From NCBI RefSeq assembly GCF_036240795.1, contig NZ_CP108454.1, forward strand, positions 5,146,001 to 5,210,000: a DNA stretch of 64,000 nucleotides. The letters are read 5' to 3'. Below are positions 1-64,000 of the stretch, piece after piece. The notes beneath the pieces are model-generated. The model saw only the letters and a program-made list of their open reading frames with translations, had not been told where the DNA came from and did no database searches. How positions within the stretch are numbered: position 1 is the stretch's first letter; every line of letters starts with the position of its first letter. The stretch comes from Streptomyces sp. NBC_01268. GTDB taxonomy: Bacteria > Actinomycetota > Actinomycetes > Streptomycetales > Streptomycetaceae. Position numbers and translations under genes: made by a program.

Positions 1-305
1 CCCGCGTCGCGCTCCCCGATGAGCAGCACGCTGTAGCCGGCGCTGCCGCTCGCCATCTGCTCGGCGGTGCGCCGCAGCTCCTCCTCCGTGGGCCGCGGCG
101 GCAGCGTCGCCGCCCGGTTCTGCATCTCCTGCCGGAAGTCGTTGAGCGCCCCGTTCTGGGTGCGCGTGAGCACCGCCTCACGGTTCAGCCAGTACGCGAT
201 GCCGGAGGCGGCGGCGGCAGCGGTGAGCGCGACGAGGGCGAACACGATGACGAGCCGGAGCCGCAGGCTGGTGAGCCGGAGCCCCGCGATGATCCCTTTG
301 CTCAC
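1..305 (-). CDS. afsQ2: Sensor histidine kinase AfsQ2, N-terminal part (cut by window edge)
   Basis: About 101 N-terminal residues are visible. A short basic cytoplasmic leader (VSKGIIAGLRLTSLRLRL) is followed by one hydrophobic helix (IVFALVALTAAAAASGIAYWL) and the start of an extracytoplasmic sensor region; the HAMP, dimerisation and ATPase domains lie outside the window. The GTG start (303-305) overlaps the TGA of the response regulator gene as GTGA, so the two are translationally coupled. The neighbour reads as AfsQ1 and the divergent gene as SigQ, so this is most likely AfsQ2, the kinase that phosphorylates AfsQ1. The identity comes from context and cannot be confirmed from this fragment alone. 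Confidence 0.8.
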   Translation of the reverse strand, partial: MSKGIIAGLRLTSLRLRLVIVFALVALTAAAAASGIAYWLNREAVLTRTQNGALNDFRQEMQNRAATLPPRPTEEELRRTAEQMASGSAGYSVLLIGERDA

Positions 306-979
306 GCAGGGACGTCCAGCCGGTAACCGACACCCCGCACCGTGCGGATCAGGGTCGGCGAGGACGGCACGTCCTCGACCTTCGCCCGCAGCCGCTGCAC
401 GCAGGCGTCCACCAGCCGCGAGTCGCCCAGGTAGTCGTGCTCCCACACGAGCCGCAGCAACTGCTGGCGCGACAGGGCCTGTCCGGGCCGCCGGCTCAGC
501 TCCAGGAGCAGCCGCAGCTCGGTCGGGGTGAGCTGGAGGTCCTCGCCGTTCTTGGTGACGGTCATCGCCGAGCGGTCGATGACCAGCGAGCCGAAGCTGG
601 CCGAGTCGGTGGACTCCCGCTCGCCGCGGCGCAGCACCGCCCGGATCCGGGCGTCGAGCACCCGGCCCTGGACGGGCTTGACCACGTAGTCGTCGGCTCC
701 GGACTCCAGGCCCACGACCACGTCGATGTCGTCGCTGCGGGCCGTGAGCAGGATGATCGGCAGCTGGTCCGTGCGCCGGATCCGACGGCACACCTCGAAA
801 CCGTCGATGCCGGGCAGCATCACGTCCAGCACGACCAGGTCGGGCCGCTGTTCCTTCAGCAGCTTCAGACCGTCCTCTCCCGTCGCCGCGGTGGCCACAC
901 GGTGGCCCTGGCGGGACAGGGAGAGTTCGAGGGCCGTGCGGATGGCGTCGTCGTCCTCGATCAGCAACAGGAAAGGCAC
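302..979 (-). CDS. afsQ1: OmpR-family response regulator AfsQ1
   Basis: A 225-residue winged-helix response regulator. The receiver domain has acidic pocket residues in LLLIEDDD, Asp52 (LVVLDVMLPGIDGF) as phosphoacceptor, the switch Thr in ILLTARS and Lys in DYVVKPV. The OmpR/PhoB DNA-binding domain runs from about residue 125 and ends with the typical RTVRGVGYRLD wing. The GTG at 979 was chosen because it gives the 225-residue length and Asp52 numbering that I recall for S. coelicolor AfsQ1; an ATG at 997 adds six residues. The family controls antibiotic production and nitrogen-linked development and activates sigQ. The GTGAC-N6-GTGAC box at 1049-1064 lies in the shared promoter region. Confidence 0.9.
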   Translation of the reverse strand: MPFLLLIEDDDAIRTALELSLSRQGHRVATAATGEDGLKLLKEQRPDLVVLDVMLPGIDGFEVCRRIRRTDQLPIILLTARSDDIDVVVGLESGADDYVVKPVQGRVLDARIRAVLRRGERESTDSASFGSLVIDRSAMTVTKNGEDLQLTPTELRLLLELSRRPGQALSRQQLLRLVWEHDYLGDSRLVDACVQRLRAKVEDVPSSPTLIRTVRGVGYRLDVPA

Positions 980-1048
980 GGGCTCATTCTGTCCCATCGG
1001 CCGTCCGAGTTCGACCGTCCGGCCGGGCCGCTGTGCGACCCCCCGCCT

Positions 1049-1064
1049 GTGACACGCCTGTGAC
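1049..1064. promoter_or_regulatory. AfsQ1-type binding box between afsQ1 and sigQ
   Basis: The sequence GTGAC-ACGCCT-GTGAC is an exact match to the GTnAC-n6-GTnAC pattern reported for AfsQ1. It lies 70 bp upstream of the afsQ1 start and 85 bp upstream of the sigQ start, in the only divergent promoter region of the system, consistent with direct control of sigQ and autoregulation. MtrA and GlnR recognise related half-sites, so cross-regulation is possible. Confidence 0.75.
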
Positions 1065-1148
1065 AGTCGGGGGACACCGCCATGAAGTGGGCCGGGCAGG
1101 CTTTTCGACATCAGGGACCTACGGACTCCGAACGACGGGGGGCGCGGA

Positions 1149-1871
1149 ATGAACGCACTGCACAGCACCACCTCAAGCGCAGTTGTCACGCGTCTCCACG
1201 ACGTCACACGGAGCACCGAGAAGTCCGGCGCGGTGAACGGACGGGGGTGCGTTCGCAGCGTCGGGCGTCAGTACAAGGCGCCGTACATGGTCGCCGTGAC
1301 TGACGGGGCAGCGGTGTACGGGGAGGTCACGGGGGAGCGCTCCGGCTGTTCGGAGGCCGAGTTCACGGCCTACGTCCAGGAGCGCCGGGCCTCCCTGTAC
1401 GCCACCGCCTACCACCTGACCGGTGACCGTTTCGAGGCCGAGGACCTGCTGCAGAGCGCGCTGTTCTCCACGTACCGGGCCTGGGACCGGATCAGCGACA
1501 AGGCCGCGGTCGGCGGCTACCTGCGGCGCACCATGACCAATCTGCACATCAGCGCCTGGCGCCGGCGCAAGCTCAACGAGTACCCGACCGAGGAGCTCCC
1601 GGAGACGGTGGGCGAGACGGACGCGATGCGGGGCACCGAGCTGCGCGCGGTCCTGTGGCAGGCGCTGGCCCGGCTGCCCGAGCTCCAGCGCACGATGCTG
1701 GTGCTGCGCTACTACGAGGGCCGCACGGATCCGGAGATCGCCGAGATCCTGGACATCAGTGTCGGCACGGTGAAGTCGAGCATCTGGCGCTCGCTGCGAA
1801 GGCTGCGCGAGGACGAGGTGCTGAGCTTCGGCCGTGACGAGGAGGAGTCCTTCGGGCAGCTTGTCGCCTGA
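1149..1871 (+). CDS. sigQ: SigE-family ECF RNA polymerase sigma factor SigQ
   Basis: A 240-residue ECF sigma factor. Region 2 is around residues 75-135 (DRFEAEDLLQSALFSTYRAW, then GYLRRTMTNLHISAWRRRK). Region 4 is around 170-225 with the helix-turn-helix DPEIAEILDISVGTVKSSIW. The N-terminal 70 residues are outside the usual ECF core, but the matching extension in S. coelicolor SigQ supports the ATG at 1149, which follows a G-rich Shine-Dalgarno stretch. No anti-sigma gene is adjacent; control is expected through AfsQ1 from the divergent operon. In S. coelicolor sigQ opposes the antibiotic-activating output of AfsQ1/Q2 (established knowledge). Confidence 0.88.
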   Translation: MNALHSTTSSAVVTRLHDVTRSTEKSGAVNGRGCVRSVGRQYKAPYMVAVTDGAAVYGEVTGERSGCSEAEFTAYVQERRASLYATAYHLTGDRFEAEDLLQSALFSTYRAWDRISDKAAVGGYLRRTMTNLHISAWRRRKLNEYPTEELPETVGETDAMRGTELRAVLWQALARLPELQRTMLVLRYYEGRTDPEIAEILDISVGTVKSSIWRSLRRLREDEVLSFGRDEEESFGQLVA

Positions 1872-1880
1872 AGGCGGTAC

Positions 1881-1934
1881 GGGGGACCACGGGGGAAAAC
1901 GGGGGACCGTACGGGGGTAACGGGGTAACGGGGG
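1881..1934 (+). repeat. G-tract array just downstream of sigQ
   Basis: Six runs of four or five G (at 1881, 1891, 1901, 1913, 1922 and 1930) separated by 4-7 nt linkers, starting 9 nt after the sigQ stop. The layout could fold as a G-quadruplex in the sigQ transcript 3' region. It immediately precedes the terminator hairpin. Confidence 0.6.
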
Positions 1935-1942
1935 AAGAACGG

Positions 1943-1982
1943 CGAGGGCCGGACAGGATCGGGGGATCCTGTCCGGCCCTCG
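1943..1982. terminator. Intrinsic terminator between convergent sigQ and uridine kinase genes
   Basis: A perfect 18-bp GC-rich stem (1943-1960 with 1965-1982) and a GGGG loop. It has no U-tract, as is common for Streptomyces terminators. It lies between convergent genes, so it can act both ways. Confidence 0.8.
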
Positions 1983-2015
1983 GCGCGTGGGGAGCGCGTG
2001 CGGCGGGTCAGCGGG

Positions 2016-2645
2016 TCAGCGGGTCGCGGGGGTGCGGCAGCGGCCGGCCGCCGCGGCGGCCAGGCGGCCCAGGGCCTCGTCCTTGCCGCAGGGGTGGGCG
2101 CCCAGCGCGGTCTGGCGGGCGACGATGGAGCGTTCGGCGCGCATCAGGCGCCAGCCGCGGCGCAGCAGGAAGGGGACCGACTTGCGGCCCTCCTTCAGGT
2201 CGCGCAGCAGCCGGCGGCGGAAGGTGGTCGACGGGCGGCCGCGCAGGCAGAGCGCGTCGGCGAGGACGCCGAGCTCACGGCAGCGCTCCACGATGTCGGC
2301 GGCGAAGATGCCCTCCGCGACGAACAGCGGGGTCCGCTCGATGTCGAGCGTCTCGCGGTCCACGCGCGAGCTGGTCGCGATGTCGTACACGGGGACGGCG
2401 GTCCGGCCGCTGCGGCAGAGCTCGACGATCGCGGCGACCGCCGCGTCCCCGTCCCAGGAGAGCGGGGAGTCCCAGTCGATGTCCGCGCTGTCCTCGACCA
2501 GCGGCAGCGTGGGGTCGTCGGCCTCCTTGTAGAAGTCGTCGAGGCGCAGCACCGGCAGACCGGTGACGGCGGCGAGGGACGACTTGCCGGAGCCTGAGGG
2601 GCCCGAGAGCAGGACGACCCGGGTCGGGATCGGTTGGGAACTCAC
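2016..2645 (-). CDS. Uridine kinase-like P-loop ATPase
   Basis: A 209-residue P-loop kinase. The Walker A motif GPSGSGKSS is at residues 15-23, followed by VLRLDDFYKE, the substrate-binding DDFY signature of the uridine kinase/phosphoribulokinase fold, and later VFVAEGIFAADIV. In this family ATP phosphorylates uridine/cytidine or a related small molecule in the cytoplasm. The GTG start at 2645 puts the P-loop near the N-terminus as in the family; an ATG at 2711 has a better Shine-Dalgarno (GGAGGTG) and would add 22 residues. Its position beside sigQ and near deoC and a nucleoside phosphorylase suggests nucleoside salvage. True substrate specificity cannot be read. Confidence 0.75.
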   Translation of the reverse strand: MSSQPIPTRVVLLSGPSGSGKSSLAAVTGLPVLRLDDFYKEADDPTLPLVEDSADIDWDSPLSWDGDAAVAAIVELCRSGRTAVPVYDIATSSRVDRETLDIERTPLFVAEGIFAADIVERCRELGVLADALCLRGRPSTTFRRRLLRDLKEGRKSVPFLLRRGWRLMRAERSIVARQTALGAHPCGKDEALGRLAAAAAGRCRTPATR

Positions 2646-2763
2646 GGGACACCAGTGTGAACCATTACCCCGTAAAGGGGACCACCGAGGCGGCCCGTTG
2701 GTATCGAGCATCACACCTCCACTACTGTCTGTGCCCGCCCGCTCACTCCACGGAAGGATCTTC

Positions 2764-3165
2764 ATGGCACGCCACGCAGAATCCAGGACCGCACGCCGCA
2801 GCGCCCTGTTGAGGGCCGGACTCACCGTCACGGCGGCCGGCGCGGCGGTGCTCGGCGCCGGTGCCGCGGGGGCCCAGGCCGCCGCCCCGCTGCCGCTCCC
2901 GGTCGACTCGCTGACCCGGACGGACGCAACAGCCGCCGGCGCGGGTGCCGTCGAGGGCGTCGGTCAGGGCCTCGCCCCGCTGACCCGGCTCCAGCTCGAC
3001 CCGCTCGCCAACACCGGCGTCGACCCGCTCGACAACGGGCTCGGCACCCAGGTCGCCGACTTCAAGCCGGTCGGCACCAACCTGGTCACCGACCACGTCA
3101 CGAAGGGCGGGGCGCTGGCCGACCTTCCGGTCGCGGGGCCGCTGACCCAGGGGCTGCTTCCGTAG
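2764..3165 (+). CDS. Small secreted protein of unknown function
   Basis: A 133-residue protein with a twin-arginine-like/Sec signal region (TARRSALLRAGLTVTAAGAAVLGAGAAGAQA, shown in pieces: basic TARRSALLR then an Ala/Gly hydrophobic core ending AQAAA), giving a mature chain of about 95 residues. The mature part is rich in Leu-Asp-Pro and Gly and has no cysteine or catalytic motif (for example LQLDPLANTG, VDPLDNGLGT). The start ATG at 2764 follows GGAAGGA. Similar short ALPLP/DPLAN secreted proteins are common in Streptomyces. No function can be assigned; cell-envelope exposure is inferred from the signal peptide. Confidence 0.7.
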   Translation: MARHAESRTARRSALLRAGLTVTAAGAAVLGAGAAGAQAAAPLPLPVDSLTRTDATAAGAGAVEGVGQGLAPLTRLQLDPLANTGVDPLDNGLGTQVADFKPVGTNLVTDHVTKGGALADLPVAGPLTQGLLP

Positions 3166-3391
3166 CGACGGGCGCCTCGGGCGCGGCCTCGGGGGCCGCG
3201 CCGGGGCGGCTCGGCGGGATCTCCCGTACGAGCCAGGCCGCGGCGAAGGCGAGGGCGGCCAGCGGGGTGGTGCCGAGCAGCACCCCGTGCAGCCCGCTCG
3301 TCACCGCCGCCCGGAGCCCGTCCCGTACCGGCGCGGGCAGGGCCGCCGCCTGGGCCGGGGGCAGGTCCGTGGCGGACGTGAAGGAGCAGGG
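3098..3391 (-). pseudogene. Remnant of the C-terminus of an MFS (DHA2-type) transporter
   Basis: One minus-strand frame reads APVRDGLRAAVTSG, then LHGVLLGTTPLAALAFAAAW, then LVREIPPSRP. That is the loop, last membrane helix and LREIPL-like tail typical of 14-helix drug/H+ antiporters. No transporter body lies upstream, because the frame runs into low-complexity Pro/Gly/Arg sequence and the aldehyde dehydrogenase terminator. The end overlaps the 3' end of the convergent secreted-protein gene. I read it as a truncated relic; a chance hydrophobic frame is the alternative. Confidence 0.45.
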
Positions 3392-3517
3392 TTGGGGGAC
3401 GCCGACGAGACCCGTGGGCGGGGCGCGGGGTGCCGGTCCGGGGCCGGGGTGCCCGTACGGGGCCGCACCCGCGTCCGGGGCCGTACCCCCCTCGCGTCCG
3501 GGTTCGCGTCCGGATGC

Positions 3518-3555
3518 GGCGACGGCCCCCGGGGGTGTCCCCGGGGGCCGTCGCC
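3518..3555 (-). terminator. Terminator of the aldehyde dehydrogenase/deoC operon
   Basis: A perfect 17-bp stem (3518-3534 with 3539-3555), GTGT loop, 18 bp beyond the stop codon of the short aldehyde dehydrogenase gene on the minus strand. Confidence 0.8.
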
Positions 3556-3572
3556 AATGGTGCGTGCCGCGA

Positions 3573-4463
3573 TCAGTACGAGGAGCCGCTCGCGCCCAGC
3601 GAACCCGTCGGGTGCCAGACGGTCTTCGTCTCCAGGAACGCGGTCATGCGGTCCGTGCCCGGGGACGCGGTGAAGTCCTCGGTGCGCGGGCGCAGGACGC
3701 GCTTCAGGTTGTCCGCCGCGGCGATCTCCAGCTCGCGGGCCAGACCGGCGTCCGCGCCGGTCAGGTCGATCGCGTTGACGTCCTGGTGGGCCGCCAGGTG
3801 CGGACCCATCTCGGAGGCCTTGCCGGACAGCAGGTTGACCACGCCGCCCGGCAGGTCGGAGGTGGCCAGCACCTCGCCCAGGGACAGCGCCGGGAGCGGG
3901 GCCTTCTCGCTCGTGACGACGACCGCCGTGTTGCCGGTCGCGATGACCGGGGCGATCACCGAGACCAGGCCGAGGAAGGAGGACTCCTGCGGGGCGATCA
4001 CCGTGACGACACCGGTCGGCTCCGGGGTCGACAGGTTGAAGTACGGGCCCGCCACCGGGTTGGCGCCGCCGACGACCTGGGCGATCTTGTCGGTCCAGCC
4101 CGCGTACCAGACCCAGCGGTCGATCGCCGCGTCCACGACGGCCGCGGCCTTCGACTTCGACAGGCCCTCGGCCTCGCCGACCTCGCGCACGAACTGGTCC
4201 CGGCGGCCCTCCAGCATCTCGGCCACGCGGTAGAGGACCTGGCCCCGGTTGTAGGCCGTCGCGCCCGCCCAGCCGCCGAAGGCCTTGCGCGCGGCGACGA
4301 CCGCGTCACGGGCGTCCTTGCGGGAGGAGAGCGGCGCGTTGGCCACCCAGTTGCCCTTGGAGTCCGTCACCTCGTACACCCGGCCGCTCTCGGAACGGGG
4401 GAACTTGCCCCCGACGTACAGCTTGTAGGTCTTGAAGACACTGAGGCGCGTCACATCAGACAT
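3573..4463 (-). CDS. Short aldehyde dehydrogenase family protein lacking the catalytic cysteine
   Basis: A 296-residue protein that aligns with the N-terminal cofactor-binding half of aldehyde dehydrogenases (YKLYVGGKFPRS, then TGVVTVIAPQESSFLGLVSV, IAPVIATGNTAVVV, LPGGVVNLLSG). It stops at a degenerate version of the central region and has no cysteine at all, so it cannot form the thiohemiacetal intermediate. Normal family length is about 480. The ATG at 4461-4463 overlaps the stop of the full-length enzyme by 8 bp, indicating coupling. As I recall, S. coelicolor keeps the same tandem arrangement, which argues for a conserved partner subunit rather than fresh decay. A regulatory or structural role is inferred. 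Confidence 0.8.
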   Translation of the reverse strand: MSDVTRLSVFKTYKLYVGGKFPRSESGRVYEVTDSKGNWVANAPLSSRKDARDAVVAARKAFGGWAGATAYNRGQVLYRVAEMLEGRRDQFVREVGEAEGLSKSKAAAVVDAAIDRWVWYAGWTDKIAQVVGGANPVAGPYFNLSTPEPTGVVTVIAPQESSFLGLVSVIAPVIATGNTAVVVTSEKAPLPALSLGEVLATSDLPGGVVNLLSGKASEMGPHLAAHQDVNAIDLTGADAGLARELEIAAADNLKRVLRPRTEDFTASPGTDRMTAFLETKTVWHPTGSLGASGSSY

Positions 4464-5892
4464 CGAGGTAGGCCTCCAGACCGTGGCGGCCGCCCTCGCG
4501 GCCGAAGCCCGACTCCTTGTAGCCGCCGAAGGGCGAGGTCGGGTCGAACTTGTTGAACGTGTTGGCCCAGACGACCCCGGCGCGGAGCTTGTTGGCGACC
4601 GCGAGGATCCGCGAGCCCTTCTCCGTCCAGATGCCCGCCGACAGGCCGTACTGGCTGTTGTTGGCCTTGGCGACGGCCTCGTCGGGCGTACGGAAGGTCA
4701 GCACCGACAGGACCGGGCCGAAGATCTCGTCGCGGGCCACGGTGTGCGCCTGCGTGACGCCCGTGAAGAGCGTCGGGGCGAACCAGTAGCCGGCCGACGG
4801 GATCTCGCAGGCGGCGGACCAGCGCTCGGCGCCCTCCGCCTCGCCCCGCTCGACGAGCGAGGTGATCCGGGCCAGCTGCTCCTCGGAGTTGATCGCGCCG
4901 ATGTCGGTGTTCTTGTCGAGCGGGTCGCCCAGGCGCAGGGTGCTCAGGCGCCGCTTGAGCGAGTCCAGCAGCTCGTCGTGGATCGACTCCTGGACCAGCA
5001 GGCGGGAGCCCGCGCAGCAGACCTGGCCCTGGTTGAAGAAGATGCCGTTGACGATGCCCTCGACGGCCTGGTCGATCGGGGCGTCGTCGAAGACGATGTT
5101 GGCGCCCTTGCCGCCCAGCTCCAGGGTGAGCTTCTTGTCCGTGCCCGCCACCGACTTGGCGATCGCCCGGCCGACCGCGGTCGAACCGGTGAAGGCGACC
5201 TTGTTCACGTCCGGGTGCTCGACCAGGGCCGCGCCCGTGTCGCCGTACCCGGGAAGGATGTTGACGACGCCCTTGGGCAGGCCCGCCTGACGGCAGATGT
5301 CCGCGAAGAACAGGGCCGACAGCGGGGTCGTCTCGGCCGGCTTCAGGACGACCGTGTTGCCGGTCGCGAGGGCCGGGGCGATCTTCCACGCCAGCATGAG
5401 CAGCGGGAAGTTCCACGGGATGACCTGGCCGGCCACGCCCAGCGGGCGCGGGTCCGCGCCGTAGCCCGCGTGGTCCAGCTTGTCGGCCCAGCCCGCGTAG
5501 TAGAAGAAGTGCGCGGCGACCAGCGGGAGGTCCGCGTCGCGGGTCTCCTTGATGGGCTTGCCGTTGTCCAGGGTCTCCAGGACGGCCAGCTCGCGGCTGC
5601 GCTCCTGGATGATCCGGGCGATCCGGAAGAGGTACTTGGCGCGCTCGGAGCCGGGCAGCGCCGACCACTTCTCGAAGGCCTTGCGCGCCGCCTTCACCGC
5701 GCGGTCCACGTCCTCGGTGCCCGCCTGGGCGACCTCCGACAGGACCTCCTCGGTCGACGGGGAGACGGTCTTGAAGACCTTGCCGTCGGCCGCTTCGACG
5801 AACTCGCCGTCGATGAACAGGCCGTAGGAGGGGGCGATGTCGACGACGGACCGGGACTCGGGCGCCGGCGCGTACTCGAATGCAGTTGCCAT
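4456..5892 (-). CDS. NAD(P)-dependent aldehyde dehydrogenase
   Basis: A 478-residue enzyme with all class landmarks: GQVIPWNFPLLMLAWKIAPA, the nucleotide-binding FTGSTAVGRAIA, general-base Glu in LTLELGGKGANIV, catalytic Cys in FFNQGQVCCAGSR, and EIFGPVLSV. It oxidises an aldehyde to an acid with NAD(P)+ in the cytosol. It starts 5 bp after deoC and overlaps the next gene, so it lies in a deoC-aldehyde dehydrogenase operon. DeoC releases acetaldehyde, which this enzyme could oxidise to acetate; that substrate is inferred from context. The ATG at 5892 gives the N-terminus MATAFEYAPAPES. Confidence 0.9.
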   Translation of the reverse strand: MATAFEYAPAPESRSVVDIAPSYGLFIDGEFVEAADGKVFKTVSPSTEEVLSEVAQAGTEDVDRAVKAARKAFEKWSALPGSERAKYLFRIARIIQERSRELAVLETLDNGKPIKETRDADLPLVAAHFFYYAGWADKLDHAGYGADPRPLGVAGQVIPWNFPLLMLAWKIAPALATGNTVVLKPAETTPLSALFFADICRQAGLPKGVVNILPGYGDTGAALVEHPDVNKVAFTGSTAVGRAIAKSVAGTDKKLTLELGGKGANIVFDDAPIDQAVEGIVNGIFFNQGQVCCAGSRLLVQESIHDELLDSLKRRLSTLRLGDPLDKNTDIGAINSEEQLARITSLVERGEAEGAERWSAACEIPSAGYWFAPTLFTGVTQAHTVARDEIFGPVLSVLTFRTPDEAVAKANNSQYGLSAGIWTEKGSRILAVANKLRAGVVWANTFNKFDPTSPFGGYKESGFGREGGRHGLEAYLDV

Positions 5893-5897
5893 GTTGA

Positions 5898-6857
5898 TCA
5901 GTCCACCGTCACGTAATCGGGGCCGGAGTAGCGGCCGGTCGCCAGCTTCTGACGCTGCATCAGCAGGTCGTTCAGCAGGCTGGAGGCACCGAAGCGGAAC
6001 CAGTGGTTGTCCAGCCAGTCCTCGCCGACGGTCTCGTTGACCAGGACCAGGAACTTGATGGCTTCCTTCGTGTTGCGGATGCCGCCCGCGGGCTTCACGC
6101 CGATCTGGACGCCGGTCTGCGCGCGGAAGTCGCGCACGGCCTCCAGCATCAGGAGCGTGTTGGCGGGGGTGGCGTTGACCGCGACCTTGCCGGTCGAGGT
6201 CTTGATGAAGTCCGCGCCGGCCATCATGCCGAGCCAGGAGGCGCGGCGGATGTTGTCGTACGTGGAGAGCTCGCCCGTTTCGAAGATCACCTTCAGGCGG
6301 GCGCGGTCGCCGCACTCCGCCTTGATGGCGGCGATCTGCTCGTAGACCTTCAGGTAGTGGCCGGCGAGGAAGGCGCCACGGTCGATGACCATGTCGATCT
6401 CGTCGGCGCCCGCGGCGATGGCGTCGGCCGTGTCGGCCAGCTTCACCGGCAGCGCGGCGCGGCCGGCCGGGAAGGCGGTGGCGACGGAGGCGACCTTGAC
6501 GCCGGAGCCCGCGACGGCGGCCTTGGCGGTGGCCACCATGTCGGGGTAGACGCAGACGGCGGCCGTCGTCGGGGTGGTGCGGTCGGTCGGATCGGGGTTG
6601 ACGGCCTTGGCGGCGAGCGCCCGGACCTTGCCCGGGGTGTCCGCGCCTTCGAGCGTCGTCAGGTCGATCATGGAGATGGCCAGGTCGATGGCGTAGGCCT
6701 TGGCCGTGGTCTTGATCGAGCGGGTACCGAGGGACGCGGCGCGCGCCTCCAGGCCGACGGCGTCGACGCCGGGCAGCCCGTGGAGGAAACGGCGCAGCGT
6801 GCTGTCGGACGCGGTCACGTCGGCGAAAGCGTGTGCTGCGGTTGCAGTGGTGGGCAT
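5898..6857 (-). CDS. deoC: Deoxyribose-phosphate aldolase
   Basis: A 319-residue class I aldolase that splits 2-deoxyribose-5-phosphate into glyceraldehyde-3-phosphate and acetaldehyde. Visible landmarks are KTTAKAYAIDLAISMIDLTTLEG near the N-terminus (KTTAKAYAIDLAISMIDL), VCVYPDMVATAK, EIDMVIDRGAFLAG, the Schiff-base Lys in GADFIKTSTGK and the phosphate-binding GVKPAGGIRNTKEAI. It is the first gene of the operon with two aldehyde dehydrogenases. Neither start has a good Shine-Dalgarno; a GTG at 6863 (two residues longer) sits 6 nt after a TATGCT -10-like hexamer, so a leaderless start is possible. A 12-bp palindrome at 6877-6888 probably regulates it. Confidence 0.92.
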   Translation of the reverse strand: MPTTATAAHAFADVTASDSTLRRFLHGLPGVDAVGLEARAASLGTRSIKTTAKAYAIDLAISMIDLTTLEGADTPGKVRALAAKAVNPDPTDRTTPTTAAVCVYPDMVATAKAAVAGSGVKVASVATAFPAGRAALPVKLADTADAIAAGADEIDMVIDRGAFLAGHYLKVYEQIAAIKAECGDRARLKVIFETGELSTYDNIRRASWLGMMAGADFIKTSTGKVAVNATPANTLLMLEAVRDFRAQTGVQIGVKPAGGIRNTKEAIKFLVLVNETVGEDWLDNHWFRFGASSLLNDLLMQRQKLATGRYSGPDYVTVD

Positions 6858-6876
6858 GGTCACCAGTCGAGCATAT

Positions 6877-6888
6877 CTACGCGCGTAG
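6877..6888. promoter_or_regulatory. Palindromic operator upstream of deoC
   Basis: The perfect palindrome CTACGCGCGTAG lies 20 bp upstream of the deoC ATG. The identical 12-mer occurs at 17529-17540 upstream of the purine nucleoside phosphorylase gene. It sits just upstream of a candidate -10 (TATGCT, minus strand, 6870-6875). Confidence 0.65.
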
Positions 6889-6966
6889 CGGCCTGTACAG
6901 GGGGCCGCTCGGACGAGCGGGCGAAAGCGCAGGTGGGTGCGGGGGAGGGGGGTGCGGGTGAGGTCT

Positions 6967-6982
6967 GTCACATGCCCGTGAC
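6967..6982. promoter_or_regulatory. GTCAC-N6-GTGAC box upstream of secreted protein gene
   Basis: GTCAC-ATGCCC-GTGAC matches the GTnAC-n6-GTnAC pattern of AfsQ1/MtrA-type response regulators, here as an inverted repeat. It is 135 bp upstream of the secreted protein start at 7118 and 104 bp upstream of deoC on the other strand. Regulator identity is unproven. Confidence 0.45.
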
Positions 6983-7117
6983 ATGGAGCGGACGAGTCCA
7001 GAACCGCAGGTCAATAGCGTTTCTCCTGCAGCCGGCCAGAACTCACCGGCCCCGACCGAACGAGATGTCAGCGGCATCGGCTCTCCATCCACCACCTGAC
7101 CGTCTTCAGGAGTCGTT

Positions 7118-8338
7118 ATGCGCACCGCCCTCCGCACCGCCGTCGCCACCGCCCTCCTCACGGGCCTCGCGATCACCCCGGCGATCACCGCCACGTCCGC
7201 CTTCGCGGCGGACGGCCCGGCCGCCACCGCGGAGAGCGCAGGCACTCTCGTCCGAACCGAGACCCTCGGCGACGGCACCGTCGTCAAGATCTACAAGCTG
7301 GGCCCCACGTCCTACCGCGCCGACTCCTTCGCGCGCGGCGGGTCGACCGGCTCCGTGTACGCGAACGGGCGCCCCGGAGCGGCCAACGACAACGGCAGGT
7401 TCCTCGTCCTCTTCGAGGACGGCCGCCTCCTCTGGTGGGCCGGCAACAACGCCTACGGCGTCCAGCTGGGCCTGTACCGGCTGGCCGACGGCACCGTCCT
7501 GGAGGTCGGCAAGAACCCGCGGGACGGCCGCTACGGCCTCCAGCTGGTCGAGAACGGCAAGGGCCGCGGCTTCACCTACACCCACGACCCCGTCCGCACG
7601 GTGTGGACGTACGGCAAGGCCGTCGTCGTCCTCGGCGCCGGCGGCGGCGAGTTCGCCGCGTACGTCCCCGGCGCGGCCAAGCAGTCCGCCCCCGTCTACG
7701 TCGGCCCGCCGACCACCCCCGAGGGCTCCACGCCGCCCCCGGCCGAGATCATCAGCGGGCCGACCCTCACCTCGATCTGCACGATGACGGAGGACATCCG
7801 CTCCTCCTACGGCACCACCCGGTACGTCACCCTCACCAACGACTCCACCCAGGGCCCCACGGCCGTCCTCAAGGACGCCAAGGGCCGGACCGTCGCCAAG
7901 GTCGACCGCGCGCACCCCCTCGACACCGTGAACGGCCTCAGGATCGAGCGCGGCGACACCCTCACCCCGCGCTTCGGCCAGCGCACCCAGGGCGGCGACA
8001 CGCCCTACCGCTGGAACGACTTCCCCAAGGTCCCCAAGGGCTGCAAGCAGCCGGCCCCCGCCAAGCCCACCCCCGCGCCCACCCACTCGGCCACCCCCGC
8101 GCCCACGACCGGCACGGGCACCGGCACCGGCACCGGCACCGGCACCGGCACGGGCACGGGCACCCAGGGCGGTCAGACCTCCGTCGTGCCCCAGGGCGGG
8201 GTCGCCGCCGGCGCCGAGTTCGGCAGCGTCGAGCAGGCCAACGACACCGCGCTGCTGGCCTCCGGCGCCGGAGCCGCCGTGGTCGTCGCCGGACTCGGCT
8301 TCGGCGTCCTGCGCCGCCGCGCCGGCACCCGCGGCTGA
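7118..8338 (+). CDS. Secreted, membrane-anchored protein with Thr-Gly repeat stalk
   Basis: A 406-residue protein. A cleavable signal peptide ends near TSAFAADGP. A globular region of about residues 35-310 contains tandem Trp/Tyr/Gly strands (RLLWWAGNNAYGVQLGLYRL, VWTYGKAVVVLGAGG). A Pro/Thr-rich linker and nine consecutive Thr-Gly pairs form a stalk, followed by a C-terminal helix (GAAVVVAGLGFGVLRRRAG) with basic tail. This is a cell-wall-spanning layout. No LPxTG-like motif precedes the helix, so anchoring is by membrane. It is 88 bp ahead of a class F sortase gene in the same orientation. The start follows TTCAGGAGTCGTT, a good ribosome site. Function unknown. Confidence 0.8.
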   Translation: MRTALRTAVATALLTGLAITPAITATSAFAADGPAATAESAGTLVRTETLGDGTVVKIYKLGPTSYRADSFARGGSTGSVYANGRPGAANDNGRFLVLFEDGRLLWWAGNNAYGVQLGLYRLADGTVLEVGKNPRDGRYGLQLVENGKGRGFTYTHDPVRTVWTYGKAVVVLGAGGGEFAAYVPGAAKQSAPVYVGPPTTPEGSTPPPAEIISGPTLTSICTMTEDIRSSYGTTRYVTLTNDSTQGPTAVLKDAKGRTVAKVDRAHPLDTVNGLRIERGDTLTPRFGQRTQGGDTPYRWNDFPKVPKGCKQPAPAKPTPAPTHSATPAPTTGTGTGTGTGTGTGTGTGTQGGQTSVVPQGGVAAGAEFGSVEQANDTALLASGAGAAVVVAGLGFGVLRRRAGTRG

Positions 8339-8426
8339 CGCCGCCCCGCACACCCCACCCCACACCCCTACGGCGGGCCGCCCCTCCTCCTCGGCGGCCC
8401 GCCGCACCCCTGCCCGGAGCCCGCCC

Positions 8427-9053
8427 ATGACCCGCCGCCGCCCCCTCCTGCTCACCCTCGCCGTCGCCGCCGTGGCCCTCGCGGGCTGCGCCGCGCCCGC
8501 CGCCGAGGCCCCGCACGGACCCGCCGCCCCCGCCCCGCGGATCACCGCGACCGCCGCGCCCGCACCGGCCGCGCAGCTCGCCACCGCGCCGATGCCGCGC
8601 TCGAAGCCCGTGCGCGTGCGGGTGCCCGCGGCCGGCGTCGACGCCCGGCCGGTGCTCGACCTCGGACTCGACGCGGACGGCACGGTCCAGGTGCCCACGG
8701 TCGCCCAGGCCGACCGCATCGGCTGGTACGACAAGGGCGTCACGCCCGGCGAGAGGGGCCCCGCCGTCCTGATCGGGCACTTCGACACCGTCGAGGGCCC
8801 CGCCGTGCTCAAGGACGTGGCGAGGATCCGCGTCGGCGACCGCATCACCGTCACCCGCGCCGACGGCACCGACGCCGTCTTCCGGGTGCGCGAGCTGGAA
8901 CAGGTCGACAAGAAGGCCTTCCCGACCCGCAAGGTGTACGGGGACACCCGGCGGCCCGAGCTGCGGCTGATCACCTGCGGCGGCGAGCTGGTCGACGGCC
9001 ACCGCCCCGACAACATCGTCGTGTACGCCGATCTGCTCACCCGAGCCGCGTGA
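8427..9053 (+). CDS. Class F sortase (lipoprotein-like)
   Basis: A 208-residue protein. The N-terminus has a hydrophobic signal ending in a lipobox-like LAGCAAP at about residues 17-23, so it may be lipid-anchored. The sortase fold carries the catalytic His in VLIGHFDT, Cys in LRLITCGG and Arg in DGHRPDNIVVYA, the class F spacing. Sortases are transpeptidases that cleave sorting signals and attach surface proteins to peptidoglycan; class F substrates in Streptomyces are poorly defined. The partner upstream at 7118-8338 is a secreted protein, which suggests functional pairing even though it lacks a canonical motif. An LAETG protein occurs at 49173-49460. Confidence 0.88.
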   Translation: MTRRRPLLLTLAVAAVALAGCAAPAAEAPHGPAAPAPRITATAAPAPAAQLATAPMPRSKPVRVRVPAAGVDARPVLDLGLDADGTVQVPTVAQADRIGWYDKGVTPGERGPAVLIGHFDTVEGPAVLKDVARIRVGDRITVTRADGTDAVFRVRELEQVDKKAFPTRKVYGDTRRPELRLITCGGELVDGHRPDNIVVYADLLTRAA

Positions 9054-9087
9054 GCCGAACGGGGAGCGCTGAGGCACAATCGGCCCC

Positions 9088-9735
9088 ATGACGACCCCCG
9101 AGCCGCCCTCCCAGCAGCCCTCCGAGCCCGCCTCCGCCGACCGAGTCTTCCGGTCCGGCATGGGCATCGCGGGCGGGGTCACCCTGCTCGTCCTCGCCGC
9201 GCTCCTCGGCGGCGACTCGCTGTTCCGCGGCGAAGGCCGCGTCCCGTGGATGGCGCTCGCAGGGCTGGTCCTCGTGGTCCCGCTGATCGTCGCCTTCACG
9301 ATCCGCCCCGCCGTCTTCGCCAACGACGAGCGGCTGCGGATCCGCAACCCGTTCCGCAGCATCGTGCTGCCCTGGGGCGCGATCGCCGACCTCCGCGCCG
9401 GCTACTCCAGCGAGGTCTTCACGCAGGACGGCGACAAGTACCAGCTGTGGGCCGTCCCGGTCTCCCTGCGCCAGCGCAAGCGCGCCGCCCGCAAGGCCGC
9501 GCGCTCCTCCCAGGACGACCCGCACGGGCGCTCGTCGGCCACCGCCGACGTCACCGACTCCAAGGCCAGGACCGCCCCCGCCGACCAGACCGTCGCCGAC
9601 CTGCGCGAGATGGCCGAGCGGCTCGGCGGCCGGCCCGAGGCCCAGGGTGCGCCGCAGATCCGCTGGGCGTACGAGATCCTCGCGCCCGCGGCGGCCGGAC
9701 TCGTGCTGCTCGTCGTGCTCTCCGTGACCGGCTGA
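9088..9735 (+). CDS. PH domain-containing membrane protein
   Basis: A 215-residue protein with two N-terminal membrane helices (GITLLVLAALLGG-like segment at about residues 28-45 and WMALAGLVLVVPLIVAFTI at 54-72), a bacterial PH-like domain (FANDERLRIRNPFRSIVLPW, then GYSSEVFTQDGDKYQLWAVPV), a charged cytoplasmic stretch, and a C-terminal helix (AAAGLVLLVVLSVTG). The ATG at 9088 lies 7 nt after a CACAAT hexamer and no Shine-Dalgarno is evident, which fits leaderless translation. Conserved next to the phospho-sugar mutase region in Streptomyces as I recall; precise role unknown. Confidence 0.8.
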   Translation: MTTPEPPSQQPSEPASADRVFRSGMGIAGGVTLLVLAALLGGDSLFRGEGRVPWMALAGLVLVVPLIVAFTIRPAVFANDERLRIRNPFRSIVLPWGAIADLRAGYSSEVFTQDGDKYQLWAVPVSLRQRKRAARKAARSSQDDPHGRSSATADVTDSKARTAPADQTVADLREMAERLGGRPEAQGAPQIRWAYEILAPAAAGLVLLVVLSVTG

Positions 9736-9768
9736 CTCGGGGTCGGGCGGGCGCCGTACGCCCGAACG

Positions 9769-9814
9769 GCCGAGGGCCGGGAGCGCACCTCACGGTGTGC
9801 TCCCGGCCCTCGGC
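9769..9814. terminator. Bidirectional terminator between convergent genes
   Basis: A 20-bp stem (9769-9788 with 9795-9814, one G-T wobble) with a 6-nt loop. It separates the PH-domain gene from the large repeat protein gene. Confidence 0.85.
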
Positions 9815-9833
9815 TCTTCCCGCGGCCGCTCGA

Positions 9834-12800
9834 TCAGGGGCCGTAGAACCCGGCGACGTCGGCGATGAGGTCGATGCTGCCGTTGCGGTTGTAGAAGGTG
9901 ACCTTGCCGTCCTTCACGGGGACCACGACGAGGTTGGGGACGGTCTGCCCGGCGACGACGTTGAGGTTCGACGCGCTGGTGCGGGTCGTCCCGTACGGGT
10001 AGACGGAGACGAACGTCGATGCCGTCGCGTTGGTGGCCGTGACGTTCAGGACGACGGCGGTCACGCCCTCGGCGGGGACGCCGCCCTTGCCCGCGACGGT
10101 CAGCGTGACGGTCTTGTCCGCGCCGACCTTCGCCTTCGGCACGCCGGTGCCCGAGCGGGTGTCCATCAGCCGGGCCGGGGCCACCGGCTCGTAGAGGGAG
10201 CCCGTGGTGCCGCTGGTGTAGTACCCGGCGACGTCGGCCAGCAGGTCGAGCGAGCCGTTGCGGTTGTAGAAGGTGACCTTGCCGTCCTTCACGGGGACGA
10301 CGACCAGGTTGGGGACGGTCTGCCCGGCGACGACGTTGAGGTTCGACGCGCTGGTGCGGGTCGTGCCGTACGGGTAGACGGAGACGAAGGTCGACGAGGT
10401 CGGGTTCGTGGCCGTCACGTTCAGGACGACGGCGGTCACGCCCTCGGCGGGGACGCCGCCCTTGCCCGCGACGGTCAGGGAGACGGTCTTGTCGGCGCCG
10501 AGCTTCGCCTTGGCGACGCCGGTGCCGTCGCGGGTGTCCATCAGCCGGGCCGGGGTCACCGGCTCGTAGAGGGAGCCCTGGCCCGACAGCGTGTAGTACC
10601 CGGCGACGTCGGCCAGCAGGTCGAGCGAGCCGTTGCGGTTGTAGAAGGTGACCTTGCCGTCCTTCACGGGGACCACGACGAGGTTGGGGACGGTCCGGCC
10701 GGCGACGACGTTGAGGTTCGACGCGCTGGTGCGGGTCGTCCCGTACGGGTACGCCGAGACGAACGTCGACGCCGTGGCGTTGGTCGCCGTCACGTTCAGG
10801 ACCACGGCCGAGACGCCCTTGGCGGGCACCCCGCCCTTGCCCGCGACGGTCAGGGTGACGGTCTTGCCGGCGCCGATCTTCGCCTTGGCGACGCCGACGC
10901 CGGAGCGGGTGTCCATCACGCGCGTCGGCGTCACCGGCTCGTACCGCCCGGTGGCCAGCGTGGACTGCCCGCGCACGAGCGCGACGTCGCCGGTGCGGGT
11001 GAGCGCGGGGCCCGCGCCGTCCGCCGGGGCGGCCGTCAGGGTCCAGTCGTACAGCCCGTCCGGCAGCGCGTTCCCGGCCGCGTCCTTGCCGTCCCAGGCG
11101 GGCTTCACGAGCCCGCGGGCCTCGCCGCCCTCAAGGGTGCGCACGACCGTGCCCGCACTGTCGCGCACGTCGACCTTCCAGGAAGAGGTGGGCTTGTTCA
11201 GCCACCACCTCGCGCCCCAGGTCGGCGTGGCCGCCTTGCGGTCCAGGGTCTTCGTCTCCTCGGCGTCGAGGAGGCGCAGCGGTGAGGCGGGGACGCCGGT
11301 CGGCACGACGTGGATGTTCTGGTCCGCGTCCACGAGGCTCACGTGGCCGCCGAAGCGGTCGACCGTCCAGCCGTAGTCGGGCCGTGAGTCGGCCACGGTC
11401 CCGATCGCGCGGGTCGCGCCGCCGCCGCGCAGCGGGGTGACGGAGACCGTGCCGCCCTTCTCGTGGGCGAGGTAGCCGTCGCCCAGGAGCGCGTTGGTGT
11501 GTGCGGGCAGGGAGATGTTCGCGAGGGTGTCGAGGTTCTTCACGCCGGAACTCGTCGCGCACTTCCAGTACGCGAAGGAGCCCACGACCTGGAGCCCGGT
11601 GAGGTCGCAGCCGGCCAGCTTCACCGTGCGCCTGGTGGCGTCGGTGGGCACGTCGATCGCGTCGACGGTGCCGGTGGTGGTCGACTCGGCCCACAGGGTG
11701 CTGCCGTCGAGTGCGGCCCGGCGGTCCCCCAGCTCGCGGTTGACCAGCACCTTCTTGGTGTCGATGTCGCGGACCTCGCGCATCCGGGACGGCCCCGTCT
11801 GCGCCTCCGCGAGGTACGAGACGTAGCGGCCGGAGGCCAGGAAGTCCCAGCCGTACTGGAAGGGCCGGGCGCCCGTCCAGCTGCTGTGGTCCATGTCCTG
11901 GCCCTCACCGACCGCGTACAGGTCGCCCGGGTACCCCTGGAAGACGAGCCGTCCGTCGCCGGTGGGGACCACGGGCACGCAGGACGGAGTGCAGTGGCCC
12001 GGGACGACGGCCTCGTGCTCGTACCCGCGGTCGGTCTTGGGGCCCGCGGCGAGCTCGCCGCTGACGGTGAGCCTCCTGCTGGTCACCCGCCCGTACATGT
12101 CGTCGAAGCCGTTGGCGTCGAGGCCGAAGTTCTCCGAGGCGTTCAGCTCGCCCTGGGCGACGGCGAACCGCTGGGTCCGGGCGATCGCGGGCGGGGTGTC
12201 GTAGACCTTGGCGAGGACGGGGGCCGCACCGTCCGCCGGGAAGACCGCCTTGCGGACGGCGGGCTGCTGGTCGGGGCCGAAGGCGGTGGCGAGGGCGCCG
12301 CCGTCCTGGGTGGGGACGACGTCGGCCGCGTCGAACGCCGGCCGGGGCTCCCCGCCGGACAGCGGGTACAGCGCGTACGGCTCGTCGCCGAACTGGACGA
12401 ACTTCGTCCGCACCAGGAGGTCCTGGCCCACGAGGGCGGTCGGCGCCTGGGGCACCGTGATCTCCGCCGTGGGCGCGGTGAGGTCGCCCGTCAGGTCCCA
12501 GACGCTCGCCCGCTTGGCCCGCGCGTCGTAGCTGACGGCGCGGGTCCCGTGGACGTCGGGCGCGTAGCCGGAGCTGTCGTACGGGATCGAGGTGGGCTTC
12601 ACGACCGGGTCGGCGAGGGAGACCCAGCCGAGGAGCGTCTTGCCGTTCAGGGAGTAGGCGACGAAGAAGCCCTGCCCGTCGCCCGGCCGGCCGTCGCGCG
12701 GCGTGACCGTGGAGATCCAGGCCGATCCGGCCGGGGCGACCGCCTTCACGTCCTTCTGGACGCCGTTCTCGACCGACAGGACGTGTACGGCCTTGTCCTC

Positions 12801-13253
12801 GCCGTTGGTGAGGACCTTGCCGCCCTGGACGCTCGCGAAGTACTGCCGCTGCGGGATCGTCACGGTCCGCCCGGGCCCGGTGGGCCCGTCCTGGAGGACG
12901 ACCCTGTCGTTGTACTGGCGCGCGATGACGTCACCACCGCCGCCGTGCAGCGCGTACGTGCGGTCGGCGGCGAACCGGGTGGGCTTCCCGCCCGCGTACG
13001 GCACCCAGGCGTAGCCGCGGGAGTCCTGGTGCATGAAGCCGGTGGTGCCGGCGAAGCGGAGCAGGCCCTGGCCCGGGTGGGCCTCCACCGGAATGGTCAG
13101 CGGCGCCTGTGCCGTGGGTGCCTCCGCCGCGACCGCCGTCCCCCCGGCGAGCGGTGCGAGCGAGGCGACGGCCGCCGTCACGGCGACCGCGGTCGCCGTC
13201 AGACGTCTGCCGCCGGTGTTCCTTCGGGACCGGCTTGATCGTGTGTCACGCAC
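9834..13253 (-). CDS. Large secreted surface protein: beta-propeller-like region plus three C-terminal repeats
   Basis: A 1139-residue protein starting at GTG 13253, 6 nt after a strong GAGGGGGGA ribosome site. A basic leader and signal peptide (LTATAVAVTAAVASLAPLAG, then GTAVAAEAP) are followed by about 650 residues of irregular beta-strand repeats. Then comes a FlgD/Ig-like module (GTVVRTLEGG, then PAWDGKDAAGNALPDGLYDW). Last are three 125-residue repeats, each containing RxMDTR, VVLNVTATN, YPYGTTRTSASNLNVVAG, VPNLVVVPVKDGKVTFYNRN and LLADVAGYY. The repeats resemble modules found in many actinobacterial extracellular proteins and hydrolases. No catalytic motif was recognised, so adhesion or wall binding is inferred. 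A GTCAC-N6-GTGAC box lies upstream. Confidence 0.85.
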   Translation of the reverse strand: MRDTRSSRSRRNTGGRRLTATAVAVTAAVASLAPLAGGTAVAAEAPTAQAPLTIPVEAHPGQGLLRFAGTTGFMHQDSRGYAWVPYAGGKPTRFAADRTYALHGGGGDVIARQYNDRVVLQDGPTGPGRTVTIPQRQYFASVQGGKVLTNGEDKAVHVLSVENGVQKDVKAVAPAGSAWISTVTPRDGRPGDGQGFFVAYSLNGKTLLGWVSLADPVVKPTSIPYDSSGYAPDVHGTRAVSYDARAKRASVWDLTGDLTAPTAEITVPQAPTALVGQDLLVRTKFVQFGDEPYALYPLSGGEPRPAFDAADVVPTQDGGALATAFGPDQQPAVRKAVFPADGAAPVLAKVYDTPPAIARTQRFAVAQGELNASENFGLDANGFDDMYGRVTSRRLTVSGELAAGPKTDRGYEHEAVVPGHCTPSCVPVVPTGDGRLVFQGYPGDLYAVGEGQDMDHSSWTGARPFQYGWDFLASGRYVSYLAEAQTGPSRMREVRDIDTKKVLVNRELGDRRAALDGSTLWAESTTTGTVDAIDVPTDATRRTVKLAGCDLTGLQVVGSFAYWKCATSSGVKNLDTLANISLPAHTNALLGDGYLAHEKGGTVSVTPLRGGGATRAIGTVADSRPDYGWTVDRFGGHVSLVDADQNIHVVPTGVPASPLRLLDAEETKTLDRKAATPTWGARWWLNKPTSSWKVDVRDSAGTVVRTLEGGEARGLVKPAWDGKDAAGNALPDGLYDWTLTAAPADGAGPALTRTGDVALVRGQSTLATGRYEPVTPTRVMDTRSGVGVAKAKIGAGKTVTLTVAGKGGVPAKGVSAVVLNVTATNATASTFVSAYPYGTTRTSASNLNVVAGRTVPNLVVVPVKDGKVTFYNRNGSLDLLADVAGYYTLSGQGSLYEPVTPARLMDTRDGTGVAKAKLGADKTVSLTVAGKGGVPAEGVTAVVLNVTATNPTSSTFVSVYPYGTTRTSASNLNVVAGQTVPNLVVVPVKDGKVTFYNRNGSLDLLADVAGYYTSGTTGSLYEPVAPARLMDTRSGTGVPKAKVGADKTVTLTVAGKGGVPAEGVTAVVLNVTATNATASTFVSVYPYGTTRTSASNLNVVAGQTVPNLVVVPVKDGKVTFYNRNGSIDLIADVAGFYGP
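9840..10964 (-). repeat. Three tandem 375-bp in-frame repeats inside the surface protein gene
   Basis: Corresponding points at 9851, 10226 and 10601 are exactly 375 bp (125 codons) apart, and the three units are nearly identical at the DNA level for long stretches. The high DNA identity suggests recent duplication or gene conversion and makes repeat-number change by recombination likely. Confidence 0.9.
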
Positions 13254-13360
13254 AGTGTCCCCCCTCAGAGTCACTAGTGGTTCACGTGTCAACCTCCCGA
13301 GGTTAGAACCCCCTTCTCCGTTCGAACCCCAGGTCGATCGTCACAACCTCGTCCCGGTTC

Positions 13361-13376
13361 GTCACGGTTCTGTGAC
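13361..13376. promoter_or_regulatory. GTCAC-N6-GTGAC box upstream of the large surface protein gene
   Basis: GTCAC-GGTTCT-GTGAC lies 108 bp upstream of the GTG start at 13253. It has the same architecture as the box at 6967-6982 and matches GTnAC-n6-GTnAC. AfsQ1, MtrA and GlnR are all candidates. Confidence 0.45.
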
Positions 13377-13418
13377 AGAGGCGGGCAGTCGTCCGCGGAG
13401 GCACCCGGGCCCCCTTCC

Positions 13419-14612
13419 TCACGGCGGCCCGGACCACACCAGCAGCATGTAGCCCCCCAGCCACGCCGAGGACAGCGCCGCCCCCGTCAGCACCAGGACC
13501 GCGGCCGGGCGCCGCGCGCGGGCCAGCGCCAGAGCCACCGGAAGCAGCAGCGGGAAACCCGGCAGGAGGAAGCGGGCGCGCGGGAAATAGACACCGCCGC
13601 TCCCCAGGACGACCAGCAGCAGCACCCCTGAGAAGACCAGCAGCGGCAGCGGCTGCCGGTCCGCCACGCACAGCAGGAACAGGCCCGCCGACACCACCAG
13701 GACCAGCGAGACCACCACCAGGAACAGCTGCGGATGGCGGGAGTAGACCAGCAGCCCGCGCAGCTCCCGCAGGGTGCCCGCGCCGCCGTCCCACTCGTTC
13801 GTCCACAGCCGCTGCACCGCGAAGTAGCCGTCCCAGCGGCCCAGCCGCACCCCGACCCAGGTCACGTAGCCGAGCCAGCCCAGCGGAGCCGCGAGGGCGG
13901 CCGGCAGCGCCCGGTGCCCGCCCCGCCGGACCGCGAGCAGCGCGGCCGCCGACACCGCCGCCGCGACCGCGACACCGGTCGGCCGGGTCAGCCCCGCCGC
14001 CACCGCGAGCCCCGCCGCCCACGCCCAGCGGCCGGTCAGGACGGCGTACAGCGCCCAGGCCGCGAGCGCCGTGAAGAGCGACTCGGTGTAGCCCATCCAC
14101 TGCACCACCGCGACCGGCAGCGTCCCCCACAGCACCGCCAGGACCGTGCCGGTGCGGCGCCCGTGCAGCCGGTCGCCGACGGCGAACACCCCCCAGGCGG
14201 CGACCAGCGAGCACCCCCACGCGAGCACCAGGCCCACGGAGGCCCGCGAGCCGGGGGTGACCGCCGCGACGGCCTTGACCAGCAGCGGGAACAGCGGGAA
14301 GAACGCCAGGTTGTTGTGGTTGGTCAGGGTGCCGAGCTCGTGGTCGTAGCCGTGGTCGGCGATCCCCAGGTACCAGTGGGAGTCCCAGGAGGTCGCCAGG
14401 GTCGGCCACACCCCGTGCCCCTTGAGGTGCGCCCAGCGGGCCAGCACCAGCAGGCCGAGGAGGCGTACCGCCAGATAGCCGAGCAGGGCCGGGGCCGCAT
14501 GCCGCAGCAGGCCCGGCAGCCGCCGGTCCGGCGCGGGAGCGGGGCCGCGCGCGGCGGGGACGGTACGGCGCGGGCGGGGGTGGGGGGTCAGCTGGGACGG
14601 CACGGGGGACAC
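13419..14612 (-). CDS. Integral membrane mannosyltransferase-like protein (PIG-V type)
   Basis: A 397-residue polytopic membrane protein with about ten hydrophobic segments. The first extracytoplasmic loop holds the acidic motif WDSHWYLGIADHGYD, where a GT-C glycosyltransferase places its catalytic acidic residues, followed by LAFFPLFPLLVKAV and the GYTESLFTALAAWAL motif of PIG-V-like mannosyltransferases. Such enzymes transfer a sugar from a polyprenyl-phosphate donor at the outer face of the membrane. The N-terminus is Pro/Arg-rich and cytosolic. The start is GTG 14612, behind GCGAGGGTGA. Neighbouring surface-protein genes fit envelope glycosylation; the acceptor is unknown. Confidence 0.8.
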   Translation of the reverse strand: MSPVPSQLTPHPRPRRTVPAARGPAPAPDRRLPGLLRHAAPALLGYLAVRLLGLLVLARWAHLKGHGVWPTLATSWDSHWYLGIADHGYDHELGTLTNHNNLAFFPLFPLLVKAVAAVTPGSRASVGLVLAWGCSLVAAWGVFAVGDRLHGRRTGTVLAVLWGTLPVAVVQWMGYTESLFTALAAWALYAVLTGRWAWAAGLAVAAGLTRPTGVAVAAAVSAAALLAVRRGGHRALPAALAAPLGWLGYVTWVGVRLGRWDGYFAVQRLWTNEWDGGAGTLRELRGLLVYSRHPQLFLVVVSLVLVVSAGLFLLCVADRQPLPLLVFSGVLLLVVLGSGGVYFPRARFLLPGFPLLLPVALALARARRPAAVLVLTGAALSSAWLGGYMLLVWSGPP

Positions 14613-14744
14613 CGGGTCACCCTCGCCCCGGGCACCCGGACCCGGGCGCGCGTTACGTCACGTGCCGTACCCGGTTCACCCGAAAGGGGAGCCGATCGGA
14701 GCCGTACGGAGGCCGCACCGGGAAGGCCGGGAAGGCCGGGAAGG

Positions 14745-14786
14745 CCGGAGGGCCCGTACGGAAACGATTCCGTACGGGCCCTCCGG
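14745..14786 (-). terminator. Terminator downstream of phospho-sugar mutase
   Basis: A perfect 19-bp stem (14745-14763 with 14768-14786) and a 4-nt ACGA loop, 22 bp past the stop. Just beyond it are three tandem GGAAGGCCG units (about 14720-14747). Confidence 0.85.
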
Positions 14787-14808
14787 CGTTCCCGGCAGGC
14801 GGCGGCCG

Positions 14809-16464
14809 CTACAGGCCGGCGGCCTCCGCCAGGTCCTTCTTGATCGCGGCCAGCACGTCGGCGCCGGTCGCGCGGGCCGTCGTCAGCTCGCTCGCGTCGG
14901 CGACCGGGACCACGACCTCCAGGTAGCACTTGATCTTCGGCTCGGTGCCGGACGGGCGGACGATCACCCGGGCCTTGTAGTCGCCCTCCAGGTGGTAGCG
15001 CAGACCGTCGGTCGGCGGCAGCGCCTCCGTGCCCTTGGTCAGGTCCTCCGCCGAGACGACCGTCAGGCCCGCCAGGCGCACCGGCGGCTTCGCGCGCAGC
15101 GCCGCCATCGCGTCGGCGATGACGCTCAGGTCCTCCACGCGCACCGACAGCTGGTCCGTGGCGTGCAGCCCGTGGGCCACCGCCAGGTCGTCCAGCAGGT
15201 CGGTCAGGGTGCGGTTCTGCTCCTTGAGCTCCGAGGCCAGCTCGGCGACGAGCAGTGCCGCCGTGATGCCGTCCTTGTCGCGGACGCCCTCCGGGTCGAC
15301 GCAGTAGCCCAGCGCCTCCTCGTAGCCGTACCGCAGGCCCTCGACGCGGGCGATCCACTTGAAGCCGGTCAGCGTCTCCTCGTACCCGACGCCCGCCGCC
15401 TGAGCGATCCGGCCGAGCAGCGAGGACGACACGATCGACTCGGCGAACACGCCCTGAGCGCCCTTGTGCACGAGGTGCGCCGCCAGGAGCGCGCCCACCT
15501 CGTCGCCGCGCAGCATCCGCCAGCCGCCCTCGGCGGACGCGTCCGGCACGGCCACCGCGCAGCGGTCGGCGTCCGGGTCGTTGGCGATCACGATGTCGGG
15601 GTCCACGGCCCGGGCCGCCTCGAAGGCGAGGTCCATGGCACCCGGCTCCTCCGGGTTGGGGAACGCGACCGTCGGGAACGCCGGGTCCGGCTCGGCCTGC
15701 TCCGCGACCAGAGCCGGCGGCGGGAAGCCGTGCCGGCCGAAGGCCGCCGTCAGGACGTCCTTGCCGACACCGTGCATGGCCGTGTAGACGGTCCGCACGG
15801 TACGGGGGGAGCCGGGGGTCAGCACGGCGTCCGTACGCGCCAGGTACGCCTCCAGGACCTCGTCGCCGAGGGTCTCCCAGCCGTCCTCGGGGCGGGGCAC
15901 GTCGGCCAGCGCGCGCACCGCGTCGATCTCGGCGGCGATCTCCACGTCGGCGGGCGGCGTGATCTGCGAGCCGTCGCCCAGGTACACCTTGTAGCCGTTG
16001 TCGCGCGGCGGGTTGTGGCTCGCGGTCACCTCGACGCCCGCGACGGCGCCCAGGTGCCTTATAGCGTACGCCAGCACGGGGGTCGGCAGCGGGCGCGGCA
16101 GCAGCGCGGCGCGCAGCCCGGCGCCGGTCATCACGGCGGCCGTGTCACGGGCGAAGTCGGCGGACTTGTAGCGGGCGTCGTAGCCGACGACGACCAGGCC
16201 GCCGCTCTGCCCCTTCGCCTTGAGGTACGCGGCGAGTCCGGCGGCCGCGCGGATGACCACGGCACGGTTCATCCGCATCGGGCCGGCGCCCAGCTCGCCG
16301 CGGAGGCCGGCGGTGCCGAACTGCAGCCGGCCGGAGAAGCGCTCGGCGAGCTCGTCGACGGCCCCGCGGTCCAGGAGCGCGCCGAGCTCCTCGCGGGTCT
16401 CCGGGTCGGGGTCCTCGGCGAGCCACGCCTGGGCCCGGGCGAGGAGGTCGTCCTGCGTCGTCAC
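14809..16464 (-). CDS. Phospho-sugar mutase (phosphoglucomutase/phosphomannomutase family; probable phosphopentomutase)
   Basis: A 551-residue alpha-D-phosphohexomutase. Four signature loops are present: phosphoserine loop GVEVTASHNPPRDNGYK, metal-binding NDPDADRCAVA, sugar-binding GYEEALGYCVD, and phosphate-binding RPSGTEPKIKCYLE. The family moves phosphate between C1 and C6 (or C5 of pentoses). No DeoB-type phosphopentomutase is present here, and this gene precedes a purine nucleoside phosphorylase and shares the region with deoC, so ribose-1-phosphate to ribose-5-phosphate conversion is a reasonable inference. GTG at 16464 was chosen (VTTQDDLLARA). Mycobacterial pmmB sits beside the PNP gene in the same way. 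Confidence 0.85.
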   Translation of the reverse strand: MTTQDDLLARAQAWLAEDPDPETREELGALLDRGAVDELAERFSGRLQFGTAGLRGELGAGPMRMNRAVVIRAAAGLAAYLKAKGQSGGLVVVGYDARYKSADFARDTAAVMTGAGLRAALLPRPLPTPVLAYAIRHLGAVAGVEVTASHNPPRDNGYKVYLGDGSQITPPADVEIAAEIDAVRALADVPRPEDGWETLGDEVLEAYLARTDAVLTPGSPRTVRTVYTAMHGVGKDVLTAAFGRHGFPPPALVAEQAEPDPAFPTVAFPNPEEPGAMDLAFEAARAVDPDIVIANDPDADRCAVAVPDASAEGGWRMLRGDEVGALLAAHLVHKGAQGVFAESIVSSSLLGRIAQAAGVGYEETLTGFKWIARVEGLRYGYEEALGYCVDPEGVRDKDGITAALLVAELASELKEQNRTLTDLLDDLAVAHGLHATDQLSVRVEDLSVIADAMAALRAKPPVRLAGLTVVSAEDLTKGTEALPPTDGLRYHLEGDYKARVIVRPSGTEPKIKCYLEVVVPVADASELTTARATGADVLAAIKKDLAEAAGL

Positions 16465-16545
16465 GGTGGTGTGCCTTTCGGAGGGTGCGGCGGGGAGGGG
16501 CGTTGTCTCTTTCCCCACCCCGCCCCTTCCCGAACGGGGGGCGGG

Positions 16546-16601
16546 CCCCGGACCCCCGTACGGCCTGCGGCCGTGTCCGTTCGGGACGCGGGGGTCCGGG
16601 G
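16546..16601. terminator. Inverted repeat between PNP and phospho-sugar mutase genes
   Basis: A 13-bp perfect inverted repeat (16546-16558 with 16589-16601) with a 30-nt loop that itself contains a CGGCC/GGCCG hairpin. On the minus strand it follows the phosphorylase stop (16644) and precedes the mutase start (16464), so it could attenuate or process the transcript. Confidence 0.5.
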
Positions 16602-16643
16602 GCGGAGCCCCCGGTCACGGGAAGCGGCGGGGAGGGGGAGGAA

Positions 16644-17447
16644 TCAGATCCGGTCCAGGACCCGCGTCAGCAGCTCGCCCATGCGGGCGGCCGAGTCGCG
16701 CCCCGCCTGGAGGACTTCCTCGTGGTTCAGCGGCTCGCCCGAGAGCCCCGCGGCCAGGTTGGTGACCAGGGAGATGCCCAGGACCTCGGCGCCGGCCTCA
16801 CGGGCCGCGATGGCCTCCAGGACGGTGGACATGCCGACCAGGTCGCCGCCCATGACGCGGACCATGTTGATCTCGGCCGGGGTCTCGTAGTGCGGGCCGG
16901 GGAACTGGACGTACACGCCCTCCTCCAGCGTCTCGTCGACCTCCTTGCACAGCGCGCGCAGGCGCGGCGAGTACAGGTCGGTGAGGTCGACGAAGTTGGC
17001 GCCGACGATCGGGGAGGCGGCCGTCAGGTTGAGGTGGTCGCTGATCAGGACCGGCTGGCCGGGGCGCATGCCCTCGCGCAGACCGCCGCAGCCGTTGGTC
17101 AGGACGACGGTCTTGCAGCCCGCGGCGACGGCGGTGCGGACGCCGTGGACGACGGAGGCGACGCCGCGGCCCTCGTAGTAGTGGGTGCGGCCGAGGAAGA
17201 CCAGGGCGCGCTTCTCACCGATCTTGTACGAGCGGACCTTGCCGCCGTGGCCCTCGACGGCCGGCGGCGGGAAGCCGGGCAGCTCGGTGACGGGGAACTC
17301 GGCCTCGGGGGCGCCCAGCGCGTCGACGGCCGGCGCCCAGCCGGAGCCCATGACCAGGACGACGTCGTGGTTCTCGACTCCGGTCAGCTCGCGAAGGCGC
17401 GTGGCAGCGGCCTCGGCGGCCTCGTACGGGGTGGCAGTTGCGTTCAC
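16644..17447 (-). CDS. punA: Purine-nucleoside phosphorylase (trimeric type)
   Basis: A 267-residue enzyme of the low-molecular-mass PNP/MTAP class, rather than the 235-residue hexameric DeoD class. Motifs are [12 protein letters not shown] (phosphate loop), [35 protein letters not shown] and the purine-binding [15 protein letters not shown] with [15 protein letters not shown]. It phosphorolyses (deoxy)inosine and guanosine to base and (deoxy)ribose-1-phosphate. GTG 17447 follows GGCGAGAGAG. Upstream are a TAGGCT -10-like element (minus strand, 17511-17516) and the CTACGCGCGTAG palindrome where the -35 would lie, so it is probably co-regulated with deoC. Confidence 0.9.
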
Positions 17448-17528
17448 TGGCTCTCTCGCCTCGGGGAGGGGGGTCCGAGGGGAGCCCCGGACGGATTTGA
17501 TACGCGCAGCAGCCTAGCCGGAGAATCC

Positions 17529-17540
17529 CTACGCGCGTAG
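17529..17540. promoter_or_regulatory. Palindromic operator upstream of purine nucleoside phosphorylase gene
   Basis: CTACGCGCGTAG, identical to the 12-mer at 6877-6888 before deoC. It overlaps the position expected for the -35 element of the phosphorylase promoter (candidate -10 TAGGCT 17 bp away). Confidence 0.65.
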
Positions 17541-17656
17541 ATGACGTTGCGGACGGAGCCGCGATCGTTGTCTTGTCGTTTCCCACGAACGCGTGTCCGG
17601 CCCAAGCGGACGTGAACGTCCGACGGAGGCCCCGGGGGCCTTCCGGCCGCCCGCCG

Positions 17657-18094
17657 TCAGCACGGGCGCTTGCGCAGCTCCATCACGTAGTCGTGCGGCG
17701 CGCCGGCCGACTCCGCCGCGTCGGCGACCTCGCCCAGGTAGCGGGCGGACGGCAGCCCGCCCTCGTACGCGTTGAGCACGTACACCCACGCCGGCTCCTC
17801 GCCGTCCAGGGTGTGCACCCGCACCCGCATCCGCCGGTAGATGTCGAGGCCGACGCCCTCCCAGCGGTCCAGCGAGTCCTCGTCCATCGGCGCGATGTCG
17901 TACAGGGCGACGAAGACCTGGGAGCGCGGCGCCTCCACGATCGTGGCCAGCGCACCCTCCCAGCCCATCTGCTCCCCGCCGAAGGTCAGACGCCAGCCGT
18001 TCAGCCAGCCGGTGCCGCGCAGCGGCGAGTGCGGAGCGCGGCGCGTCATGAGCCGCGCGTCGAGGTTGCCGGCGTAGGCGGCGTAGAGCGACAT
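17657..18094 (-). CDS. Gamma-glutamylcyclotransferase-fold protein
   Basis: A 145-residue protein beginning MSLYAAYAGNLDARLM, the substrate-loop signature of the gamma-glutamylcyclotransferase (GGCT/AIG2-like) fold, followed by GWRLTFGGE and LDRWEGVGLDIYRRMRVRV, which carries the conserved Asp/Glu region. The family turns gamma-glutamyl amines into 5-oxoproline and free amine, but many members have unproven substrates. The gene sits between PNP and lpdA with its own promoter region. The ATG at 18094 is the only start that preserves the motif at the N-terminus. Activity is inferred from fold only. Confidence 0.75.
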   Translation of the reverse strand: MSLYAAYAGNLDARLMTRRAPHSPLRGTGWLNGWRLTFGGEQMGWEGALATIVEAPRSQVFVALYDIAPMDEDSLDRWEGVGLDIYRRMRVRVHTLDGEEPAWVYVLNAYEGGLPSARYLGEVADAAESAGAPHDYVMELRKRPC

Positions 18095-18225
18095 GGGTCC
18101 GAGGGTACGGGAGGGGGCGGGGTGGATGACGAAGTCCGTGGTAGGGGGCTTGCCCGGACGGGCCGCGGGGGCGCCCCGGGGGTGCGGCGACCGGCTGGTA
18201 CGCCCCCGGCGCGTGGCTCCCCCGC

Positions 18226-18285
18226 GCGTACGGGACAATGGGGTACGCACTTGAAGCGTGCGGGACAATGGCGTACGCACTGCAC
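18226..18285. repeat. Two 30-bp tandem repeats in the lpdA upstream region
   Basis: Two units (18226-18255 and 18256-18285) share CGGGACAATGG at position 6 and GTACGCACT at position 18. They are in phase at about three helical turns. They lie 51-110 bp upstream of the lpdA start and also upstream of the divergent GGCT-fold gene, so they may be paired binding sites or a duplicated promoter element. Confidence 0.6.
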
Positions 18286-18335
18286 CCCAGCGGGGGGACC
18301 CCCCGGCAGAACGAGAGCGCGAGGCGTAGATCCCA

Positions 18336-19775
18336 GTGACCCGGATCGTGATCATCGGCGGCGGACCCGGCGGCTACGAGGCGGCCCTCGTGGGCGCCCA
18401 ACTCGGCGCGGAGGTGACCGTCGTCGACTGCGACGGTCTGGGCGGGGCGTCCGTCCTGACCGACTGCGTGCCCTCCAAGACCCTGATCGCCACCGCGGAG
18501 GTGATGACGACCTTCGACTCCTCGTACGAGGAGCTGGGCATCATCGTCGCGGACGACACCCCGCATCTGGAGCAGGCGGCCCGGGTGGTCGGCGTCGACC
18601 TGGGGAAGGTCAACCGACGGGTGAAGCGCCTCGCGCTCGCCCAGTCGCACGACATCACCGCCTCCGTCACCCGGGCAGGCGCCCGGGTGCTGCGCGGCCG
18701 CGGCCGGCTCTCCGGGCGGCAGGCCATGGACGGCTCCCGCCAGGTGATCGTGACCGCCGCCGACGGCAGCGAGGAGACGATCACCGCCGACGCGGTCCTG
18801 ATCGCCACCGGCGGCCACCCGCGCGAGCTGCCCGACGCCAAGCCGGACGGCGAGCGGATCCTGAACTGGACCCAGGTCTACGACCTCAAGGAGCTCCCCG
18901 AGGAGCTCATCGTGGTCGGCTCCGGCGTCACCGGCGCCGAGTTCGCCGGCGCCTACCAGGCGCTCGGCTCCCGGGTCACCCTGGTCTCCTCCCGCGACCG
19001 CGTGCTGCCGGGCGAGGACCCCGACGCAGCCGCCGTCCTGGAGGACGTGTTCCGCCGCCGCGGCATGAACGTCATGGCCCGCTCCCGCGCGGAGTCCGCC
19101 AAGCGGGTCGGCGACCGCGTCGAGGTCACCCTCTCGGACGGCCGGGTCATCTCCGGCACCCACTGCCTCATGGCCGTCGGCGCCATCCCGAACTCGGCGG
19201 GAATGGGTCTGGAGGAGGCCGGTGTCCGGCTGAAGGACTCCGGGCACATCTGGACCGACAAGGTCTCCCGCACCTCCGCCCCCGGCGTGTACGCGGCCGG
19301 CGACGTCACCGGCGTCTTCGCCCTCGCCTCGGTCGCCGCCATGCAGGGCCGCATCGCCATGTACCACTTCCTGGGCGACGCGGTGGCCCCGCTCAACCTG
19401 AAGACGGTCTCCTCGAACGTCTTCACCGACCCGGAGATCGCCACCGTCGGCTACACCCAGGCCGACGTGGACGCGGGCAAGATCGACGCCCGGGTCGTCA
19501 AGCTGCCGCTGCTGCGCAACCCCCGCGCGAAGATGCAGGGCATCCGGGACGGCTTCGTCAAGATCTTCTGCCGCCCGGGCACCGGCATCGTGGTCGGCGG
19601 CTGCGTCGTCGCACCCCGTGCGAGCGAGCTGATCCACCCGATCTCGATCGCGGTCGACAACAATCTGACCGTCGAACAGATCGCAAATGCTTTCACCGTG
19701 TACCCCTCCCTGTCGGGCTCGATCGCGGAAGTGGCACGGCAGTTGCACACCCGAAAGACGACGGGCGAGGCGTAG
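18336..19775 (+). CDS. lpdA: NAD(P)H-quinone dehydrogenase LpdA-type flavoprotein
   Basis: A 479-residue member of the flavoprotein disulfide reductase fold. FAD motif IVIIGGGPGGYEAALVGAQ is at residues 4-22, NAD(P) motif LIVVGSGVTGAEFAGAY is near 190, and the second FAD motif GVYAAGDVTG near 315. The redox motif is degenerate: GGASVLTDCVPSK keeps only the second cysteine, the first being Ser, and the C-terminal His-Glu dyad of lipoamide dehydrogenases is replaced (VYPSLSGSIAE). This matches M. tuberculosis LpdA (Rv3303c), an NAD(P)H:quinone reductase, not a lipoamide dehydrogenase. GTG start after GAGGCG. The Mtb gene lies close to PNP and pmmB, as here. Confidence 0.88.
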   Translation: MTRIVIIGGGPGGYEAALVGAQLGAEVTVVDCDGLGGASVLTDCVPSKTLIATAEVMTTFDSSYEELGIIVADDTPHLEQAARVVGVDLGKVNRRVKRLALAQSHDITASVTRAGARVLRGRGRLSGRQAMDGSRQVIVTAADGSEETITADAVLIATGGHPRELPDAKPDGERILNWTQVYDLKELPEELIVVGSGVTGAEFAGAYQALGSRVTLVSSRDRVLPGEDPDAAAVLEDVFRRRGMNVMARSRAESAKRVGDRVEVTLSDGRVISGTHCLMAVGAIPNSAGMGLEEAGVRLKDSGHIWTDKVSRTSAPGVYAAGDVTGVFALASVAAMQGRIAMYHFLGDAVAPLNLKTVSSNVFTDPEIATVGYTQADVDAGKIDARVVKLPLLRNPRAKMQGIRDGFVKIFCRPGTGIVVGGCVVAPRASELIHPISIAVDNNLTVEQIANAFTVYPSLSGSIAEVARQLHTRKTTGEA

Positions 19776-19894
19776 CGCCCCCTCGCCGGTCCGCTCCGGC
19801 ACGGTCCGGTACCGCCCCCGCCTGCGGGAACGGTTCGCCGAGTCGGACAACCCCCGGCAAGGCGGGGCATAGCCCGGACATAAAGCTGATCAAC

Positions 19895-19928
19895 GGCGGG
19901 GTCTCCCATACCACTTGGGGGCCCCGCC
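19895..19928 (+). terminator. Hairpin after lpdA
   Basis: GGCGGGG (19895-19901) pairs with CCCCGCC (19922-19928), continued inward by CTCCCA with TGGGGG. It lies about 120 bp after lpdA and before the DeoR-type gene promoter. Confidence 0.55.
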
Positions 19929-19960
19929 TGTGTGCATCTTCTGCAATTCGGCGCATACTG

Positions 19961-19990
19961 CTGAAAAGTATCGGCCGCTCACGTTACTGT
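19961..19990 (+). promoter_or_regulatory. Promoter of DeoR-type regulator, probably leaderless
   Basis: -35 CTGAAA (19961-19966), 18-bp spacer, -10 TACTGT (19985-19990), then 7 nt to the GTG start with no Shine-Dalgarno, so transcription likely begins at the start codon. An inverted repeat ATACT-N7-AGTAT (19955-19971) overlaps the -35 and may be an autoregulatory operator. Confidence 0.5.
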
Positions 19991-19997
19991 CAGTTTC

Positions 19998-20984
19998 GTG
20001 TTCGCTGCAGAACGTCGCCAGTTGATCCTCGAAATGGTGCGGGCCAATGGAGCCGTGTCGCTCCGTGAGCTCGCCCGCGTCGTCCAGACCTCAGAAGTGA
20101 CCGTACGGCGAGACGTGCGGGCGCTGGAGGCAGAAGGACTCCTCGACCGCCGCCACGGCGGTGCGGTGCTGCCGGGCGGATTCACGCGCGAGTCCGGCTT
20201 CCCGCAGAAATCCCATCTCGCGACCGCCGAGAAGACCGCCATCGCCGACATGGCCGCGAGCCTCGTCGAAGAGGGCGAGGCCATCGTCGTCGGCGCGGGT
20301 ACCACCACGCAGGAGCTGGCCCGTCGGCTCGCCCGGGTGCCCGGGCTCACCGTCGTCACCAACTCGCTGCTCGTCGCCCAGGCCCTCGCCCACGCCAACC
20401 GGGTGGAGGTCGTCATGACCGGCGGCACCCTGCGCGGCTCCAACTACGCGCTGGTGGGCAGCGGGGCCGAGCAGTCGCTCCAGGGGCTGCGGGTCTCCCG
20501 GGCCTTCCTGTCCGGCAGCGGGCTGACCGCCGAGCGCGGCCTGTCCACCTCCAACATGCTCTCCGCGAGCGTGGACCGGGCGCTGGTGCAGGCTGCGGCC
20601 GAGGTGGTGGTCCTCGCCGACCACACCAAGCTGGGCACCGACACCATGTTCCAGACGGTGCCGACCGACGTGATCACCCGCCTGGTCACCGACGAGCCTC
20701 CCGCCCACGACGAGCGGGCCGCCACCGAGCTCCAGGCCCTGGCCGACCAGGGCGTGCAGATCGCGGTGGCCGGCACGGGCGCGGCGCACGGAGGCGACCA
20801 GCACCCCCCGGGCGGTCGCCCGCGCCGTGACGTCCCGCTGCCGGGGCAGCGCGGCCGCGTGCCGGCCGGGCAGTTCCGCGGCGGCCCCGGTGGACCGGGT
20901 GGCCCCGGTGGCCCCGGCGGTCTCGTGGGCGAGGTGCTCGCCCCCGAACGGCCGGTGCGGGTCGCGGACATGCGGCGGCGCTGA
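19998..20984 (+). CDS. DeoR/GlpR-family transcriptional regulator
   Basis: A 328-residue regulator. The N-terminal DeoR helix-turn-helix (ERRQLILEMVRANGAVSLRE, then LARVVQTSEVTVRRDVRAL) is followed by RRHGGAV and a sugar-phosphate isomerase-like sensor domain (VVGAGTTTQELARRL, LTVVTNSLLVA, MTGGTLR, LADHTKLGTDTMF). About 75 C-terminal residues are extra and disordered, with GGPGGPGGPGGPGG, unlike the usual 255-residue length. Ligands in this family are phosphorylated sugars. Given deoC and PNP nearby it could sense (deoxy)ribose phosphates and might be the regulator that reads the shared palindrome, but nothing in the sequence proves that. Confidence 0.85.
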   Translation: MFAAERRQLILEMVRANGAVSLRELARVVQTSEVTVRRDVRALEAEGLLDRRHGGAVLPGGFTRESGFPQKSHLATAEKTAIADMAASLVEEGEAIVVGAGTTTQELARRLARVPGLTVVTNSLLVAQALAHANRVEVVMTGGTLRGSNYALVGSGAEQSLQGLRVSRAFLSGSGLTAERGLSTSNMLSASVDRALVQAAAEVVVLADHTKLGTDTMFQTVPTDVITRLVTDEPPAHDERAATELQALADQGVQIAVAGTGAAHGGDQHPPGGRPRRDVPLPGQRGRVPAGQFRGGPGGPGGPGGPGGLVGEVLAPERPVRVADMRRR

Positions 20985-21016
20985 GCGGCGCGGGGCCCGT
21001 GCGGGCCCCGCGCCGC
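20985..21016. terminator. Bidirectional terminator between DeoR- and TetR-type genes
   Basis: A 15-bp perfect stem (20985-20999 with 21002-21016), starting immediately after the DeoR-type stop codon and ending 12 bp from the convergent TetR stop. Confidence 0.8.
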
Positions 21017-21027
21017 CGCCGTGCCGC

Positions 21028-21573
21028 TCAGCTCTTGATGCCCCGCAGCGTCAGTGTGAGCAGCCGGTCGGCCAACCCCGGGTCCTCCGGGGAGCGTTCG
21101 GCGGCCAGCGCGATGGCGTTGGTGAGCTGCATCAGGTCGCCGACCGACACGTCCGCGCGCACCGCGCCCGCCTCCTGAGCGCGGGTGAGCAGGCGCAGGC
21201 CCGCCGCCCGGAGCGGCTCGCTGCACTCGGCGAGCGCCGAACTCCGGTCGTGCGAGGCGGACATGAGCGCGATCGCGAGGCCGCGGTACTCGCCCGCGTG
21301 GGTGATCAGGGTGCGCAGCCAGGCCACGAGCGCCGTGCAGGGCTCGGGCGCGTCGGCGAGCTCCGCCGAGTGGCGCAGGAGGGCCGAAAGGGCGTCCTGG
21401 AAGACGGCGCCGAGCAGCGCCTCGCGGTGGGGGAAGTGGCGGTACAGGGTGCCGATGCCGACCCCGGCGCGGCGCGCGATGTCCTCCAAGGACGCGTCCG
21501 TCCCGTGCGCGGCGAACGCGGCGCGGGCCTCGGTGAGCAACCGTTCGTGGTTCCGGCGCGCGTCGGCACGCAT
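21028..21573 (-). CDS. TetR-family transcriptional regulator
   Basis: A 181-residue protein. The N-terminal HTH is typical (FAAHGTDASLEDIARRAGVG, then IGTLYRHFPHREALLGAVF), and the rest is an all-helical ligand domain (AWLRTLITHAGEYRGLAIAL, LLTRAQEAGAVRADVSVGDL) of the SCO4008/AcrR-like type with a Tet_C-like C-terminus. No divergent target gene exists; it sits convergent to the DeoR gene and 100 bp downstream of accA2 on the same strand, separated by a strong terminator. Target and ligand unknown. Confidence 0.85.
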   Translation of the reverse strand: MRADARRNHERLLTEARAAFAAHGTDASLEDIARRAGVGIGTLYRHFPHREALLGAVFQDALSALLRHSAELADAPEPCTALVAWLRTLITHAGEYRGLAIALMSASHDRSSALAECSEPLRAAGLRLLTRAQEAGAVRADVSVGDLMQLTNAIALAAERSPEDPGLADRLLTLTLRGIKS

Positions 21574-21604
21574 CCGTACTCCTCCATGCCTGGGGGCCGG
21601 GTCG

Positions 21605-21643
21605 CGAAGGGCCCGCAGGCGGTCGACGCCTGCGGGCCCTTCG
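21605..21643 (-). terminator. Terminator of accA2
   Basis: A perfect 17-bp stem (21605-21621 with 21627-21643), GTCGA loop, 30 bp after the accA2 stop. It insulates the downstream TetR gene. Confidence 0.85.
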
Positions 21644-21672
21644 TACCGTACCCCGGTGTCCGGGGCCCCGGT

Positions 21673-23427
21673 TCAGTCCTTGATCTCGCAGATCGGGGCG
21701 CCGGAGGTGATCGAGGCGCCGACCTCGGCGGACAGGCCCTTGACGGTGCCGGAACGGTGCGCGTTCAGCGGCTGCTCCATCTTCATGGCCTCCAGGACGA
21801 CGATCAGGTCGCCCTCCTTGACCTCCTGGCCCTCCTCGACGGCCACCTTGACGATGGTGCCCTGCATCGGGGACGCGAGGGTGTCGCCGGAGGCGGTCGG
21901 GCCGGACTTCTTCGCGGCGCGGCGCTTCGGCTTGGCGCCGGCGGCGAGGCCGGTGCGGGCCAGCGTCATGCCGAGCGAGGACGGCAGGGAGACCTCGAGG
22001 CGCTTGCCGCCGACCTCGACGACGATCGTCTCGCGGCCGCTCTCGTCCTCCTCGGCCTCACCGCCCGCCGGGGCGAACGGCTTGATCTCGTTGACGAACT
22101 CGGTCTCGATCCACCGGGTGTGGACGCGGAACGGGTCGGCGGTGAACGCCGGGTCGACCACGACGGCCTGGTGGAACGGGATGGCGGTGGCCATGCCCTC
22201 GACCTTGAACTCGGCGAGCGCGCGGGCGGCACGCTGCAGCGCCTGCTCGCGGCTGGCGCCGGTGATGATCAGCTTCGCGAGCAGCGAGTCCCAGGCCGGG
22301 CCGATGACCGAGCCGGACTCGACGCCGGCGTCCAGACGCACACCCGGGCCGGTCGGCGCGGCGAAGGTGGTGACGGTGCCGGGGGCCGGGAGGAAGTTGC
22401 GGCCCGGGTCCTCGCCGTTGATGCGGAACTCGAAGGAGTGACCGCGGATCTCCGGGTCGCCGTAACCGAGCTCCTCGCCGTCGGCGATCCGGAACATCTC
22501 GCGGACCAGGTCGATGCCGGTGACCTCTTCGGTGACCGGGTGCTCGACCTGCAGACGGGTGTTGACCTCCAGGAAGGAGATCGTGCCGTCGACGCCGACC
22601 AGGAACTCGACGGTGCCGGCGCCGACGTAGCCGGCCTCCTTCAGGATGGCCTTGGACGCCGCGTACAGCTCGGCGTTCTGAGCCTCCGACAGGAACGGGG
22701 CCGGGGCCTCCTCGACCAGCTTCTGGTGCCGGCGCTGGAGGGAGCAGTCACGGGTCGAGACGACGACCACGTTGCCGTGCGAGTCGGCGAGGCACTGGGT
22801 CTCGACGTGCCGCGGCTTGTCCAGGTAGCGCTCGACGAAGCACTCGCCGCGGCCGAAGGCGGCGACGGCCTCGCGGACGGCGGAGTCGTAGAGCTCCGGC
22901 ACCTCTTCGAGGGTGCGGGCGACCTTCAGACCGCGGCCACCGCCACCGAAGGCGGCCTTGATCGCGATCGGCAGGCCGTTCTCCTTGGCGAAGGCGACGA
23001 CCTCGTCGGCGCCCGAGACCGGGTCCGGGGTGCCGGCGACCAGCGGGGCGCCGGCGCGCTGCGCGATGTGGCGCGCGGCGACCTTGTCACCGAGGTCGCG
23101 GATGGCCTGCGGCGGCGGACCGATCCAGATGAGGCCGGCGTCGAGGACGGCCTGGGCGAACTCGGCGTTCTCGGAAAGGAAGCCGTAGCCCGGGTGGATC
23201 GCGTCGGCGCCGGAATCCGCAGCCGCCTGGAGCACCTTGCCCATGTCCAGGTAACTGGTGGCCGGGGTGTCACCGCCCAGGGCGAACGCCTCGTCGGCCG
23301 CGCGGACGTGCAGAGCGTCCCGGTCCGGATCGGCGTAGACGGCTACGCTGGCGATCCCGGCGTCCCGGCAGGCCCGGGCGACGCGGACAGCGATTTCGCC
23401 ACGGTTGGCGATGAGCACCTTGCGCAC
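21673..23427 (-). CDS. accA2: Acyl-CoA carboxylase alpha subunit (biotin carboxylase-BCCP fusion)
   Basis: A 584-residue subunit. The biotin carboxylase domain ([23 protein letters not shown]-grasp residues [28 protein letters not shown] motif as [20 protein letters not shown]) occupies about residues 1-450. The C-terminal biotinyl domain has EAMKMEQP with the biotinylated Lys and ends PICEIKD. It carboxylates biotin with bicarbonate and ATP for acetyl- and propionyl-CoA carboxylases; the cognate pccB-pccE pair (32375-34209) and birA (34344) are within 13 kb. GTG 23427 follows GGAGGGA. A candidate minus-strand promoter TCGAAA-N18-TAAACT lies at 23454-23483. Confidence 0.93.
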
Positions 23428-23800
23428 GATGGCTCCCTCCTTGAAACAAGCTGAGTTTAGGGACTGCCGACACGGCCTTTCGACCCGTCCCCAGTGGTGA
23501 GCTTGCCCACACGGAGCGTGATACCAGGCCTGCTCGGGTCGTGAAATCCCTTGTCGCACCACGGTACGCAGGGTTTCTTTACGGCACAGTAGCTCCGAGG
23601 TGTGGCGCAGGTCTCTGTTCGTGGGACCAGTCGCCAAATGGGTTTCTTTGTGGAGTCCCTACGAATGGCTCAATCATTCTTTGCCCGGGCGCCGTCGTTC
23701 CGCTCCGCGGCACGAACCCTTGTCCAGGGTTTTACCGGCCAGTAGCCTTCGCACTGTCGTACGTACCGGAGGTAACAGCCGTACTCAGGGGGTGGCCGAG
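23428..23800. other. 373-bp divergent intergenic region, lower GC
   Basis: No convincing gene. This stretch is visibly richer in A/T than its surroundings and separates the accA2 start from a divergent membrane protein gene. It holds the accA2 ribosome site (GGAGGGA), a possible accA2 promoter (minus, TAAACT at 23454-23459) and a good plus-strand promoter at 23720-23748. The central 23530-23700 contains two TTTCTTT stretches and no other structure that I can name. Confidence 0.6.
23720..23748 (+). promoter_or_regulatory. Housekeeping-type promoter upstream of membrane protein gene
   Basis: TTGTCC (23720-23725), 17-bp spacer, TAGCCT (23743-23748), close to the HrdB consensus. Predicted start near 23755, about 46 nt before the GTG at 23801. 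Confidence 0.5.
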
Positions 23801-24226
23801 GTGGCCCGCAGACCGATAGCGCTCGTGACGGCCGCGGTGCTCTTCCTCGAAGCACCGGGAATCGTCGCTTTCAACGCCGTGATGGCCCGTTTCGTGAAGG
23901 CCCAGTCGATGTCCCTCGACGGGCTGCATCCGGACGCGATGTACGCCGGCACCTGGGCCCTCGGCCTCGGCTCCGGCGCCCTGCTCGTCCTCTGCGGCCT
24001 CGTCCCTCTCATCGCCGCGATCCGCGACCGCCGCCCCGGCCGCGCGGGCCGCGCCCTGCTCATCGGCTGCGCGGTGGTCCACGGCGTCCTGGGCGCGGTG
24101 ACGGTCGGTCTCATGGGCTGGCTCGCCTTCGCCTTCATGATGCTGGTCGTCGCCCTGATCGTGCTCACGCTGGTGGCGTACGGGGAGCCCAAGGCGGCCG
24201 AGGAGGCGGCGCCGGCTCCCGCGTGA
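23801..24226 (+). CDS. Small integral membrane protein of unknown function
   Basis: A 141-residue protein with four predicted membrane helices: IALVTAAVLFLEAPGIVAFN, ALGLGSGALLVLCGLVPLIA, ALLIGCAVVHGVLGAVTVGL and AFAFMMLVVALIVLTLVAY, ending in an Ala/Glu-rich tail. GTG 23801 is preferred over GTG 23792 because GGGGG then sits at proper spacing. Its last 62 bp overlap the 3' end of the convergent caspase gene. Homologues occur beside accA2 in Streptomyces; function unknown. Confidence 0.75.
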   Translation: MARRPIALVTAAVLFLEAPGIVAFNAVMARFVKAQSMSLDGLHPDAMYAGTWALGLGSGALLVLCGLVPLIAAIRDRRPGRAGRALLIGCAVVHGVLGAVTVGLMGWLAFAFMMLVVALIVLTLVAYGEPKAAEEAAPAPA

Positions 24227-27200
24227 GGACGAGGACCTCGCTGCTCATGCTGACCAGGAGGTTGTCGTGGTGAGGGGTCAGCGCCTCGACGGGCAGCGGC
24301 AGGGTGATCGTCTCGGTGAGGCGACCCGTCGTCAGGTCGAAGATCTGCAGCGCCCAGTGCCAGGTGGCGACCACGGCGTGCGGCAGGCCGTCGAGGACGG
24401 TGCAGGCCACGTAGGCCACCTGAGAGCCGTTCCTCAGCAGTTCCAGGCCCGTCTTGCGCGTCGTCAGATCCCAGACGTGGACGCCGCCGCCGGAGTCCCC
24501 GACGACGGCGACCGGGCGGCCGCCGACGACGGCGCAGCCGATCGCCGTGACCCGGTCGCCGCCGGCCAGCGTGCCCAGGAACCGGCCGGTCCGCGCGTCG
24601 CGGAGTAGCACCGAACTGCCCCGCTCACCGGAGAGCAAGACCGGTCGGCCGCCCAGCGACGTGACGGCCAGCGCGCGGTGTGCGACGTCGATGCCGTCGG
24701 GGGCCAGCATGTGCCGCGAGCCTCGGTCGAGGTCCCATCGTGTGATTCGTTCGTAGCAGGCCAGCGCGTTCAGTCGGTCGCCCGACCGGAACGCCACGAC
24801 GCCGTTGAGTGAGCCCCCGCCGTCATCGTTGCCGACCGCCGCCGCCTCCGCGCGCTTCTCCAGGTCCCAGAGGGTCACTCCGCCGCCCGACGAGACCGTG
24901 ACCATGTGCGCCGGCGAGCCGGGATCGGGCGCGAGGGAGGTGAAGGCGGTGTGGCTGCCCGTCAGTACTCCGAGCGGGGTGCCCTCGCGTAGGTCCCACA
25001 AGCGCACGCTTCCGTCGTAGCCGGCCGTCACGGCGCACGGTGCGCCGTCCAGTTCGGTGACGGCTGTCCCGTACACCGTGCTCGGGTGCCCGGACGGTTC
25101 CGATTCATGCGGCTGCCGGTCGTCCAGGTCCCAGACACGTACGTTTGAGTCGGCCGCAGAGACCACGTGCGTCCGGCCCTCGACCTCGTAACAGGCAACG
25201 TGGTCCAGCGGGATCGAGTGCCCTGTCAGGCGGAGGCGTTCCGCGCCGTCCTTCAGGTCCCAGACGCGCACCGTTTGGTCCGCACAGCCGGCGACCAGGT
25301 GCGGACGCCCGTGCAGGGTGGTCGTGGTGAGTCCGTAGACGTCGTTGTACTCGGGGACCTTCAGGGAGCGCTCCGAGCCGTCGGTGAGATTCCAGACGGT
25401 GAGGCTGTTTCCGGCGCCCCGGCTCACCAGGTGGGGGTGTCCCTCGTTTGTCACGCAGGTGAGGGCGTAGACCGGTACATCGGCGAGCAGGGGAGCGCGC
25501 CGCCGGCCGGTGACCAGGTCCACCAAGGTGATCGCGCCGCTTCTGGGCGAGGTCAGCGCGACGTGGGCATGCCCTTCGAGGACGGTCCACGCCCGCAGAT
25601 CGAAGGTCTCCTGCCGACGGGGGAGCCGGACGGAGCGGTGCGATCCTGAGGTCAGGTCGACGACGATCAGGCCGTCCGAGGCCAGGAGGGCCACAGCGTG
25701 GGCCCGGCCCTCCAGCTCGACGCACAGCATGGTGCGGCCCGACAGCCTCGGCACCTTGAAGCGGCGCGGAGCGAGTGTGGCGAGGTCCCACAGGACGAGG
25801 TCACCAGCGGAGCTCGCGGACATCGCGCTGGCGCGGCCGTCGACCGTGCAGAAGGCGGCCATCGTCGCTACTCCCGCGGAGGGCAGCACCTCATGCGAAC
25901 CCGTGCTCAGGTTCCACAGATGAAGCTCACCCGGGCTGGTGACGCCCACCGCGTGCAACTGCCCGTCCAGCTCCGCGCAGCTCGCCGCCGCGAGGTAGCC
26001 GCCCGTGTAGTACGAGGAGCCCGTGTGGAACGACCCCACCAGCGCCGTATGGACCTCCGACCCCGTCGCCCACCGCGGCCGCCACGTCCGCGTCCGCGCC
26101 AGCTCGCCCGCCGCCTCGCGCTCCCCGAAGCGGGCCGCGTCCACCGCGAGGACGTCCCTGCGGCCCCCCTCGTCCAGGTGGCGGTGGACGTCGGACGAGG
26201 TGCGGTACACCGAGCGCCACAGGCGGCCCCGCGGGGTCCGTACGGCGGCCAGTGCGCGGAGCAGTTCGGGCGGGTGCGCGTGGACCAGGTACTCGGGGTC
26301 GGCGAGGAGGCCGTCCAGGGAGCCGCCCGCCGCCGCGTGGGTCGCCAGGTGCTCGCGGACGTAACGGTGGGCGGCCGGCCAGTCGCGCAGGCCGGTGCGC
26401 GGGTCCTCCGGGACGCCCGCGAGGAGGGCGGCGGCGACGGCGCGGTGGGCGTCGGCGTCGGGGCCCGCCGCGGCGCGGAGCCATTCGGCCATCGTCTCGT
26501 GGAAGAGGCGGTAGGCGGAGCCCGCGGGCGTGGCCGTCTCCACGAGGTAGGCGCCCGCGTGTTCGTGCAGCCAGCGCAGGTCGTCCTGGGCGCAGGGCAG
26601 CCCCGACAGGGCCTCGGTCAGCGGGCCCCACAGGGTGGACCAGGGCAGGCCCGCGCCCTGCGCGTACGCGAGGGGGCGCAGCAGGCGTTCGACGCGCGGC
26701 CGGTCGGGGCCGAAGCGGGCCAGGTACGCGGCGAAGGCCTGCCCCGCCTCGTCGGGCAGCGCCTGTTCCCAGCCGGGGCGGGAGGTGTCGGCCTCGATCT
26801 GGCCGTCGACGAGGGCGCGGGCGGTCATCCGGGCCACCAGGAACGAGCGGCCCGCGCGGGCCGCGATGCCCCGGGCCGCCTCGGCGGCCTCGTCCGGGCG
26901 GGCGCGGTAGGGGGAGCGGGTGTCCGGGTCGCCTTCGGCGAGCAGCAGTTTGGCGGCGTAGGCGGCGACGTCCTCGGGGGTGGTGAAGGCGGGGGCGTCG
27001 AGGTCGACGACCTCCACCGCGGGGCCGAGGGCGGCCAGCAGCGGGCGGCGTGTGCCGACGACGAGGCGGACCGCGGGCAGCGAGGACAGGGGGCGCAGGA
27101 GCTCCCGGGCGATCCGCAGGCCCTCGTCGGCGTGGCCCGCGGGGCCGGCCTCGTCGAGCGCGTCGACCAGGACGGTGACGGGTGCGGTGCGCCGGCCGAG

Positions 27201-28298
27201 GGCCTCCAGGACGTCGTCGCGGTCGGTGCCGGGCAGGCGGAGCGCGGCGGCGAGATCGGCGCTCAGGTCCTCGAGGGCGGCGCGGCGGGCGTGCAGGGCC
27301 ACGATCGCGTGGTGTTCCGCGGCGCGCAGCAGCCGGCCGAGGAGGGCGGACTTGCCGGAGCCGGGGTCGCCGGTGACGACGCGGGCCCGCCGGTCGTGCC
27401 GGTCGGCGGTCAGCCAGGAGGCGAGGGCGGTCAGGGCCCGGGTGCGGCCGGTGAAGTAGTCGCCGCGTTCGCCGGTGTGCTCGACGCCCCGGCCGCGGGC
27501 CTCGAAGTGTCCGCGGGTCGCGCGGCGCAGCCGGTCCAGGGTCTCGACGTCGAGCGCGTCGGCGGGCAGGCCCGCGATGTGGGCCCGGTTGCGGAAGAAG
27601 GGGTCGCGGCCGTCGCTGTCGACGGTGGAGTGGCTGACGCGCTGGGGCACCCGGCGCTCGGCGAGGTGTCGGTTGACGCGTTCGGTGACCTCGCGGACGC
27701 CCAGGAACTCCTGGTGGGCGCCGGCCTGGGGGTGGTCGAGGACGGTGGCGAGCGCGTCGACGAAGACGTTCTCGCGGGCGCGTTCCTTGCCGCGGGCGGC
27801 GGCGAGCATCCAGCGACCGGCCGGTCCCCGCTGGGTGTGGGCGAGTTCGGTGGCGAGGGCGGCGATCTCGCCCGCGCCGGCGCCCGCGAAGCAGGTGTCG
27901 AGCACGACGAGGACGTGTCCGGCCTCGCCGCGCAGCAGCGGGCGGGCCAGGTCCTCGGCGGCGAGGGCGGCCGAGTAGCGTCCGGGGCGGGCGGTGGAAC
28001 CGAGCAGGTAGTGGCGGTCGGCGGCCTTGGTGCCGTGGCCGGCGAAGTAGACGACCACGATGTCCTCGGGGCCCGGCTCGGTGTCGTGCGCCCAGTCCTC
28101 GACGGCCTCCTGGATCGTGGCGGCGGTCGGGTCGGCGGCGAGCCGGTCGAGCACCGCCTCGTACCCCATGGGCAGCAGCAGTTCCCGTAACCGCCGTACG
28201 TCCTCGGGGACGCCCGGCAGGTCGGGGATGTCCGGGTCGGCGTAGGCGGAGACGCCGATGGTGATGAGGAAGCGTCGTCCCTCGGGGGGCACGCTCAC
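24165..28298 (-). CDS. Caspase-like peptidase (C14) - STAND NTPase - WD40 fusion protein
   Basis: A 1377-residue multidomain protein. Residues 1-240 form a caspase/metacaspase domain with the catalytic dyad His88 (VVVYFAGHGTKAADRHYLLG) and Cys136 (HVLVVLDTCFAGAG). Residues about 280-700 are a STAND-type NTPase with Walker A VTGDPGSGKSALLGRLL (about 308-324) and Walker B VTVLVDALDEAG (about 374-385). Residues about 746-1360 hold thirteen WD-like strand ends (LHLWNLSTG, VRVWDLKDG, VHVWDLTTR and others), enough for two propellers. The GTG start overlaps the hydrolase stop as GTGA. Codon 37 is TTA (28188-28190), implying bldA dependence. The architecture resembles apoptosis- and immunity-type NTPases; a signal-gated protease role is inferred. 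Confidence 0.88.
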   Translation of the reverse strand: MSVPPEGRRFLITIGVSAYADPDIPDLPGVPEDVRRLRELLLPMGYEAVLDRLAADPTAATIQEAVEDWAHDTEPGPEDIVVVYFAGHGTKAADRHYLLGSTARPGRYSAALAAEDLARPLLRGEAGHVLVVLDTCFAGAGAGEIAALATELAHTQRGPAGRWMLAAARGKERARENVFVDALATVLDHPQAGAHQEFLGVREVTERVNRHLAERRVPQRVSHSTVDSDGRDPFFRNRAHIAGLPADALDVETLDRLRRATRGHFEARGRGVEHTGERGDYFTGRTRALTALASWLTADRHDRRARVVTGDPGSGKSALLGRLLRAAEHHAIVALHARRAALEDLSADLAAALRLPGTDRDDVLEALGRRTAPVTVLVDALDEAGPAGHADEGLRIARELLRPLSSLPAVRLVVGTRRPLLAALGPAVEVVDLDAPAFTTPEDVAAYAAKLLLAEGDPDTRSPYRARPDEAAEAARGIAARAGRSFLVARMTARALVDGQIEADTSRPGWEQALPDEAGQAFAAYLARFGPDRPRVERLLRPLAYAQGAGLPWSTLWGPLTEALSGLPCAQDDLRWLHEHAGAYLVETATPAGSAYRLFHETMAEWLRAAAGPDADAHRAVAAALLAGVPEDPRTGLRDWPAAHRYVREHLATHAAAGGSLDGLLADPEYLVHAHPPELLRALAAVRTPRGRLWRSVYRTSSDVHRHLDEGGRRDVLAVDAARFGEREAAGELARTRTWRPRWATGSEVHTALVGSFHTGSSYYTGGYLAAASCAELDGQLHAVGVTSPGELHLWNLSTGSHEVLPSAGVATMAAFCTVDGRASAMSASSAGDLVLWDLATLAPRRFKVPRLSGRTMLCVELEGRAHAVALLASDGLIVVDLTSGSHRSVRLPRRQETFDLRAWTVLEGHAHVALTSPRSGAITLVDLVTGRRRAPLLADVPVYALTCVTNEGHPHLVSRGAGNSLTVWNLTDGSERSLKVPEYNDVYGLTTTTLHGRPHLVAGCADQTVRVWDLKDGAERLRLTGHSIPLDHVACYEVEGRTHVVSAADSNVRVWDLDDRQPHESEPSGHPSTVYGTAVTELDGAPCAVTAGYDGSVRLWDLREGTPLGVLTGSHTAFTSLAPDPGSPAHMVTVSSGGGVTLWDLEKRAEAAAVGNDDGGGSLNGVVAFRSGDRLNALACYERITRWDLDRGSRHMLAPDGIDVAHRALAVTSLGGRPVLLSGERGSSVLLRDARTGRFLGTLAGGDRVTAIGCAVVGGRPVAVVGDSGGGVHVWDLTTRKTGLELLRNGSQVAYVACTVLDGLPHAVVATWHWALQIFDLTTGRLTETITLPLPVEALTPHHDNLLVSMSSEVLVLTREPAPPPRPPWAPRTPPA

Positions 28299-29164
28299 CC
28301 GAGTCCTCGGGCGATCGCCGTCCCCGTGCTCGGCGCCGACAGGTAGCGGGCGAGGTCGTGCATCCGGGTGCCGTTGTCGATCCGCTGGTCGGACACGGCG
28401 GGGCCGAAGCGGGGCGCGAGGCGGTCGGGGAGGGCGACGACGTCGCCGCGGTCGGCGATGTTGGTCCAGTGGCGGATCCCGCCGGGCCAGCGGGCCGTGC
28501 CGTCCACCGGTGCCGGGGCCAGCCGGTCGAAGACGATCCCGCGCAGGCCGAGCGGGGAGCCGAGGGTGACGAGGTCGGTGACGGGCAGCTCCGGGCGGGC
28601 GCACAGCGTCTCGTACGCGACGACGGACCCCAGCGAGTGGGCGACGAGGACCCGGGTGCCGGGGCCGACGGCGGCGGCGACCCGGTCCTGGGCGGCCGCC
28701 CGCAGCGCGGGCTCGGTGAGGTAGCGGCGGACCTGCCGCAGCGCGAGGACGAGCAGCCGGTCGGAGACCCGGCCGAAGAAGCGGGTGCCGGCCAGGGTGT
28801 CGAGGCCGGCGCGGATCCGCTCGACGCGCAGGGCGCGGGAGGCGGCGTGGCCGAGGACGCCGCGCGTCCCGGCGGGGTCCCCGACGCCTTCCGGGTCCTC
28901 GGCGGCCCGCCGCCACGCGTCGAGCAGTTCGGCCTCCAGCCCCTCCTCGACGTCCCACTCGTCCCAGGGCGGCAGGTCGTCGGAGCGGGTTCCGGGCTCG
29001 GTGAACAGGTCGCCGTAGAAGGCGCAGCCGACGTCCTCGGCGGCCGGCGGCGGGGAGCCGGCGAGCAGGACGCCGTCCCGCAGCGCGGGCACGACGTCCC
29101 GGTGCAACTGCGCGGGCCCCAGGAACTCCTGGCCTATCCCGTGGACCACGACGACCCGCGCCAT
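28295..29164 (-). CDS. Alpha/beta-hydrolase (lipase/esterase-like), partner of the caspase-NTPase
   Basis: A 289-residue hydrolase: oxyanion-region VVVHGIGQE at residues 4-12, nucleophile elbow RVLVAHSLGSVVAYETL (Ser in AHSLGS), and a late His/Asp region (IRHWTNIADRGDVVALPD). It is the first gene of the operon, with ATG 29164 after AAGGGGGAAG, and ends in a 4-bp GTGA overlap with the caspase-NTPase gene, so the two are made together. No signal peptide is seen, so it acts in the cytosol, perhaps on membrane lipid or a protein ester. It could be the effector, substrate or regulator of the caspase partner; which one cannot be read. Confidence 0.82.
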   Translation of the reverse strand: MARVVVVHGIGQEFLGPAQLHRDVVPALRDGVLLAGSPPPAAEDVGCAFYGDLFTEPGTRSDDLPPWDEWDVEEGLEAELLDAWRRAAEDPEGVGDPAGTRGVLGHAASRALRVERIRAGLDTLAGTRFFGRVSDRLLVLALRQVRRYLTEPALRAAAQDRVAAAVGPGTRVLVAHSLGSVVAYETLCARPELPVTDLVTLGSPLGLRGIVFDRLAPAPVDGTARWPGGIRHWTNIADRGDVVALPDRLAPRFGPAVSDQRIDNGTRMHDLARYLSAPSTGTAIARGLG

Positions 29165-29212
29165 GCCGGCTTCCCCCTTGGTTCCGGGCCGGGGCCCGCA
29201 GTGGTTCCGGGC

Positions 29213-29818
29213 TCAGGCCCAGAGGTCGGTGATCGAGACGTCCAGCTTGCCGAGCAGGGTGCGCAGGAGGGGCAGGGACAGGCCGATCACGTTGCCGGGG
29301 TCGCCGTCGATGCCGTCGATGAAGGGGGCCGAGCGGCCGTCGAGGGTGAACGCGCCCGCCACGTGCAGGGGTTCGCCGCTGGCGACGTAGGCGGCGATCT
29401 CGGCGTCGGTCGGGTGACCGAAGCGGACGACGGTGGAGGCGGTGGCCGACTCGTAGCGCTTGGCCGTCGTGTCGTACACGCAGTGGCCCGTCTGGAGGAT
29501 GCCGACCCGGCCCCGCATCGCCTGCCAGCGGGCGGTGGCCTCCTCGGCGTCGGCCGGCTTGCCGAGCGCCTGCTTGTCCAGCTCCAGGACCGAGTCGCAG
29601 CCGATCACGAGCGCGCCGAAGGCCTCGGGGCGGGCGGCGACGTGGGCGGCCTTGGCCTCGGCGAGGGCGAGGGCGAGCTCGGCCGGGGTCGGGGCGTGCG
29701 TCTTGTCCTCGTCGACGCCGCTCACGATCACCTCCGGGGCGAGCCCGGCCTGGCGGAGCAGCCCCAGGCGGGCGGGGGAGGCGGAGGCGAGGACGACACG
29801 GCGGCGTTCAGCAGTCAT
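29213..29818 (-). CDS. maf: Maf-family nucleoside triphosphate pyrophosphatase
   Basis: A 201-residue protein with the Maf signature: [19 protein letters not shown] at the N-terminus, SGVDEDKTH, the acidic [18 protein letters not shown], and [28 protein letters not shown] toward the end (two pieces). Maf proteins hydrolyse non-canonical or methylated (d)NTPs and are tied to septum control. The Asp of GCDSVL is present. ATG 29818. The gene is conserved in the acyl-CoA carboxylase neighbourhood of actinobacteria, between pccB/E and accA2. Confidence 0.9.
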
Positions 29819-29840
29819 GGGGGCAGCGTATCGAGCGCTC

Positions 29841-29969
29841 TCAGCGCGCGCCGAGCACGAACATGAGCAGCACCATCGCGAGCCCGAGCAGCACGCCGGC
29901 GCGGCGCAGCATGGCCTGCATGTCGCGCATGTCCTTCGGCGGCTCGTTCTTCGGGTCGGACCAGAGCAT
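29841..29969 (-). CDS. mmpB: 42-residue single-pass membrane peptide, MmpB-like
   Basis: A short ORF starting [20 protein letters not shown], followed by a single membrane helix ([16 protein letters not shown]) and ending GAR. It sits 22 bp upstream of maf on the same strand, so the two are probably cotranscribed. A peptide with this [10 protein letters not shown] start is conserved in Streptomyces; I recall it named morphogenic membrane protein MmpB, but the name is from memory. The helical amphipathic stretch and charged head suggest a small protein that binds a membrane complex. Too short for most gene callers. Confidence 0.75.
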
Positions 29970-29996
29970 GGTCCCGATCCTGCGGCCCGGAGGGCC

Positions 29997-30028
29997 GGGG
30001 CGCCTGAGTACGGGTACTCAAGCGCCCC
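29997..30028 (-). terminator. Terminator after TetR regulator gene
   Basis: GGGGCGC-c-TGAGTAC pairs with GTACTCA-a-GCGCCCC (one internal mismatch, 2-nt loop), 12 bp past the stop of the TetR gene on the minus strand. Confidence 0.7.
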
Positions 30029-30039
30029 GCGTCAAAGGA

Positions 30040-30699
30040 CTAGTCCGTGGCGGGGCCGGCGCCGGCCCGCGTGGCGAAGGCACCGGCGGCCGCCGCGGCG
30101 AGGGCCGCCGCGACGGCCCGCTCCGCGTCGGCCGGGGTGAGCTCCTCGCGGGTGACGGCGAAGCGGTAGTAGAGCGGGGCGGAGACCGCCCGGAGGAGTT
30201 CCAGGGCGTCGGTGTCCGGGGGGAGTTCGCCGCGCGCCGCCGCCCGGGTCACGACCGGGGCCCAGGCCGCGAGCCGGGTGCGGTAGAAGCCGTTCAGGGC
30301 CCGCGCGCACTCCTCGTCGCAGGCCGCCGCGGCGATCACGGCGCGGAAGACGGCGCCCATCCGCGGGTCGGTGAGGGTCCGGTGCACGAGCTCCGCGTTG
30401 GCCCGCAGGTCGCCCGCGAGGCCGCCGGTGTCGGCGGCGGGCACGGACTGCTCCGCCATGTCGTGCAGGAGGTCGGCGACGAGGCCGACGGGGGAGCCCC
30501 AGCGGCGGTAGACGGTGGTCTTGCCGACGCCGGCGCTCGCCGCGATCTGATCCATGTTCAGGGTGTGGAAGGCGGCCGCCGCGAGGGCGTCCTCGGTGGC
30601 GTCGAGGACCGCGCGGCGCACCTTCGCGGTACGGCCTCCGGGGCGCACGGTGCCGGGCACGGCCGACGGGCTCTCGCTCAAACGGGTCTCCTGTTCCAT
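30040..30699 (-). CDS. TetR-family regulator of the divergent MFS pump
   Basis: A 219-residue regulator with HTH AAAAFHTLNMDQIAASAGVG then KTTVYRRWGSPVGLVADLL, and a TetR_C_11-like ligand domain (VFRAVIAAAACDEECARALN, AAARGELPPDTDALELLRAV). It is divergent from an MFS exporter, the usual repressor-pump layout. ATG 30699 is chosen because GAAAG lies 5 nt upstream; an ATG at 30732 would abut the inverted repeat 30733-30758 and lacks a ribosome site. The likely operator is that repeat. Confidence 0.85.
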   Translation of the reverse strand: MEQETRLSESPSAVPGTVRPGGRTAKVRRAVLDATEDALAAAAFHTLNMDQIAASAGVGKTTVYRRWGSPVGLVADLLHDMAEQSVPAADTGGLAGDLRANAELVHRTLTDPRMGAVFRAVIAAAACDEECARALNGFYRTRLAAWAPVVTRAAARGELPPDTDALELLRAVSAPLYYRFAVTREELTPADAERAVAAALAAAAAGAFATRAGAGPATD

Positions 30700-30732
30700 T
30701 AACGCTTTCGGCTCTGCTAGTGTCGCCGACAT

Positions 30733-30758
30733 CTTAACGGAACCGACATCCCATTAAG
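30733..30758. promoter_or_regulatory. Candidate TetR operator in the TetR-MFS divergent region
   Basis: Inverted repeat CTTAACGG-N10-CCATTAAG, 12 bp upstream of the MFS start. A related half-site CCATTAACG occurs at 30696-30704 at the start of the regulator gene. AT-rich relative to its surroundings. Confidence 0.55.
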
Positions 30759-30769
30759 GGGTCCCCGTC

Positions 30770-32176
30770 ATGGTTTCCCTCGACAGCCCTGCCCATGTCC
30801 CCGTCGCCGCCCCCGCGGAGCACCGCATGGACGGGCGGATGCGGCTCGTCCTCCTCGTCCTCCTGGTCTCCCAGTTCATGCTGGCCGTCGACTTCTCGAT
30901 CCTGAACGTCGCCCTGCCGGTCATCGGGCAGGGGCTCGGCTTCAGCCTCGGCGGCCTCCAGTGGATCGCCACCGCCTTCGCCCTCGCCGCCGCCGGATTC
31001 ACCCTCCTCTTCGGGCGCGTCGCCGACCTCGTCGGCCGCCGGCGGGTCTTCCTCGGCGGCATGGGCGTCCTCGGCCTCGCCTCCCTGGCCGGCGGGCTCG
31101 CCACCGGCCCCGAGGTCCTGATGGCCGCCCGCGTAGCCCAGGGGCTCGCCACCGCCGCCGTCACGCCGGCCGGGCTCTCACTGCTGACCTCCGCGTTCCC
31201 CGAGGGCCCGCTGCGCGCCAAGGCGCTCGGCCTCAACGGGGCCCTCATGTCAGCCGGGTTCACCACCGGAGCCGTCCTCGGCGGGGTCCTCACCGACCTG
31301 CTCTCCTGGCGGTGGGCCTTCTTTATCAACGTGCCCGTCGCCCTCGCCGTGCTGCTCGTCGCCCCCGCCGTCCTCAAGGAGAGCCGCCCGGCCGCCCGGC
31401 CCCGGCTCGACGTGCCCGGCGCGATCACCGTCACCGGCGGACTCCTCGCCCTCGTCTACGGCCTCACCGCCGCCGGCGAGCACGGCTGGAGCGACCCGGC
31501 CGTCCTCGCCGCCCTCGCCGCCGCCCTCGTCCTGCTGGGCGCCTTCCCGCTGGTGGAGCGGCGGGCCGCCGCGCCCCTCGTGCCGGTCCGGGTACTGCGG
31601 CGCCGCACCGTCGTCTGGGGCAACCTCGCCGGACTCGTCGCCTTCGCCACCGAGACCTCGCTGGTCTTCCTGATGACCCTGCACCTCCAGGACGTCCTGG
31701 GCTTCTCCCCGCTCGCCGCGGGCCTCTCCTTCGGCGTCCTGGGCGCGGGCACGGTGCTCGGCGGGCTGTTCGCCGCCCGCTTCATCGGCCGCTGGTCCGC
31801 CCGTACCGCGCTGATCACCGGCGGAGTGCTCCAGGCCGCCGCGACCCTCTCCCTGATCGGCCTCGGCGACGACCGGAGCATGTACGGGCTGCTGCTCGCC
31901 GGCACCTTCGCCGGCGGCGTGGGCAACATGCTCGCCATCGTCGGCTTCATGGTCACCGCCACCTCCGGACTGCCCGACGCCGAACAGGGCATGGCCACCG
32001 GCATCGCGACCATGACCCAGCAGGTCGGCATCACGCTCGGCACGCCCGTCATGAGCGCCGTCGTCGTCACCTCGGCCGCCCTGCCCGACGGCATCGGGCG
32101 GGCCGTCCTCGTCAACGCGGCCGTGGTCCTCGCCGGGGTGCTCGCCTCGGCGCTGTTCCTGCGGCGCCGGGCGTAG
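30770..32176 (+). CDS. MFS drug transporter, DHA2 (EmrB/QacA) family
   Basis: A 468-residue transporter with about 14 membrane helices. The first helix ends in the family motif FMLAVDFSILNVALPVIGQ; motif A is GRVADLVGRRRVFLGGM; motif C-like GALMSAGFTTGAVLGGVLTD follows. The family exports hydrophobic cations and antibiotics using the proton gradient. The start ATG 30770 follows GGGGTCCCC. It is divergent from a TetR repressor. It is followed by a 24-bp terminator stem and a minisatellite. Substrate unknown. Confidence 0.88.
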   Translation: MVSLDSPAHVPVAAPAEHRMDGRMRLVLLVLLVSQFMLAVDFSILNVALPVIGQGLGFSLGGLQWIATAFALAAAGFTLLFGRVADLVGRRRVFLGGMGVLGLASLAGGLATGPEVLMAARVAQGLATAAVTPAGLSLLTSAFPEGPLRAKALGLNGALMSAGFTTGAVLGGVLTDLLSWRWAFFINVPVALAVLLVAPAVLKESRPAARPRLDVPGAITVTGGLLALVYGLTAAGEHGWSDPAVLAALAAALVLLGAFPLVERRAAAPLVPVRVLRRRTVVWGNLAGLVAFATETSLVFLMTLHLQDVLGFSPLAAGLSFGVLGAGTVLGGLFAARFIGRWSARTALITGGVLQAAATLSLIGLGDDRSMYGLLLAGTFAGGVGNMLAIVGFMVTATSGLPDAEQGMATGIATMTQQVGITLGTPVMSAVVVTSAALPDGIGRAVLVNAAVVLAGVLASALFLRRRA

Positions 32177-32189
32177 GGGCCGAGGCCCC

Positions 32190-32242
32190 GCGCACGGCGA
32201 AGGCCGGACCTCCGTCCTGGAGGTCCGGCCTTCGCCGTGCGC
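32190..32242. terminator. Very long terminator hairpin between MFS and pccE
   Basis: A perfect 24-bp stem (32190-32213 with 32219-32242) and a GTCCT loop, 13 bp after the MFS stop. It separates convergent MFS and pccE genes. Confidence 0.9.
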
Positions 32243-32312
32243 GTGTGCCCGTGCGCGTGTGCCCGTGCGCGTGTGCCCGTGCGCGTGTGCCCGTACGCGT
32301 GTGCCCGTGCGC
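32243..32312. repeat. Five-copy 14-bp minisatellite
   Basis: Five consecutive units of GTGTGCCCGTGCGC (starts 32243, 32257, 32271, 32285, 32299). Only the fourth has a change (G to A). They begin at the last base pair of the terminator stem and continue as diverged TGTCGGTG/GTGTCCGG units to about 32370. Units are contiguous, with no spacers. Confidence 0.9.
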
Positions 32313-32374
32313 ATCTCTGCGTGTCGGTGTGTGACTGGGCGTGTCGGTGCGTGTCCGGGCGTGCCCGTCCGGCC

Positions 32375-32587
32375 TCAGACCGGCCAGTAGGACCGCGCCC
32401 ACGAGCGCGGGCCCGGGCGGTGGCGCACGCCGAGGGCGATGCGCGCCGGGTCCGACCAGCCCTCCGGGGTGCCGGGGCCGCCGCCCTCGGCGGCAGCCGC
32501 CGCCGTGGCCGCGGCCCGGGCCTGGACCACCGCCAGTGCGGCGGCCAGCTCCTCGGGGGTCGGATTGCCTCGTACGACCTTGATCAT
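32375..32587 (-). CDS. pccE: Acyl-CoA carboxylase epsilon subunit
   Basis: A 70-residue protein starting MIKVVRGNPTPEELAAALAV, the conserved head of actinobacterial epsilon subunits, with an Ala-rich helix and the C-terminal WSDPARIALGVRHRPGPRSW motif. Epsilon subunits bind the beta subunit and strongly stimulate propionyl-CoA carboxylase. ATG 32587 lies 20 bp after pccB in the same operon. Length is typical (60-90). Confidence 0.88.
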   Translation of the reverse strand: MIKVVRGNPTPEELAAALAVVQARAAATAAAAAEGGGPGTPEGWSDPARIALGVRHRPGPRSWARSYWPV

Positions 32588-32607
32588 CGTGTTGTCCCTC
32601 CCAGCGC

Positions 32608-34209
32608 CTAGAGCGGGATGTTGCCGTGCTTCTTCGGGGGCAGGGATTCCCGCTTCGTCCGCAGTTGACGCAGCCCCTTCACGATCTGCGGGCGCGTGTC
32701 GGACGGCAGGATCACCCCGTCGATGTAACCGCGCTCGGCCGCGATGTACGGGTTGAGCAGCGCGTCCTCGTACTCCTGGATCAGCCGCGCCCGCTCCGCG
32801 TCCGCCGTGCCGGCCTCCTCGGCCTCGGCGATCGTGCGGCGGTGCAGGATGTTGACCGCGCCCTGGGCGCCCATGACGGCGATCTGCGCGGTCGGCCAGG
32901 CCAGGTTGAGGTCCGCGCCCAGGTGCTTGGAGCCCATGACGTCGTACGCGCCGCCGAAGGCCTTGCGGGTGATGACGGTGATCAGTGGCACGGTCGCCTC
33001 GGCGTACGCGTAGATCAGCTTCGCGCCGCGCCGGATGATGCCGCCGTACTCCTGGTCCACGCCCGGCAGGAAGCCCGGCACGTCGACGAAGGTGAGCACC
33101 GGGATGTTGAACGCGTCGCAGGTGCGCACGAAGCGCGCGGCCTTCTCGCTCGCGTTGATGTCGAGGCAGCCGGCGAACTGCATCGGCTGGTTGGCGACCA
33201 CGCCGACCGGGAAGCCCTCGACGCGGCCGAAGCCGGTCAGGATGTTCGGCGCGAACAGCGCCTGGGTCTCCAGGAACTCGCCGTCGTCGAGGACGTGCTC
33301 GATCACGGTGTGCATGTCGTACGGCTGGTTCGCCGAGTCCGGGATGAGGGTGTCGAGCTCGCGGTCCTCGTCCGTGGCCTCGGTCTCCGCGGTCTCCGGG
33401 AAGGCCGGCGGCTCGGAGAGGTTGTTCGAAGGGAGGTAGGACAGAAGGGACTTGACGTACTCGATCGCGTCCTTCTCGTCGCCCGCCATGTGGTGCGCGA
33501 CACCCGACGTGGTGTTGTGGGTGCGGGCGCCGCCCAGCTCCTCGAAGCCGACGTCCTCGCCGGTCACCGTCTTGATGACGTCCGGTCCCGTGATGAACAT
33601 GTGCGAGGTCTGGTCCACCATCACCGTGAAGTCGGTGATCGCGGGCGAGTAGACCGCGCCGCCCGCGCACGGGCCGACGACCAGCGAGATCTGCGGGATC
33701 ACACCGGAGGCGTGCGTGTTGCGGCGGAAGATCTCGCCGTACATGCCGAGCGCGCTCACACCCTCCTGGATGCGGGCGCCGCCGGAGTCGTTGATGCCGA
33801 TGACCGGGCAGCCGGTCTTCAGCGCGAAGTCCATCACCTTGATGATCTTCTGGCCGTAGACCTCGCCGAGGGCGCCGCCGAAGACGGTGAAGTCCTGCGA
33901 GAACACCGCCACCGGACGCCCGTCGACCGTGCCGTAGCCGGTCACGACGCCGTCACCGTACGGACGGTTCTTCTCCAGGCCGAAGTTGGTCGAGCGGTGC
34001 CGGGCCAGTTCGTCCAGCTCCACGAACGAACCTTCGTCGAGCAGCAGTGCGATCCGCTCGCGCGCGGTCAGCTTTCCCTTCGCGTGCTGCTTCTCGACCG
34101 CCCGTTCGGAACCGGCGTGCGTCGCCTCGCCGATCCGGCGCTGCAGGTCCGCGATCTTGCCCGCGGTCGTGTGAATGTCGATCTGGTCGTGCTCTGCCGG
34201 CTCGGACAT
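32608..34209 (-). CDS. pccB: Propionyl-CoA carboxylase beta subunit (carboxyltransferase)
   Basis: A 533-residue carboxyltransferase. The N-terminal half has the acyl-CoA oxyanion site ([20 protein letters not shown]) and the C-terminal half the carboxybiotin site ([20 protein letters not shown], then [20 protein letters not shown]). The Asp in GGAYDVM corresponds to the residue reported to favour propionyl-CoA in S. coelicolor PccB, so methylmalonyl-CoA supply for polyketides is expected. It works with AccA2 and PccE. The ATG at 34209 gives [17 protein letters not shown]. It is divergent from birA, which attaches biotin to AccA2. Confidence 0.93.
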
Positions 34210-34343
34210 CGGGATGCGGCTCCCTGCCTGGTCACGGGGGGTTCGTTGACTACGAATGGGCTACTGCTGGGCTACTGACCCGTAGCGTATCGGCGCCGAT
34301 ACGGTTCGGCAGTGCGGCGTTTGCCACACCTACGCTGGCTTGC

Positions 34344-35195
34344 ATGACGTCCTCCCAAGGCTCCGCGGGACGCTGGTCCGACCTCGACCGGCCGCCGCTC
34401 AACGCGCCCGCCCTGCGCCACGCGCTCGTCCTCCCCGACGGGCTGTGGACCTCCGTCGACGTGGTCGAGTCCACCGGCTCCACCAACTCCGACCTCGCCG
34501 ACCGCGCCGACGAACTCCCCGAAGGCGCGGTGCTCGTCGCCGAGGAGCAGACCTCCGGCCGCGGCCGGCTCGACCGCAGCTGGACCGCCCCCGCCCGCTC
34601 CGGCCTCTTCTTCTCCGTACTGCTCAAGCCGGACGTGCCCGTGCACCGCTGGGGCTGGCTGCCGCTGCTCACCGGTGTCGCCGCCGCGAGCGGCCTCGCC
34701 AAGGCCGCCGGCGCCGACCTGACCCTCAAGTGGCCCAACGACCTGCTGGTGCGCGTCGCGGGCGAGGAGCGCAAGACCGGCGGCATCCTCGCCGAGCGGG
34801 CCGGTGCGGACGGCGTCGTCGTCGGCCTCGGCGTCAACGTCAGCCTGCGCCCCGACGAGCTCCCCGTCCCCACGGCCGGCTCGCTCCTCCTCGGCAACGC
34901 CGTCTCCACCGACCGCGACACCCTGCTGCGGGCCGTCCTGCGCTCGCTGGAGCAGTGGTACGGGGACTGGGTGCGGGCCGACGGGGACCCGGGCGCCTCC
35001 GGCCTCCTGGAGGCGTACGAGGCCCAGTGCGCCACCCTCGGCCGGCGGGTCCGCGCCGACCTGCCCGGCGAGCGGATGCTGCAGGGCGACGCCGTCGGGG
35101 TCGACGGCGACGGGCGCCTGGTCGTCGCCACCGAGGGCGGCGGCACCGAGGCGGTCGCGGCCGGCGACATCGTCCACCTGCGCGCGGCCGACTGA
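34344..35195 (+). CDS. birA: Biotin-protein ligase without DNA-binding domain
   Basis: A 283-residue ligase that makes biotinyl-AMP and transfers biotin to the carboxylase BCCP lysine. The biotin loop SGRGRLDRSW is at residues 71-80, and LTLKWPNDLLV and RKTGGILAE follow; the C-terminal SH3-like cap ends GDIVHLRA. It lacks the N-terminal HTH of E. coli BirA, so it is a class I enzyme and not a repressor. The ATG at 34344 comes 7 nt after TACGCT (34331-34336) with no Shine-Dalgarno, suggesting leaderless translation. Divergent from pccB. Confidence 0.92.
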   Translation: MTSSQGSAGRWSDLDRPPLNAPALRHALVLPDGLWTSVDVVESTGSTNSDLADRADELPEGAVLVAEEQTSGRGRLDRSWTAPARSGLFFSVLLKPDVPVHRWGWLPLLTGVAAASGLAKAAGADLTLKWPNDLLVRVAGEERKTGGILAERAGADGVVVGLGVNVSLRPDELPVPTAGSLLLGNAVSTDRDTLLRAVLRSLEQWYGDWVRADGDPGASGLLEAYEAQCATLGRRVRADLPGERMLQGDAVGVDGDGRLVVATEGGGTEAVAAGDIVHLRAAD

Positions 35196-35219
35196 CCCGG
35201 GCGGGAGCGCGTGGCGCGT

Positions 35220-35257
35220 CCGAACCGGTCCGTCACCCCCGGTGGCGGCCGGTTCGG
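35220..35257 (+). terminator. Hairpin after birA
   Basis: CCGAACCGG-t-CCG-t-CACC (35220-35237) pairs with GGTGGCGGCCGGTTCGG (35241-35257) with small bulges and a CCC loop, 24 bp past the birA stop. Confidence 0.6.
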
Positions 35258-35376
35258 GCGTGAGCCAGCACACACCTGTCGTATCGTGGAGCCCGATTCG
35301 TGGGGCGCGATCGTGAAGCGCCGTCCACGCGACAGAACGGCAGGACAGTGGGCAGGGAACGGGCAGGAGGCGGCCG

Positions 35377-36675
35377 GTGACCGTCGACGACGCGAGCAGC
35401 GGCGGCGTGGCCGAACCAGCCGAACCCTCCGCCACGGAGGGTTCCTCCGGAACGGCTCCCGGGACACCTTCCGGCACCCCCTCGGGGGACACGCCCGGAA
35501 CCGCTTCCGGAGCCTCCTCCGAGACGCCCTCCGGGGCCTCCGGGGCCTCCGGGGCCGCCCCCGCGCCCGAGCCGCCCTCGGCGTACCCCACCCCCCACCA
35601 CGTCGTCGACCACACCGTCGAACCGACCGACGACCCCCTCGCGATCCGCCTGGAACAGCTCATCCTGGGCGCCGACCGCCGCTACACCCCCTTCCAGGCC
35701 GCCCGCACCGCAGGCGTCTCCATGGAGCTCGCCTCCCGCTTCTGGCGCGCCATGGGCTTCGCCGACATCGGGCAGGCCAAGGCGCTCACCGAGGCCGACG
35801 TCCTGGCGCTGCGCCGCCTCGCCGGCCTGGTCGAGGCGGGGCTGCTCAGCGAGCCGATGGCCGTCCAGGTCGCCCGGTCCACCGGGCAGACCACCGCCCG
35901 GCTGGCCGAATGGCAGATCGACTCCTTCCTGGAGGGCCTGACCGAGCCGCCCGAGCCCGGCATGACCCGCACCGAGGTCACGTACCCCCTCGTCGAACTG
36001 CTCCTGCCCGAGCTGGAGGAGTTCCTGATCTACGTGTGGCGCCGCCAGCTGGCCGCCGCCACCGGCCGGGTCGTCCAGGCCGCCGACGACGAGGAGATGG
36101 TCGACCGGCGGCTCGCGGTCGGCTTCGCGGACCTCGTCGGCTTCACCCGGCTCACCCGGCGCCTGGAGGAGGAGGAGCTCGGCGAGCTCGTGGAGGCCTT
36201 CGAGACCACCTGCGCCGACCTGGTCGCCGCGCACGGCGGCCGGCTCATCAAGACCCTCGGCGACGAGGTCCTCTACGCCGCCGACGACGCCGGCACCGCC
36301 GCCGAGATCGCGCTGCGCCTCATCGAGACGCTGAGTCACGACGAGACCATGCCCGCGCTGCGCGTCGGCATCGCGTTCGGCACCGTGACCACCCGGATGG
36401 GCGACGTCTTCGGCACCACGGTCAACCTGGCCAGCCGGCTCACCTCGATAGCCCCCAAGGACGCCGTCCTGGTCGACAGCGCCCTCGCCGAGGAGCTGAC
36501 CAGGACCGGAGAGGCCCCCGTCTCCGAGACGGGGGCGGCGGAGGAGGCCGCCCGCGCGGAGAAGGAGGGCGAGCGCGCCCCCACGTACCGCTTCGCGCTC
36601 CAGCCGATGTGGCAGCGCCCGGTCCGCGGACTCGGTGTCGTCGAGCCCTGGCTGCTGGGGCGCCGCCCGACCTAG
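35377..36675 (+). CDS. cya: Class III adenylate cyclase
   Basis: A 432-residue cyclase that makes cAMP from ATP. About 75 N-terminal residues are Gly/Ser/Thr/Pro-rich and disordered; residues about 80-235 form a helical region with an HTH-like stretch (RRYTPFQAARTAGVSMELAS); the catalytic domain starts at LAVGFADLVGFTRLTRRLEE (metal Asp in GFADLVGFT) and includes IKTLGDEVLYAADDAG (second metal Asp) and FGTTVNLASRLTSIA (transition-state Asn/Arg region). GTG 35377 follows GGAGGCGGCCG. Cytosolic; no membrane helix. S. coelicolor Cya acts in germination with Crp. Confidence 0.9.
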   Translation: MTVDDASSGGVAEPAEPSATEGSSGTAPGTPSGTPSGDTPGTASGASSETPSGASGASGAAPAPEPPSAYPTPHHVVDHTVEPTDDPLAIRLEQLILGADRRYTPFQAARTAGVSMELASRFWRAMGFADIGQAKALTEADVLALRRLAGLVEAGLLSEPMAVQVARSTGQTTARLAEWQIDSFLEGLTEPPEPGMTRTEVTYPLVELLLPELEEFLIYVWRRQLAAATGRVVQAADDEEMVDRRLAVGFADLVGFTRLTRRLEEEELGELVEAFETTCADLVAAHGGRLIKTLGDEVLYAADDAGTAAEIALRLIETLSHDETMPALRVGIAFGTVTTRMGDVFGTTVNLASRLTSIAPKDAVLVDSALAEELTRTGEAPVSETGAAEEAARAEKEGERAPTYRFALQPMWQRPVRGLGVVEPWLLGRRPT

Positions 36676-36712
36676 GATCCCGGTGAACAGTCGTTAACCG
36701 GGAGGGTGTGCG

Positions 36713-37546
36713 GTGATGTCGGAGCAGTCGTCCGAGCAGGCGTCGGGGCAGTCGGGACGGACCGAGCTGCGGTTCGGTGAGTTCGTCGCGGTCCGCAAGG
36801 AGGGATTCGTCGCCGAGCTCGTCCTCGACCGGCCCAAGGCGATGAACGCGGTCTCCTCCGAGATGGCCCGCTCCATCGGCGCCGCCTGCGACGCGCTGGC
36901 CGCCGACCCGTCCGTGCGGGTCACCGTGCTGACCTCCTCCAACGACCGGGCCTTCTGCGTCGGCGCCGACCTCAAGGAGCGCAACTCCTTCAGCGACGCC
37001 GAGCTGGTCCGGCAGCGGCCCACCGCCCGGGCCGCCTACACCGGCGTCCTGGAGCTGCCCATGCCGACCGTCGCCGCCGTGCACGGCTTCGCCCTCGGCG
37101 GCGGCTTCGAGCTGGCCCTCGCCTGCGACGTGATCGTCGCCGACGCGACCGCCGTGGTCGGGCTGCCCGAGGTCTCCGTGGGCGTCATCCCCGGCGGCGG
37201 CGGTACGCAGCTGCTGCCGCGCCGGGTGGGCGCTGCCCGCGCGGCCGAGCTGGTCTTCACGGCCCGCCGGGTCGAGGCCGCCGAGGCGCGCGAACTGGGC
37301 CTGGTGGACCTGCTGGAGGAGGACGCCCGGACGGCGGCCCTGGAGCTCGCCGGCCGGATCGCGGCCAACTCGCCGGTCGGCCTGCGCGCCGCCAAGAAGG
37401 CCATGCGCCTCGGCCAGGGCCTGGACCTGCGGGCGGGCCTCGAGGTCGAGGACGCGGCCTGGCGCTCGGTGGCCTTCTCGGGCGACCGGGCGGAGGGCGT
37501 GGCGGCGTTCAACGAGAAGCGGAAGCCGAACTGGCCGGGGGAGTAG
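36713..37546 (+). CDS. Enoyl-CoA hydratase/isomerase family protein
   Basis: A 277-residue crotonase-fold protein. Oxyanion-hole segments are FCVGADLKERN and HGFALGGGFELALACD; the catalytic Glu of GGGFELALACD and of GLPEVSVGVIPGGGGTQLLP are both present, so hydratase activity (2-enoyl-CoA plus water to 3-hydroxyacyl-CoA) is plausible. The N-terminal 18 residues are Ser/Gln-rich. The GTG 36713 and ATG 36716 are adjacent starts behind GGGAGGG. It lies 37 bp after cya in the same orientation and may be cotranscribed. It is likely involved in fatty- or branched-acid breakdown. Confidence 0.87.
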   Translation: MMSEQSSEQASGQSGRTELRFGEFVAVRKEGFVAELVLDRPKAMNAVSSEMARSIGAACDALAADPSVRVTVLTSSNDRAFCVGADLKERNSFSDAELVRQRPTARAAYTGVLELPMPTVAAVHGFALGGGFELALACDVIVADATAVVGLPEVSVGVIPGGGGTQLLPRRVGAARAAELVFTARRVEAAEARELGLVDLLEEDARTAALELAGRIAANSPVGLRAAKKAMRLGQGLDLRAGLEVEDAAWRSVAFSGDRAEGVAAFNEKRKPNWPGE

Positions 37547-37682
37547 CGGGCGGGGCCGCGCACGGCGGCCGGTGAGCGCGGCGGCGGGACGGCCGCCGCG
37601 CCGAGGCCGGCGCGCGCTTCGCCCGCGCACGCTTCGACTTCGTATCCATCTCGTCCCGAAATCGTCCTAATTTTCACCATAT

Positions 37683-37697
37683 GTAACTTTCCGTGAC
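37683..37697 (+). promoter_or_regulatory. BldD-like box upstream of the GGDEF gene
   Basis: GTAACTTTCCGTGAC fits seven of the nine fixed positions of the BldD consensus nTnACnCWGnGTnAn. It lies 43 bp upstream of the start codon. BldD, which binds c-di-GMP, is known to control several diguanylate cyclase genes in Streptomyces. Confidence 0.5.
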
Positions 37698-37740
37698 GTC
37701 TCGGAGGGGAAAACAGATCATTCCTCCCTAAGCTGGAGGA

Positions 37741-38856
37741 ATGGGTGAGGACGTGCGGTTGCGGGCCGTGGTGGCGCTGGCTCAGGCGATGGCGGCGGCG
37801 CACACCCCGCGCGAGTTCTGGCGGGCCGCGGCGCTGGGCGCCGGTGAGGCGCTCGGCGGCAGCTTCGCCGCGCTCTCGGTCTGGGAGCGGGACCACGGGC
37901 GGCTGAAGGTCCTGGTGAATGCCGGGGAGCGGGCCGTGGGCGAGGAGGAGTTCCCGGACTCGGAGACGTATCCCGTGCACGAGTTCCCGGAGATCACGGA
38001 GTTCCTGCACGAGCAGTGGGCGGGCGGCGGGGAGCCCGACGCCTGGGTGGAGACCGCCGACGACCGGGTGCCCACCGGCCGGGTCGCCGGGCTGCGGCGG
38101 CGCGGGCGCGGCTGCTGCGTCGTCGCGCCGATCGTGCTGCACGGGCGGGCCTGGGGCGAGCTGTACGTGGCGCGCCGGGCCGGGGAGGTGCGCTTCGACC
38201 GGGACGACGCGGACTTCGCCACGGTGCTGGCCGCGGTGGTCGCGGCGGGGATCGCGCAGGCGGAGCGGCTGGAGGAGGTCCGGAAGCTGGCCTTCACGGA
38301 CCCGCTGACGGGGCTCGCCAACCGGCGGGCGGTGGACACCCGCCTCGACGAGGCGATCGAGCGCTATCGGACCGACGGCTCGGTGGTGAGCCTCGTGGTC
38401 TGCGACCTCAATGGTCTGAAACGAGTCAACGACACGCACGGCCACGCGGTCGGCGACCGCCTGCTGGAACGATTCGGCTCCGTACTGTCACGGTGCGGGG
38501 CGCGGCTGTCGGGGGCGCTCGCCGCGCGTCTGGGCGGCGACGAGTTCTGTCTGGTCTCGGTCGGGCCCACCGCCGACGAGGTCGTGGGCGTCGCCGAGGA
38601 GCTGTGCGTGCGCGCCGCCGAGCTGGAGCTGGGCGAGGGCGTCGCCTGCGGGGTCGCGTCGACCGGCGACCCGATCGGCCCGCTGAAGTCGGCCCGCCGG
38701 CTCTTCCGCCTCGCCGACGCGGCGCAGTACCAGGCGAAGGCCGCCCGCTCGGTGAAGCCCGTGGTGGCGGGCCGGGACGGCACCGTCATCCGCCTCGCGG
38801 ACGCGCCTCCCGGGGCGCGCGACCGCCGCCGCTTCAGGGACGCGCCGCCGGTGTAG
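37741..38856 (+). CDS. cdgE: GAF-GGDEF diguanylate cyclase (CdgE-like)
   Basis: A 371-residue protein. The N-terminal GAF-like sensor covers about residues 5-175 (FAALSVWERDHGRLKVLVN, CVVAPIVLHGRAWGELYVAR). The GGDEF domain runs from about 180 (LAFTDPLTGLANRRAVDTRL) with DLNGLKRVNDTHGHAVGDRL and an intact active loop RLGGDEFC near residue 263. It should make c-di-GMP from two GTP. No membrane helix, so a soluble sensor. The ATG at 37741 abuts GGAGGA; GTG 37753 would have better spacing. Located where I recall S. coelicolor cdgE. A BldD-like box lies upstream. Confidence 0.87.
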   Translation: MGEDVRLRAVVALAQAMAAAHTPREFWRAAALGAGEALGGSFAALSVWERDHGRLKVLVNAGERAVGEEEFPDSETYPVHEFPEITEFLHEQWAGGGEPDAWVETADDRVPTGRVAGLRRRGRGCCVVAPIVLHGRAWGELYVARRAGEVRFDRDDADFATVLAAVVAAGIAQAERLEEVRKLAFTDPLTGLANRRAVDTRLDEAIERYRTDGSVVSLVVCDLNGLKRVNDTHGHAVGDRLLERFGSVLSRCGARLSGALAARLGGDEFCLVSVGPTADEVVGVAEELCVRAAELELGEGVACGVASTGDPIGPLKSARRLFRLADAAQYQAKAARSVKPVVAGRDGTVIRLADAPPGARDRRRFRDAPPV

Positions 38857-38894
38857 GCGCGGCCGCTCGCGGCGGGCGGCGGGGCGGGTCACGG

Positions 38895-39716
38895 TCAGGC
38901 CGCCGGGTGGGTCGGGGCGGCGGCGATGTCGCGGACCGCGGCGGCGACGGCGCGGAAGTCCTTGCGCAGGATCTTCGAGTGGTTGCTGGGCACCTTGGCG
39001 CTGACCCGGATGTTCGGCTTCCGTGCGACGACGGGGTCGAGGTTGGCGCGGATCTGCTCCATGAGCTTCGCCTCGCCGCCGAGGTTGCCGCCGGTGGCGA
39101 GCACGTACCGGACGGGCACGGTCAGCGCGTCGAAGACCGGGTCGAGGCGGGCGGGTGCGCAGAGTTCGTTGGCCTCGATGTTGATCTCGGCGTGCTGGGC
39201 GGCGCTCATGCGGGCGGCCATGCCCAGGCGGCGGGCGACGGGGAAGAGCGGGCCGAGGCGGCGGAAGAGGGTGCGGATCTGCTCGCGGTGGGCGTCGTTC
39301 AGCCACTCGTGCGGCAGGGCGCCGTCGACGGCCACGGCCGCGTGGACGCGGTCGGGGTTCCTGGCGGCCCAGTTGAGGGCGATGAGGGAGCCGTACGACC
39401 AGCCGACGAGGATCGGGCGCTCGACGCCCCGGGCGGTGAGGACGGCGTCGAGGTCGCGGAGGGTGGCCTCGAAGGAGTAGTCGCCGGCCTGCCCGGACCT
39501 GCCGCGGGCCCGCTCGTCGAAGGTGATGTGCCGGTAGCCGTCGCCGAGTTCGGCGATGACGCGGCGCCAGTGCTTCTGGTCGGCGTAGCAGCCGTTGAGG
39601 TAGACGACGGGGCGGCCGGCGCCGCCGGTGTCGGTGACGGCGAGGGTGGTGTCCTCGATCGGTACGAGACCGGTCCAGGGAGAGGCGGTGGTGGTGGCGG
39701 TGGTGGTGCTGGTCAT
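38895..39716 (-). CDS. Alpha/beta-hydrolase
   Basis: A 273-residue hydrolase: oxyanion stretch PVVYLNGCYADQKHWRRVIA, FDERARGRSGQAG, nucleophile elbow ILVGWSYGSLIALNWA (Ser in GWSYGS), and catalytic His near VPSNHSKILRKDF. The N-terminus MTSTTTATTTAS is low-complexity. ATG 39716 follows GAAGGAACA. It lies 59 bp downstream of the DUF4097 gene and probably shares its promoter. Substrate unknown. Confidence 0.85.
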   Translation of the reverse strand: MTSTTTATTTASPWTGLVPIEDTTLAVTDTGGAGRPVVYLNGCYADQKHWRRVIAELGDGYRHITFDERARGRSGQAGDYSFEATLRDLDAVLTARGVERPILVGWSYGSLIALNWAARNPDRVHAAVAVDGALPHEWLNDAHREQIRTLFRRLGPLFPVARRLGMAARMSAAQHAEINIEANELCAPARLDPVFDALTVPVRYVLATGGNLGGEAKLMEQIRANLDPVVARKPNIRVSAKVPSNHSKILRKDFRAVAAAVRDIAAAPTHPAA

Positions 39717-39775
39717 GGTGGGTGTTCCTTCGGGGTGTTCGGCTGAGTGTCGGGTGCGGGGCTGGAGGGGGCCGG

Positions 39776-40447
39776 TCAGATGCTGCGGGCGGTGATGTCG
39801 CCGTAGGCGGTGGTCGCCTGGACGTTCAGCTGGGCGGCGGAACCCGTGGCGTTCCGCAGGGAGTTGTGGACCCGGCCGTAGCGGGTCCCGGCGTCCAGGG
39901 AGGCGGAGACGCCGTGGGCGGCGCCGATCGCGATCTCCCCGGCCTCGGTGCGCAGTTCGACGGTGCCGCGCACGGCCTCGGCGACGGTGATGTCGCCCTT
40001 CTGGGTGGTGATCTCGGCGGAGCCGTCCAGGCGGCCGACGAAGACGTCGCCGGCCTGCAGGGCGAGGCGGGCGCCCGCGGTCCCGTCCAGGGTGACCTTG
40101 CCCTCCGCGGCCTCGAAGGAGACGTCGCCCAGTCGCCCGACGCCCCGGAGTTCGGCGCTCGCCGCCGTCGCCCGGAGGCGGGAGCCGGCCGGCAGCTGGA
40201 CGGTCACCTCGACGGCACCGGAGCTGCCGAGGACCCGGTGCGGCGCGGGCGCGGCCTCGATCCGGAGGACCCCGTCGCCGTACGCGACCGTGATCCGCTC
40301 GGCCGCCTTCACGTCCCGGCCGTTGGAGGCCTGGGCGGGCAGGACCTCGACGGTGGTGTCGGTCCGGTCGGCGGCGATGACGCGGACGCGGCCGGCGGGG
40401 ATGTCGAGGACGGCGGTGATGGGGGAGGTGGTGGCGAACTTCTGCAT
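39776..40447 (-). CDS. DUF4097-family beta-strand repeat protein
   Basis: A 223-residue protein composed of regular short beta repeats (VRVIAADRTDTTVEVLPA, VTVQLPAGSRLRATAASAEL, VELRTEAGEIAIGAAHGVSA, LNVQATTAYGDITARSI), the adhesin-like solenoid of DUF4097. No signal peptide, so it appears cytoplasmic. In many Streptomyces this gene follows a small HicB/ribbon-helix-helix gene; none is visible upstream here, where there is instead a promoter crowded with GCAACG operators. First gene of an operon with the hydrolase. ATG 40447 follows CAGGAG. Confidence 0.82.
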   Translation of the reverse strand: MQKFATTSPITAVLDIPAGRVRVIAADRTDTTVEVLPAQASNGRDVKAAERITVAYGDGVLRIEAAPAPHRVLGSSGAVEVTVQLPAGSRLRATAASAELRGVGRLGDVSFEAAEGKVTLDGTAGARLALQAGDVFVGRLDGSAEITTQKGDITVAEAVRGTVELRTEAGEIAIGAAHGVSASLDAGTRYGRVHNSLRNATGSAAQLNVQATTAYGDITARSI

Positions 40448-40495
40448 CGTGGGCTCCTGCGTTCGTTTCGTTCGTCTGTGTTTCTGACGATGGAA

Positions 40496-40524
40496 AAGCT
40501 ACGTTGCGTTCTCGGATCTGGCAA
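40496..40524 (-). promoter_or_regulatory. Promoter of the DUF4097-hydrolase operon
   Basis: Minus-strand -35 TTGCCA (40519-40524), 17-bp spacer, -10 TAGCTT (40496-40501). Predicted start about 42 nt before ATG 40447. GCAACG half-sites lie inside the spacer and over the -35. Confidence 0.6.
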
Positions 40525-40622
40525 CGCATTCGTTGCGCGGAATCTGTATTTACGCAGCTCAGAGCCAAAGAATCGTTGCAACGGGAATGGCTTCAATGCA
40601 ACGCCATCCAGGCAAGCGTTGC
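40502..40622. promoter_or_regulatory. Array of six GCAACG half-sites
   Basis: Hexamer GCAACG or its complement at 40502, 40521, 40531, 40574/40578 (palindrome CGTTGCAACG, 40574-40583), 40598 and 40617. Pairs are arranged with 4- or 13-nt spacings. The array covers and extends 100 bp upstream of the DUF4097 promoter, the pattern of a cooperatively bound regulator. Confidence 0.65.
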
Positions 40623-40673
40623 AATGAATGAGTCGTGAAGGCTACGCGGCGGCGCCGTCTCGCCGATAAACCT

Positions 40674-40731
40674 CTGCGTGACGCAGGTGATGGGGTTAGT
40701 GTCTGTGCATCGCAAAGATTGCGTCACGCAG
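40674..40731 (+). promoter_or_regulatory. NmrA-operon promoter flanked by two mirrored operators
   Basis: TGCGTGACGCA (40675-40685) and its reverse complement TGCGTCACGCA (40720-40730) flank a candidate -10 TAGTGT (40697-40702); the -35 position falls inside the first copy. A CGCAA-AGA-TTGCG palindrome (40711-40723) overlaps the second. A repressor binding both copies would block the promoter and early transcript. The coupled winged-helix gene at 41637 is a plausible binder. Confidence 0.55.
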
Positions 40732-40746
40732 TGAATGGAGAAACCG

Positions 40747-41640
40747 ATGCACCCCGCCACCCCCCTGACCGTCGCCGTCACCGGTGCCACCGGCGCCCAG
40801 GGCGGCGCCACCGCCCGCGCCCTGCTCGCCGCCGGCCACCACGTCCGCGCCCTCACCCGTGACCCCGCCTCGCCCGCCGCCGGGGCCCTGCGCGCCCTGG
40901 GCGCCGAGCTCCGCCGTGCCGACTTCGACGCCCGCGACTCGCTCGACGCCGCGCTCGCCGGGGCGGACGCGCTCTTCGCCGTCACCACCCCGTTCGGCAC
41001 CGACACCGCGACCGAGATGCGCCAGGGCGAGGCGCTCGTCGACGCCGCCGCGAGCGCCGGGGTCGGCCACCTGGTCCTGACCTCCGCCGCCCACGCCGAC
41101 CGCGGCACCGGCGTCCCGCACTACGACAGCAAGCACGTGATCGAGCGGTATGTGCAGGCCTCCGGCGTCCCCTGGACGGTGATCGCACCGGCCGCCTTCA
41201 TGGACAACTACACGGGCGGCTGGACCCTGGAGGGCCTGCGCGACGACACCTTCGGCTGGCCCATGCCGTCCGGGCTGCCGCTCACCCTCATCCCCGCCGC
41301 CGACATCGGGGCCTTCGCCGCGCTGGTCATCCAGCGCCGCGAGGAGTTCCTCGGCCGCCGCGTGGACATCGCCTCCGACGTGCTCACCCCCGCCGAGATC
41401 GCCCGCGCCCTCGCTGCCGCCACCGGCCGTCCGATCACCCACCACGAGGTGCCGCTCGACGTGGTGCGCGGCCACTCCACCGACCTGGCCGCGATGTTCG
41501 CGTACTTCACCGCCCACGGCCTCGCCGTCGACGTCGCCGCCCTGCGCCGCACCTACCCGGAGGTCGGCTGGCACACGTTCGCGGACTGGGCCGCCGCCCA
41601 GGACTGGACCGCCCTGCTGGCCGAAGGGGTCCGCGCGTGA
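40747..41640 (+). CDS. NmrA-like NAD(P)-binding oxidoreductase/sensor
   Basis: A 297-residue atypical short-chain dehydrogenase. Rossmann motif VAVTGATGAQGGATARALLA is at residues 9-28, followed by VRALTRDP (NADP-type Arg), DFDARDSLDAALAGADALF and HYDSKHVIERYVQASGVPWT. NmrA/HSCARG proteins act as quinone reductases or NADPH redox sensors. ATG 40747 is preferred over 40735 because GGAG lies 7 nt upstream. The stop overlaps the next start as GTGA, so it is coupled with a winged-helix regulator. Confidence 0.85.
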   Translation: MHPATPLTVAVTGATGAQGGATARALLAAGHHVRALTRDPASPAAGALRALGAELRRADFDARDSLDAALAGADALFAVTTPFGTDTATEMRQGEALVDAAASAGVGHLVLTSAAHADRGTGVPHYDSKHVIERYVQASGVPWTVIAPAAFMDNYTGGWTLEGLRDDTFGWPMPSGLPLTLIPAADIGAFAALVIQRREEFLGRRVDIASDVLTPAEIARALAAATGRPITHHEVPLDVVRGHSTDLAAMFAYFTAHGLAVDVAALRRTYPEVGWHTFADWAAAQDWTALLAEGVRA

Positions 41641-42092
41641 AGCCGACGACCTCCGTGAAGCCCATCGGCTCCTGGCTGAACCGCACGGACCGCGCCCTCA
41701 CCCGTGCCATGGACGAGCTGCTCGCCGCGTCCGGGCTCACCCGCCTCGCCTGGCAGGTCCTCAACGTCGTCAGGGACGCGCCCGGTGCCGACGGTGCCAC
41801 GGACGCCGACGTCCTGACCCTCCTCGCCGCCAACGCCGACGCCCCCACGCTGACCGCCGCCGTCGAGACCGTCGTCGCCGACGGCTGGGCGGCCCGCCCG
41901 GCCCCCGCCCGGCTCGCCCTCACGGCCGACGGACGGTTCCGCCTCGACGCGGCGGCGGAACGCGTCGCCGCCTTCCGGACCCGCGCGGCGAGCGGCATCT
42001 CCCCGGAGGAGTACCGCACCGCCGTCGGCGTCCTGGAGCGCATGACCCGCAACCTGGAGGGCGCGCCCGCCGCCGGCCGGGGCCGGGGGTGA
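41637..42092 (+). CDS. MarR-like winged-helix regulator
   Basis: A 151-residue protein with a MarR-like layout: LNRTDRALTRAMDELLAASG, then LTRLAWQVLNVVRDAPGADG, recognition region TLTAAVETVVADGWAA and a C-terminal helix (EEYRTAVGVLERMTRNLEG). It lacks the usual strong DxR wing and is diverged, so the family call is moderate. Coupled by GTGA overlap to the NmrA gene, it is the likely repressor of that operon through the mirrored TGCGTGACGCA sites. Confidence 0.72.
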   Translation: MKPTTSVKPIGSWLNRTDRALTRAMDELLAASGLTRLAWQVLNVVRDAPGADGATDADVLTLLAANADAPTLTAAVETVVADGWAARPAPARLALTADGRFRLDAAAERVAAFRTRAASGISPEEYRTAVGVLERMTRNLEGAPAAGRGRG

Positions 42093-42103
42093 CGCCCCGC
42101 CCC

Positions 42104-43048
42104 CTACGCGGACGAACGGGCGCCGTCCGCCCGGCAGCTCCAGCACAAGGTCTCGTCCCCGACGGGCCGGAAGAGCGTCGCCTGCACGTGGTCGCCCTCG
42201 CACTCCCGCGTCCCGGCCAGCCGGGACGGCACCGGCGCCCTGGCCTCCGGTACGGGCGGTACGTCGCGCAGCAGGTAGCGGACGAGGCCGCCGGGCCGCT
42301 GCACCGGGGTTCCGGCGGCGGGCAGGCCGCGCAGGATGTGCTCGTGGACGGTGGCGGACGTGTGCCCCGCGGCCAGCCAGGCCGCGGCGAGCCGGGCCAA
42401 CTCCTCCCGCATGCCGGGCGGGACGTGCCGCAGGGCGGGGGAGAGCAGCGGCAGGACGCCGACGAGGGCGCGGGCCTCCTCCGGTACGTCCGGGCCAGGA
42501 GCCCCCGGCGCGGGAGTGAGGGCGGGAGCGGGAGCGGGCGTGGGCCTCGGCGGAAGGTCGGAGGTGTTCTCCCCGTGGTCTTTTCCTGGATGACCGTCGG
42601 CGGGCCGGGTGGTCGGAGCACCGACCGCCGGAATCCGGGGACTCGGCGCGACCTGCGCGGAAGCCGGTGATCTCCCCAGCAGCTTGGCGGCCTGGGCCTC
42701 GCTCAACGGCACGTTGGAGACGAGCTGTTGCGTCAGCCACCGCCCGCCGGGCCCCTGCACCCGCCGCTCGTGGATGAACCCCTCCGCCTTCAGCTGCCGC
42801 TTCGCCCGGGTGAACGCGCATGCCCCGATCCGGGCGCGCTCGGCGCTCCGCGACAACGACTCACGCGCACCCTCGGGGAGCGAGAGCTGCCAGGTCAGGA
42901 GCCGTACGGCGTCGGAACTGAGCCGCGGATGGCGGATGAGCTCGTGCGAGAACTGGGTGAAGCCGCGAGAGGGCGCGATAAAGTTTCGGTACATCACGGT
43001 GGAGGCCAATCCACTAGTGGTGAGGCCCTCGCAGATGGTTGGCGCCAT
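42104..43048 (-). CDS. Helix-turn-helix protein of a Streptomyces paralogue family
   Basis: A 314-residue protein. The N-terminal region (MYRNFIAPSRGFTQFSHELI, HPRLSSDAVRLLTWQLSLP, then IGACAFTRAKRQLKAEGFIH) forms a winged-helix domain like those of replication-initiator-type proteins. A Pro/Ala-rich linker leads to a C-terminal helical part (LAAAWLAAGHTSATVHEHIL, GGLVRYLLRDVPP) and a short CWSC pair that might bind metal. Many Streptomyces genomes carry several paralogues. Start uncertain: ATG 43048 is used; ATG 42994 begins exactly at MYRNFIAPS. It is convergent with the MarR-like gene, 11 bp apart. DNA binding likely, role unknown. Confidence 0.7.
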   Translation of the reverse strand: MAPTICEGLTTSGLASTVMYRNFIAPSRGFTQFSHELIRHPRLSSDAVRLLTWQLSLPEGARESLSRSAERARIGACAFTRAKRQLKAEGFIHERRVQGPGGRWLTQQLVSNVPLSEAQAAKLLGRSPASAQVAPSPRIPAVGAPTTRPADGHPGKDHGENTSDLPPRPTPAPAPALTPAPGAPGPDVPEEARALVGVLPLLSPALRHVPPGMREELARLAAAWLAAGHTSATVHEHILRGLPAAGTPVQRPGGLVRYLLRDVPPVPEARAPVPSRLAGTRECEGDHVQATLFRPVGDETLCWSCRADGARSSA

Positions 43049-43181
43049 CGCGAGGGCCGATTTGCGTGAACCGTACCGCACGGAGAGTGGCGGTACGGAC
43101 GCATCGAGTGAATATGCCACTTGCGGGTGAAGGTGACGTGCAGGCATCAACTACCTGCCGTGTCCGCCCCGTTGACCCGCC

Positions 43182-44345
43182 TCACGTCAGGGGTTCGGTT
43201 GCCCGGTCCAGCCAGGCGACCCGCGAGGTCGGCCGCACGGTCAGGCCGAACCGCTCGAATCCGGGCCGCCCTTGTCCCACCCACCAGTCGTACGCGGCCT
43301 CCGTCTCGTCCCACAGTCGACGGGGCCCGGACTGCACCACCTCGAACTCCGTGGCACCCGGCTCGTGGTCGGTCGATGCCCACGAGGTGCCGTCGGTGCC
43401 GTACGTCCACAGCGTGTACGCGCCGTCGTCGTACCGCTCGACGGTCCAGAACGCCCCCGGCACGCGCAGCCCGATCACGAACTGTTCCAGCCACCCGCCG
43501 ACCTCGGCGGGCGAGAGCGCCGTCACGCTCCTGACGCCGCCCGCCGGCCACTCCTCGCCCTTGAGGTACGTGTCGTGGTCGGGGAGGTCCGGGCGTTGCT
43601 GACGGAGCCGCATGAAGGCGCTGGAGCGGGTGAAGTGTCCATGGGCGGCGCCGTCTTCGCCGACGGTGAGCCGCGCGATGGCCTCGCCGCCGTACTCCGT
43701 TCCCCAGGGGGCGACGATCAGTCCGCCGGGAGCCGTCTGTTCGATCCACGCGGGCGGGATCTCCCCGACGGAGCAGGTGGCGATGACCCGGTCGTAGGGC
43801 GCCCGGACCCCGTACCCCTGTCGTCCGTCCCCGACGATCACGGTGGGCGAGAGCCCGGCCGTTCTCAGGCGCTGGGCCGCCCCTTCGGACACCTCCGGAT
43901 CGAACTCGACCGAGACCACGGCGTCCGACCCGAGCCGGTGGGAGAGCAGCCCCGCGTTCCAGCCCGTACCGGTGCCGATCTCCAGGACCTGGTGCCCGTC
44001 CTCGACGCCGAGGTCGTCGAGCATCGCGAACACCATGCTCGGCTGCGAGCTGGAACTCGACGGGCGGGTGCCGACGGCGTCCCCGGCGTGCCGGCCGTCG
44101 TCCCACTGGGTGGTGAGGGGGATGTCGGAGTACACCGCCGCGAGCCAGCCGTGCGGATCGACGGCCCGGTCCACGAGCGGGTTCTGCCGGGTGCCGTCCG
44201 CGATGCCCGGCCAGATGCGGTCGGGTACGAACAGGTCCCGGGGGACCGCCCTGAACGCGGGCAGCCAGTCGGGTCGCAACGCGCCCGAGGCGAGGAGTAC
44301 GGAGGCGAGCCCCGAGGGGCCCGCCTCCTCCGTGCGCGCGCTCAC
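43182..44345 (-). CDS. Protein-L-(iso)aspartate O-methyltransferase homologue of the RiPP-associated type
   Basis: A 387-residue SAM methyltransferase, longer than housekeeping PIMT (about 220). PIMT-like regions are FRAVPRDLFVPDRIWPG, SSSQPSMVFAMLDDL and SAM motif HQVLEIGTGTGWNAGLLSHR, followed by VVSVEFDPEVSE and APYDRVIATCSVGEIPPAWI. The remaining 150 residues form a C-terminal extension with several Trp. This extended form is typical of methyltransferases linked to graspetide, lanthipeptide and imiditide clusters, which methylate a peptide Asp to give aspartimide. GTG 44345 overlaps the stop of a 47-codon gene as GTGA. No ATP-grasp or lanthionine synthetase gene is nearby. Confidence 0.82.
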   Translation of the reverse strand: MSARTEEAGPSGLASVLLASGALRPDWLPAFRAVPRDLFVPDRIWPGIADGTRQNPLVDRAVDPHGWLAAVYSDIPLTTQWDDGRHAGDAVGTRPSSSSSQPSMVFAMLDDLGVEDGHQVLEIGTGTGWNAGLLSHRLGSDAVVSVEFDPEVSEGAAQRLRTAGLSPTVIVGDGRQGYGVRAPYDRVIATCSVGEIPPAWIEQTAPGGLIVAPWGTEYGGEAIARLTVGEDGAAHGHFTRSSAFMRLRQQRPDLPDHDTYLKGEEWPAGGVRSVTALSPAEVGGWLEQFVIGLRVPGAFWTVERYDDGAYTLWTYGTDGTSWASTDHEPGATEFEVVQSGPRRLWDETEAAYDWWVGQGRPGFERFGLTVRPTSRVAWLDRATEPLT

Positions 44346-44485
44346 TTCTTCGCGGGGCCGGAGCCGTCGGACGAGTTGCCGCCACTCGTCTCGGAGCCCC
44401 CGCCCCCGTGACCGCGTCCGCCGCTGCTGTCGTCCTGCTGGCTGCCGCCCTGACCGCTGCCGGTGCCGCCGTCGTGCTTACCCAT
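44342..44485 (-). CDS. 47-residue Gly/Ser/Asp-rich peptide, candidate methyltransferase substrate (RiPP precursor-like)
   Basis: A small gene with an excellent ribosome site (AAGGAG, 5 nt before ATG 44485) and a 4-bp GTGA overlap with the methyltransferase. The product begins MGKHDGGTG and ends SSDGSGPAKK. It has 18 Gly and 9 Ser, Asp-Gly at residues 5-6 and 40-41, Asp-Asp-Ser at 18-20 and Asn-Ser at 37-38, with no Cys, no aromatic residue and no hydrophobic leader. Asp-Gly is the classical aspartimide-forming pair recognised by PIMT-type enzymes. I infer that this is the substrate; an unstructured accessory tail protein is the alternative. Confidence 0.72.
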   Translation of the reverse strand: MGKHDGGTGSGQGGSQQDDSSGGRGHGGGGSETSGGNSSDGSGPAKK

Positions 44486-44511
44486 GTCACTCCTTGAGTT
44501 GGTCGGTGTCG

Positions 44512-44658
44512 CTATGCCGTTCGGAGCCAGAGCGCCGCGCAGAGCGCGCCCACGGCCACCGCGGTCAGGAAGAGGGCGGCGCGGGCGATGTGCTGATGAC
44601 CCGTACGGCTCCGCGCGGGATCAGGCTCTGGCGTTCCTCGGGGCTGGCCGTCCAGCAC
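44512..44658 (-). CDS. Possible 48-residue single-pass membrane peptide
   Basis: A GTG-started ORF (44656-44658) preceded by GGGAGGTGG about 9 nt upstream, within the 3' end of the 85-codon gene in another frame. The product has a Pro/Arg-rich head (PRGTPEPDPARSRTGHQH) and one strong helix (ARAALFLTAVAVGALCAALW) ending LRTA. The organised head-helix-stop layout and ribosome site favour a real gene, but it could be a chance frame. Confidence 0.35.
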   Translation of the reverse strand: MLDGQPRGTPEPDPARSRTGHQHIARAALFLTAVAVGALCAALWLRTA

Positions 44659-44822
44659 TGGTCCATCGCCACCTCCCACAGGTATCCGCTGGGCCGTACC
44701 AGGGTCAGCAGGTTGCCGTGCACGTCCCGCACCTGGCCGGTGAGGGCCCGCTGCGCGTCGGTCACGACGTCGCCGACGCGGTACCTCATGGGGGCGGGGG
44801 GTGCGTTGGTGTTCGTACGCAT
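44565..44822 (-). CDS. Small conserved-type protein of unknown function
   Basis: An 85-residue protein. After a short leader (MRTNTNAPPAP) comes a compact beta-rich core MRYRVGDVVTDAQRALTGQV, RDVHGNLLTLVRPSGYLWEV, resembling small SH3/KOW-like barrels, then CWTASPEERQSLIP. Such YRVGD-starting proteins occur beside XRE/DUF397 loci in Streptomyces. First gene of the minus-strand set leading to the peptide-methyltransferase pair, and divergent from the XRE gene at 44933. ATG 44822 lacks a strong ribosome site; ATG 44789 (MRYRVG) is an alternative. Confidence 0.6.
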   Translation of the reverse strand: MRTNTNAPPAPMRYRVGDVVTDAQRALTGQVRDVHGNLLTLVRPSGYLWEVAMDQCWTASPEERQSLIPRGAVRVISTSPAPPSS

Positions 44823-44932
44823 GGAGGGCTCACTTTCTGATGGATCTCCTCCGGGACGCCTCCACGATGGCGCGGACGCTCCTACGCTCACCAGTGGTTG
44901 AGTTCCCGAAGCGCAGGTGAGGAACGAGGCAT

Positions 44933-45754
44933 ATGCCAGGAGCGAAGGATCTGGATCCCGGGGACAGCATCGAGCAGTACCTCGGAAACCTGGTCCGCGA
45001 GGCGCGCTTAGCACTCGGGCGGGAGTGGACGCAGGCGTACGTGGCGACCAAGGCGTTCAGCAGTGGGACCAGGATTTCCGAGATCGAGCGCGGTGAGGAT
45101 CCGCCGGACCGTGACCTGGCGAGGAAGCTGGAGATCGTCCTGCGTCTTCCGCCCGGTTCCCTCGTGAACCTCGTGAAGATCCTCACCGAGCAGAACGTGC
45201 GCGACTACGCGAAGACGTACATGCGACGGCAGCTCGAAGCCACCGCCATTCATGAATTCTCGATCGTGGTGCCGGGCCTGTTGCAGACGGCCGGATATGC
45301 GCGCGCGGCGATGGAGGCGGGTCTCGCGGGCGATTCGGCCCAGATCGGCGACTATGTGCGAAGGCGATTGGAGCGTCAGACGGTACTCGAACGACCCGAA
45401 GCGCCCTGGATGATGATCGTGCTCGACGAAGCCTGTCTGCGCCGTGACATGGGCGGCGCGCAGGTGATGAAGGAGCAGATCGAGCACCTGATCACGATGT
45501 CCGAACGCCCCCATGTGAACATCCAGGTGCTTCCCATTTCGGGAACACCTGTTGCTGGTTCCGTTGCGCTCCTTACGCTTCCCAAGGGTGAGCGAGGGGC
45601 GTACACAGAGGGATTCAGTACGGGTAACTACTCCGAGGATCCAGTCGAGGTGATGAGGTTTCAGCGTGTCTATGATCTGTTGCAACAGGGTGCGTTGGGC
45701 GTCCGGGCGTCCCTGGAACTGATGCGTGCTATCGCGAAGGAACACGATGACTGA
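44933..45754 (+). CDS. XRE-family regulator with DUF5753 (Scr1-type), TTA-containing
   Basis: A 273-residue protein. The HTH is at residues about 14-70 (EQYLGNLVREARLALGREWT, SSGTRISEIERGEDPPDRDL), followed by a DUF5753 ligand/partner domain (IHEFSIVVPGLLQTAGYARA, VMKEQIEHLITMSERPHVNI, VAGSVALLTLPKG). This class pairs with small DUF397 proteins and is reported to act like a toxin-antitoxin or developmental switch. Codon 26 is TTA (45008-45010), so translation should need the bldA tRNA. DUF397 starts inside the last codons (8-bp overlap). ATG 44933 follows GAGG. Likely regulator of the divergent peptide-methyltransferase genes. Confidence 0.87.
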   Translation: MPGAKDLDPGDSIEQYLGNLVREARLALGREWTQAYVATKAFSSGTRISEIERGEDPPDRDLARKLEIVLRLPPGSLVNLVKILTEQNVRDYAKTYMRRQLEATAIHEFSIVVPGLLQTAGYARAAMEAGLAGDSAQIGDYVRRRLERQTVLERPEAPWMMIVLDEACLRRDMGGAQVMKEQIEHLITMSERPHVNIQVLPISGTPVAGSVALLTLPKGERGAYTEGFSTGNYSEDPVEVMRFQRVYDLLQQGALGVRASLELMRAIAKEHDD

Positions 45755-45941
45755 GGCCTCCCCGAACTGGCACAAGAGCACCTACAGCGGCAACGACAAC
45801 GACGCCTGCGTCGAGGTCGCCGACAACGCTCCCCGCGTCGTCCGCGTCCGGGACACCAAGGACCTCGCCACCGGCGAGCTCACGGCCGCGCCGGCCGCCT
45901 GGGCCGCGTTCGTCGCGTACGCGCGGACGCGCGCGGTCTGA
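45747..45941 (+). CDS. DUF397 domain protein
   Basis: A 64-residue protein with the full DUF397 signature: NWHKSTYSGNDNDACVEVAD, VVRVRDTKD and a C-terminal WAAFVAYAR helix. DUF397 proteins are small partners of XRE-DUF5753 regulators. The start overlaps the regulator stop by 8 bp, so the two are translationally coupled. Confidence 0.9.
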   Translation: MTEASPNWHKSTYSGNDNDACVEVADNAPRVVRVRDTKDLATGELTAAPAAWAAFVAYARTRAV

Positions 45942-45960
45942 CCCTCCCCGCACGGCTTAC

Positions 45961-46021
45961 GCAACGAATGGTTGCGCGACAGTGGTGTGCCGCATAAGCT
46001 GATGTGCAACCGATGGTTGCA
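45961..46021 (+). promoter_or_regulatory. Operator-promoter of the SRPBCC-ArsR operon
   Basis: Two copies of GCAAC-N5-GTTGC (45961-45975 and 46006-46020) flank a promoter TTGCGC (45972-45977), 17-bp spacer, TAAGCT (45995-46000). The first operator overlaps the -35 and the second the transcription start, so a bound ArsR repressor would shut the promoter. ATG 46041 follows 20 bp later. Confidence 0.75.
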
Positions 46022-46040
46022 CTGAGGTCAGGGGTACCCC

Positions 46041-46487
46041 ATGGAATACGGAAGCATCGAGCGCGAGCTCCGCATCGACGCCGCCCCCGAGGTGGTCTAC
46101 GAGGTGATCAGCACCCCGGAGCACCTGCGTGAGTGGTGGCCCGACGAGGCCGAGCTGGAGCCGGTCGTCGGTGGTACCGGCACGATCACCTTCGGCGGGC
46201 ACGGGACCGTGCCGCTCACCGTCCTGGAGGCCGATCCGCCGCGCCGGTTCGTGTTCCGGTGGGCGTACGAGGGGGAGGCGGCCACCGAGACGAACTCGTT
46301 CCTGGTGACCTTCGACCTCGTTCCGGCCGGGGACGGCACGCTGCTGCGCTTCAAGGAGACCGGGTTCCGCGAGCGCGGCTGGGAGGCCGCCGTACTGGAG
46401 GAGGCGTACACCGACCACGTCCGCGGCTGGGACCACTTCCTCCCGCGCCTCGTCTCGTACGCGGCCAAGGCGGTCGTACGGCCATGA
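46041..46487 (+). CDS. SRPBCC (AHSA1/START-like) domain protein
   Basis: A 148-residue START-fold protein: IERELRIDAAPEVVYEVIST, HLREWWPDEAELEPVVGGTG, RFVFRWAYEGEAATETNSFL and a C-terminal helix (GWDHFLPRLVSYAAKAVV). AHSA1-like proteins bind hydrophobic small molecules. First gene of a three-gene operon joined by ATGA overlaps to ArsR and a second SRPBCC gene. Function in ligand binding or resistance is inferred from family. Confidence 0.85.
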   Translation: MEYGSIERELRIDAAPEVVYEVISTPEHLREWWPDEAELEPVVGGTGTITFGGHGTVPLTVLEADPPRRFVFRWAYEGEAATETNSFLVTFDLVPAGDGTLLRFKETGFRERGWEAAVLEEAYTDHVRGWDHFLPRLVSYAAKAVVRP

Positions 46488-46831
46488 GCACCGTCATCGA
46501 CGACGACCTCTGGTCAGCGATCGGCGATCCGACCCGGCGGCGGATAGTCGACCTGCTCCTCGACGAAGGGGGCGGCACGTCGACCACGCTCAGCGAGCGG
46601 CTGCCCGTCACCCGGCAGGCCGTCGCCAAGCACCTCGGCGTGCTGGACCGCGTCGGCCTGGTGCACGGCACGCCGTCGGGGCGTGAGCGCCGCTACGAGG
46701 TGGACGAGGCCCAGCTCGCCCGCGCGGTCGCCCAGTTGTCGGCGGTCGGCGAGACCTGGGACGCCCGCCTGCGGCGGATCAAGCGGATCGCCGAGCGGAT
46801 CCAGGAGCAACGAAGGGATGAGCAGCCATGA
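46484..46831 (+). CDS. ArsR-family transcriptional regulator
   Basis: A 115-residue winged-helix protein: DDLWSAIGDPTRRRIVDLLL, then LSERLPVTRQAVAKHLGVLD as the recognition HTH, GLVHGTPSGRERRYEVDEA as wing. It lacks the cysteine metal boxes of ArsR/SmtB sensors and belongs to the SRPBCC-associated type. Overlaps both neighbours by ATGA. Its likely sites are the two GCAAC-N5-GTTGC palindromes in front of the operon (autoregulation). Confidence 0.9.
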   Translation: MSTVIDDDLWSAIGDPTRRRIVDLLLDEGGGTSTTLSERLPVTRQAVAKHLGVLDRVGLVHGTPSGRERRYEVDEAQLARAVAQLSAVGETWDARLRRIKRIAERIQEQRRDEQP

Positions 46832-47343
46832 CGACATCGACATCGACATCGACATCGACACCGGCATCGGCATCGGCTTCGGCGTCGGGCGGCGGCGCGC
46901 CCACCGCGCGCGGGTACTCGACGGCGTACACCGTCCCGCAGTCGCCCGAAGAGGTCTTCGCCGCCGTCACGGACGTCCGTACCTGGTGGACGGGCGTGAT
47001 CGAGGGGCGCGCCGACGGGCCGGGCGCCGAGTTCACCTACCGGCACCCGCCCGAGCACTACAGCGTCCAGCGGGTCGTCGCGTACGAGCCGGGGCGCCGG
47101 GTGGTCTGGCGGGTCACCGACAGTGAGCTGTCCTTCGTCTCGGAGCCGGGCGAGTGGACCGGCAGCGAGATCGTCTTCGACATCACGCCCGTGGCCGACG
47201 GCACCGAGCTGCGGTTCACCCATGTCGGACTGGTGCCGGACGTCGAGTGCTTCGGTGCCTGCTCCACGGCCTGGACGCACTTCGTCGACGGCAGCCTGCG
47301 CAGCCTGATCACCACGGGGAAGGCCCTGCCCGAACCGTGGTGA
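46828..47343 (+). CDS. SRPBCC domain protein with Thr-Ser repeat head
   Basis: A 171-residue protein. The N-terminal 20 residues are alternating Thr-Ser then Ala-Ser, encoded by a hexanucleotide tandem repeat (acatcg, about 46832-46880); the rest is an AHSA1-like domain (TVPQSPEEVFAAVTDVRTWW, YSVQRVVAYEPGRRVVWRVT, CSTAWTHFVDGSLRSLITTG). ATG 46828 overlaps the ArsR stop. Later starts in the same frame would drop the repeat, so the exact N-terminus is uncertain. Confidence 0.83.
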   Translation: MTTSTSTSTSTPASASASASGGGAPTARGYSTAYTVPQSPEEVFAAVTDVRTWWTGVIEGRADGPGAEFTYRHPPEHYSVQRVVAYEPGRRVVWRVTDSELSFVSEPGEWTGSEIVFDITPVADGTELRFTHVGLVPDVECFGACSTAWTHFVDGSLRSLITTGKALPEPW

Positions 47344-47351
47344 CCGGCGCT

Positions 47352-47382
47352 CGCGGCCGGGCGGCGCCACCGCCCGGCCGCG
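47352..47382 (+). terminator. Terminator of the SRPBCC-ArsR operon
   Basis: A perfect 13-bp stem (47352-47364 with 47370-47382) and a CGCCA loop, 9 bp after the stop. Confidence 0.8.
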
Positions 47383-47512
47383 GGCCTCGCACCGCGCCCC
47401 CGGGCGGCCGGGGGTCTCGGGCGGCAGACTGGAGAGGCCCGGCCGGCCGGCGGCGGTGATCGCCGGAACGGTAAGGGTCCGTCCCGGACCGGGACGGTGA
47501 CGGATTCCCCTA

Positions 47513-47541
47513 GTGACAGGTCGCTCTTCAATCCGTAGGGT
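47513..47541 (+). promoter_or_regulatory. hutH promoter, leaderless type
   Basis: -35 GTGACA (47513-47518), 17-bp spacer, -10 TAGGGT (47536-47541), then 7 nt to the ATG at 47549. Transcription would start at or next to the start codon. Confidence 0.65.
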
Positions 47542-47548
47542 GCTGAAT

Positions 47549-49096
47549 ATGGATATGCAGACTGTCGTCCTTGGGACGTCCGGCACCACCCCGCAGGACG
47601 TCATCGACGTCGCCCGCCACGGCGCGCGCGTCGAGCTGTCATCCGAGGCCGTCCAGGCGCTCGCCGCCGCGCGGGCCACCGTGGACGCGCTCGCCGCGAA
47701 GCCGGAGCCGGTCTACGGCGTCTCCACCGGGTTCGGCGCCCTCGCCACCCGGCACATCGGGCACGAGCTGCGGGCCCAGCTGCAGCGCAACATCGTGCGC
47801 TCGCACGCCGCCGGCATGGGGCCGCGGGTCGAGCGCGAGGTCGTGCGCGCGCTGATGTTCCTGCGGCTCAAGACCGTCGCCTCCGGCCACACCGGCGTCC
47901 GTCCCGAGGTCGCGCAGACCATGGCCGACGTGCTCAACGCGGGGATCACCCCCGTCGTGCACGAGTACGGCTCCCTCGGCTGTTCCGGCGACCTCGCGCC
48001 GCTCTCGCACTGCGCCCTGGCCCTCATGGGCGAGGGTGACGCCGAGGGCCCCGACGGCGTGGTCAAGCCCGCGGGCGAGCTGCTCGCCGCCGCCGGCATC
48101 GCGCCCGTCGAGCTCAAGGAGAAGGAGGGCCTCGCCCTCCTCAACGGCACCGACGGCATGCTCGGCATGCTGATCATGGCCCTCGCCGACCTCGACACCC
48201 TCTACAAGTCGGCCGACATCACCGCCGCCCTCTCCCTGGAGGCCCTCCTCGGCACCGAGAAGGTGCTGGAGCCCGAGCTGCACGCCATCCGCCCGCACCC
48301 GGGCCAGGCCGCCTCCGCCGCCAACATGCTCGCCGTGCTCAAGGGCTCCGAGCTCACCGGCCACTTCCAGAGCGGCGAGGCCCCCCGGGTCCAGGACGCC
48401 TACTCGGTGCGCTGCGCCCCGCAGGTCGCCGGCGCCGGCCGCGACACCATGGCGCACGCCCGCCTCGTCGCCGAGCGCGAGCTGGCCGCCGCCGTCGACA
48501 ACCCGGTGGTCCTGGGCAACGGCGAGGTCCGCTCCAACGGCAACTTCCACGGCGCCCCCGTCGCGTACGTCCTCGACTTCCTCGCGATCGCCGCCGCGGA
48601 CCTCGGATCCATCGCCGAGCGCCGCACCGACCGGCTCCTCGACAAGAACCGCTCGCACGGCCTGCCGGCCTTCCTCGCCGACGACGCCGGCGTCGACTCC
48701 GGCCTGATGATCGCCCAGTACACGCAGGCCGCCCTGGTCAGCGAGATGAAGCGGCTCGCCGTCCCGGCCTCCGCCGACTCCATCCCCTCCTCGGCGATGC
48801 AGGAGGACCACGTCTCCATGGGCTGGTCCGCGGCCCGCAAGCTGCGCACCGCGATCGGCAACCTCAACCGGATCATCGCCGTCGAGATGTACGCCGCCAC
48901 CCGCGGCATCGAGCTCCGCCACGGCCTGACCCCGGCCCCCGCCTCCGTCGCCGCCATCGAGGCGCTGCGCGCCGCCGGTGTCGCCGGTCCCGGCCCGGAC
49001 CGCTTCCTCGCGCCCGACCTGGCCGCCGCCGACGCCTTCGTGCGGGACGGCGCCCTCGTCGCCGCCGTCGAGCCCGTCACCGGCCCGCTCCAGTAG
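47549..49096 (+). CDS. hutH: Histidine ammonia-lyase
   Basis: A 515-residue enzyme that deaminates L-histidine to trans-urocanate, the first step of histidine use. The MIO cofactor segment reads GSLGCSGDLAPLSH, with Cys-Ser-Gly in place of the more common Ala-Ser-Gly. Other conserved parts are YGVSTGFGALATRHI, LNGTDGMLGM, QDAYSVRCAPQV, and PSSAMQEDHVSMG. ATG 47549 lies 7 nt after TAGGGT, consistent with a leaderless transcript; ATG 47555 is an alternative. No other hut genes are adjacent, as in S. coelicolor. A 7-bp tandem repeat (about CAGTAGG, 49091-49118) spans the stop. Confidence 0.93.
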   Translation: MDMQTVVLGTSGTTPQDVIDVARHGARVELSSEAVQALAAARATVDALAAKPEPVYGVSTGFGALATRHIGHELRAQLQRNIVRSHAAGMGPRVEREVVRALMFLRLKTVASGHTGVRPEVAQTMADVLNAGITPVVHEYGSLGCSGDLAPLSHCALALMGEGDAEGPDGVVKPAGELLAAAGIAPVELKEKEGLALLNGTDGMLGMLIMALADLDTLYKSADITAALSLEALLGTEKVLEPELHAIRPHPGQAASAANMLAVLKGSELTGHFQSGEAPRVQDAYSVRCAPQVAGAGRDTMAHARLVAERELAAAVDNPVVLGNGEVRSNGNFHGAPVAYVLDFLAIAAADLGSIAERRTDRLLDKNRSHGLPAFLADDAGVDSGLMIAQYTQAALVSEMKRLAVPASADSIPSSAMQEDHVSMGWSAARKLRTAIGNLNRIIAVEMYAATRGIELRHGLTPAPASVAAIEALRAAGVAGPGPDRFLAPDLAAADAFVRDGALVAAVEPVTGPLQ

Positions 49097-49118
49097 GCAG
49101 TAGGCAGCAGGCAGTAAG

Positions 49119-49157
49119 CGGAAGGGCCGCCCCGGTTTCCCGGGGGCGGCCCTTCCG
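49119..49157. terminator. Terminator between hutH and LAETG protein gene
   Basis: A 15-bp stem (49119-49133 with 49143-49157), preceded by four 7-bp direct repeats (CAGTAGG, CAGTAGG, CAGCAGG, CAGTAAG) at 49091-49118. It serves convergent genes. Confidence 0.8.
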
Positions 49158-49172
49158 TGCGTACGAGCGCCG

Positions 49173-49460
49173 TCAGGAGGCCCGGCCGCCCCGGCGCATC
49201 GCCAAGGTCACGAAGCCCGCCCCGACGCCCAGGAAGGCCGTCCCACCCAGGAGGTACGGCGTGGTGTCGAAGCTGCCGGTCTCCGCGAGTCTCGGGTCCT
49301 CGTCCCCGTCGGAGCCGCCTGAGATGTCGGAGACGGAGGAGCGCGCGAGGCTCCCCGGAAGCTGCTCGTCCGTGGCGTTCGCCGACGGGACGAACCACAG
49401 GGCGCAGAGGAGTGTCCCCGCGGCGGTGGCGGTGAGCAGCGGGCGTCGGGCGACGGACAC
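49173..49460 (-). CDS. Small LAETG cell-wall-anchored protein
   Basis: A 95-residue protein with a signal peptide (ARRPLLTATAAGTLLCALWF, cleavage near ANATDE), a very short mature region rich in Ser/Gly/Asp, and a complete sorting signal: LAETG at residues 58-62, hydrophobic helix (YLLGGTAFLGVGAGFVTLAM), then MRRGGRAS. LAxTG is the motif used by class E sortases of Streptomyces. The displayed part is only about 30 residues, suggesting a spacer or wall-linked peptide. GTG 49460 has AAGGGGG somewhat far upstream (about 12 nt). Confidence 0.75.
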   Translation of the reverse strand: MSVARRPLLTATAAGTLLCALWFVPSANATDEQLPGSLARSSVSDISGGSDGDEDPRLAETGSFDTTPYLLGGTAFLGVGAGFVTLAMRRGGRAS

Positions 49461-49569
49461 GGTGTGGTGATCCCCCTTGCGGAAACCGCGAATTGGCAGG
49501 TGAGGAGATGCTAATGAACACACCGGGTCGCGCGAAAGCCGAGGCCTCCCGGCGCTCTACGCTCCGGCC

Positions 49570-49938
49570 ATGAGCACTTCCGAGACATCACGCTATGTAC
49601 GGCTTCGGGTCGACCTGGTCCTGGAGATCGACGCACCCGACGCGCTCGCCGAGGCCGCCGTCGGCCGGATCGACGGCGACGAGTTCATGCCGGAGGAGGA
49701 GCGGGCGCACGCCCGGGCCGCCGTCGCGGACGACAGCGCCGAGGCCCTCGCCTACCTCGTCGAGCCCTTCGACCTGGTCGGCACCGTCCCCGGTGTCGAG
49801 ATGGTGCAGGCCTCCTGGAGCAGCGAGGAGATCGCATACGACCCCGATGCCATGGAGTGGGACCTCGACGACGAAGATGGGGGGCCGGAGGACGCCGAAG
49901 GCGCCGACGAGCACGCCGACGCGGACGACCGCGGCTGA
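49570..49938 (+). CDS. Acidic protein of unknown function
   Basis: A 122-residue protein; the core (YVRLRVDLVLEIDAPDALAE, EALAYLVEPFDLVGTVPGVE) looks like an alpha-beta domain and the last 30 residues are almost all Asp/Glu. ATG 49570 lies 6 nt after TACGCT (49558-49563), with no Shine-Dalgarno, suggesting leaderless translation. Conserved between hutH and the L,D-transpeptidase in Streptomyces as I recall. No function can be given. Confidence 0.72.
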   Translation: MSTSETSRYVRLRVDLVLEIDAPDALAEAAVGRIDGDEFMPEEERAHARAAVADDSAEALAYLVEPFDLVGTVPGVEMVQASWSSEEIAYDPDAMEWDLDDEDGGPEDAEGADEHADADDRG

Positions 49939-50157
49939 CCCCGCGCACCCCTGCTCCACAGGGCCTCGGGGCGGCAGCGTCCCGGGGCCCTGTGCCGTGA
50001 GCGGCACGGGCACGGGAACCGGACGCTCCGCCGGCGCGTGTCGAACAGAGGCGGGCAGTGGCGTTCCCCACAAATCCCCCGGTTGTGGAACCGGAGGAGC
50101 CCGCAGGGGTGTTTCAGTAGGAAGTCAGGGTAATCGGCGACGATGGAGAAGCGTGTG

Positions 50158-51408
50158 ATGACGGACGGCAAGCGTCGTAAGAGCCTGGCGGCCGCGGCCG
50201 CGGTGCTCGGCGGCGTGCTGGTGCTCACGGCGTGCAACGACGGTGACAAGGGCGGCAGCGCCGCCGACGCCTCACAGAACGCGCAGGCCCAGGTCGACGA
50301 GGCAGCCGCGCAGAAGACCTCCAAGGCGCAGATCACCATCTCGCCGAAGAACGGTGCCCAGAACGCGTCGATCAACAACGACGCCAAGGTCACCGTCGCC
50401 GAGGGCAAGCTGACCGACGTCACCATGACGTCCGCCGAGGGTGCCAAGGTCGACGGCCAGATATCCGCCGACGGCCTCAGCTGGAAGCCGACCGGGCCGC
50501 TCAAGCGCGCCACCGTCTACAAGATCGCGGCGACCGCCCAGGACACCGCGGGTCTCGAGGCGCACGAGAACTCCTCGTTCACCACGGTCTCGCAGGCCAA
50601 CAGCTTCATAGGCAACTTCACGCCGGAGGACGGCTCCGTCGTCGGCGTCGGCATGCCGGTCTCGATCAACTTCAACAAGGCGATCACCGACAAGAAGGCC
50701 GTCCAGGGCGGCATCAGCGTCTCCTCCAGCACCGGCCAGGAGGTCGTCGGCCACTGGTTCAACTCGCAGCGGCTCGACTTCCGCCCCGAGAAGTACTGGA
50801 CCGAGAACTCCACCGTCACGCTGAAGCTGAACCTCGACGGCGTCGAGGGCGCGAACGGCGTCTTCGGCGTCCAGCAGAAGACGGTCACGTTCAAGATCGG
50901 GCGCAACCAGGTCTCCACGGTCGACGTGGCCGCCAAGACGATGACCGTCAAGCAGGACGGCCAGACGATCAAGACGATCCCGATCTCCGCCGGCTCCCCG
51001 GAGAACACCACCTACAACGGTGAGATGGTGATCTCCGAGAAGTTCAAGGAGACCCGGATGAACGGCGCCACCGTCGGCTTCACCGACTCCGACGGCAAGG
51101 GCGAGTACGACATCAAGGACGTGCCGCACGCCATGCGCCTGTCCACGTCGGGCACCTTCATCCACGGCAACTACTGGGGCTCCCGCTCCATCTTCGGCTC
51201 CGTGAACACCAGCCACGGCTGCGTGGGCCTCGCCGACGTCAAGGGCGCCGGCGACCCCAACCAGCAGGCCGCCTGGTTCTACGACAAGTCGATCGTCGGC
51301 GACGTCGTCATCGTCAAGAACTCCAGGGACAAGACGATCGCTCCCGACAACGGCCTCAACGGCTGGAACATGAGCTGGTCGGCGTGGAAGGCCGGCTCCG
51401 CCGTCTGA
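50158..51408 (+). CDS. L,D-transpeptidase lipoprotein with Ig-like domains
   Basis: A 416-residue exported lipoprotein: basic head KRRK, hydrophobic core and lipobox LVLTAC (lipidated Cys near residue 26). Two Ig-like/Big domains cover about residues 55-250, and a YkuD catalytic domain follows with HGNYWGSRSIFGS and the active-site SHGCVGL (Cys nucleophile). It forms 3-3 crosslinks in peptidoglycan at the outer face of the membrane, as M. tuberculosis LdtMt2-type enzymes do. Start choice: GTG 50155/ATG 50158 lie 6-9 nt after GGAG; ATG 50143 is in frame but overlaps that site. A terminator follows at 51431. Confidence 0.9.
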   Translation: MTDGKRRKSLAAAAAVLGGVLVLTACNDGDKGGSAADASQNAQAQVDEAAAQKTSKAQITISPKNGAQNASINNDAKVTVAEGKLTDVTMTSAEGAKVDGQISADGLSWKPTGPLKRATVYKIAATAQDTAGLEAHENSSFTTVSQANSFIGNFTPEDGSVVGVGMPVSINFNKAITDKKAVQGGISVSSSTGQEVVGHWFNSQRLDFRPEKYWTENSTVTLKLNLDGVEGANGVFGVQQKTVTFKIGRNQVSTVDVAAKTMTVKQDGQTIKTIPISAGSPENTTYNGEMVISEKFKETRMNGATVGFTDSDGKGEYDIKDVPHAMRLSTSGTFIHGNYWGSRSIFGSVNTSHGCVGLADVKGAGDPNQQAAWFYDKSIVGDVVIVKNSRDKTIAPDNGLNGWNMSWSAWKAGSAV

Positions 51409-51430
51409 CCCGCACGCGTACCAAGCGAGC

Positions 51431-51464
51431 GACGCGGCCCCCTCGAATCCGAGGGGGCCGCGTC
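51431..51464 (+). terminator. Terminator after L,D-transpeptidase
   Basis: A perfect 15-bp stem (51431-51445 with 51450-51464) and a 4-nt AATC loop. Confidence 0.85.
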
Positions 51465-51500
51465 GTCATGCGGGGCCGCGCGTCACGCGGGCCGCGCCGT

Positions 51501-52367
51501 TCACTTCCGTGCGTCGGCCCGCTCGTCCACGCCCCACTGCGCCAGCAGCCGCAGCGCGTCCGCCGACGGCGTCCCCGGCTCCGCGTGGTACGTCACGAGC
51601 ATCAGGTCCGGGTCGTCGCCCGAGACCTTCAACGACTCGTACGACAGGGTCATCTCGCCCACCAGCGGATGCCGCACCCGCTTCGTCCCGTGCCCCTTGT
51701 CGGTCACCGTGTGCGCCGCCCACAGCGACCGGAACTCCTCGCTCCTGACCGACAGTTCGCCGACCAGCGCCAGCAGCTCCTGGTCGTCCGGGTGCAGCCC
51801 CGCGTACAGCCGGAGCACGCTCACCACCTCGACGGCCTTGCACTCCCAGTCGACGTACAGATCGCGCGCGTTCGGGTCGAGGAAGACCAGCCGGGCCATG
51901 TTCCGCTCGCGCGGCTCCCAGGCGGCGAAGTCGCCCATCAGGGCCCGCGCCATCCGGTTCCAGGCCAGGATGTCGCCCCGCCGCCCCAGCACGAAGGCCG
52001 GGACGCCGTCCATCGAGTCGAGCAGCTGCGTGAGGCCCGGACGCACCTTCTGCGGGCGTGCGGCGGCCGCCTTCTGCCGCTTCTTCACCGTCGGCTTCGC
52101 CAGATGCGTCAGATGGGCCCGCTCGGTGTCGCTGAGCCGCAGGGCCCGCGCGATCGAGTCGAGCACCTCCATCGACACGTTGCGGCCGTTGCCCTGCTCA
52201 AGACGGGTGTAGTACGCCACCGACACCCCGGCCAGCTGCGCCAGCTCCTCGCGCCGCAGCCCCGGCACCCGCCGGTGCCGCCCGAACTCGGGCAGTCCCA
52301 CGTCCTGCGGCTTCAGCCGGGCCCGGCGGGAGCGGAGGAATTCGCTGAGTTCGGAACTGAGGTCCAT
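51501..52367 (-). CDS. XRE regulator with MmyB-like ligand domain
   Basis: A 288-residue regulator. The N-terminal HTH ([40 protein letters not shown]) is followed by the MmyB-like PAS/ligand domain ([47 protein letters not shown]). This family, named for MmyB of the methylenomycin cluster, is usually divergent from an oxidoreductase gene that it controls, as here with the alcohol dehydrogenase at 52496. ATG 52367. Ligand possibly a fatty-acid-like molecule; not readable here. Confidence 0.88.
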
Positions 52368-52495
52368 ACGTCCCCAGTATTCCCGCTCGGGCCCGCGGAA
52401 GCGCCGGTGTGCCTGACCCTGCCAGTGGTAGGCACGCGGGACGTAGGCAGAACAGTGGTCTGGGTGCCCTCGCCGGACTCCGGCAGGCTTGCCGC

Positions 52496-53539
52496 ATGAC
52501 CACGAACGTTTCCGCTTACGCAGCGCCCGCCGCCCACGCCCCGCTGGAGCGCACCACCGTGCCGCGCCGGGCCGTCGGCGAGCACGACGTCCTCATCGAG
52601 ATCAAGTACGCCGGCATCTGCCACTCCGACATCCACCAGGCCCGCAACGGCTGGGGCGAGGGCATCTTCCCCATGGTGCCGGGCCACGAGATCGCCGGAA
52701 TCGTCACCGAGGTCGGCCCCGGCGTCACCCGGCACCGGGTCGGCGACCGCGTCGGCGTGGGCTGCTTCGTCGACTCCTGCCGCACCTGCGAGTACTGCGA
52801 GCGCGGCCTGGAGCAGTACTGCGTGACCGGCGGCACCGGGACGTACAACGCCCTCGACAAGGATGGTGAGCCCACCTACGGCGGCTACTCCAGCCACATC
52901 GTCGTCGACGAGAACTACACCCTGCGCATCCCCGAGGGCATCGCCCTCGACGTCGCCGCCCCGCTGCTGTGCGCCGGCATCACCCTCTACTCGCCGCTCG
53001 CCCACTGGCAGGCCGGCCCCGGCAAGAAGGTCGCCATCGTCGGCCTCGGCGGCCTCGGCCACATGGGCGTCAAGATCGCCCACGCGCTCGGCGCCGAGGT
53101 GACGGTGCTCAGCCAGTCCCTGAAGAAGCAGGAGGACGGGCGGAAGCTGGGCGCCGACCACTTCTACGCCACCAGCGACCCGGAGACCTTCACGAAGCTG
53201 GCCGGCACCTTCGACCTGGTGATCTCCACGGTCTCCGCGCCGCTGGACTTCGACGCCTACCTGCGCCTGGTCAAGACCGACGGCGCGCTGGTCAACGTCG
53301 GCGCCCCCGAGGAGCCGGTCAAGGTCGGCCTGTTCTCCCTCATCGGCGGCCGCAAGACGCTCGCCGGCTCGATGATCGGCGGCATCGCCGAGACCCAGGA
53401 GATGCTCGACTTCTGCGCCGCGCACGGCCTGGGCTCGGAGATCGAGGTGATAGCCGCCGAGCAGATCAACGAGGCGTACGAGCGGGTCATCGCCTCCGAC
53501 GTGCGCTACCGCTTCGTGATCGACGCGTCGACGATCTGA
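52496..53539 (+). CDS. Zinc-dependent NAD(P) alcohol dehydrogenase (cinnamyl-alcohol dehydrogenase type)
   Basis: A 347-residue medium-chain dehydrogenase. Catalytic zinc ligands are in [10 protein letters not shown] and [10 protein letters not shown]; the structural zinc uses [19 protein letters not shown]. The cofactor motif is [20 protein letters not shown]. It reduces aldehydes or oxidises alcohols with NAD(P)(H). ATG 52496 has only a weak ribosome site and CAGGCT lies 6 nt upstream, so a leaderless start is possible. The divergent MmyB-like XRE gene is the likely regulator; TGCCT-N15-AGGCA at 52410-52434 is a possible operator. Confidence 0.9.
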
Positions 53540-53557
53540 CCTCCGCCCCACCGGGCC

Positions 53558-53606
53558 GCCGGGGCATGACGTCCGGGGTAATCGACCCCGGACGGCCTGC
53601 CCCGGC
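53558..53606 (+). terminator. Nested hairpin between alcohol dehydrogenase and DUF1330 genes
   Basis: Outer 9-bp arms GCCGGGGCA/TGCCCCGGC (53558-53566, 53598-53606) enclose an inner 10-bp stem CGTCCGGGGT/ACCCCGGACG (53570-53579, 53585-53594), with 3-nt bulges on each side. It ends 11 bp before the DUF1330 start, so it may both terminate the upstream transcript and shape the promoter of the next gene. Confidence 0.6.
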
Positions 53607-53617
53607 ACGCTGTCCCC

Positions 53618-53971
53618 ATGACCGCATACGCCATCGGAAACCTGCACCCGAAGCCCCTCCTCGACGAGGAGGTCCTCGCCTACATGGAGCGCATCCAGGG
53701 CACCCTGGACCCCTTCGGCGGGCGCTTCCTCGTCCACGGCCGCCCCGAGCGCGAGGTCCGCGAGGGCACGTGGCCCGGCGCCCTCGTGATCATCGGCTTC
53801 CCGACGTACGAGGACGCCCGCGGCTGGTACGACTCCGCGGCCTACCAGGCCCTGATCCCGCTGCGCGCCCGGCACATGGACGGGGACGTGCTGCTGGTCG
53901 ACGGCGTGCCCGAGGGGTACGCGGCGGCCGGCACGGCGGCGCTGCTGCGGGCGTCCGCCGACCGGCCCTGA
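53618..53971 (+). CDS. DUF1330-family protein
   Basis: A 117-residue ferredoxin-like-fold protein with family motifs DPFGGRFLVHGRPEREVREG, TWPGALVIIGFPTYEDARGW and YDSAAYQALIPLR. DUF1330 resembles small monooxygenase-like dimers, but no activity is established. ATG 53618 is 6 nt after CACGCT with no Shine-Dalgarno. It is convergent with the ECF41-type sigma factor, stops 5 bp apart. Confidence 0.85.
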   Translation: MTAYAIGNLHPKPLLDEEVLAYMERIQGTLDPFGGRFLVHGRPEREVREGTWPGALVIIGFPTYEDARGWYDSAAYQALIPLRARHMDGDVLLVDGVPEGYAAAGTAALLRASADRP

Positions 53972-53976
53972 GCCGG

Positions 53977-54903
53977 TCAGCCCCTGGCGCCCCGCCGGAC
54001 GCGCTTCGCGCGCTCGCTGAGCGCCCAGGCGTCCGCGACCGGCCCCAGGTGCCCCAGCTTGTCGGGGTTGCTCACCGAGTTGATCGACTGGATCCGTCCG
54101 TCGAGCACGTCGAGCGTCCAGGTGTTGAGGACCCTGCCCTCCCCGTCCCGGAAGACGGCGCCCGGCAGACCGTTCACCTCGTGCGGCTCCAGCGTCACGC
54201 CGACCCCCGTCAGCATCGGGAGGTACGCGCCGAGCAGGCGGGACACGTGGTCCGCCCCGACGACGGTCCTGGCCAGCTGCGGGGTCTTGCCGCCGCCGTC
54301 GCCGACCAGCTGCACGTCGGCGGAGAGCAGCTCCCGCAGCCCGTCGACCTCGCCCTCGCGGACCGCCTCGATGAACCGCGCGGCCAGCTCCTCCCGTTCC
54401 CGCCGGTCCGCCTCGAACCGGGGCCGCCCGGCGTCCATGTGGCGTCGGGCCCGCACCGCGAGCTGGCGGCACGCCGCCTCCGAACGCCCCACCGCCGAGG
54501 CGACGTCGGGGAAGCCGAACGCGAACACCTCGCGCAGCACGAACACGGCCCGCTCCAGCGGGCTGAGCCGCTCCAGGAGCAGCAGCGCCGCCATCGACAC
54601 CGAGTCGGCCAGCTCGGCCGAGCGCTCGGGGTCCTCGTACGGATCGGAGAGCAGCGGCTCGGGCAGCCACGCCCCGACGTACTCCTCCCGCCGCACCCGC
54701 GCCGAGCGCAGCACGTCGATGGAGATCCGGGTGACGGTGGCCGACAGAAAGGCCTTGGTGGAGACGGGCACGGTCGACGAGCCCTCGAAGCGCAGCCAGC
54801 TGTCCTGCACCGCGTCCTCGGCCTCCCCGACACTGCCGAGGATCCGGTACGCGATGGAGAACAGCAGCGGCCGCAGCTCCTCGAACTCCTCGATCCGGCT
54901 CAT
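53977..54903 (-). CDS. ECF41-type RNA polymerase sigma factor with SnoaL-like C-terminus (SigJ-like)
   Basis: A 308-residue sigma factor. Region 2 includes YRILGSVGEAEDAVQDSWLR, region 4 SPLERAVFVLREVFAFGFPD with RSEAACRQLAVRARRHM. The diagnostic ECF41 marks are all present: linker motif YVGAWLPEPLL, then in the C-terminal SnoaL-like domain DGGGK and NPDKLGHL. In this group the extra domain acts as a built-in regulator instead of an anti-sigma factor. The usual partner (a carboxymuconolactone decarboxylase/oxidoreductase gene) is not adjacent; the convergent neighbour is DUF1330 and the divergent one a membrane protein. ATG 54903. Confidence 0.9.
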   Translation of the reverse strand: MSRIEEFEELRPLLFSIAYRILGSVGEAEDAVQDSWLRFEGSSTVPVSTKAFLSATVTRISIDVLRSARVRREEYVGAWLPEPLLSDPYEDPERSAELADSVSMAALLLLERLSPLERAVFVLREVFAFGFPDVASAVGRSEAACRQLAVRARRHMDAGRPRFEADRREREELAARFIEAVREGEVDGLRELLSADVQLVGDGGGKTPQLARTVVGADHVSRLLGAYLPMLTGVGVTLEPHEVNGLPGAVFRDGEGRVLNTWTLDVLDGRIQSINSVSNPDKLGHLGPVADAWALSERAKRVRRGARG

Positions 54904-55072
54904 GCGCGTCTCCTTCTCGTCTCCCGGGGCGTCCGCCCCACCCTCTGGGACGAGACGGCCGGCCGGAGTGTGACACGGCGGCAACCGGCGGGGCCGAAGA
55001 CTGCCTGCCTCCGGCATGGAAGCGATCCGTGCCCGGGCCTACGGTCGGCGCCGACGAGGGGGAGGTGCCGCG

Positions 55073-55591
55073 ATGACGGGGACCGGCGGGGGCGGCGGGT
55101 TGTACGCGCTGATGACAGGGGTCTGGATGACGGCCTACGGCGTGGTGGTCGCCACGGACTTCCGGGGCGCGGCACAGCGCATGGACGAGATGTCGGCGCG
55201 ATCGGGGGGCGTGCGCTTCACCCGGCTCCTGGCAGGGGTGTTCGCGCTGGTGGGCCCGGTGGTCCTGACCCTGGGGGTGTCCCGGACGGTGCGGGGGGAC
55301 GCGCTCACCGGTTCACCTCGGCTGCCCCTGCCGTTCCTGGCGGTCCTGCTCGCCGTCGGGGCCCTGATCACGTGGACCCATTGGCGGCCGGGCGGCCTGC
55401 TGCGTCGTGAGTGGTCCGCCGGCGGCCGGGGCCGGCGGGTCGCCGCCGTGGTGTCGACGTGCGGTGTCCTCGGCTTCGTCGCCGGTCTCGGCCTCGGGCT
55501 CCAGCTCCTCTGGGTGGCGAGCTGGTCGATCGCCGCCGGCGCGGGCCTGCTCCTGCTGGTCGCAGGCCGCGCCGGACAGCGGAGCGCCTAG
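55073..55591 (+). CDS. Four-helix membrane protein of unknown function
   Basis: A 172-residue protein with helices near residues 8-25 (LYALMTGVWMTAYGVVVATD), 50-70 (LAGVFALVGPVVLTLGVS), 84-100 (LPFLAVLLAVGALITW) and two near the C-terminus (AAVVSTCGVLGFVAGLGLGL, ASWSIAAGAGLLLLVAGRAG). ATG 55073 follows GGGGGAGGTG, a strong ribosome site. Divergent from the ECF41-type sigma gene, so it may be one of its targets. No family recognised. Confidence 0.7.
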   Translation: MTGTGGGGGLYALMTGVWMTAYGVVVATDFRGAAQRMDEMSARSGGVRFTRLLAGVFALVGPVVLTLGVSRTVRGDALTGSPRLPLPFLAVLLAVGALITWTHWRPGGLLRREWSAGGRGRRVAAVVSTCGVLGFVAGLGLGLQLLWVASWSIAAGAGLLLLVAGRAGQRSA

Positions 55592-55615
55592 GGCGTGTCC
55601 GCCCTGGGGCGGGGC

Positions 55616-56275
55616 CTACTCCGCGGCCGCCACCCCGATCGGGCAGGAGACGCCCGTGCCGCCGATCCCGCAGTAGCCGGCCGGGTTCTTGTCCAGGTAC
55701 TGCTGGTGGTAGCCCTCGGCCGGGTAGAACGGGCGGCCCTCGGCCGGGAGGAGCTCCGTGGTGATCGTGTCGTAGCCGGAGCCGGTCAGGACCTTCTGGT
55801 AGGCCTGGCGCGAGGCCTCGGCCGTCGCGGCCTGCTCGGCGGAGTGGGTGTAGACGGCCGAGCGGTACTGGGTGCCGACGTCGTTGCCCTGGCGGAAGCC
55901 CTGGGTCGGGTTGTGCGACTCCCAGAACAGCTTCAGCAGCTGCTCGTACGTGACCTTCGCCGGGTCGAAGACCACCCGGACGACCTCGGTGTGGCCGGTG
56001 AGGCCCGAGCAGACCTCCTCGTACACCGGGTTCGGCGTCGGACCGCCCTGGTAGCCGACGAGGGTCGTGTACACGCCCTCGGTCTGCCAGAACTTGCGCT
56101 CGGCTCCCCAGAAGCAGCCCAGGCCGAAGTCCGCGACCTCCAGGCCCTCCGGGTAGGGGCCGAGGAGCGGGGTGCCGAGGACGGTGTGGCGCTCCGGGAC
56201 CGCGAACTCGGGCTCCGGGCGGCCGCGCAGGGCCTGGTCGGCGGTGGGGAGGACGGGGGTGCGGGACAGGAACAT
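55616..56275 (-). CDS. msrA: Peptide-methionine (S)-S-oxide reductase
   Basis: A 219-residue repair enzyme. The catalytic motif [11 protein letters not shown] is at residues about 53-63 (Cys54, Phe, Trp, Glu), with [31 protein letters not shown] and [20 protein letters not shown]. The C-terminal [11 protein letters not shown] supplies the recycling cysteines. It reduces methionine-S-sulfoxide using thioredoxin. ATG 56275 follows GAGGAGAGA. It has a 40-residue N-terminal extension over the minimal E. coli-like core. A terminator precedes it at 56316. Confidence 0.93.
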
Positions 56276-56315
56276 GCGGCATCTCTCCTCGACGGGGGCT
56301 CTGGACACAACGCCG

Positions 56316-56347
56316 GGGGCCTCCGGCGGATTCCCGCCGGAGGCCCC
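56316..56347 (-). terminator. Terminator between the TPR-like protein gene and msrA
   Basis: A perfect 14-bp stem (56316-56329 with 56334-56347) and an ATTC loop, 27 bp after the stop of the upstream minus-strand gene. Confidence 0.85.
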
Positions 56348-56374
56348 GGAAGCGTGTGGTGCGGTGTCCTGCCC

Positions 56375-57481
56375 CTAGTGCGCCAGCGTCGCCGGGCTGC
56401 CGCCGTTCGACTCGTAGCCGGCCACCGCCAGGTTCCGGTACACCGTGTACTCCAGCGCCGGGTCCGTGCTCAGCGTCCACGGCAGCGCGCCCACGTAGCC
56501 GTCCACGCGCACCAGCAGGCGCATCGCCTCCTCCCAGCGCTCCGCGCGGACCAGGAAGTGCACGAGCAGATGGCGTACGTGCGCCAGCATCGGGTCGTCG
56601 GCGCGGGCCGAGTGCACCGCGTACAGGGCGCCCTCCATCGCCTTCGACACCACCGCCGTGCGGTAGTAGTCCTGCACGATCACGAGGTCCGGCTGGTGCT
56701 CGAAGACGGCGAACAGCGGCAGCGCGGCCAGCAGTGAGCCGTGCGGGGCGCGGGCCGCGGCCGTGGTCGCGAAGTGGTCCGCCTCCTGGCGCGAGCCGTG
56801 CCACTTCTCGCACCAGTAGTGCAGCGCCGCCAGATGCGCCCCCATGTGCTGCGGCGCCCGGTCGATGACCTTCGCCCACACCTGGTCGAACTGCTCGTGG
56901 GTGTCGCCGAGACCCCGCGCGACGGCCAGCTCCGAGATGTACGGCACGGGGTCGCCCGGCGCCAGCAGCGCCGCCTGGCCGCACGCGGCGCGCGCCTCCT
57001 CCAGGATGATCCGGAAGTCGTCGGTGCCGGCCGCCGAGGAGCGCCACGCCTGCTGCACCAGGAACTCCGCGTACACCTGCGCGCAGCCGGGGTCCTTGGG
57101 CGACTCGGCCCGCCAGGACCGCAGCCACGCCCCGCCGACGCCGGGCCGCTCGGCCAGTTCCAGGGAGGCGGCGCCCGCGAAGGCCTGGACCCGCTGCCAG
57201 CGCGTCTCGCCCTCCTTCGCCGTGCCCTTCAGGAGCTGCGAGGCGGCCCGCCAGTCCTGCGTCGCCTGCACGACGTCGAGCACGTCGAGGAGGTCGCGGT
57301 CGGCCCCGGGCAGCCGTACGTCCTGCTGTTCCTGCCGGAGGAAGCCGTACGCCTCCGGGTCCGCCGCGTCGGGGGCGCCGGGCGCCACCTGCCGGATGCC
57401 GCCGCCGCGCCGGCGCAGCACGTAGGGGCCCAGGACTCCGAAGAGCAGCCCGAGCGCGATCAGGAACCACAGAATCTCCAT
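56375..57481 (-). CDS. Membrane-tethered helical-repeat (TPR-like) protein of unknown function
   Basis: A 368-residue protein. One N-terminal helix (ILWFLIALGLLFGVLGPYVL) ends in a basic cluster (RRRGGG), leaving about 340 cytosolic residues made of helical pairs (WQRVQAFAGAASLELAERPG, CAQVYAEFLVQQAWRSSAAG, HLAALHYWCEKWHGSRQEAD, ALYAVHSARADDPMLAHVRH), which suggests tetratricopeptide-like packing. Conserved between msrA and metB in Streptomyces as I recall. No motif indicates activity. ATG 57481. Confidence 0.75.
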   Translation of the reverse strand: MEILWFLIALGLLFGVLGPYVLRRRGGGIRQVAPGAPDAADPEAYGFLRQEQQDVRLPGADRDLLDVLDVVQATQDWRAASQLLKGTAKEGETRWQRVQAFAGAASLELAERPGVGGAWLRSWRAESPKDPGCAQVYAEFLVQQAWRSSAAGTDDFRIILEEARAACGQAALLAPGDPVPYISELAVARGLGDTHEQFDQVWAKVIDRAPQHMGAHLAALHYWCEKWHGSRQEADHFATTAAARAPHGSLLAALPLFAVFEHQPDLVIVQDYYRTAVVSKAMEGALYAVHSARADDPMLAHVRHLLVHFLVRAERWEEAMRLLVRVDGYVGALPWTLSTDPALEYTVYRNLAVAGYESNGGSPATLAH

Positions 57482-57553
57482 GTGTCCATTGTCCAGGACA
57501 CCCGGTGAGACATACGGCGGCGGCGGGAGCTCCTCGGCACTACGCTCCTGACC

Positions 57554-58708
57554 ATGAGCGACCAGCACTCCCACCAGAGCTTCGAGACCCGCGCCATCCA
57601 CGCGGGCAACACCGCCGACCCGCTGACCGGCGCGGTCGTCCCGCCCATCTACCAGGTGTCCACCTACAAGCAGGACGGTGTGGGCGGGCTTCGCGGCGGC
57701 TACGAGTACAGCCGCAGCGCCAACCCGACCCGTACCGCCCTGGAGGAGAACCTGGCGGCGCTGGAGGGCGGCCGACGCGGCCTCGCCTTCGCCTCCGGGC
57801 TCGCCGCCGAGGACTGCCTGCTGCGCACCCTCCTCGTCCCGGGCGACCACGTGGTCATCCCCAACGACGCGTACGGCGGCACCTTCCGCCTCTTCGCGAA
57901 GGTCGTCCAGCGCTGGGGCGTGGACTTCTCCGTCGCGAACACGTCCGACGTCGAGTCGGTGCGCGCCGCGATCAACGAGCGTACGAAGCTGATCTGGGTC
58001 GAGACCCCCTCGAACCCGCTGCTCGGCATCACCGACATCGAGGCCGTCGCGGGCGTCGCCCGCCAGGCCGGCGTGAAGCTGGTCGTCGACAACACCTTCG
58101 CCTCGCCCTACCTCCAGCAGCCGCTGGCGCTCGGCGCGGACGTCGTCGTGCACTCCCTCACCAAGTACATGGGCGGCCACTCCGACGTCGTCGGCGGCGC
58201 CCTGGTGACGGCCGACGCCGAGCTCGGCGAGGAACTGGCCTACCACCAGAACGCGATGGGCGCGGTGGCCGGCCCGTTCGACTCGTGGATCGTGCTGCGC
58301 GGCATCAAGACGCTCGCCGTCCGGATGGACCGGCACAGCGAGAACGCCGCCAAGGTCGTCGAGATGCTGACCCAGCACCCGAAGGTCACCCAGGTCCTCT
58401 ACCCGGGTCTGCCGGAGCACCCGGGCCACGAGATCGCGGCGAAGCAGATGCGTTCCTTCGGCGGCATGATCTCGTTCCGCGTCGAGGGCGGCGAGGAGGC
58501 GGCGGTCGAGGTCTGCAACCGCGCCAAGCTGTTCACCCTGGGCGAGTCCCTCGGCGGCGTCGAGTCGCTGATCGAGCACCCGGGCCGGATGACCCACGCC
58601 AGCGTCGCGGGCTCGGCCCTGGAGGTCCCGGCGGACCTGATCCGCCTGTCCGTCGGCATCGAGAACGTCGACGACCTGCTGGCCGACCTGCGCGAGGCGC
58701 TGGGCTAG
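57554..58708 (+). CDS. metB: Cystathionine gamma-synthase/lyase (PLP enzyme)
   Basis: A 384-residue Cys/Met-metabolism PLP enzyme. Key stretches: YQVSTYKQDGVG, GYEYSRSANPTR, cofactor-stacking SGLAAEDCLL region, LVVDNTFASPYLQQPL and the PLP lysine in VHSLTKYMGGHSDVVGG; the C-terminus has LGGVESLIEHPGRMTH. Synthase (O-succinylhomoserine plus cysteine) and lyase members differ by few residues, so either or both activities are possible. ATG 57554 is 7 nt after TACGCT (57541-57546) without a Shine-Dalgarno: probably leaderless. A 9-bp direct repeat (CGGACGTCA) occurs just after the stop. Confidence 0.9.
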   Translation: MSDQHSHQSFETRAIHAGNTADPLTGAVVPPIYQVSTYKQDGVGGLRGGYEYSRSANPTRTALEENLAALEGGRRGLAFASGLAAEDCLLRTLLVPGDHVVIPNDAYGGTFRLFAKVVQRWGVDFSVANTSDVESVRAAINERTKLIWVETPSNPLLGITDIEAVAGVARQAGVKLVVDNTFASPYLQQPLALGADVVVHSLTKYMGGHSDVVGGALVTADAELGEELAYHQNAMGAVAGPFDSWIVLRGIKTLAVRMDRHSENAAKVVEMLTQHPKVTQVLYPGLPEHPGHEIAAKQMRSFGGMISFRVEGGEEAAVEVCNRAKLFTLGESLGGVESLIEHPGRMTHASVAGSALEVPADLIRLSVGIENVDDLLADLREALG

Positions 58709-58791
58709 TCGCGGACGTCACGGACGTCACGGACATCGCGTACGTCGGTACGTCGGTGCGCCGGTACGTCGCTTCCGTGGGTACGGGAGCG

Positions 58792-58820
58792 GGGCCGGGT
58801 TCCCTCACGGGGCCCGGCCC
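58792..58820. terminator. Terminator between convergent metB and small membrane protein gene
   Basis: GGGCCGGG (58792-58799) pairs with CCCGGCCC (58813-58820), continued by inner CCC/GGG pairs. Confidence 0.65.
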
Positions 58821-58844
58821 TTCCGCGTCCGGGCCCGCCCGCCG

Positions 58845-59096
58845 TCACCAGCCTTCGAGCGGTGGGGTCGTCCCGGCCGGCGGGACCTCCCAGGGGCGGA
58901 CCATCGAGGCCCAGACGACGAAGGCGCAGACGGCCAGGCCGAGCAGCGTCCACCAGAGCCGCCGCATCGCCCGGGCCCGGTGCAGCAGCCGCACGCCGCG
59001 GGCCGTGGCCCGGGCGGCGAGGTCGCCCGGCACGTGCGGGCGCGTGGTCTCCAGCAGCCGGCGGACCTCGTCCTCCTTGTGCTCGTGCCGGCTCAC
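58845..59096 (-). CDS. Small single-pass membrane protein coupled to a sigma-like gene
   Basis: An 83-residue protein: charged cytosolic head (SRHEHKEDEVRRLLETTRPH, VPGDLAARATARGVRLLHRA), one helix (LWWTLLGLAVCAFVVWASMV) and a short outside tail (RPWEVPPAGTTPPLEG). The GTG start overlaps the stop of the sigma-like gene as GTGA. The layout is that of a minimal membrane anti-sigma partner, but it has no zinc-binding HxxxCxxC motif. Role inferred from coupling. Confidence 0.75.
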   Translation of the reverse strand: MSRHEHKEDEVRRLLETTRPHVPGDLAARATARGVRLLHRARAMRRLWWTLLGLAVCAFVVWASMVRPWEVPPAGTTPPLEGW

Positions 59097-59548
59097 GAGG
59101 CGGCCCGCAGCGCCGACACGGAGCGGGCGCAGACGGCCCGCACCCGCTCCTCGGGCAGGCCGAGCAGGGCCGCGGTCTGCTCCTCGGCCACTCCCTCGTA
59201 CAGCCTGAGCACGACGATCAGGCGTTCCTGCGGGGTGAGCGCGGAGAGGACCCCGCCCAGGCCGCGGTGGTGCCGCCAGGCGGTGCGGGCGAAGCGGGTG
59301 GCGAGATCGGCGCGGGTGACGTCGTACGGGTCCTCGCCGCGCAGCCGGTCCCACTGGGCGTAGGTGTGGGCGAGGGCGGCCGTCAGCAGGGCCTGGGCGC
59401 GCGGGTTGCGGTGCGCGGGTTCGGTGGTGAGCAGGGTCGCGGTGTGCAGCAGCCGGCCCGCCGCCCCGGCGACGAACGCGTGGAACTCCCGGGTGCGGTA
59501 GGCGTTTTCGCCGCTGTGGCCGTTCTGGCCGGTTCTCCGCTCACGCAC
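59093..59548 (-). CDS. Sigma factor-like protein (ECF-type region 4)
   Basis: A 151-residue protein. The C-terminal half is a clear sigma region 4 (LGGVLSALTPQERLIVVLRL, YEGVAEEQTAALLGLPEERV, RAVCARSVSALRAAS); the N-terminal half (FVAGAAGRLLHTATLLTTEP, ALLTAALAHTYAQWDRLRG) matches the SigE-family helices but region 2 lacks the usual acidic EDL/DxxQ -10 reading motif. It may be a degenerate or specialised sigma. GTG 59548 directly abuts GAGGAG, poor spacing. Coupled to the membrane partner downstream; convergent with none, and followed upstream by MarR on the same strand. Confidence 0.78.
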   Translation of the reverse strand: MRERRTGQNGHSGENAYRTREFHAFVAGAAGRLLHTATLLTTEPAHRNPRAQALLTAALAHTYAQWDRLRGEDPYDVTRADLATRFARTAWRHHRGLGGVLSALTPQERLIVVLRLYEGVAEEQTAALLGLPEERVRAVCARSVSALRAAS

Positions 59549-59579
59549 CTCCTCATATGAGTGCAGTGCGCGCCCGGGG

Positions 59580-60107
59580 TCAAGACTCCGGCGCGGACTC
59601 CGCCGGGCCGGCGGCCTCCTGGACGACCGGCAGGCCCGACTGGCGTGCCGAGAGAGCCGAGTTGAAGCGGGTCAGCAGGGTGCAGAAGGAATCCCGCTCG
59701 TCGGGCGTCCAGCCGTCGGTGACCTCGGCCATCAGCTGTCGGCGGGAGAGCCGGACCTCCTCCAGGCGGGCCTGCCCGCGCGGGGAGAGCTGGAGCACGA
59801 CGGCGCGCCCGTCCTCGGGGTGGGAGGTGCGCTTGACCAGGCCGGTGTCGACGAGCGGGGCGACCTGGCGGGTGACCGTGGAGGAGTCGATGCCCATGCC
59901 GGCGGCGAGCGCCTTGACGCCCATGGGTCCCTCCTGGTCGAGCCGGTTGAGCAGCAGGTACGCGGCGCGGTCCATGGAGTTGCGGAGCTGCCCGGTACCG
60001 CCGAGCCGGGTCTGTTCGGCCCGCCGCGCGAAGACGGCCACCTGGTGCTGGAGGGCGTCGAGGAGACCGGGGTCAAGCTCAGTCGTCATGTCCTGAGATG
60101 TGGGCAT
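59580..60107 (-). CDS. MarR-family transcriptional regulator
   Basis: A 175-residue winged-helix regulator: MDRAAYLLLNRLDQEGPMGV, KALAAGMGIDSSTVTRQVAP (recognition helix), GLVKRTSHPEDGRAVVLQLS (wing with DxR), and C-terminal dimer helices. ATG 60107 gives MPTSQDMTTELDP; ATG 60089 is an alternative with AGGA too close. Divergent from threonine ammonia-lyase (168 bp apart), and 31 bp upstream of the sigma-like pair on the same strand, so it may lead that transcript. Confidence 0.87.
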   Translation of the reverse strand: MPTSQDMTTELDPGLLDALQHQVAVFARRAEQTRLGGTGQLRNSMDRAAYLLLNRLDQEGPMGVKALAAGMGIDSSTVTRQVAPLVDTGLVKRTSHPEDGRAVVLQLSPRGQARLEEVRLSRRQLMAEVTDGWTPDERDSFCTLLTRFNSALSARQSGLPVVQEAAGPAESAPES

Positions 60108-60276
60108 GGCTGTGGGGGCTCTCTCGTGCGGTGGTCGGTTGGTGGGGGACAGAGTACGCGGACCTGCCGGGGTCCGTACCGGCGCTGCGCGATCCGGATG
60201 CGAACGGGCTCCCGGCCGGGCGGGACACGGGTTCTCCGGGCGGCCACGGACCGGCTGAACTGCGAGACTTGGTGTC

Positions 60277-61509
60277 ATGACCTTCCGTACGCCAGACCCC
60301 TTTCAACGGCTGATCCTCGACGACGTGCGCGGCGCGCAGAAGATGCTCGCCGGGGTGGCCCGGATGACCGCTCTGGAGGGCAGCCGGCACCTGTCCGCGC
60401 TGGTCGGGGCGCCGGTGCACCTGAAGTGCGAGAACCTCCAGCGGACCGGCTCGTTCAAGCTGCGCGGCGCGTACGTGCGGATCGCGGGACTGCGGCCGGA
60501 GCAGCGGGCGGCGGGGGTGGTGGCCGCCTCGGCGGGCAACCACGCGCAGGGCGTGGCGCTGGCCTCCTCGCTGCTCGGGGTGCACGCCACGGTCTTCATG
60601 CCGGTCGGTGCCCCGCTGCCGAAGGTGGCGGCGACCCGCGAGTACGGGGCGGACGTGCGGCTGCACGGGCACCTCGTGGACGAGACGCTGGCGGCGGCCG
60701 AGGAGTACGCGCGGGAGACCGGCGCGGTCTTCATCCACCCCTTCGACCACGTCGACGTCATCGCCGGTCAGGGCACGGTCGGCCTGGAGATCCTGGAGCA
60801 GTGCCCCGAGGTCCGGACGATCCTGGTGGGCGTCGGGGGTGGCGGCCTGGTGGCCGGGATCGCCCTCGCGGTGAAGTCGCTGCGGCCCGACGTGCGGGTG
60901 ATCGGCGTGCAGGCGGAGGGGGCGGCGGCCTATCCGCCCTCGCTGGCCGCGGGGCATCCGGTGGCGGTCGAGTCGCCGGTGACGATAGCGGACGGGATCC
61001 GGGTGGGGCGCCCCGGCGACGTGCCGTTCGAGATCGTCAAGGAGTACGTGGACGAGGTCCGCACCGTCTCGGAGGACGAGCTCGCCTCGGCGCTGCTGCT
61101 CTGCCTGGAGCGGGCGAAGCTGGTGGTGGAGCCGGCCGGCGCGAGCCCGGTGGCGGCGCTGCTGTCCGATCCGCGCGCGTTCGGGCGGGGGCCGGTGGTG
61201 GCGGTGCTGTCCGGCGGGAACGTGGACCCGCTCCTGATGCAGCGGGTGCTGCGGCACGGCATGGTCGCCGGCGGGCGCTATCTGAGCCTGCGGGTGAGGG
61301 TGACCGACCGGCCGGGCGCGCTCGCGACGCTGCTCGCGGTGCTGACGGTGGTGGACGCCAACGTGCTGGACGTGGGCCATGTGCGGACCGACCCGCGGCT
61401 GGGGCTCACGGAGGTCGAGGTCGAGTTGCACCTGGAGACGAAGGGCCCGGAGCACTGCGTGGAGGTGGAGGCGGCGCTGCGGGAGGCGGGGTACACGGTG
61501 CTGGCGTAG
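60277..61509 (+). CDS. ilvA: Threonine ammonia-lyase (threonine dehydratase) with ACT-like domain
   Basis: A 410-residue PLP enzyme that turns threonine into 2-oxobutanoate for isoleucine and propionyl-CoA supply. The PLP lysine is in RTGSFKLRGAYVRI, with SAGNHAQGVALA and the phosphate loop VGVGGGGLVAGIALA. Residues about 330-410 form one ACT-like regulatory domain (YLSLRVRVTDRPGALATLLA, VLDVGHVRTDPRLGLTEVEV), so allosteric control is likely; length fits the single-ACT form. ATG 60277 has no clear Shine-Dalgarno. Confidence 0.92.
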   Translation: MTFRTPDPFQRLILDDVRGAQKMLAGVARMTALEGSRHLSALVGAPVHLKCENLQRTGSFKLRGAYVRIAGLRPEQRAAGVVAASAGNHAQGVALASSLLGVHATVFMPVGAPLPKVAATREYGADVRLHGHLVDETLAAAEEYARETGAVFIHPFDHVDVIAGQGTVGLEILEQCPEVRTILVGVGGGGLVAGIALAVKSLRPDVRVIGVQAEGAAAYPPSLAAGHPVAVESPVTIADGIRVGRPGDVPFEIVKEYVDEVRTVSEDELASALLLCLERAKLVVEPAGASPVAALLSDPRAFGRGPVVAVLSGGNVDPLLMQRVLRHGMVAGGRYLSLRVRVTDRPGALATLLAVLTVVDANVLDVGHVRTDPRLGLTEVEVELHLETKGPEHCVEVEAALREAGYTVLA

Positions 61510-61550
61510 GTGCGGCGGGCAGGGGCGGGGCGGGGCTCTCGCGCGAACGG

Positions 61551-61579
61551 TTGTGTATCGCGATGTATCGCGTTAGCGT
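61551..61579 (+). promoter_or_regulatory. Promoter with embedded tandem operator, ABC exporter operon
   Basis: -35 TTGTGT (61551-61556), 17-bp spacer, -10 TAGCGT (61574-61579). The spacer and -35 end are filled by two 10-bp direct repeats, TGTATCGCGA (61554-61563) and TGTATCGCGT (61564-61573), with palindrome ATCGCGAT at their junction. A regulator bound here would occlude the promoter. The leader to ATG 61679 is about 93 nt. Confidence 0.6.
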
Positions 61580-61678
61580 GTGGCCCGGGTCACATATTCG
61601 CTGGGCGCTGCCCGCCCCGCGTCTCTAGACTTGGACGGAAACGCTCGAATCCCGCCAAAACTCGCTGGGAGAACCCAC

Positions 61679-62761
61679 ATGCCAGGCGCGATCCACGCCG
61701 AGGGTCTGGTGAAGACCTTCGGCGACGTACGAGCTCTCGACGGAGTGGACCTCGACGTCCCCGAAGGCACCGTCCTCGGCCTCCTCGGGCCGAACGGCGC
61801 GGGGAAGACCACCGCCGTGCGCGTGCTCACCACGCTCCTCCAGCCCGACAGCGGCACCGCCTCCGTCGCCGGGGTCGACGTGCTCAAGCACCCCAACGAG
61901 GTCCGCCGTTCCATCGGCCTCTCCGGCCAGTTCGCCGCGGTCGACGAGTACCTGACGGGCCGTGAGAACCTCCAGATGGTCGGTCAGCTCTACCAGATGA
62001 CCTCCAAGGCCGCGAAGGTCCGGGCCGGCGAGCTCCTGGAGCGCTTCAACCTCGCCGACGCCGCCGACCGCACCGCCAAGACGTACTCCGGCGGCATGCG
62101 CAGGCGCCTGGACCTGGCCGCCGCCCTGGTCGTCTCCCCGCCCGTCATGTTCATGGACGAGCCGACCACCGGCCTCGACCCCCGTAACCGGCAGGCCCTG
62201 TGGGAGGTCATCCAGGAACTCGTCGCCGGCGGCACGACCCTCCTGCTCACCACGCAGTACCTGGAGGAGGCCGACCACCTCGCGGACGACATCTGCGTCA
62301 TCGACCACGGCAAGGTCATCGCCCGCGGCACCTCCGACCAGCTCAAGGCCCAGACCGGCGGCGAGCGCGTCGAAGTCGTCGTCCACGCGCGCGAGATGAT
62401 CCCGCGGGCCCGCGAGGTCCTCGCACGCTACGGCCTGGCGGGCGTCGGCCACGGCGAGATCTCCGTGCAGGAGCACACCCGCAAGCTGACCGTCCCGGTC
62501 GCCGGCGGAGCCAAGCTGCTCGCCGAGGTCATCCGCGACCTGGACGCCGTCGGCGTCGAGATCGACGACATCGGCCTGCGCCGCCCCACCCTCGACGACG
62601 TCTTCCTCTCCCTCACCGGCCACACGGCCGAGCGGGCCGAGGGCGAGAACGGCGAGAACGGCGAGAACGGCGAGGCCGGCGGCCCCGGAGGCCAGGGCAA
62701 GGGTCAGCGGGGCGCGGGCGACCGCGACGAGCGCGCCAAGGTGACGGAGGCGGCCAAGTGA
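61679..62761 (+). CDS. DrrA-type ABC transporter ATP-binding protein
   Basis: A 360-residue ATPase: Walker A GLLGPNGAGKTTAVRVLTT, Q-loop SGQFAAVDEYLTGREN, signature KTYSGGMRRRLDLAAALV, Walker B PPVMFMDEPTTGLDP, H-loop region LLTTQYLEEAD (Gln in place of the usual His, as in DrrA). C-terminal GLRRPTLDDVFLSLTGH is the daunorubicin-resistance-family cap. The tail adds a disordered (Gly-Glu-Asn) repeat. It pairs with the permease downstream (GTGA overlap) to export a drug-like molecule. ATG 61679 follows GGGAG. Confidence 0.92.
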   Translation: MPGAIHAEGLVKTFGDVRALDGVDLDVPEGTVLGLLGPNGAGKTTAVRVLTTLLQPDSGTASVAGVDVLKHPNEVRRSIGLSGQFAAVDEYLTGRENLQMVGQLYQMTSKAAKVRAGELLERFNLADAADRTAKTYSGGMRRRLDLAAALVVSPPVMFMDEPTTGLDPRNRQALWEVIQELVAGGTTLLLTTQYLEEADHLADDICVIDHGKVIARGTSDQLKAQTGGERVEVVVHAREMIPRAREVLARYGLAGVGHGEISVQEHTRKLTVPVAGGAKLLAEVIRDLDAVGVEIDDIGLRRPTLDDVFLSLTGHTAERAEGENGENGENGEAGGPGGQGKGQRGAGDRDERAKVTEAAK

Positions 62762-63627
62762 CCACGCTGACCGACGCCGCCCCCACCCCCACCCCCGCCC
62801 CCAGACCGCGCGGGGGAGTGGCCCAGTCGTTCCACGACTCGCTGGTCGTCACCAAGCGCAATCTGATCCGGATGATGCGCATCCCCGAGATGATCATCTT
62901 CGGTCTGATCCAGCCGGTGATGTTCGTGATCCTCTTCACGTACGTCTTCGGCGGCTCCATGCAGATCGGCGACACCACCGACCCGGACGTCTACAAGAAC
63001 TTCCTGATGGCGGGCATCTTCGCCCAGACGGTCACCTTCGCCACGGCCGGCGCGGGCGCGGGCATCGCCGACGACATGCACAAGGGCCTCATCGACCGCT
63101 TCCGCTCCCTTCCCATGGCCCGGGGCGCGGTGCTCACCGGCCGCACCCTCGCCGACCTGGTGCAGACGGCGCTGACCCTGCTCGTCCTCGCGATCGTCGC
63201 CCTGATCATCGGCTGGCGCCCGGGGTACGCGGCACCGACCAACTTCCTGAAGGTCATGGCCGGTTTCGGCCTGCTGCTCCTCCTCGGCTACGCCTTCACC
63301 TGGATCGGGGCCCTGATCGGCCTGTCCGTGCGCACCCCGGAGGCGGCGACCTCCGGCGGACTGATCTGGCTCTTCCCGGTGACCTTCATCTCCAACGCCT
63401 TCGTGGACTCCAGCAAGCTGCCCGGCTGGCTCCAGCCCATCGCGGAGTGGAACCCGTTCAGCGCCACCGTGCAGGCCTGCCGCAAGCTGTTCGGCGATCC
63501 GGGCCTCTCCCCGTCCGACGCCTGGCCCATGCAGTACCCGGTGTGGGCGTCGCTGATCTACTCGATCCTCATCGTCGTCATCTTCCGGACGCTGTCCGTG
63601 CGGAAGTACCGGTCGGCGGCGGTGTGA
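62758..63627 (+). CDS. ABC-2 type permease (DrrB-like)
   Basis: A 289-residue membrane protein with six helices. After a Pro/Thr-rich head it shows the DrrB-type coupling region (DSLVVTKRNLIRMMRIPEMI), IIFGLIQPVMFVILFTYVFG, the EAA-like DDMHKGLIDRFRSLPMAR, and the ending AEWNPFSATVQACRKLFG with a last helix (VWASLIYSILIVVIFRTLS). GTG start overlaps the ATPase stop. Two copies with two DrrA make the exporter. Confidence 0.92.
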   Translation: MTTLTDAAPTPTPAPRPRGGVAQSFHDSLVVTKRNLIRMMRIPEMIIFGLIQPVMFVILFTYVFGGSMQIGDTTDPDVYKNFLMAGIFAQTVTFATAGAGAGIADDMHKGLIDRFRSLPMARGAVLTGRTLADLVQTALTLLVLAIVALIIGWRPGYAAPTNFLKVMAGFGLLLLLGYAFTWIGALIGLSVRTPEAATSGGLIWLFPVTFISNAFVDSSKLPGWLQPIAEWNPFSATVQACRKLFGDPGLSPSDAWPMQYPVWASLIYSILIVVIFRTLSVRKYRSAAV

Positions 63628-63643
63628 GCACGGGCGGGCCGGA

Positions 63644-64000
63644 TCAGGGGGCGTAGCCGGAGATGACCAGGCCGTCGGCGAGCGTGATGAAGAGCGCTCC
63701 GCCGGCGGCCAGGACGCTCTCGGAGCCGTCGCTGCGCGGGGACACCTCCTGCGGATCGGTGAAGGAGGCGCTCCTGCCGCCGGACTGCGTGGACGACTCC
63801 TCCACGGGCACCGAGGAGACCTTGCTGCCCTGGACGGTGAGGAACCGGTCGCCGGCGAAGGCGGCCCGCTCGCCCTGTTGGGGCTCCCGTGCACGGGCGG
63901 CGCCCGTCCTCAGGTCGTACTCGTAGAGGTGCGTGCCGTCGCCCAGCACCACGACCCCCTTCGCGCTCACCACCGGCGCCCCCGCCGTCCGCACCCCCTC
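63644..64000 (-). CDS. PQQ-like beta-propeller protein, C-terminal part (cut by window edge)
   Basis: About 118 C-terminal residues are visible. They show PQQ/BamB-like blade features: RTAGAPVVSAKGVVVLGDGT, HLYEYDLRTGAARA, GERAAFAGDRFLTVQGSKVS, and LAAGGALFITLADGLVISGY with the stop soon after. Such propellers in actinomycetes are often fused to kinases or exported. The rest lies outside the window, so domain partners are unknown. Convergent with the permease, 16 bp apart. Confidence 0.75.
   Translation of the reverse strand, partial: EGVRTAGAPVVSAKGVVVLGDGTHLYEYDLRTGAARAREPQQGERAAFAGDRFLTVQGSKVSSVPVEESSTQSGGRSASFTDPQEVSPRSDGSESVLAAGGALFITLADGLVISGYAP

Follow-up and report, generated by a model that had tools for sequence, protein, structure and literature searches.

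A putative two-gene, glycine-rich type I pamtide (imiditide) system in Streptomyces sp. NBC_01268 with recurrent XRE neighbours

The analysed stretch of 64,000 nucleotides from Streptomyces sp. NBC_01268 (contig NZ_CP108454.1, positions 5,146,001 to 5,210,000; hereafter the window) most probably encodes a two-gene type I pamtide (imiditide) system, in which an extended PIMT-type protein-L-aspartate O-methyltransferase (PAMT) would convert one Asp of a linear peptide to aspartimide. This reading is directly supported by the gene pair itself, its conservation, the predicted fold of the enzyme, the absence of a TIGR04187 maturase and the recurrence of XRE regulators as neighbours. We infer the chemistry, the modified site and the role of the regulator as follows: with S-adenosylmethionine, the PAMT would place a methyl ester on one Asp side chain, most likely that of Asp40; the ester and the next backbone amide would then give the aspartimide, and partial hydrolysis of the latter would give isoaspartate. 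The extra C-terminal domain of the PAMT probably holds the peptide at the charged termini, in the way described for SpaM and NmaM, and a divergent XRE-DUF5753/DUF397 pair probably either regulates the operon or responds to the peptide.

The candidate precursor gene (44342..44485, minus strand) has an ATG start and specifies a peptide of 47 amino acids, with a ribosome-binding site AAGGAG (44490..44495, minus strand) 4 nt ahead of the ATG. Its stop codon and the GTG start of the PAMT gene (43182..44345, minus strand; 387 aa) share the overlap GTGA (44342..44345, minus strand), which suggests translational coupling. The initial annotation had described such a gene, 47 codons long, preceded by a strong ribosome site and GTGA-coupled to an extended PIMT-type methyltransferase of 387 residues, and the coordinates confirm this arrangement, with all features on the minus strand. 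The peptide contains 18 Gly (38%), 9 Ser, 4 Asp (8.5%) and 1 Pro (2%), and no Cys; its sequence and composition bear out the Gly/Ser-rich character and the Asp-Gly pairs at residues 5-6 and 40-41 that had been noticed at the outset, and an adjacent Asp18-Asp19 pair is also present.

A search of 5.8 billion proteins returned four peptide homologues (E 8.6e-12, 6.8e-11, 3.4e-5 and 3.3e-3), two of which carry Streptomyces names. A total of 81 PAMT loci were then considered, comprising the window, three places in its own genome and the better-ranked part of the matches listed, with a few entries passed over and one weak partial PAMT match (L041) included. A small peptide of similar make-up was found directly upstream of the enzyme at 72 of these loci, the peptides having been picked with a score biased towards polar composition and retained if they exceeded a composition threshold; five of the remaining nine loci had no convincing peptide and four had none at all. 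With a clean query the ends of the PAMT alignment shift slightly in 11 of the 81 loci, and the peptide and distance counts use the earlier ends. Among 28 named loci, in which the peptide search required a motif, the pairing of peptide and PAMT was seen at 26 and two gave no peptide, so that the small-gene/methyltransferase pairing, for which a genome search had been proposed, does recur. The named relatives belong to Streptomyces, Kitasatospora and Streptacidiphilus, the closest relative is L042 (75-76% identity), and the peptides of the close relatives have in common QDD, HGGGG and a DG end. When the window gene was compared with those of L042, L045 and L039, 16 of 26, 14 of 20 and 13 of 24 nucleotide differences, respectively, fell at the third codon position, and 16, 13 and 11 codon changes were synonymous against 5, 5 and 7 that were non-synonymous. 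Judged by the recurrent pairing and these codons, the peptide gene is real and under purifying selection, and a chance ORF was rejected on the synonymous bias.

The PAMT carries the SAM motif GTGTG at residues 124-128, matches the Pfam PCMT family (E 4e-30), and has WVGQGRP at residues 355-361 (43263..43283, minus strand), which corresponds to the WXXXGXP motif described for the PIMTs of lassimiditides, graspimiditides and imiditides (PMC13001092). The exact motif is found near the C-terminus in 27 of the 35 members of an enzyme alignment that covers 35 of 79 enzymes. An AlphaFold model of the PAMT (pLDDT 92, pTM 0.90) has its best PDB match in the Thermotoga maritima PIMT 1dl5, in which the C-terminal extension is aligned too (381-385 alignment columns, TM-score about 0.52 by query length, 21% identity); the rmsd of about 8 A shows that the two domains are placed differently. 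The examined parts of the pamtide literature contain no RiPP link for 1dl5. The 26 enzymes paired with Gly-rich peptides form one clade (SH-aLRT 98 in a quick tree without bootstrap). Three further PCMT matches below E 1e-20 are present in the host genome (8.5 Mb, one contig), and peptide and enzyme therefore need not be exclusive to each other. A possible role in anti-phage defence was rejected, since the PADLOC match, mad2, spans residues 98-218 only, which is the methyltransferase stretch.

Type I pamtides were described by Lee et al. in 2023 as peptides of about 45 aa, rich in Gly, Pro and Asp and with several conservation patterns, of which SpaA/SpaM was tested (PMC10787088). The window pair shares with them the two-gene unit, a PAMT with a C-terminal domain and WXXXGXP, a precursor of about 45 aa (here 47) and a conserved Asp-Gly; its Gly, Asp and Pro contents of 38%, 8.5% and 2% compare with type I precursor averages of 17.3%, 10.2% and 16.8%, which are averages and not a strict criterion. 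These features, together with the lack of an ATP-grasp maturase at E 1e-20, would place the pair, by its sequence, in a known class, type I pamtides or imiditides, as a new member within a Gly-rich, Pro-poor branch. Its nearest described counterparts are SpaA-SpaM of S. sparsogenes and NmaA-NmaM of Nonomuraea maritima, which likewise are two-gene clusters with a precursor of about 45 aa upstream of the PAMT, a C-terminal PAMT domain, a conserved Asp, WXXXGXP and no primary RiPP enzyme. Both SpaM and NmaM carry out aspartate-to-aspartimide chemistry on linear precursors (PMC10787088, PMC13001092), and the recognition of the peptide through charged residues is treated in the imiditide review by Zhu and Link in 2026 (PMC13001092). 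The window precursor differs from SpaA and NmaA in being Gly/Ser-rich with one Pro. Type II pamtides or cysimiditides (FcaA-FcaM) also consist of a stand-alone PAMT acting on one peptide, whereas the window peptide, having no Cys, lacks their tetracysteine zinc motif (two CXXCXGXG). The Gly/Ser substrate had been called unusual at first, a description tempered by the 1414 type I pamtides in print (PMC13001092).

As to the residue that is modified, Asp40 (codon 44366..44368, minus strand), within a conserved Asn-Ser-Ser-Asp-Gly stretch, is by comparison of the peptides most likely the best candidate for methylation and aspartimide formation, with Asp18-Asp19 (44429..44434, minus strand) as a second candidate site or a recognition element. 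An Asp followed by Gly favours aspartimide formation. In an alignment of 22 peptides, for which 20 Gly-rich loci out of 26, the window among them, were used together with P0003 and P0005, Asp19 was invariant and Asp18 and Asp40 were each conserved in at least 90%. Counted on the alignment, the 26 peptides of named relatives kept Asp40 in 26, the Asp-Asp pair in 25 and Asp5 (44471..44473, minus strand) in none, these figures overstating conservation by the motif filter of the search. Of the two Asp-Gly positions that the initial annotation had put forward for alignment, Asp40-Gly41 is thus conserved in all named relatives, and Asp5-Gly6 is not a conserved site, its counterpart being retained in only one other peptide (L064). 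The conserved Asp18-Asp19 pair, the HGGGG core and the recurrent XRE regulators had not been mentioned there.

An alternative, possible though rather doubtful, is that the modified residue lies in the Asp18-Asp19 pair, ahead of the invariant His26-Gly-Gly core, and that Asp40 serves recognition; the invariance of Asp19, the retention of Asp18 in at least 90% of the 22 peptides and of the pair in 25 of 26 named relatives are in its favour. A natural short precursor from Streptomyces olivoreticuli (L249), MSGQHGGGSDEGGNTSDGSGPSTGK, nevertheless lacks the QDD segment and keeps the SDG end, and the PAMT downstream of it is matched over residues 1-386; this locus passed the motif filter only by an upstream extension of its ORF. 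L057, an atypical member of the 72, likewise retains a DDGGNTNDG end only, and the general preference of aspartimide formation for Asp-Gly also speaks against Asp18-Asp19, as does, weakly, a loose Asp motif matched in the last 28 residues of 67 of the 72 peptides. Pro content was 20.6% in the peptides of the 46 of 72 loci with enzymes less than 55% identical and 3.9% in those of the 26 Gly-rich loci; many of the Pro-richer peptides have Pro-Asp-Gly in the C-terminal half, at which the window peptide has Ser-Asp-Gly. Asp40 is consequently preferred, since it is kept in all named relatives, the short form of L249 is without QDD, and Pro-Asp-Gly is common in the Pro-richer relatives. The Gly-rich branch lends itself to a natural experiment on the Asp and the context that the enzyme requires.

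Divergent from the pair lie an XRE regulator gene with DUF5753 (44933..45754, plus strand) and its DUF397 partner (45726..45941, plus strand; start codon uncertain), and between the XRE gene and the peptide is a small gene of 85 aa (44565..44822, minus strand), which matched no Pfam family and is conserved at the paralogous pair L039 (58.6% identity over 70 residues) and at L045. A hydrophobic segment, LFLTxVAxGA, was observed in another frame over or just past the end of the small gene, the start codon of which is uncertain, in the window (region 44512-44822, minus strand), L039 and L045. Two further pamtide pairs were seen in the host genome: L039 (C1:4692605-4693789), with a Gly-rich peptide, and L040 (C1:4506714-4507805), with a GWGTGKGG...KHGK peptide. 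Between the window and L039, the XRE proteins are 76%, the small genes 58.6%, the enzymes 66% and the peptides 85% identical, and by these values the two look like copies of one cassette. Using the Pfam DUF5753 model as an independent check of the regulator link, 16 matches at E 1e-10 were obtained in the host genome, and a DUF5753 gene was found within about 1.6 kb of all three pamtide-type pairs (window, L039 and L040), which would be far above chance at our own estimate of about 1% per place, with the caveat that the window and L039 look like copies. One genome holds three pairs, each with its own DUF5753 regulator, and the peptides of two of them are 85% identical.

An XRE regulator was present within 2 kb of 45 of the 72 pairs and in 2 of the 40 control regions (p 5e-10 by Fisher's test, with related loci not being independent), the control regions being stretches chosen at round coordinates and not a random draw, and the XRE, DUF397 and DUF6879 profiles having been built from PAMT neighbourhoods, so that their recall in control regions may be lower. 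Restricted to the 64 of 72 pairs with at least 2.5 kb on both sides, the count was 41 of 64. An XRE regulator within 2 kb was also found at 3 of the 9 PAMT loci that lack a convincing peptide and at 17 of the 28 named loci (many of them close relatives, with 3 kb flanks), and in G031, G154 and G064 a DUF5753 gene lay within 2 kb in three of the six pairs compared (L054, L082 and L083, and not L084, L086 and L077). No XRE neighbour within 2 kb was found for 27 of the 72 pairs, including the closest relative L042 and a few with a truncated upstream side. The 2% Pro, the Ser-Asp-Gly, a TIGR04188 score below its cut-off, the rmsd of about 8 A to 1dl5, the three further PCMT matches of the genome and these 27 pairs count against the imiditide reading.

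The regulators at the pairs are XRE-DUF5753 with DUF397, XRE-DUF5753 with DUF6879, or longer XRE proteins. On the enzyme tree, regulator type changes at least 31 times against a shuffled mean of 40 (75 of 79 rows labelled) and is somewhat clustered; from this distribution, regulator type is taken to have been exchanged repeatedly while the XRE neighbourhood persisted, and the link therefore looks functional, by a mechanism that we can only propose. The XRE-DUF397 pairs of Streptomyces (Scr1-Scr2 and others) are of the same kind as the genes at 44933-45941 and have been investigated for their control of antibiotic production (PMC10364602), in a report whose main text contains none of the terms peptide, methyltransferase and isoaspartate. 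According to Carter et al. in 2026 (PMC13097080), genes for DUF397 and DUF5753 may accompany graspetides of groups 11 and 13; an HTH-DUF5753 family is among the neighbours of ATP-grasp loci (PMC8939145). These two graspetide reports were the only ones in the literature searched to bring together DUF5753 and RiPPs, with none for pamtides, and the terms XRE, regulator, DUF, transcription and helix-turn-helix are absent from the main texts of PMC10787088 and PMC13001092. The regulator link to pamtides, which those main texts do not mention, is the feature with the potential to advance the field: linking aspartimidylated RiPPs to a biological function was named the bigger challenge in the 2026 review (PMC13001092), and the strong and repeated association with a single kind of regulator opens such a function to testing.

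It is conceivable, though we consider it unlikely, that the modified peptide acts on the adjacent XRE protein, as its ligand or antagonist, and is not a secreted, antibiotic-like product, a reading that overlaps the imiditide reading and is not exclusive of it. The several kinds of XRE proteins, their type having changed at least 31 times along the tree, and their presence at 45 of the 72 pairs compared with 2 of 40 controls are in line with it, as is the observation that the sole transporter among the clusters found in at least 5 of 41 loci is an ABC ATPase family, seen in 6 loci. Pathway-specific regulation of the operon would explain the linkage equally well, 27 of 72 pairs are without an XRE gene within 2 kb, and the transporter count was taken from raw six-frame ORF clusters, in which families can be missed. 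In a speculative extension, which we judge improbable to a similar degree, pamtide pairs would be the output arms of XRE cassettes, the modified disordered peptide signalling back, inside the cell or exchanged, to the XRE protein or its DUF397/DUF6879 partner, with a tRNA-like leader as a further shared part in some cassettes. If true, this would give aspartimidylated RiPPs a biological function.

The imiditide reading also had to be weighed against a relation to graspetides, as the best NCBIfam match of the PAMT is TIGR04188, the methyltransferase of ATP-grasp peptide maturase systems (E 2e-103, 346.4 bits, near-full length), whose curated cut-off of 380 bits lies above the score of the window enzyme. 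It is very improbable that the PAMT performs secondary tailoring on a graspetide produced elsewhere, with the small peptide incidental. TIGR04188 is also matched by all 35 aligned PAMT relatives, so the model does not separate the graspetide from the stand-alone kind; peptide and enzyme are kept together across species; and the graspetide ATP-grasp model TIGR04187 reached a best E of 6.7e-6 in the whole genome (26.9 bits, cut-off 350), with nothing at 1e-20, on which ground the tailoring role was rejected. The ATP-grasp search covered 31 genomes, including all 20 behind the Gly-rich clade, and comparison of locus places with TIGR04187 match places gave no ATP-grasp gene (E 1e-20) on the same contig less than 10 kb away from any of the 26 Gly-rich-clade loci, some of these contigs being short; a regular ATP-grasp neighbour of homologous methyltransferases, which would have told against the initial annotation, was thus not seen there. 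At one locus (L103 in G073), an ATP-grasp gene directly precedes the PAMT and no upstream peptide was found. No lanthionine or other primary RiPP enzyme (ATP-grasp, Lan or lasso) occurred among the Pfam-scanned neighbouring ORFs, a subset of the window ORFs, and the original statement that ATP-grasp and lanthionine genes are absent holds within these searches. So does the proposal of a methyltransferase-only system of the imiditide kind with a Gly/Ser-rich substrate, given the recurrent pairing and the 26 loci free of a TIGR04187 neighbour. Graspimiditides (group 13 graspetides with a PIMT) have a related enzyme, covered by the TIGR04188 model, and differ from the window pair, which has no ATP-grasp maturase and a linear substrate.

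Least probable of all is a protein-repair PIMT preceded by a chance ORF, for although the catalytic domain is PIMT-like, the C-terminal extension with WXXXGXP, the conserved peptide, its synonymous bias and the gene overlap stand against it, and a canonical repair enzyme was rejected on the structural match over that extension together with the motif.

Upstream of some operons, at L039, L045 and L048, a tRNA-like element was observed, having the acceptor, D- and T-arm of a tRNA and an enlarged middle arm; the distance from the D-arm to the peptide is 151, 151 and 196 nt, respectively. The elements lie at L039:3692-3791 (C1:4692291-4692390 of the host genome, upstream of the paralogous pair), L045:1670-1768 and L048:6780-6879 (minus strand), the latter two also upstream of a pamtide peptide. 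At these three loci Rfam gave no tRNA or other credible match and ARAGORN called no tRNA; in the window the element is absent (best 8.3 bits, elsewhere). A strict pattern occurred four times in 150 genomes, three times before pamtide peptides and once before an ATP-grasp operon, which has a graspetide-like precursor and a second element in tandem. In a test on 10 sequences with hand-chosen ends, 94.3% of the cells in the named helices were paired and five pairs showed changes on both sides, a number reached by 11 of 500 shuffles.

A covariance model (R2) gave 21 matches of at least 55 bits at 20 places in 392 genomes, 10 of the 21 being its own training set; ten weaker matches were listed, several of them resembling ordinary tRNAs. 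Further loci with the element are L161/L205, L169/L198, L170/L197, L194, L227, L229, L231, L235 and L236. By reading of the neighbourhoods, the 20 places comprise five before pamtide pairs, two before ATP-grasp (graspetide-type) operons with a PCMT-type gene, two before radical-SAM operons with a PCMT-type gene, three before other radical-SAM genes, two before copies of a Pfam-less family, and six other or unclear ones; of the 11 non-training places, five precede a pamtide pair or radical-SAM gene and six do not. By Pfam analysis each of the five radical-SAM loci contains Radical_SAM (with E of 1e-14 or better), L205 a MvdD pre-ATP-grasp domain, and L205, L198 and L194 PCMT, their PCMT-type genes sharing no more than 26-34% identity with the window enzyme; with the window PAMT as query, a PAMT was found at four tRNA-like loci (E 1.6e-30 to 2.9e-14). 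Few pamtide loci carry the element: 3 of the 80 searched exceed 90 bits, all three being training sequences. No tRNA-like leader with RiPPs was described in the titles or abstracts of the literature searched, and candidate explanations of the element are a processed leader, a regulator RNA and an integration relic. In two genomes (L232 and L234), a protein of 146-157 aa directly follows the element, that of L232 being without a Pfam match. The element also precedes the radical-SAM and PCMT-type operons of L194 and L170/L197, possibly the operons in which Lee et al. identified no precursor, and at L197 a small ORF containing MAQSKKRVGGRHGG lies between the element and the radical-SAM gene.
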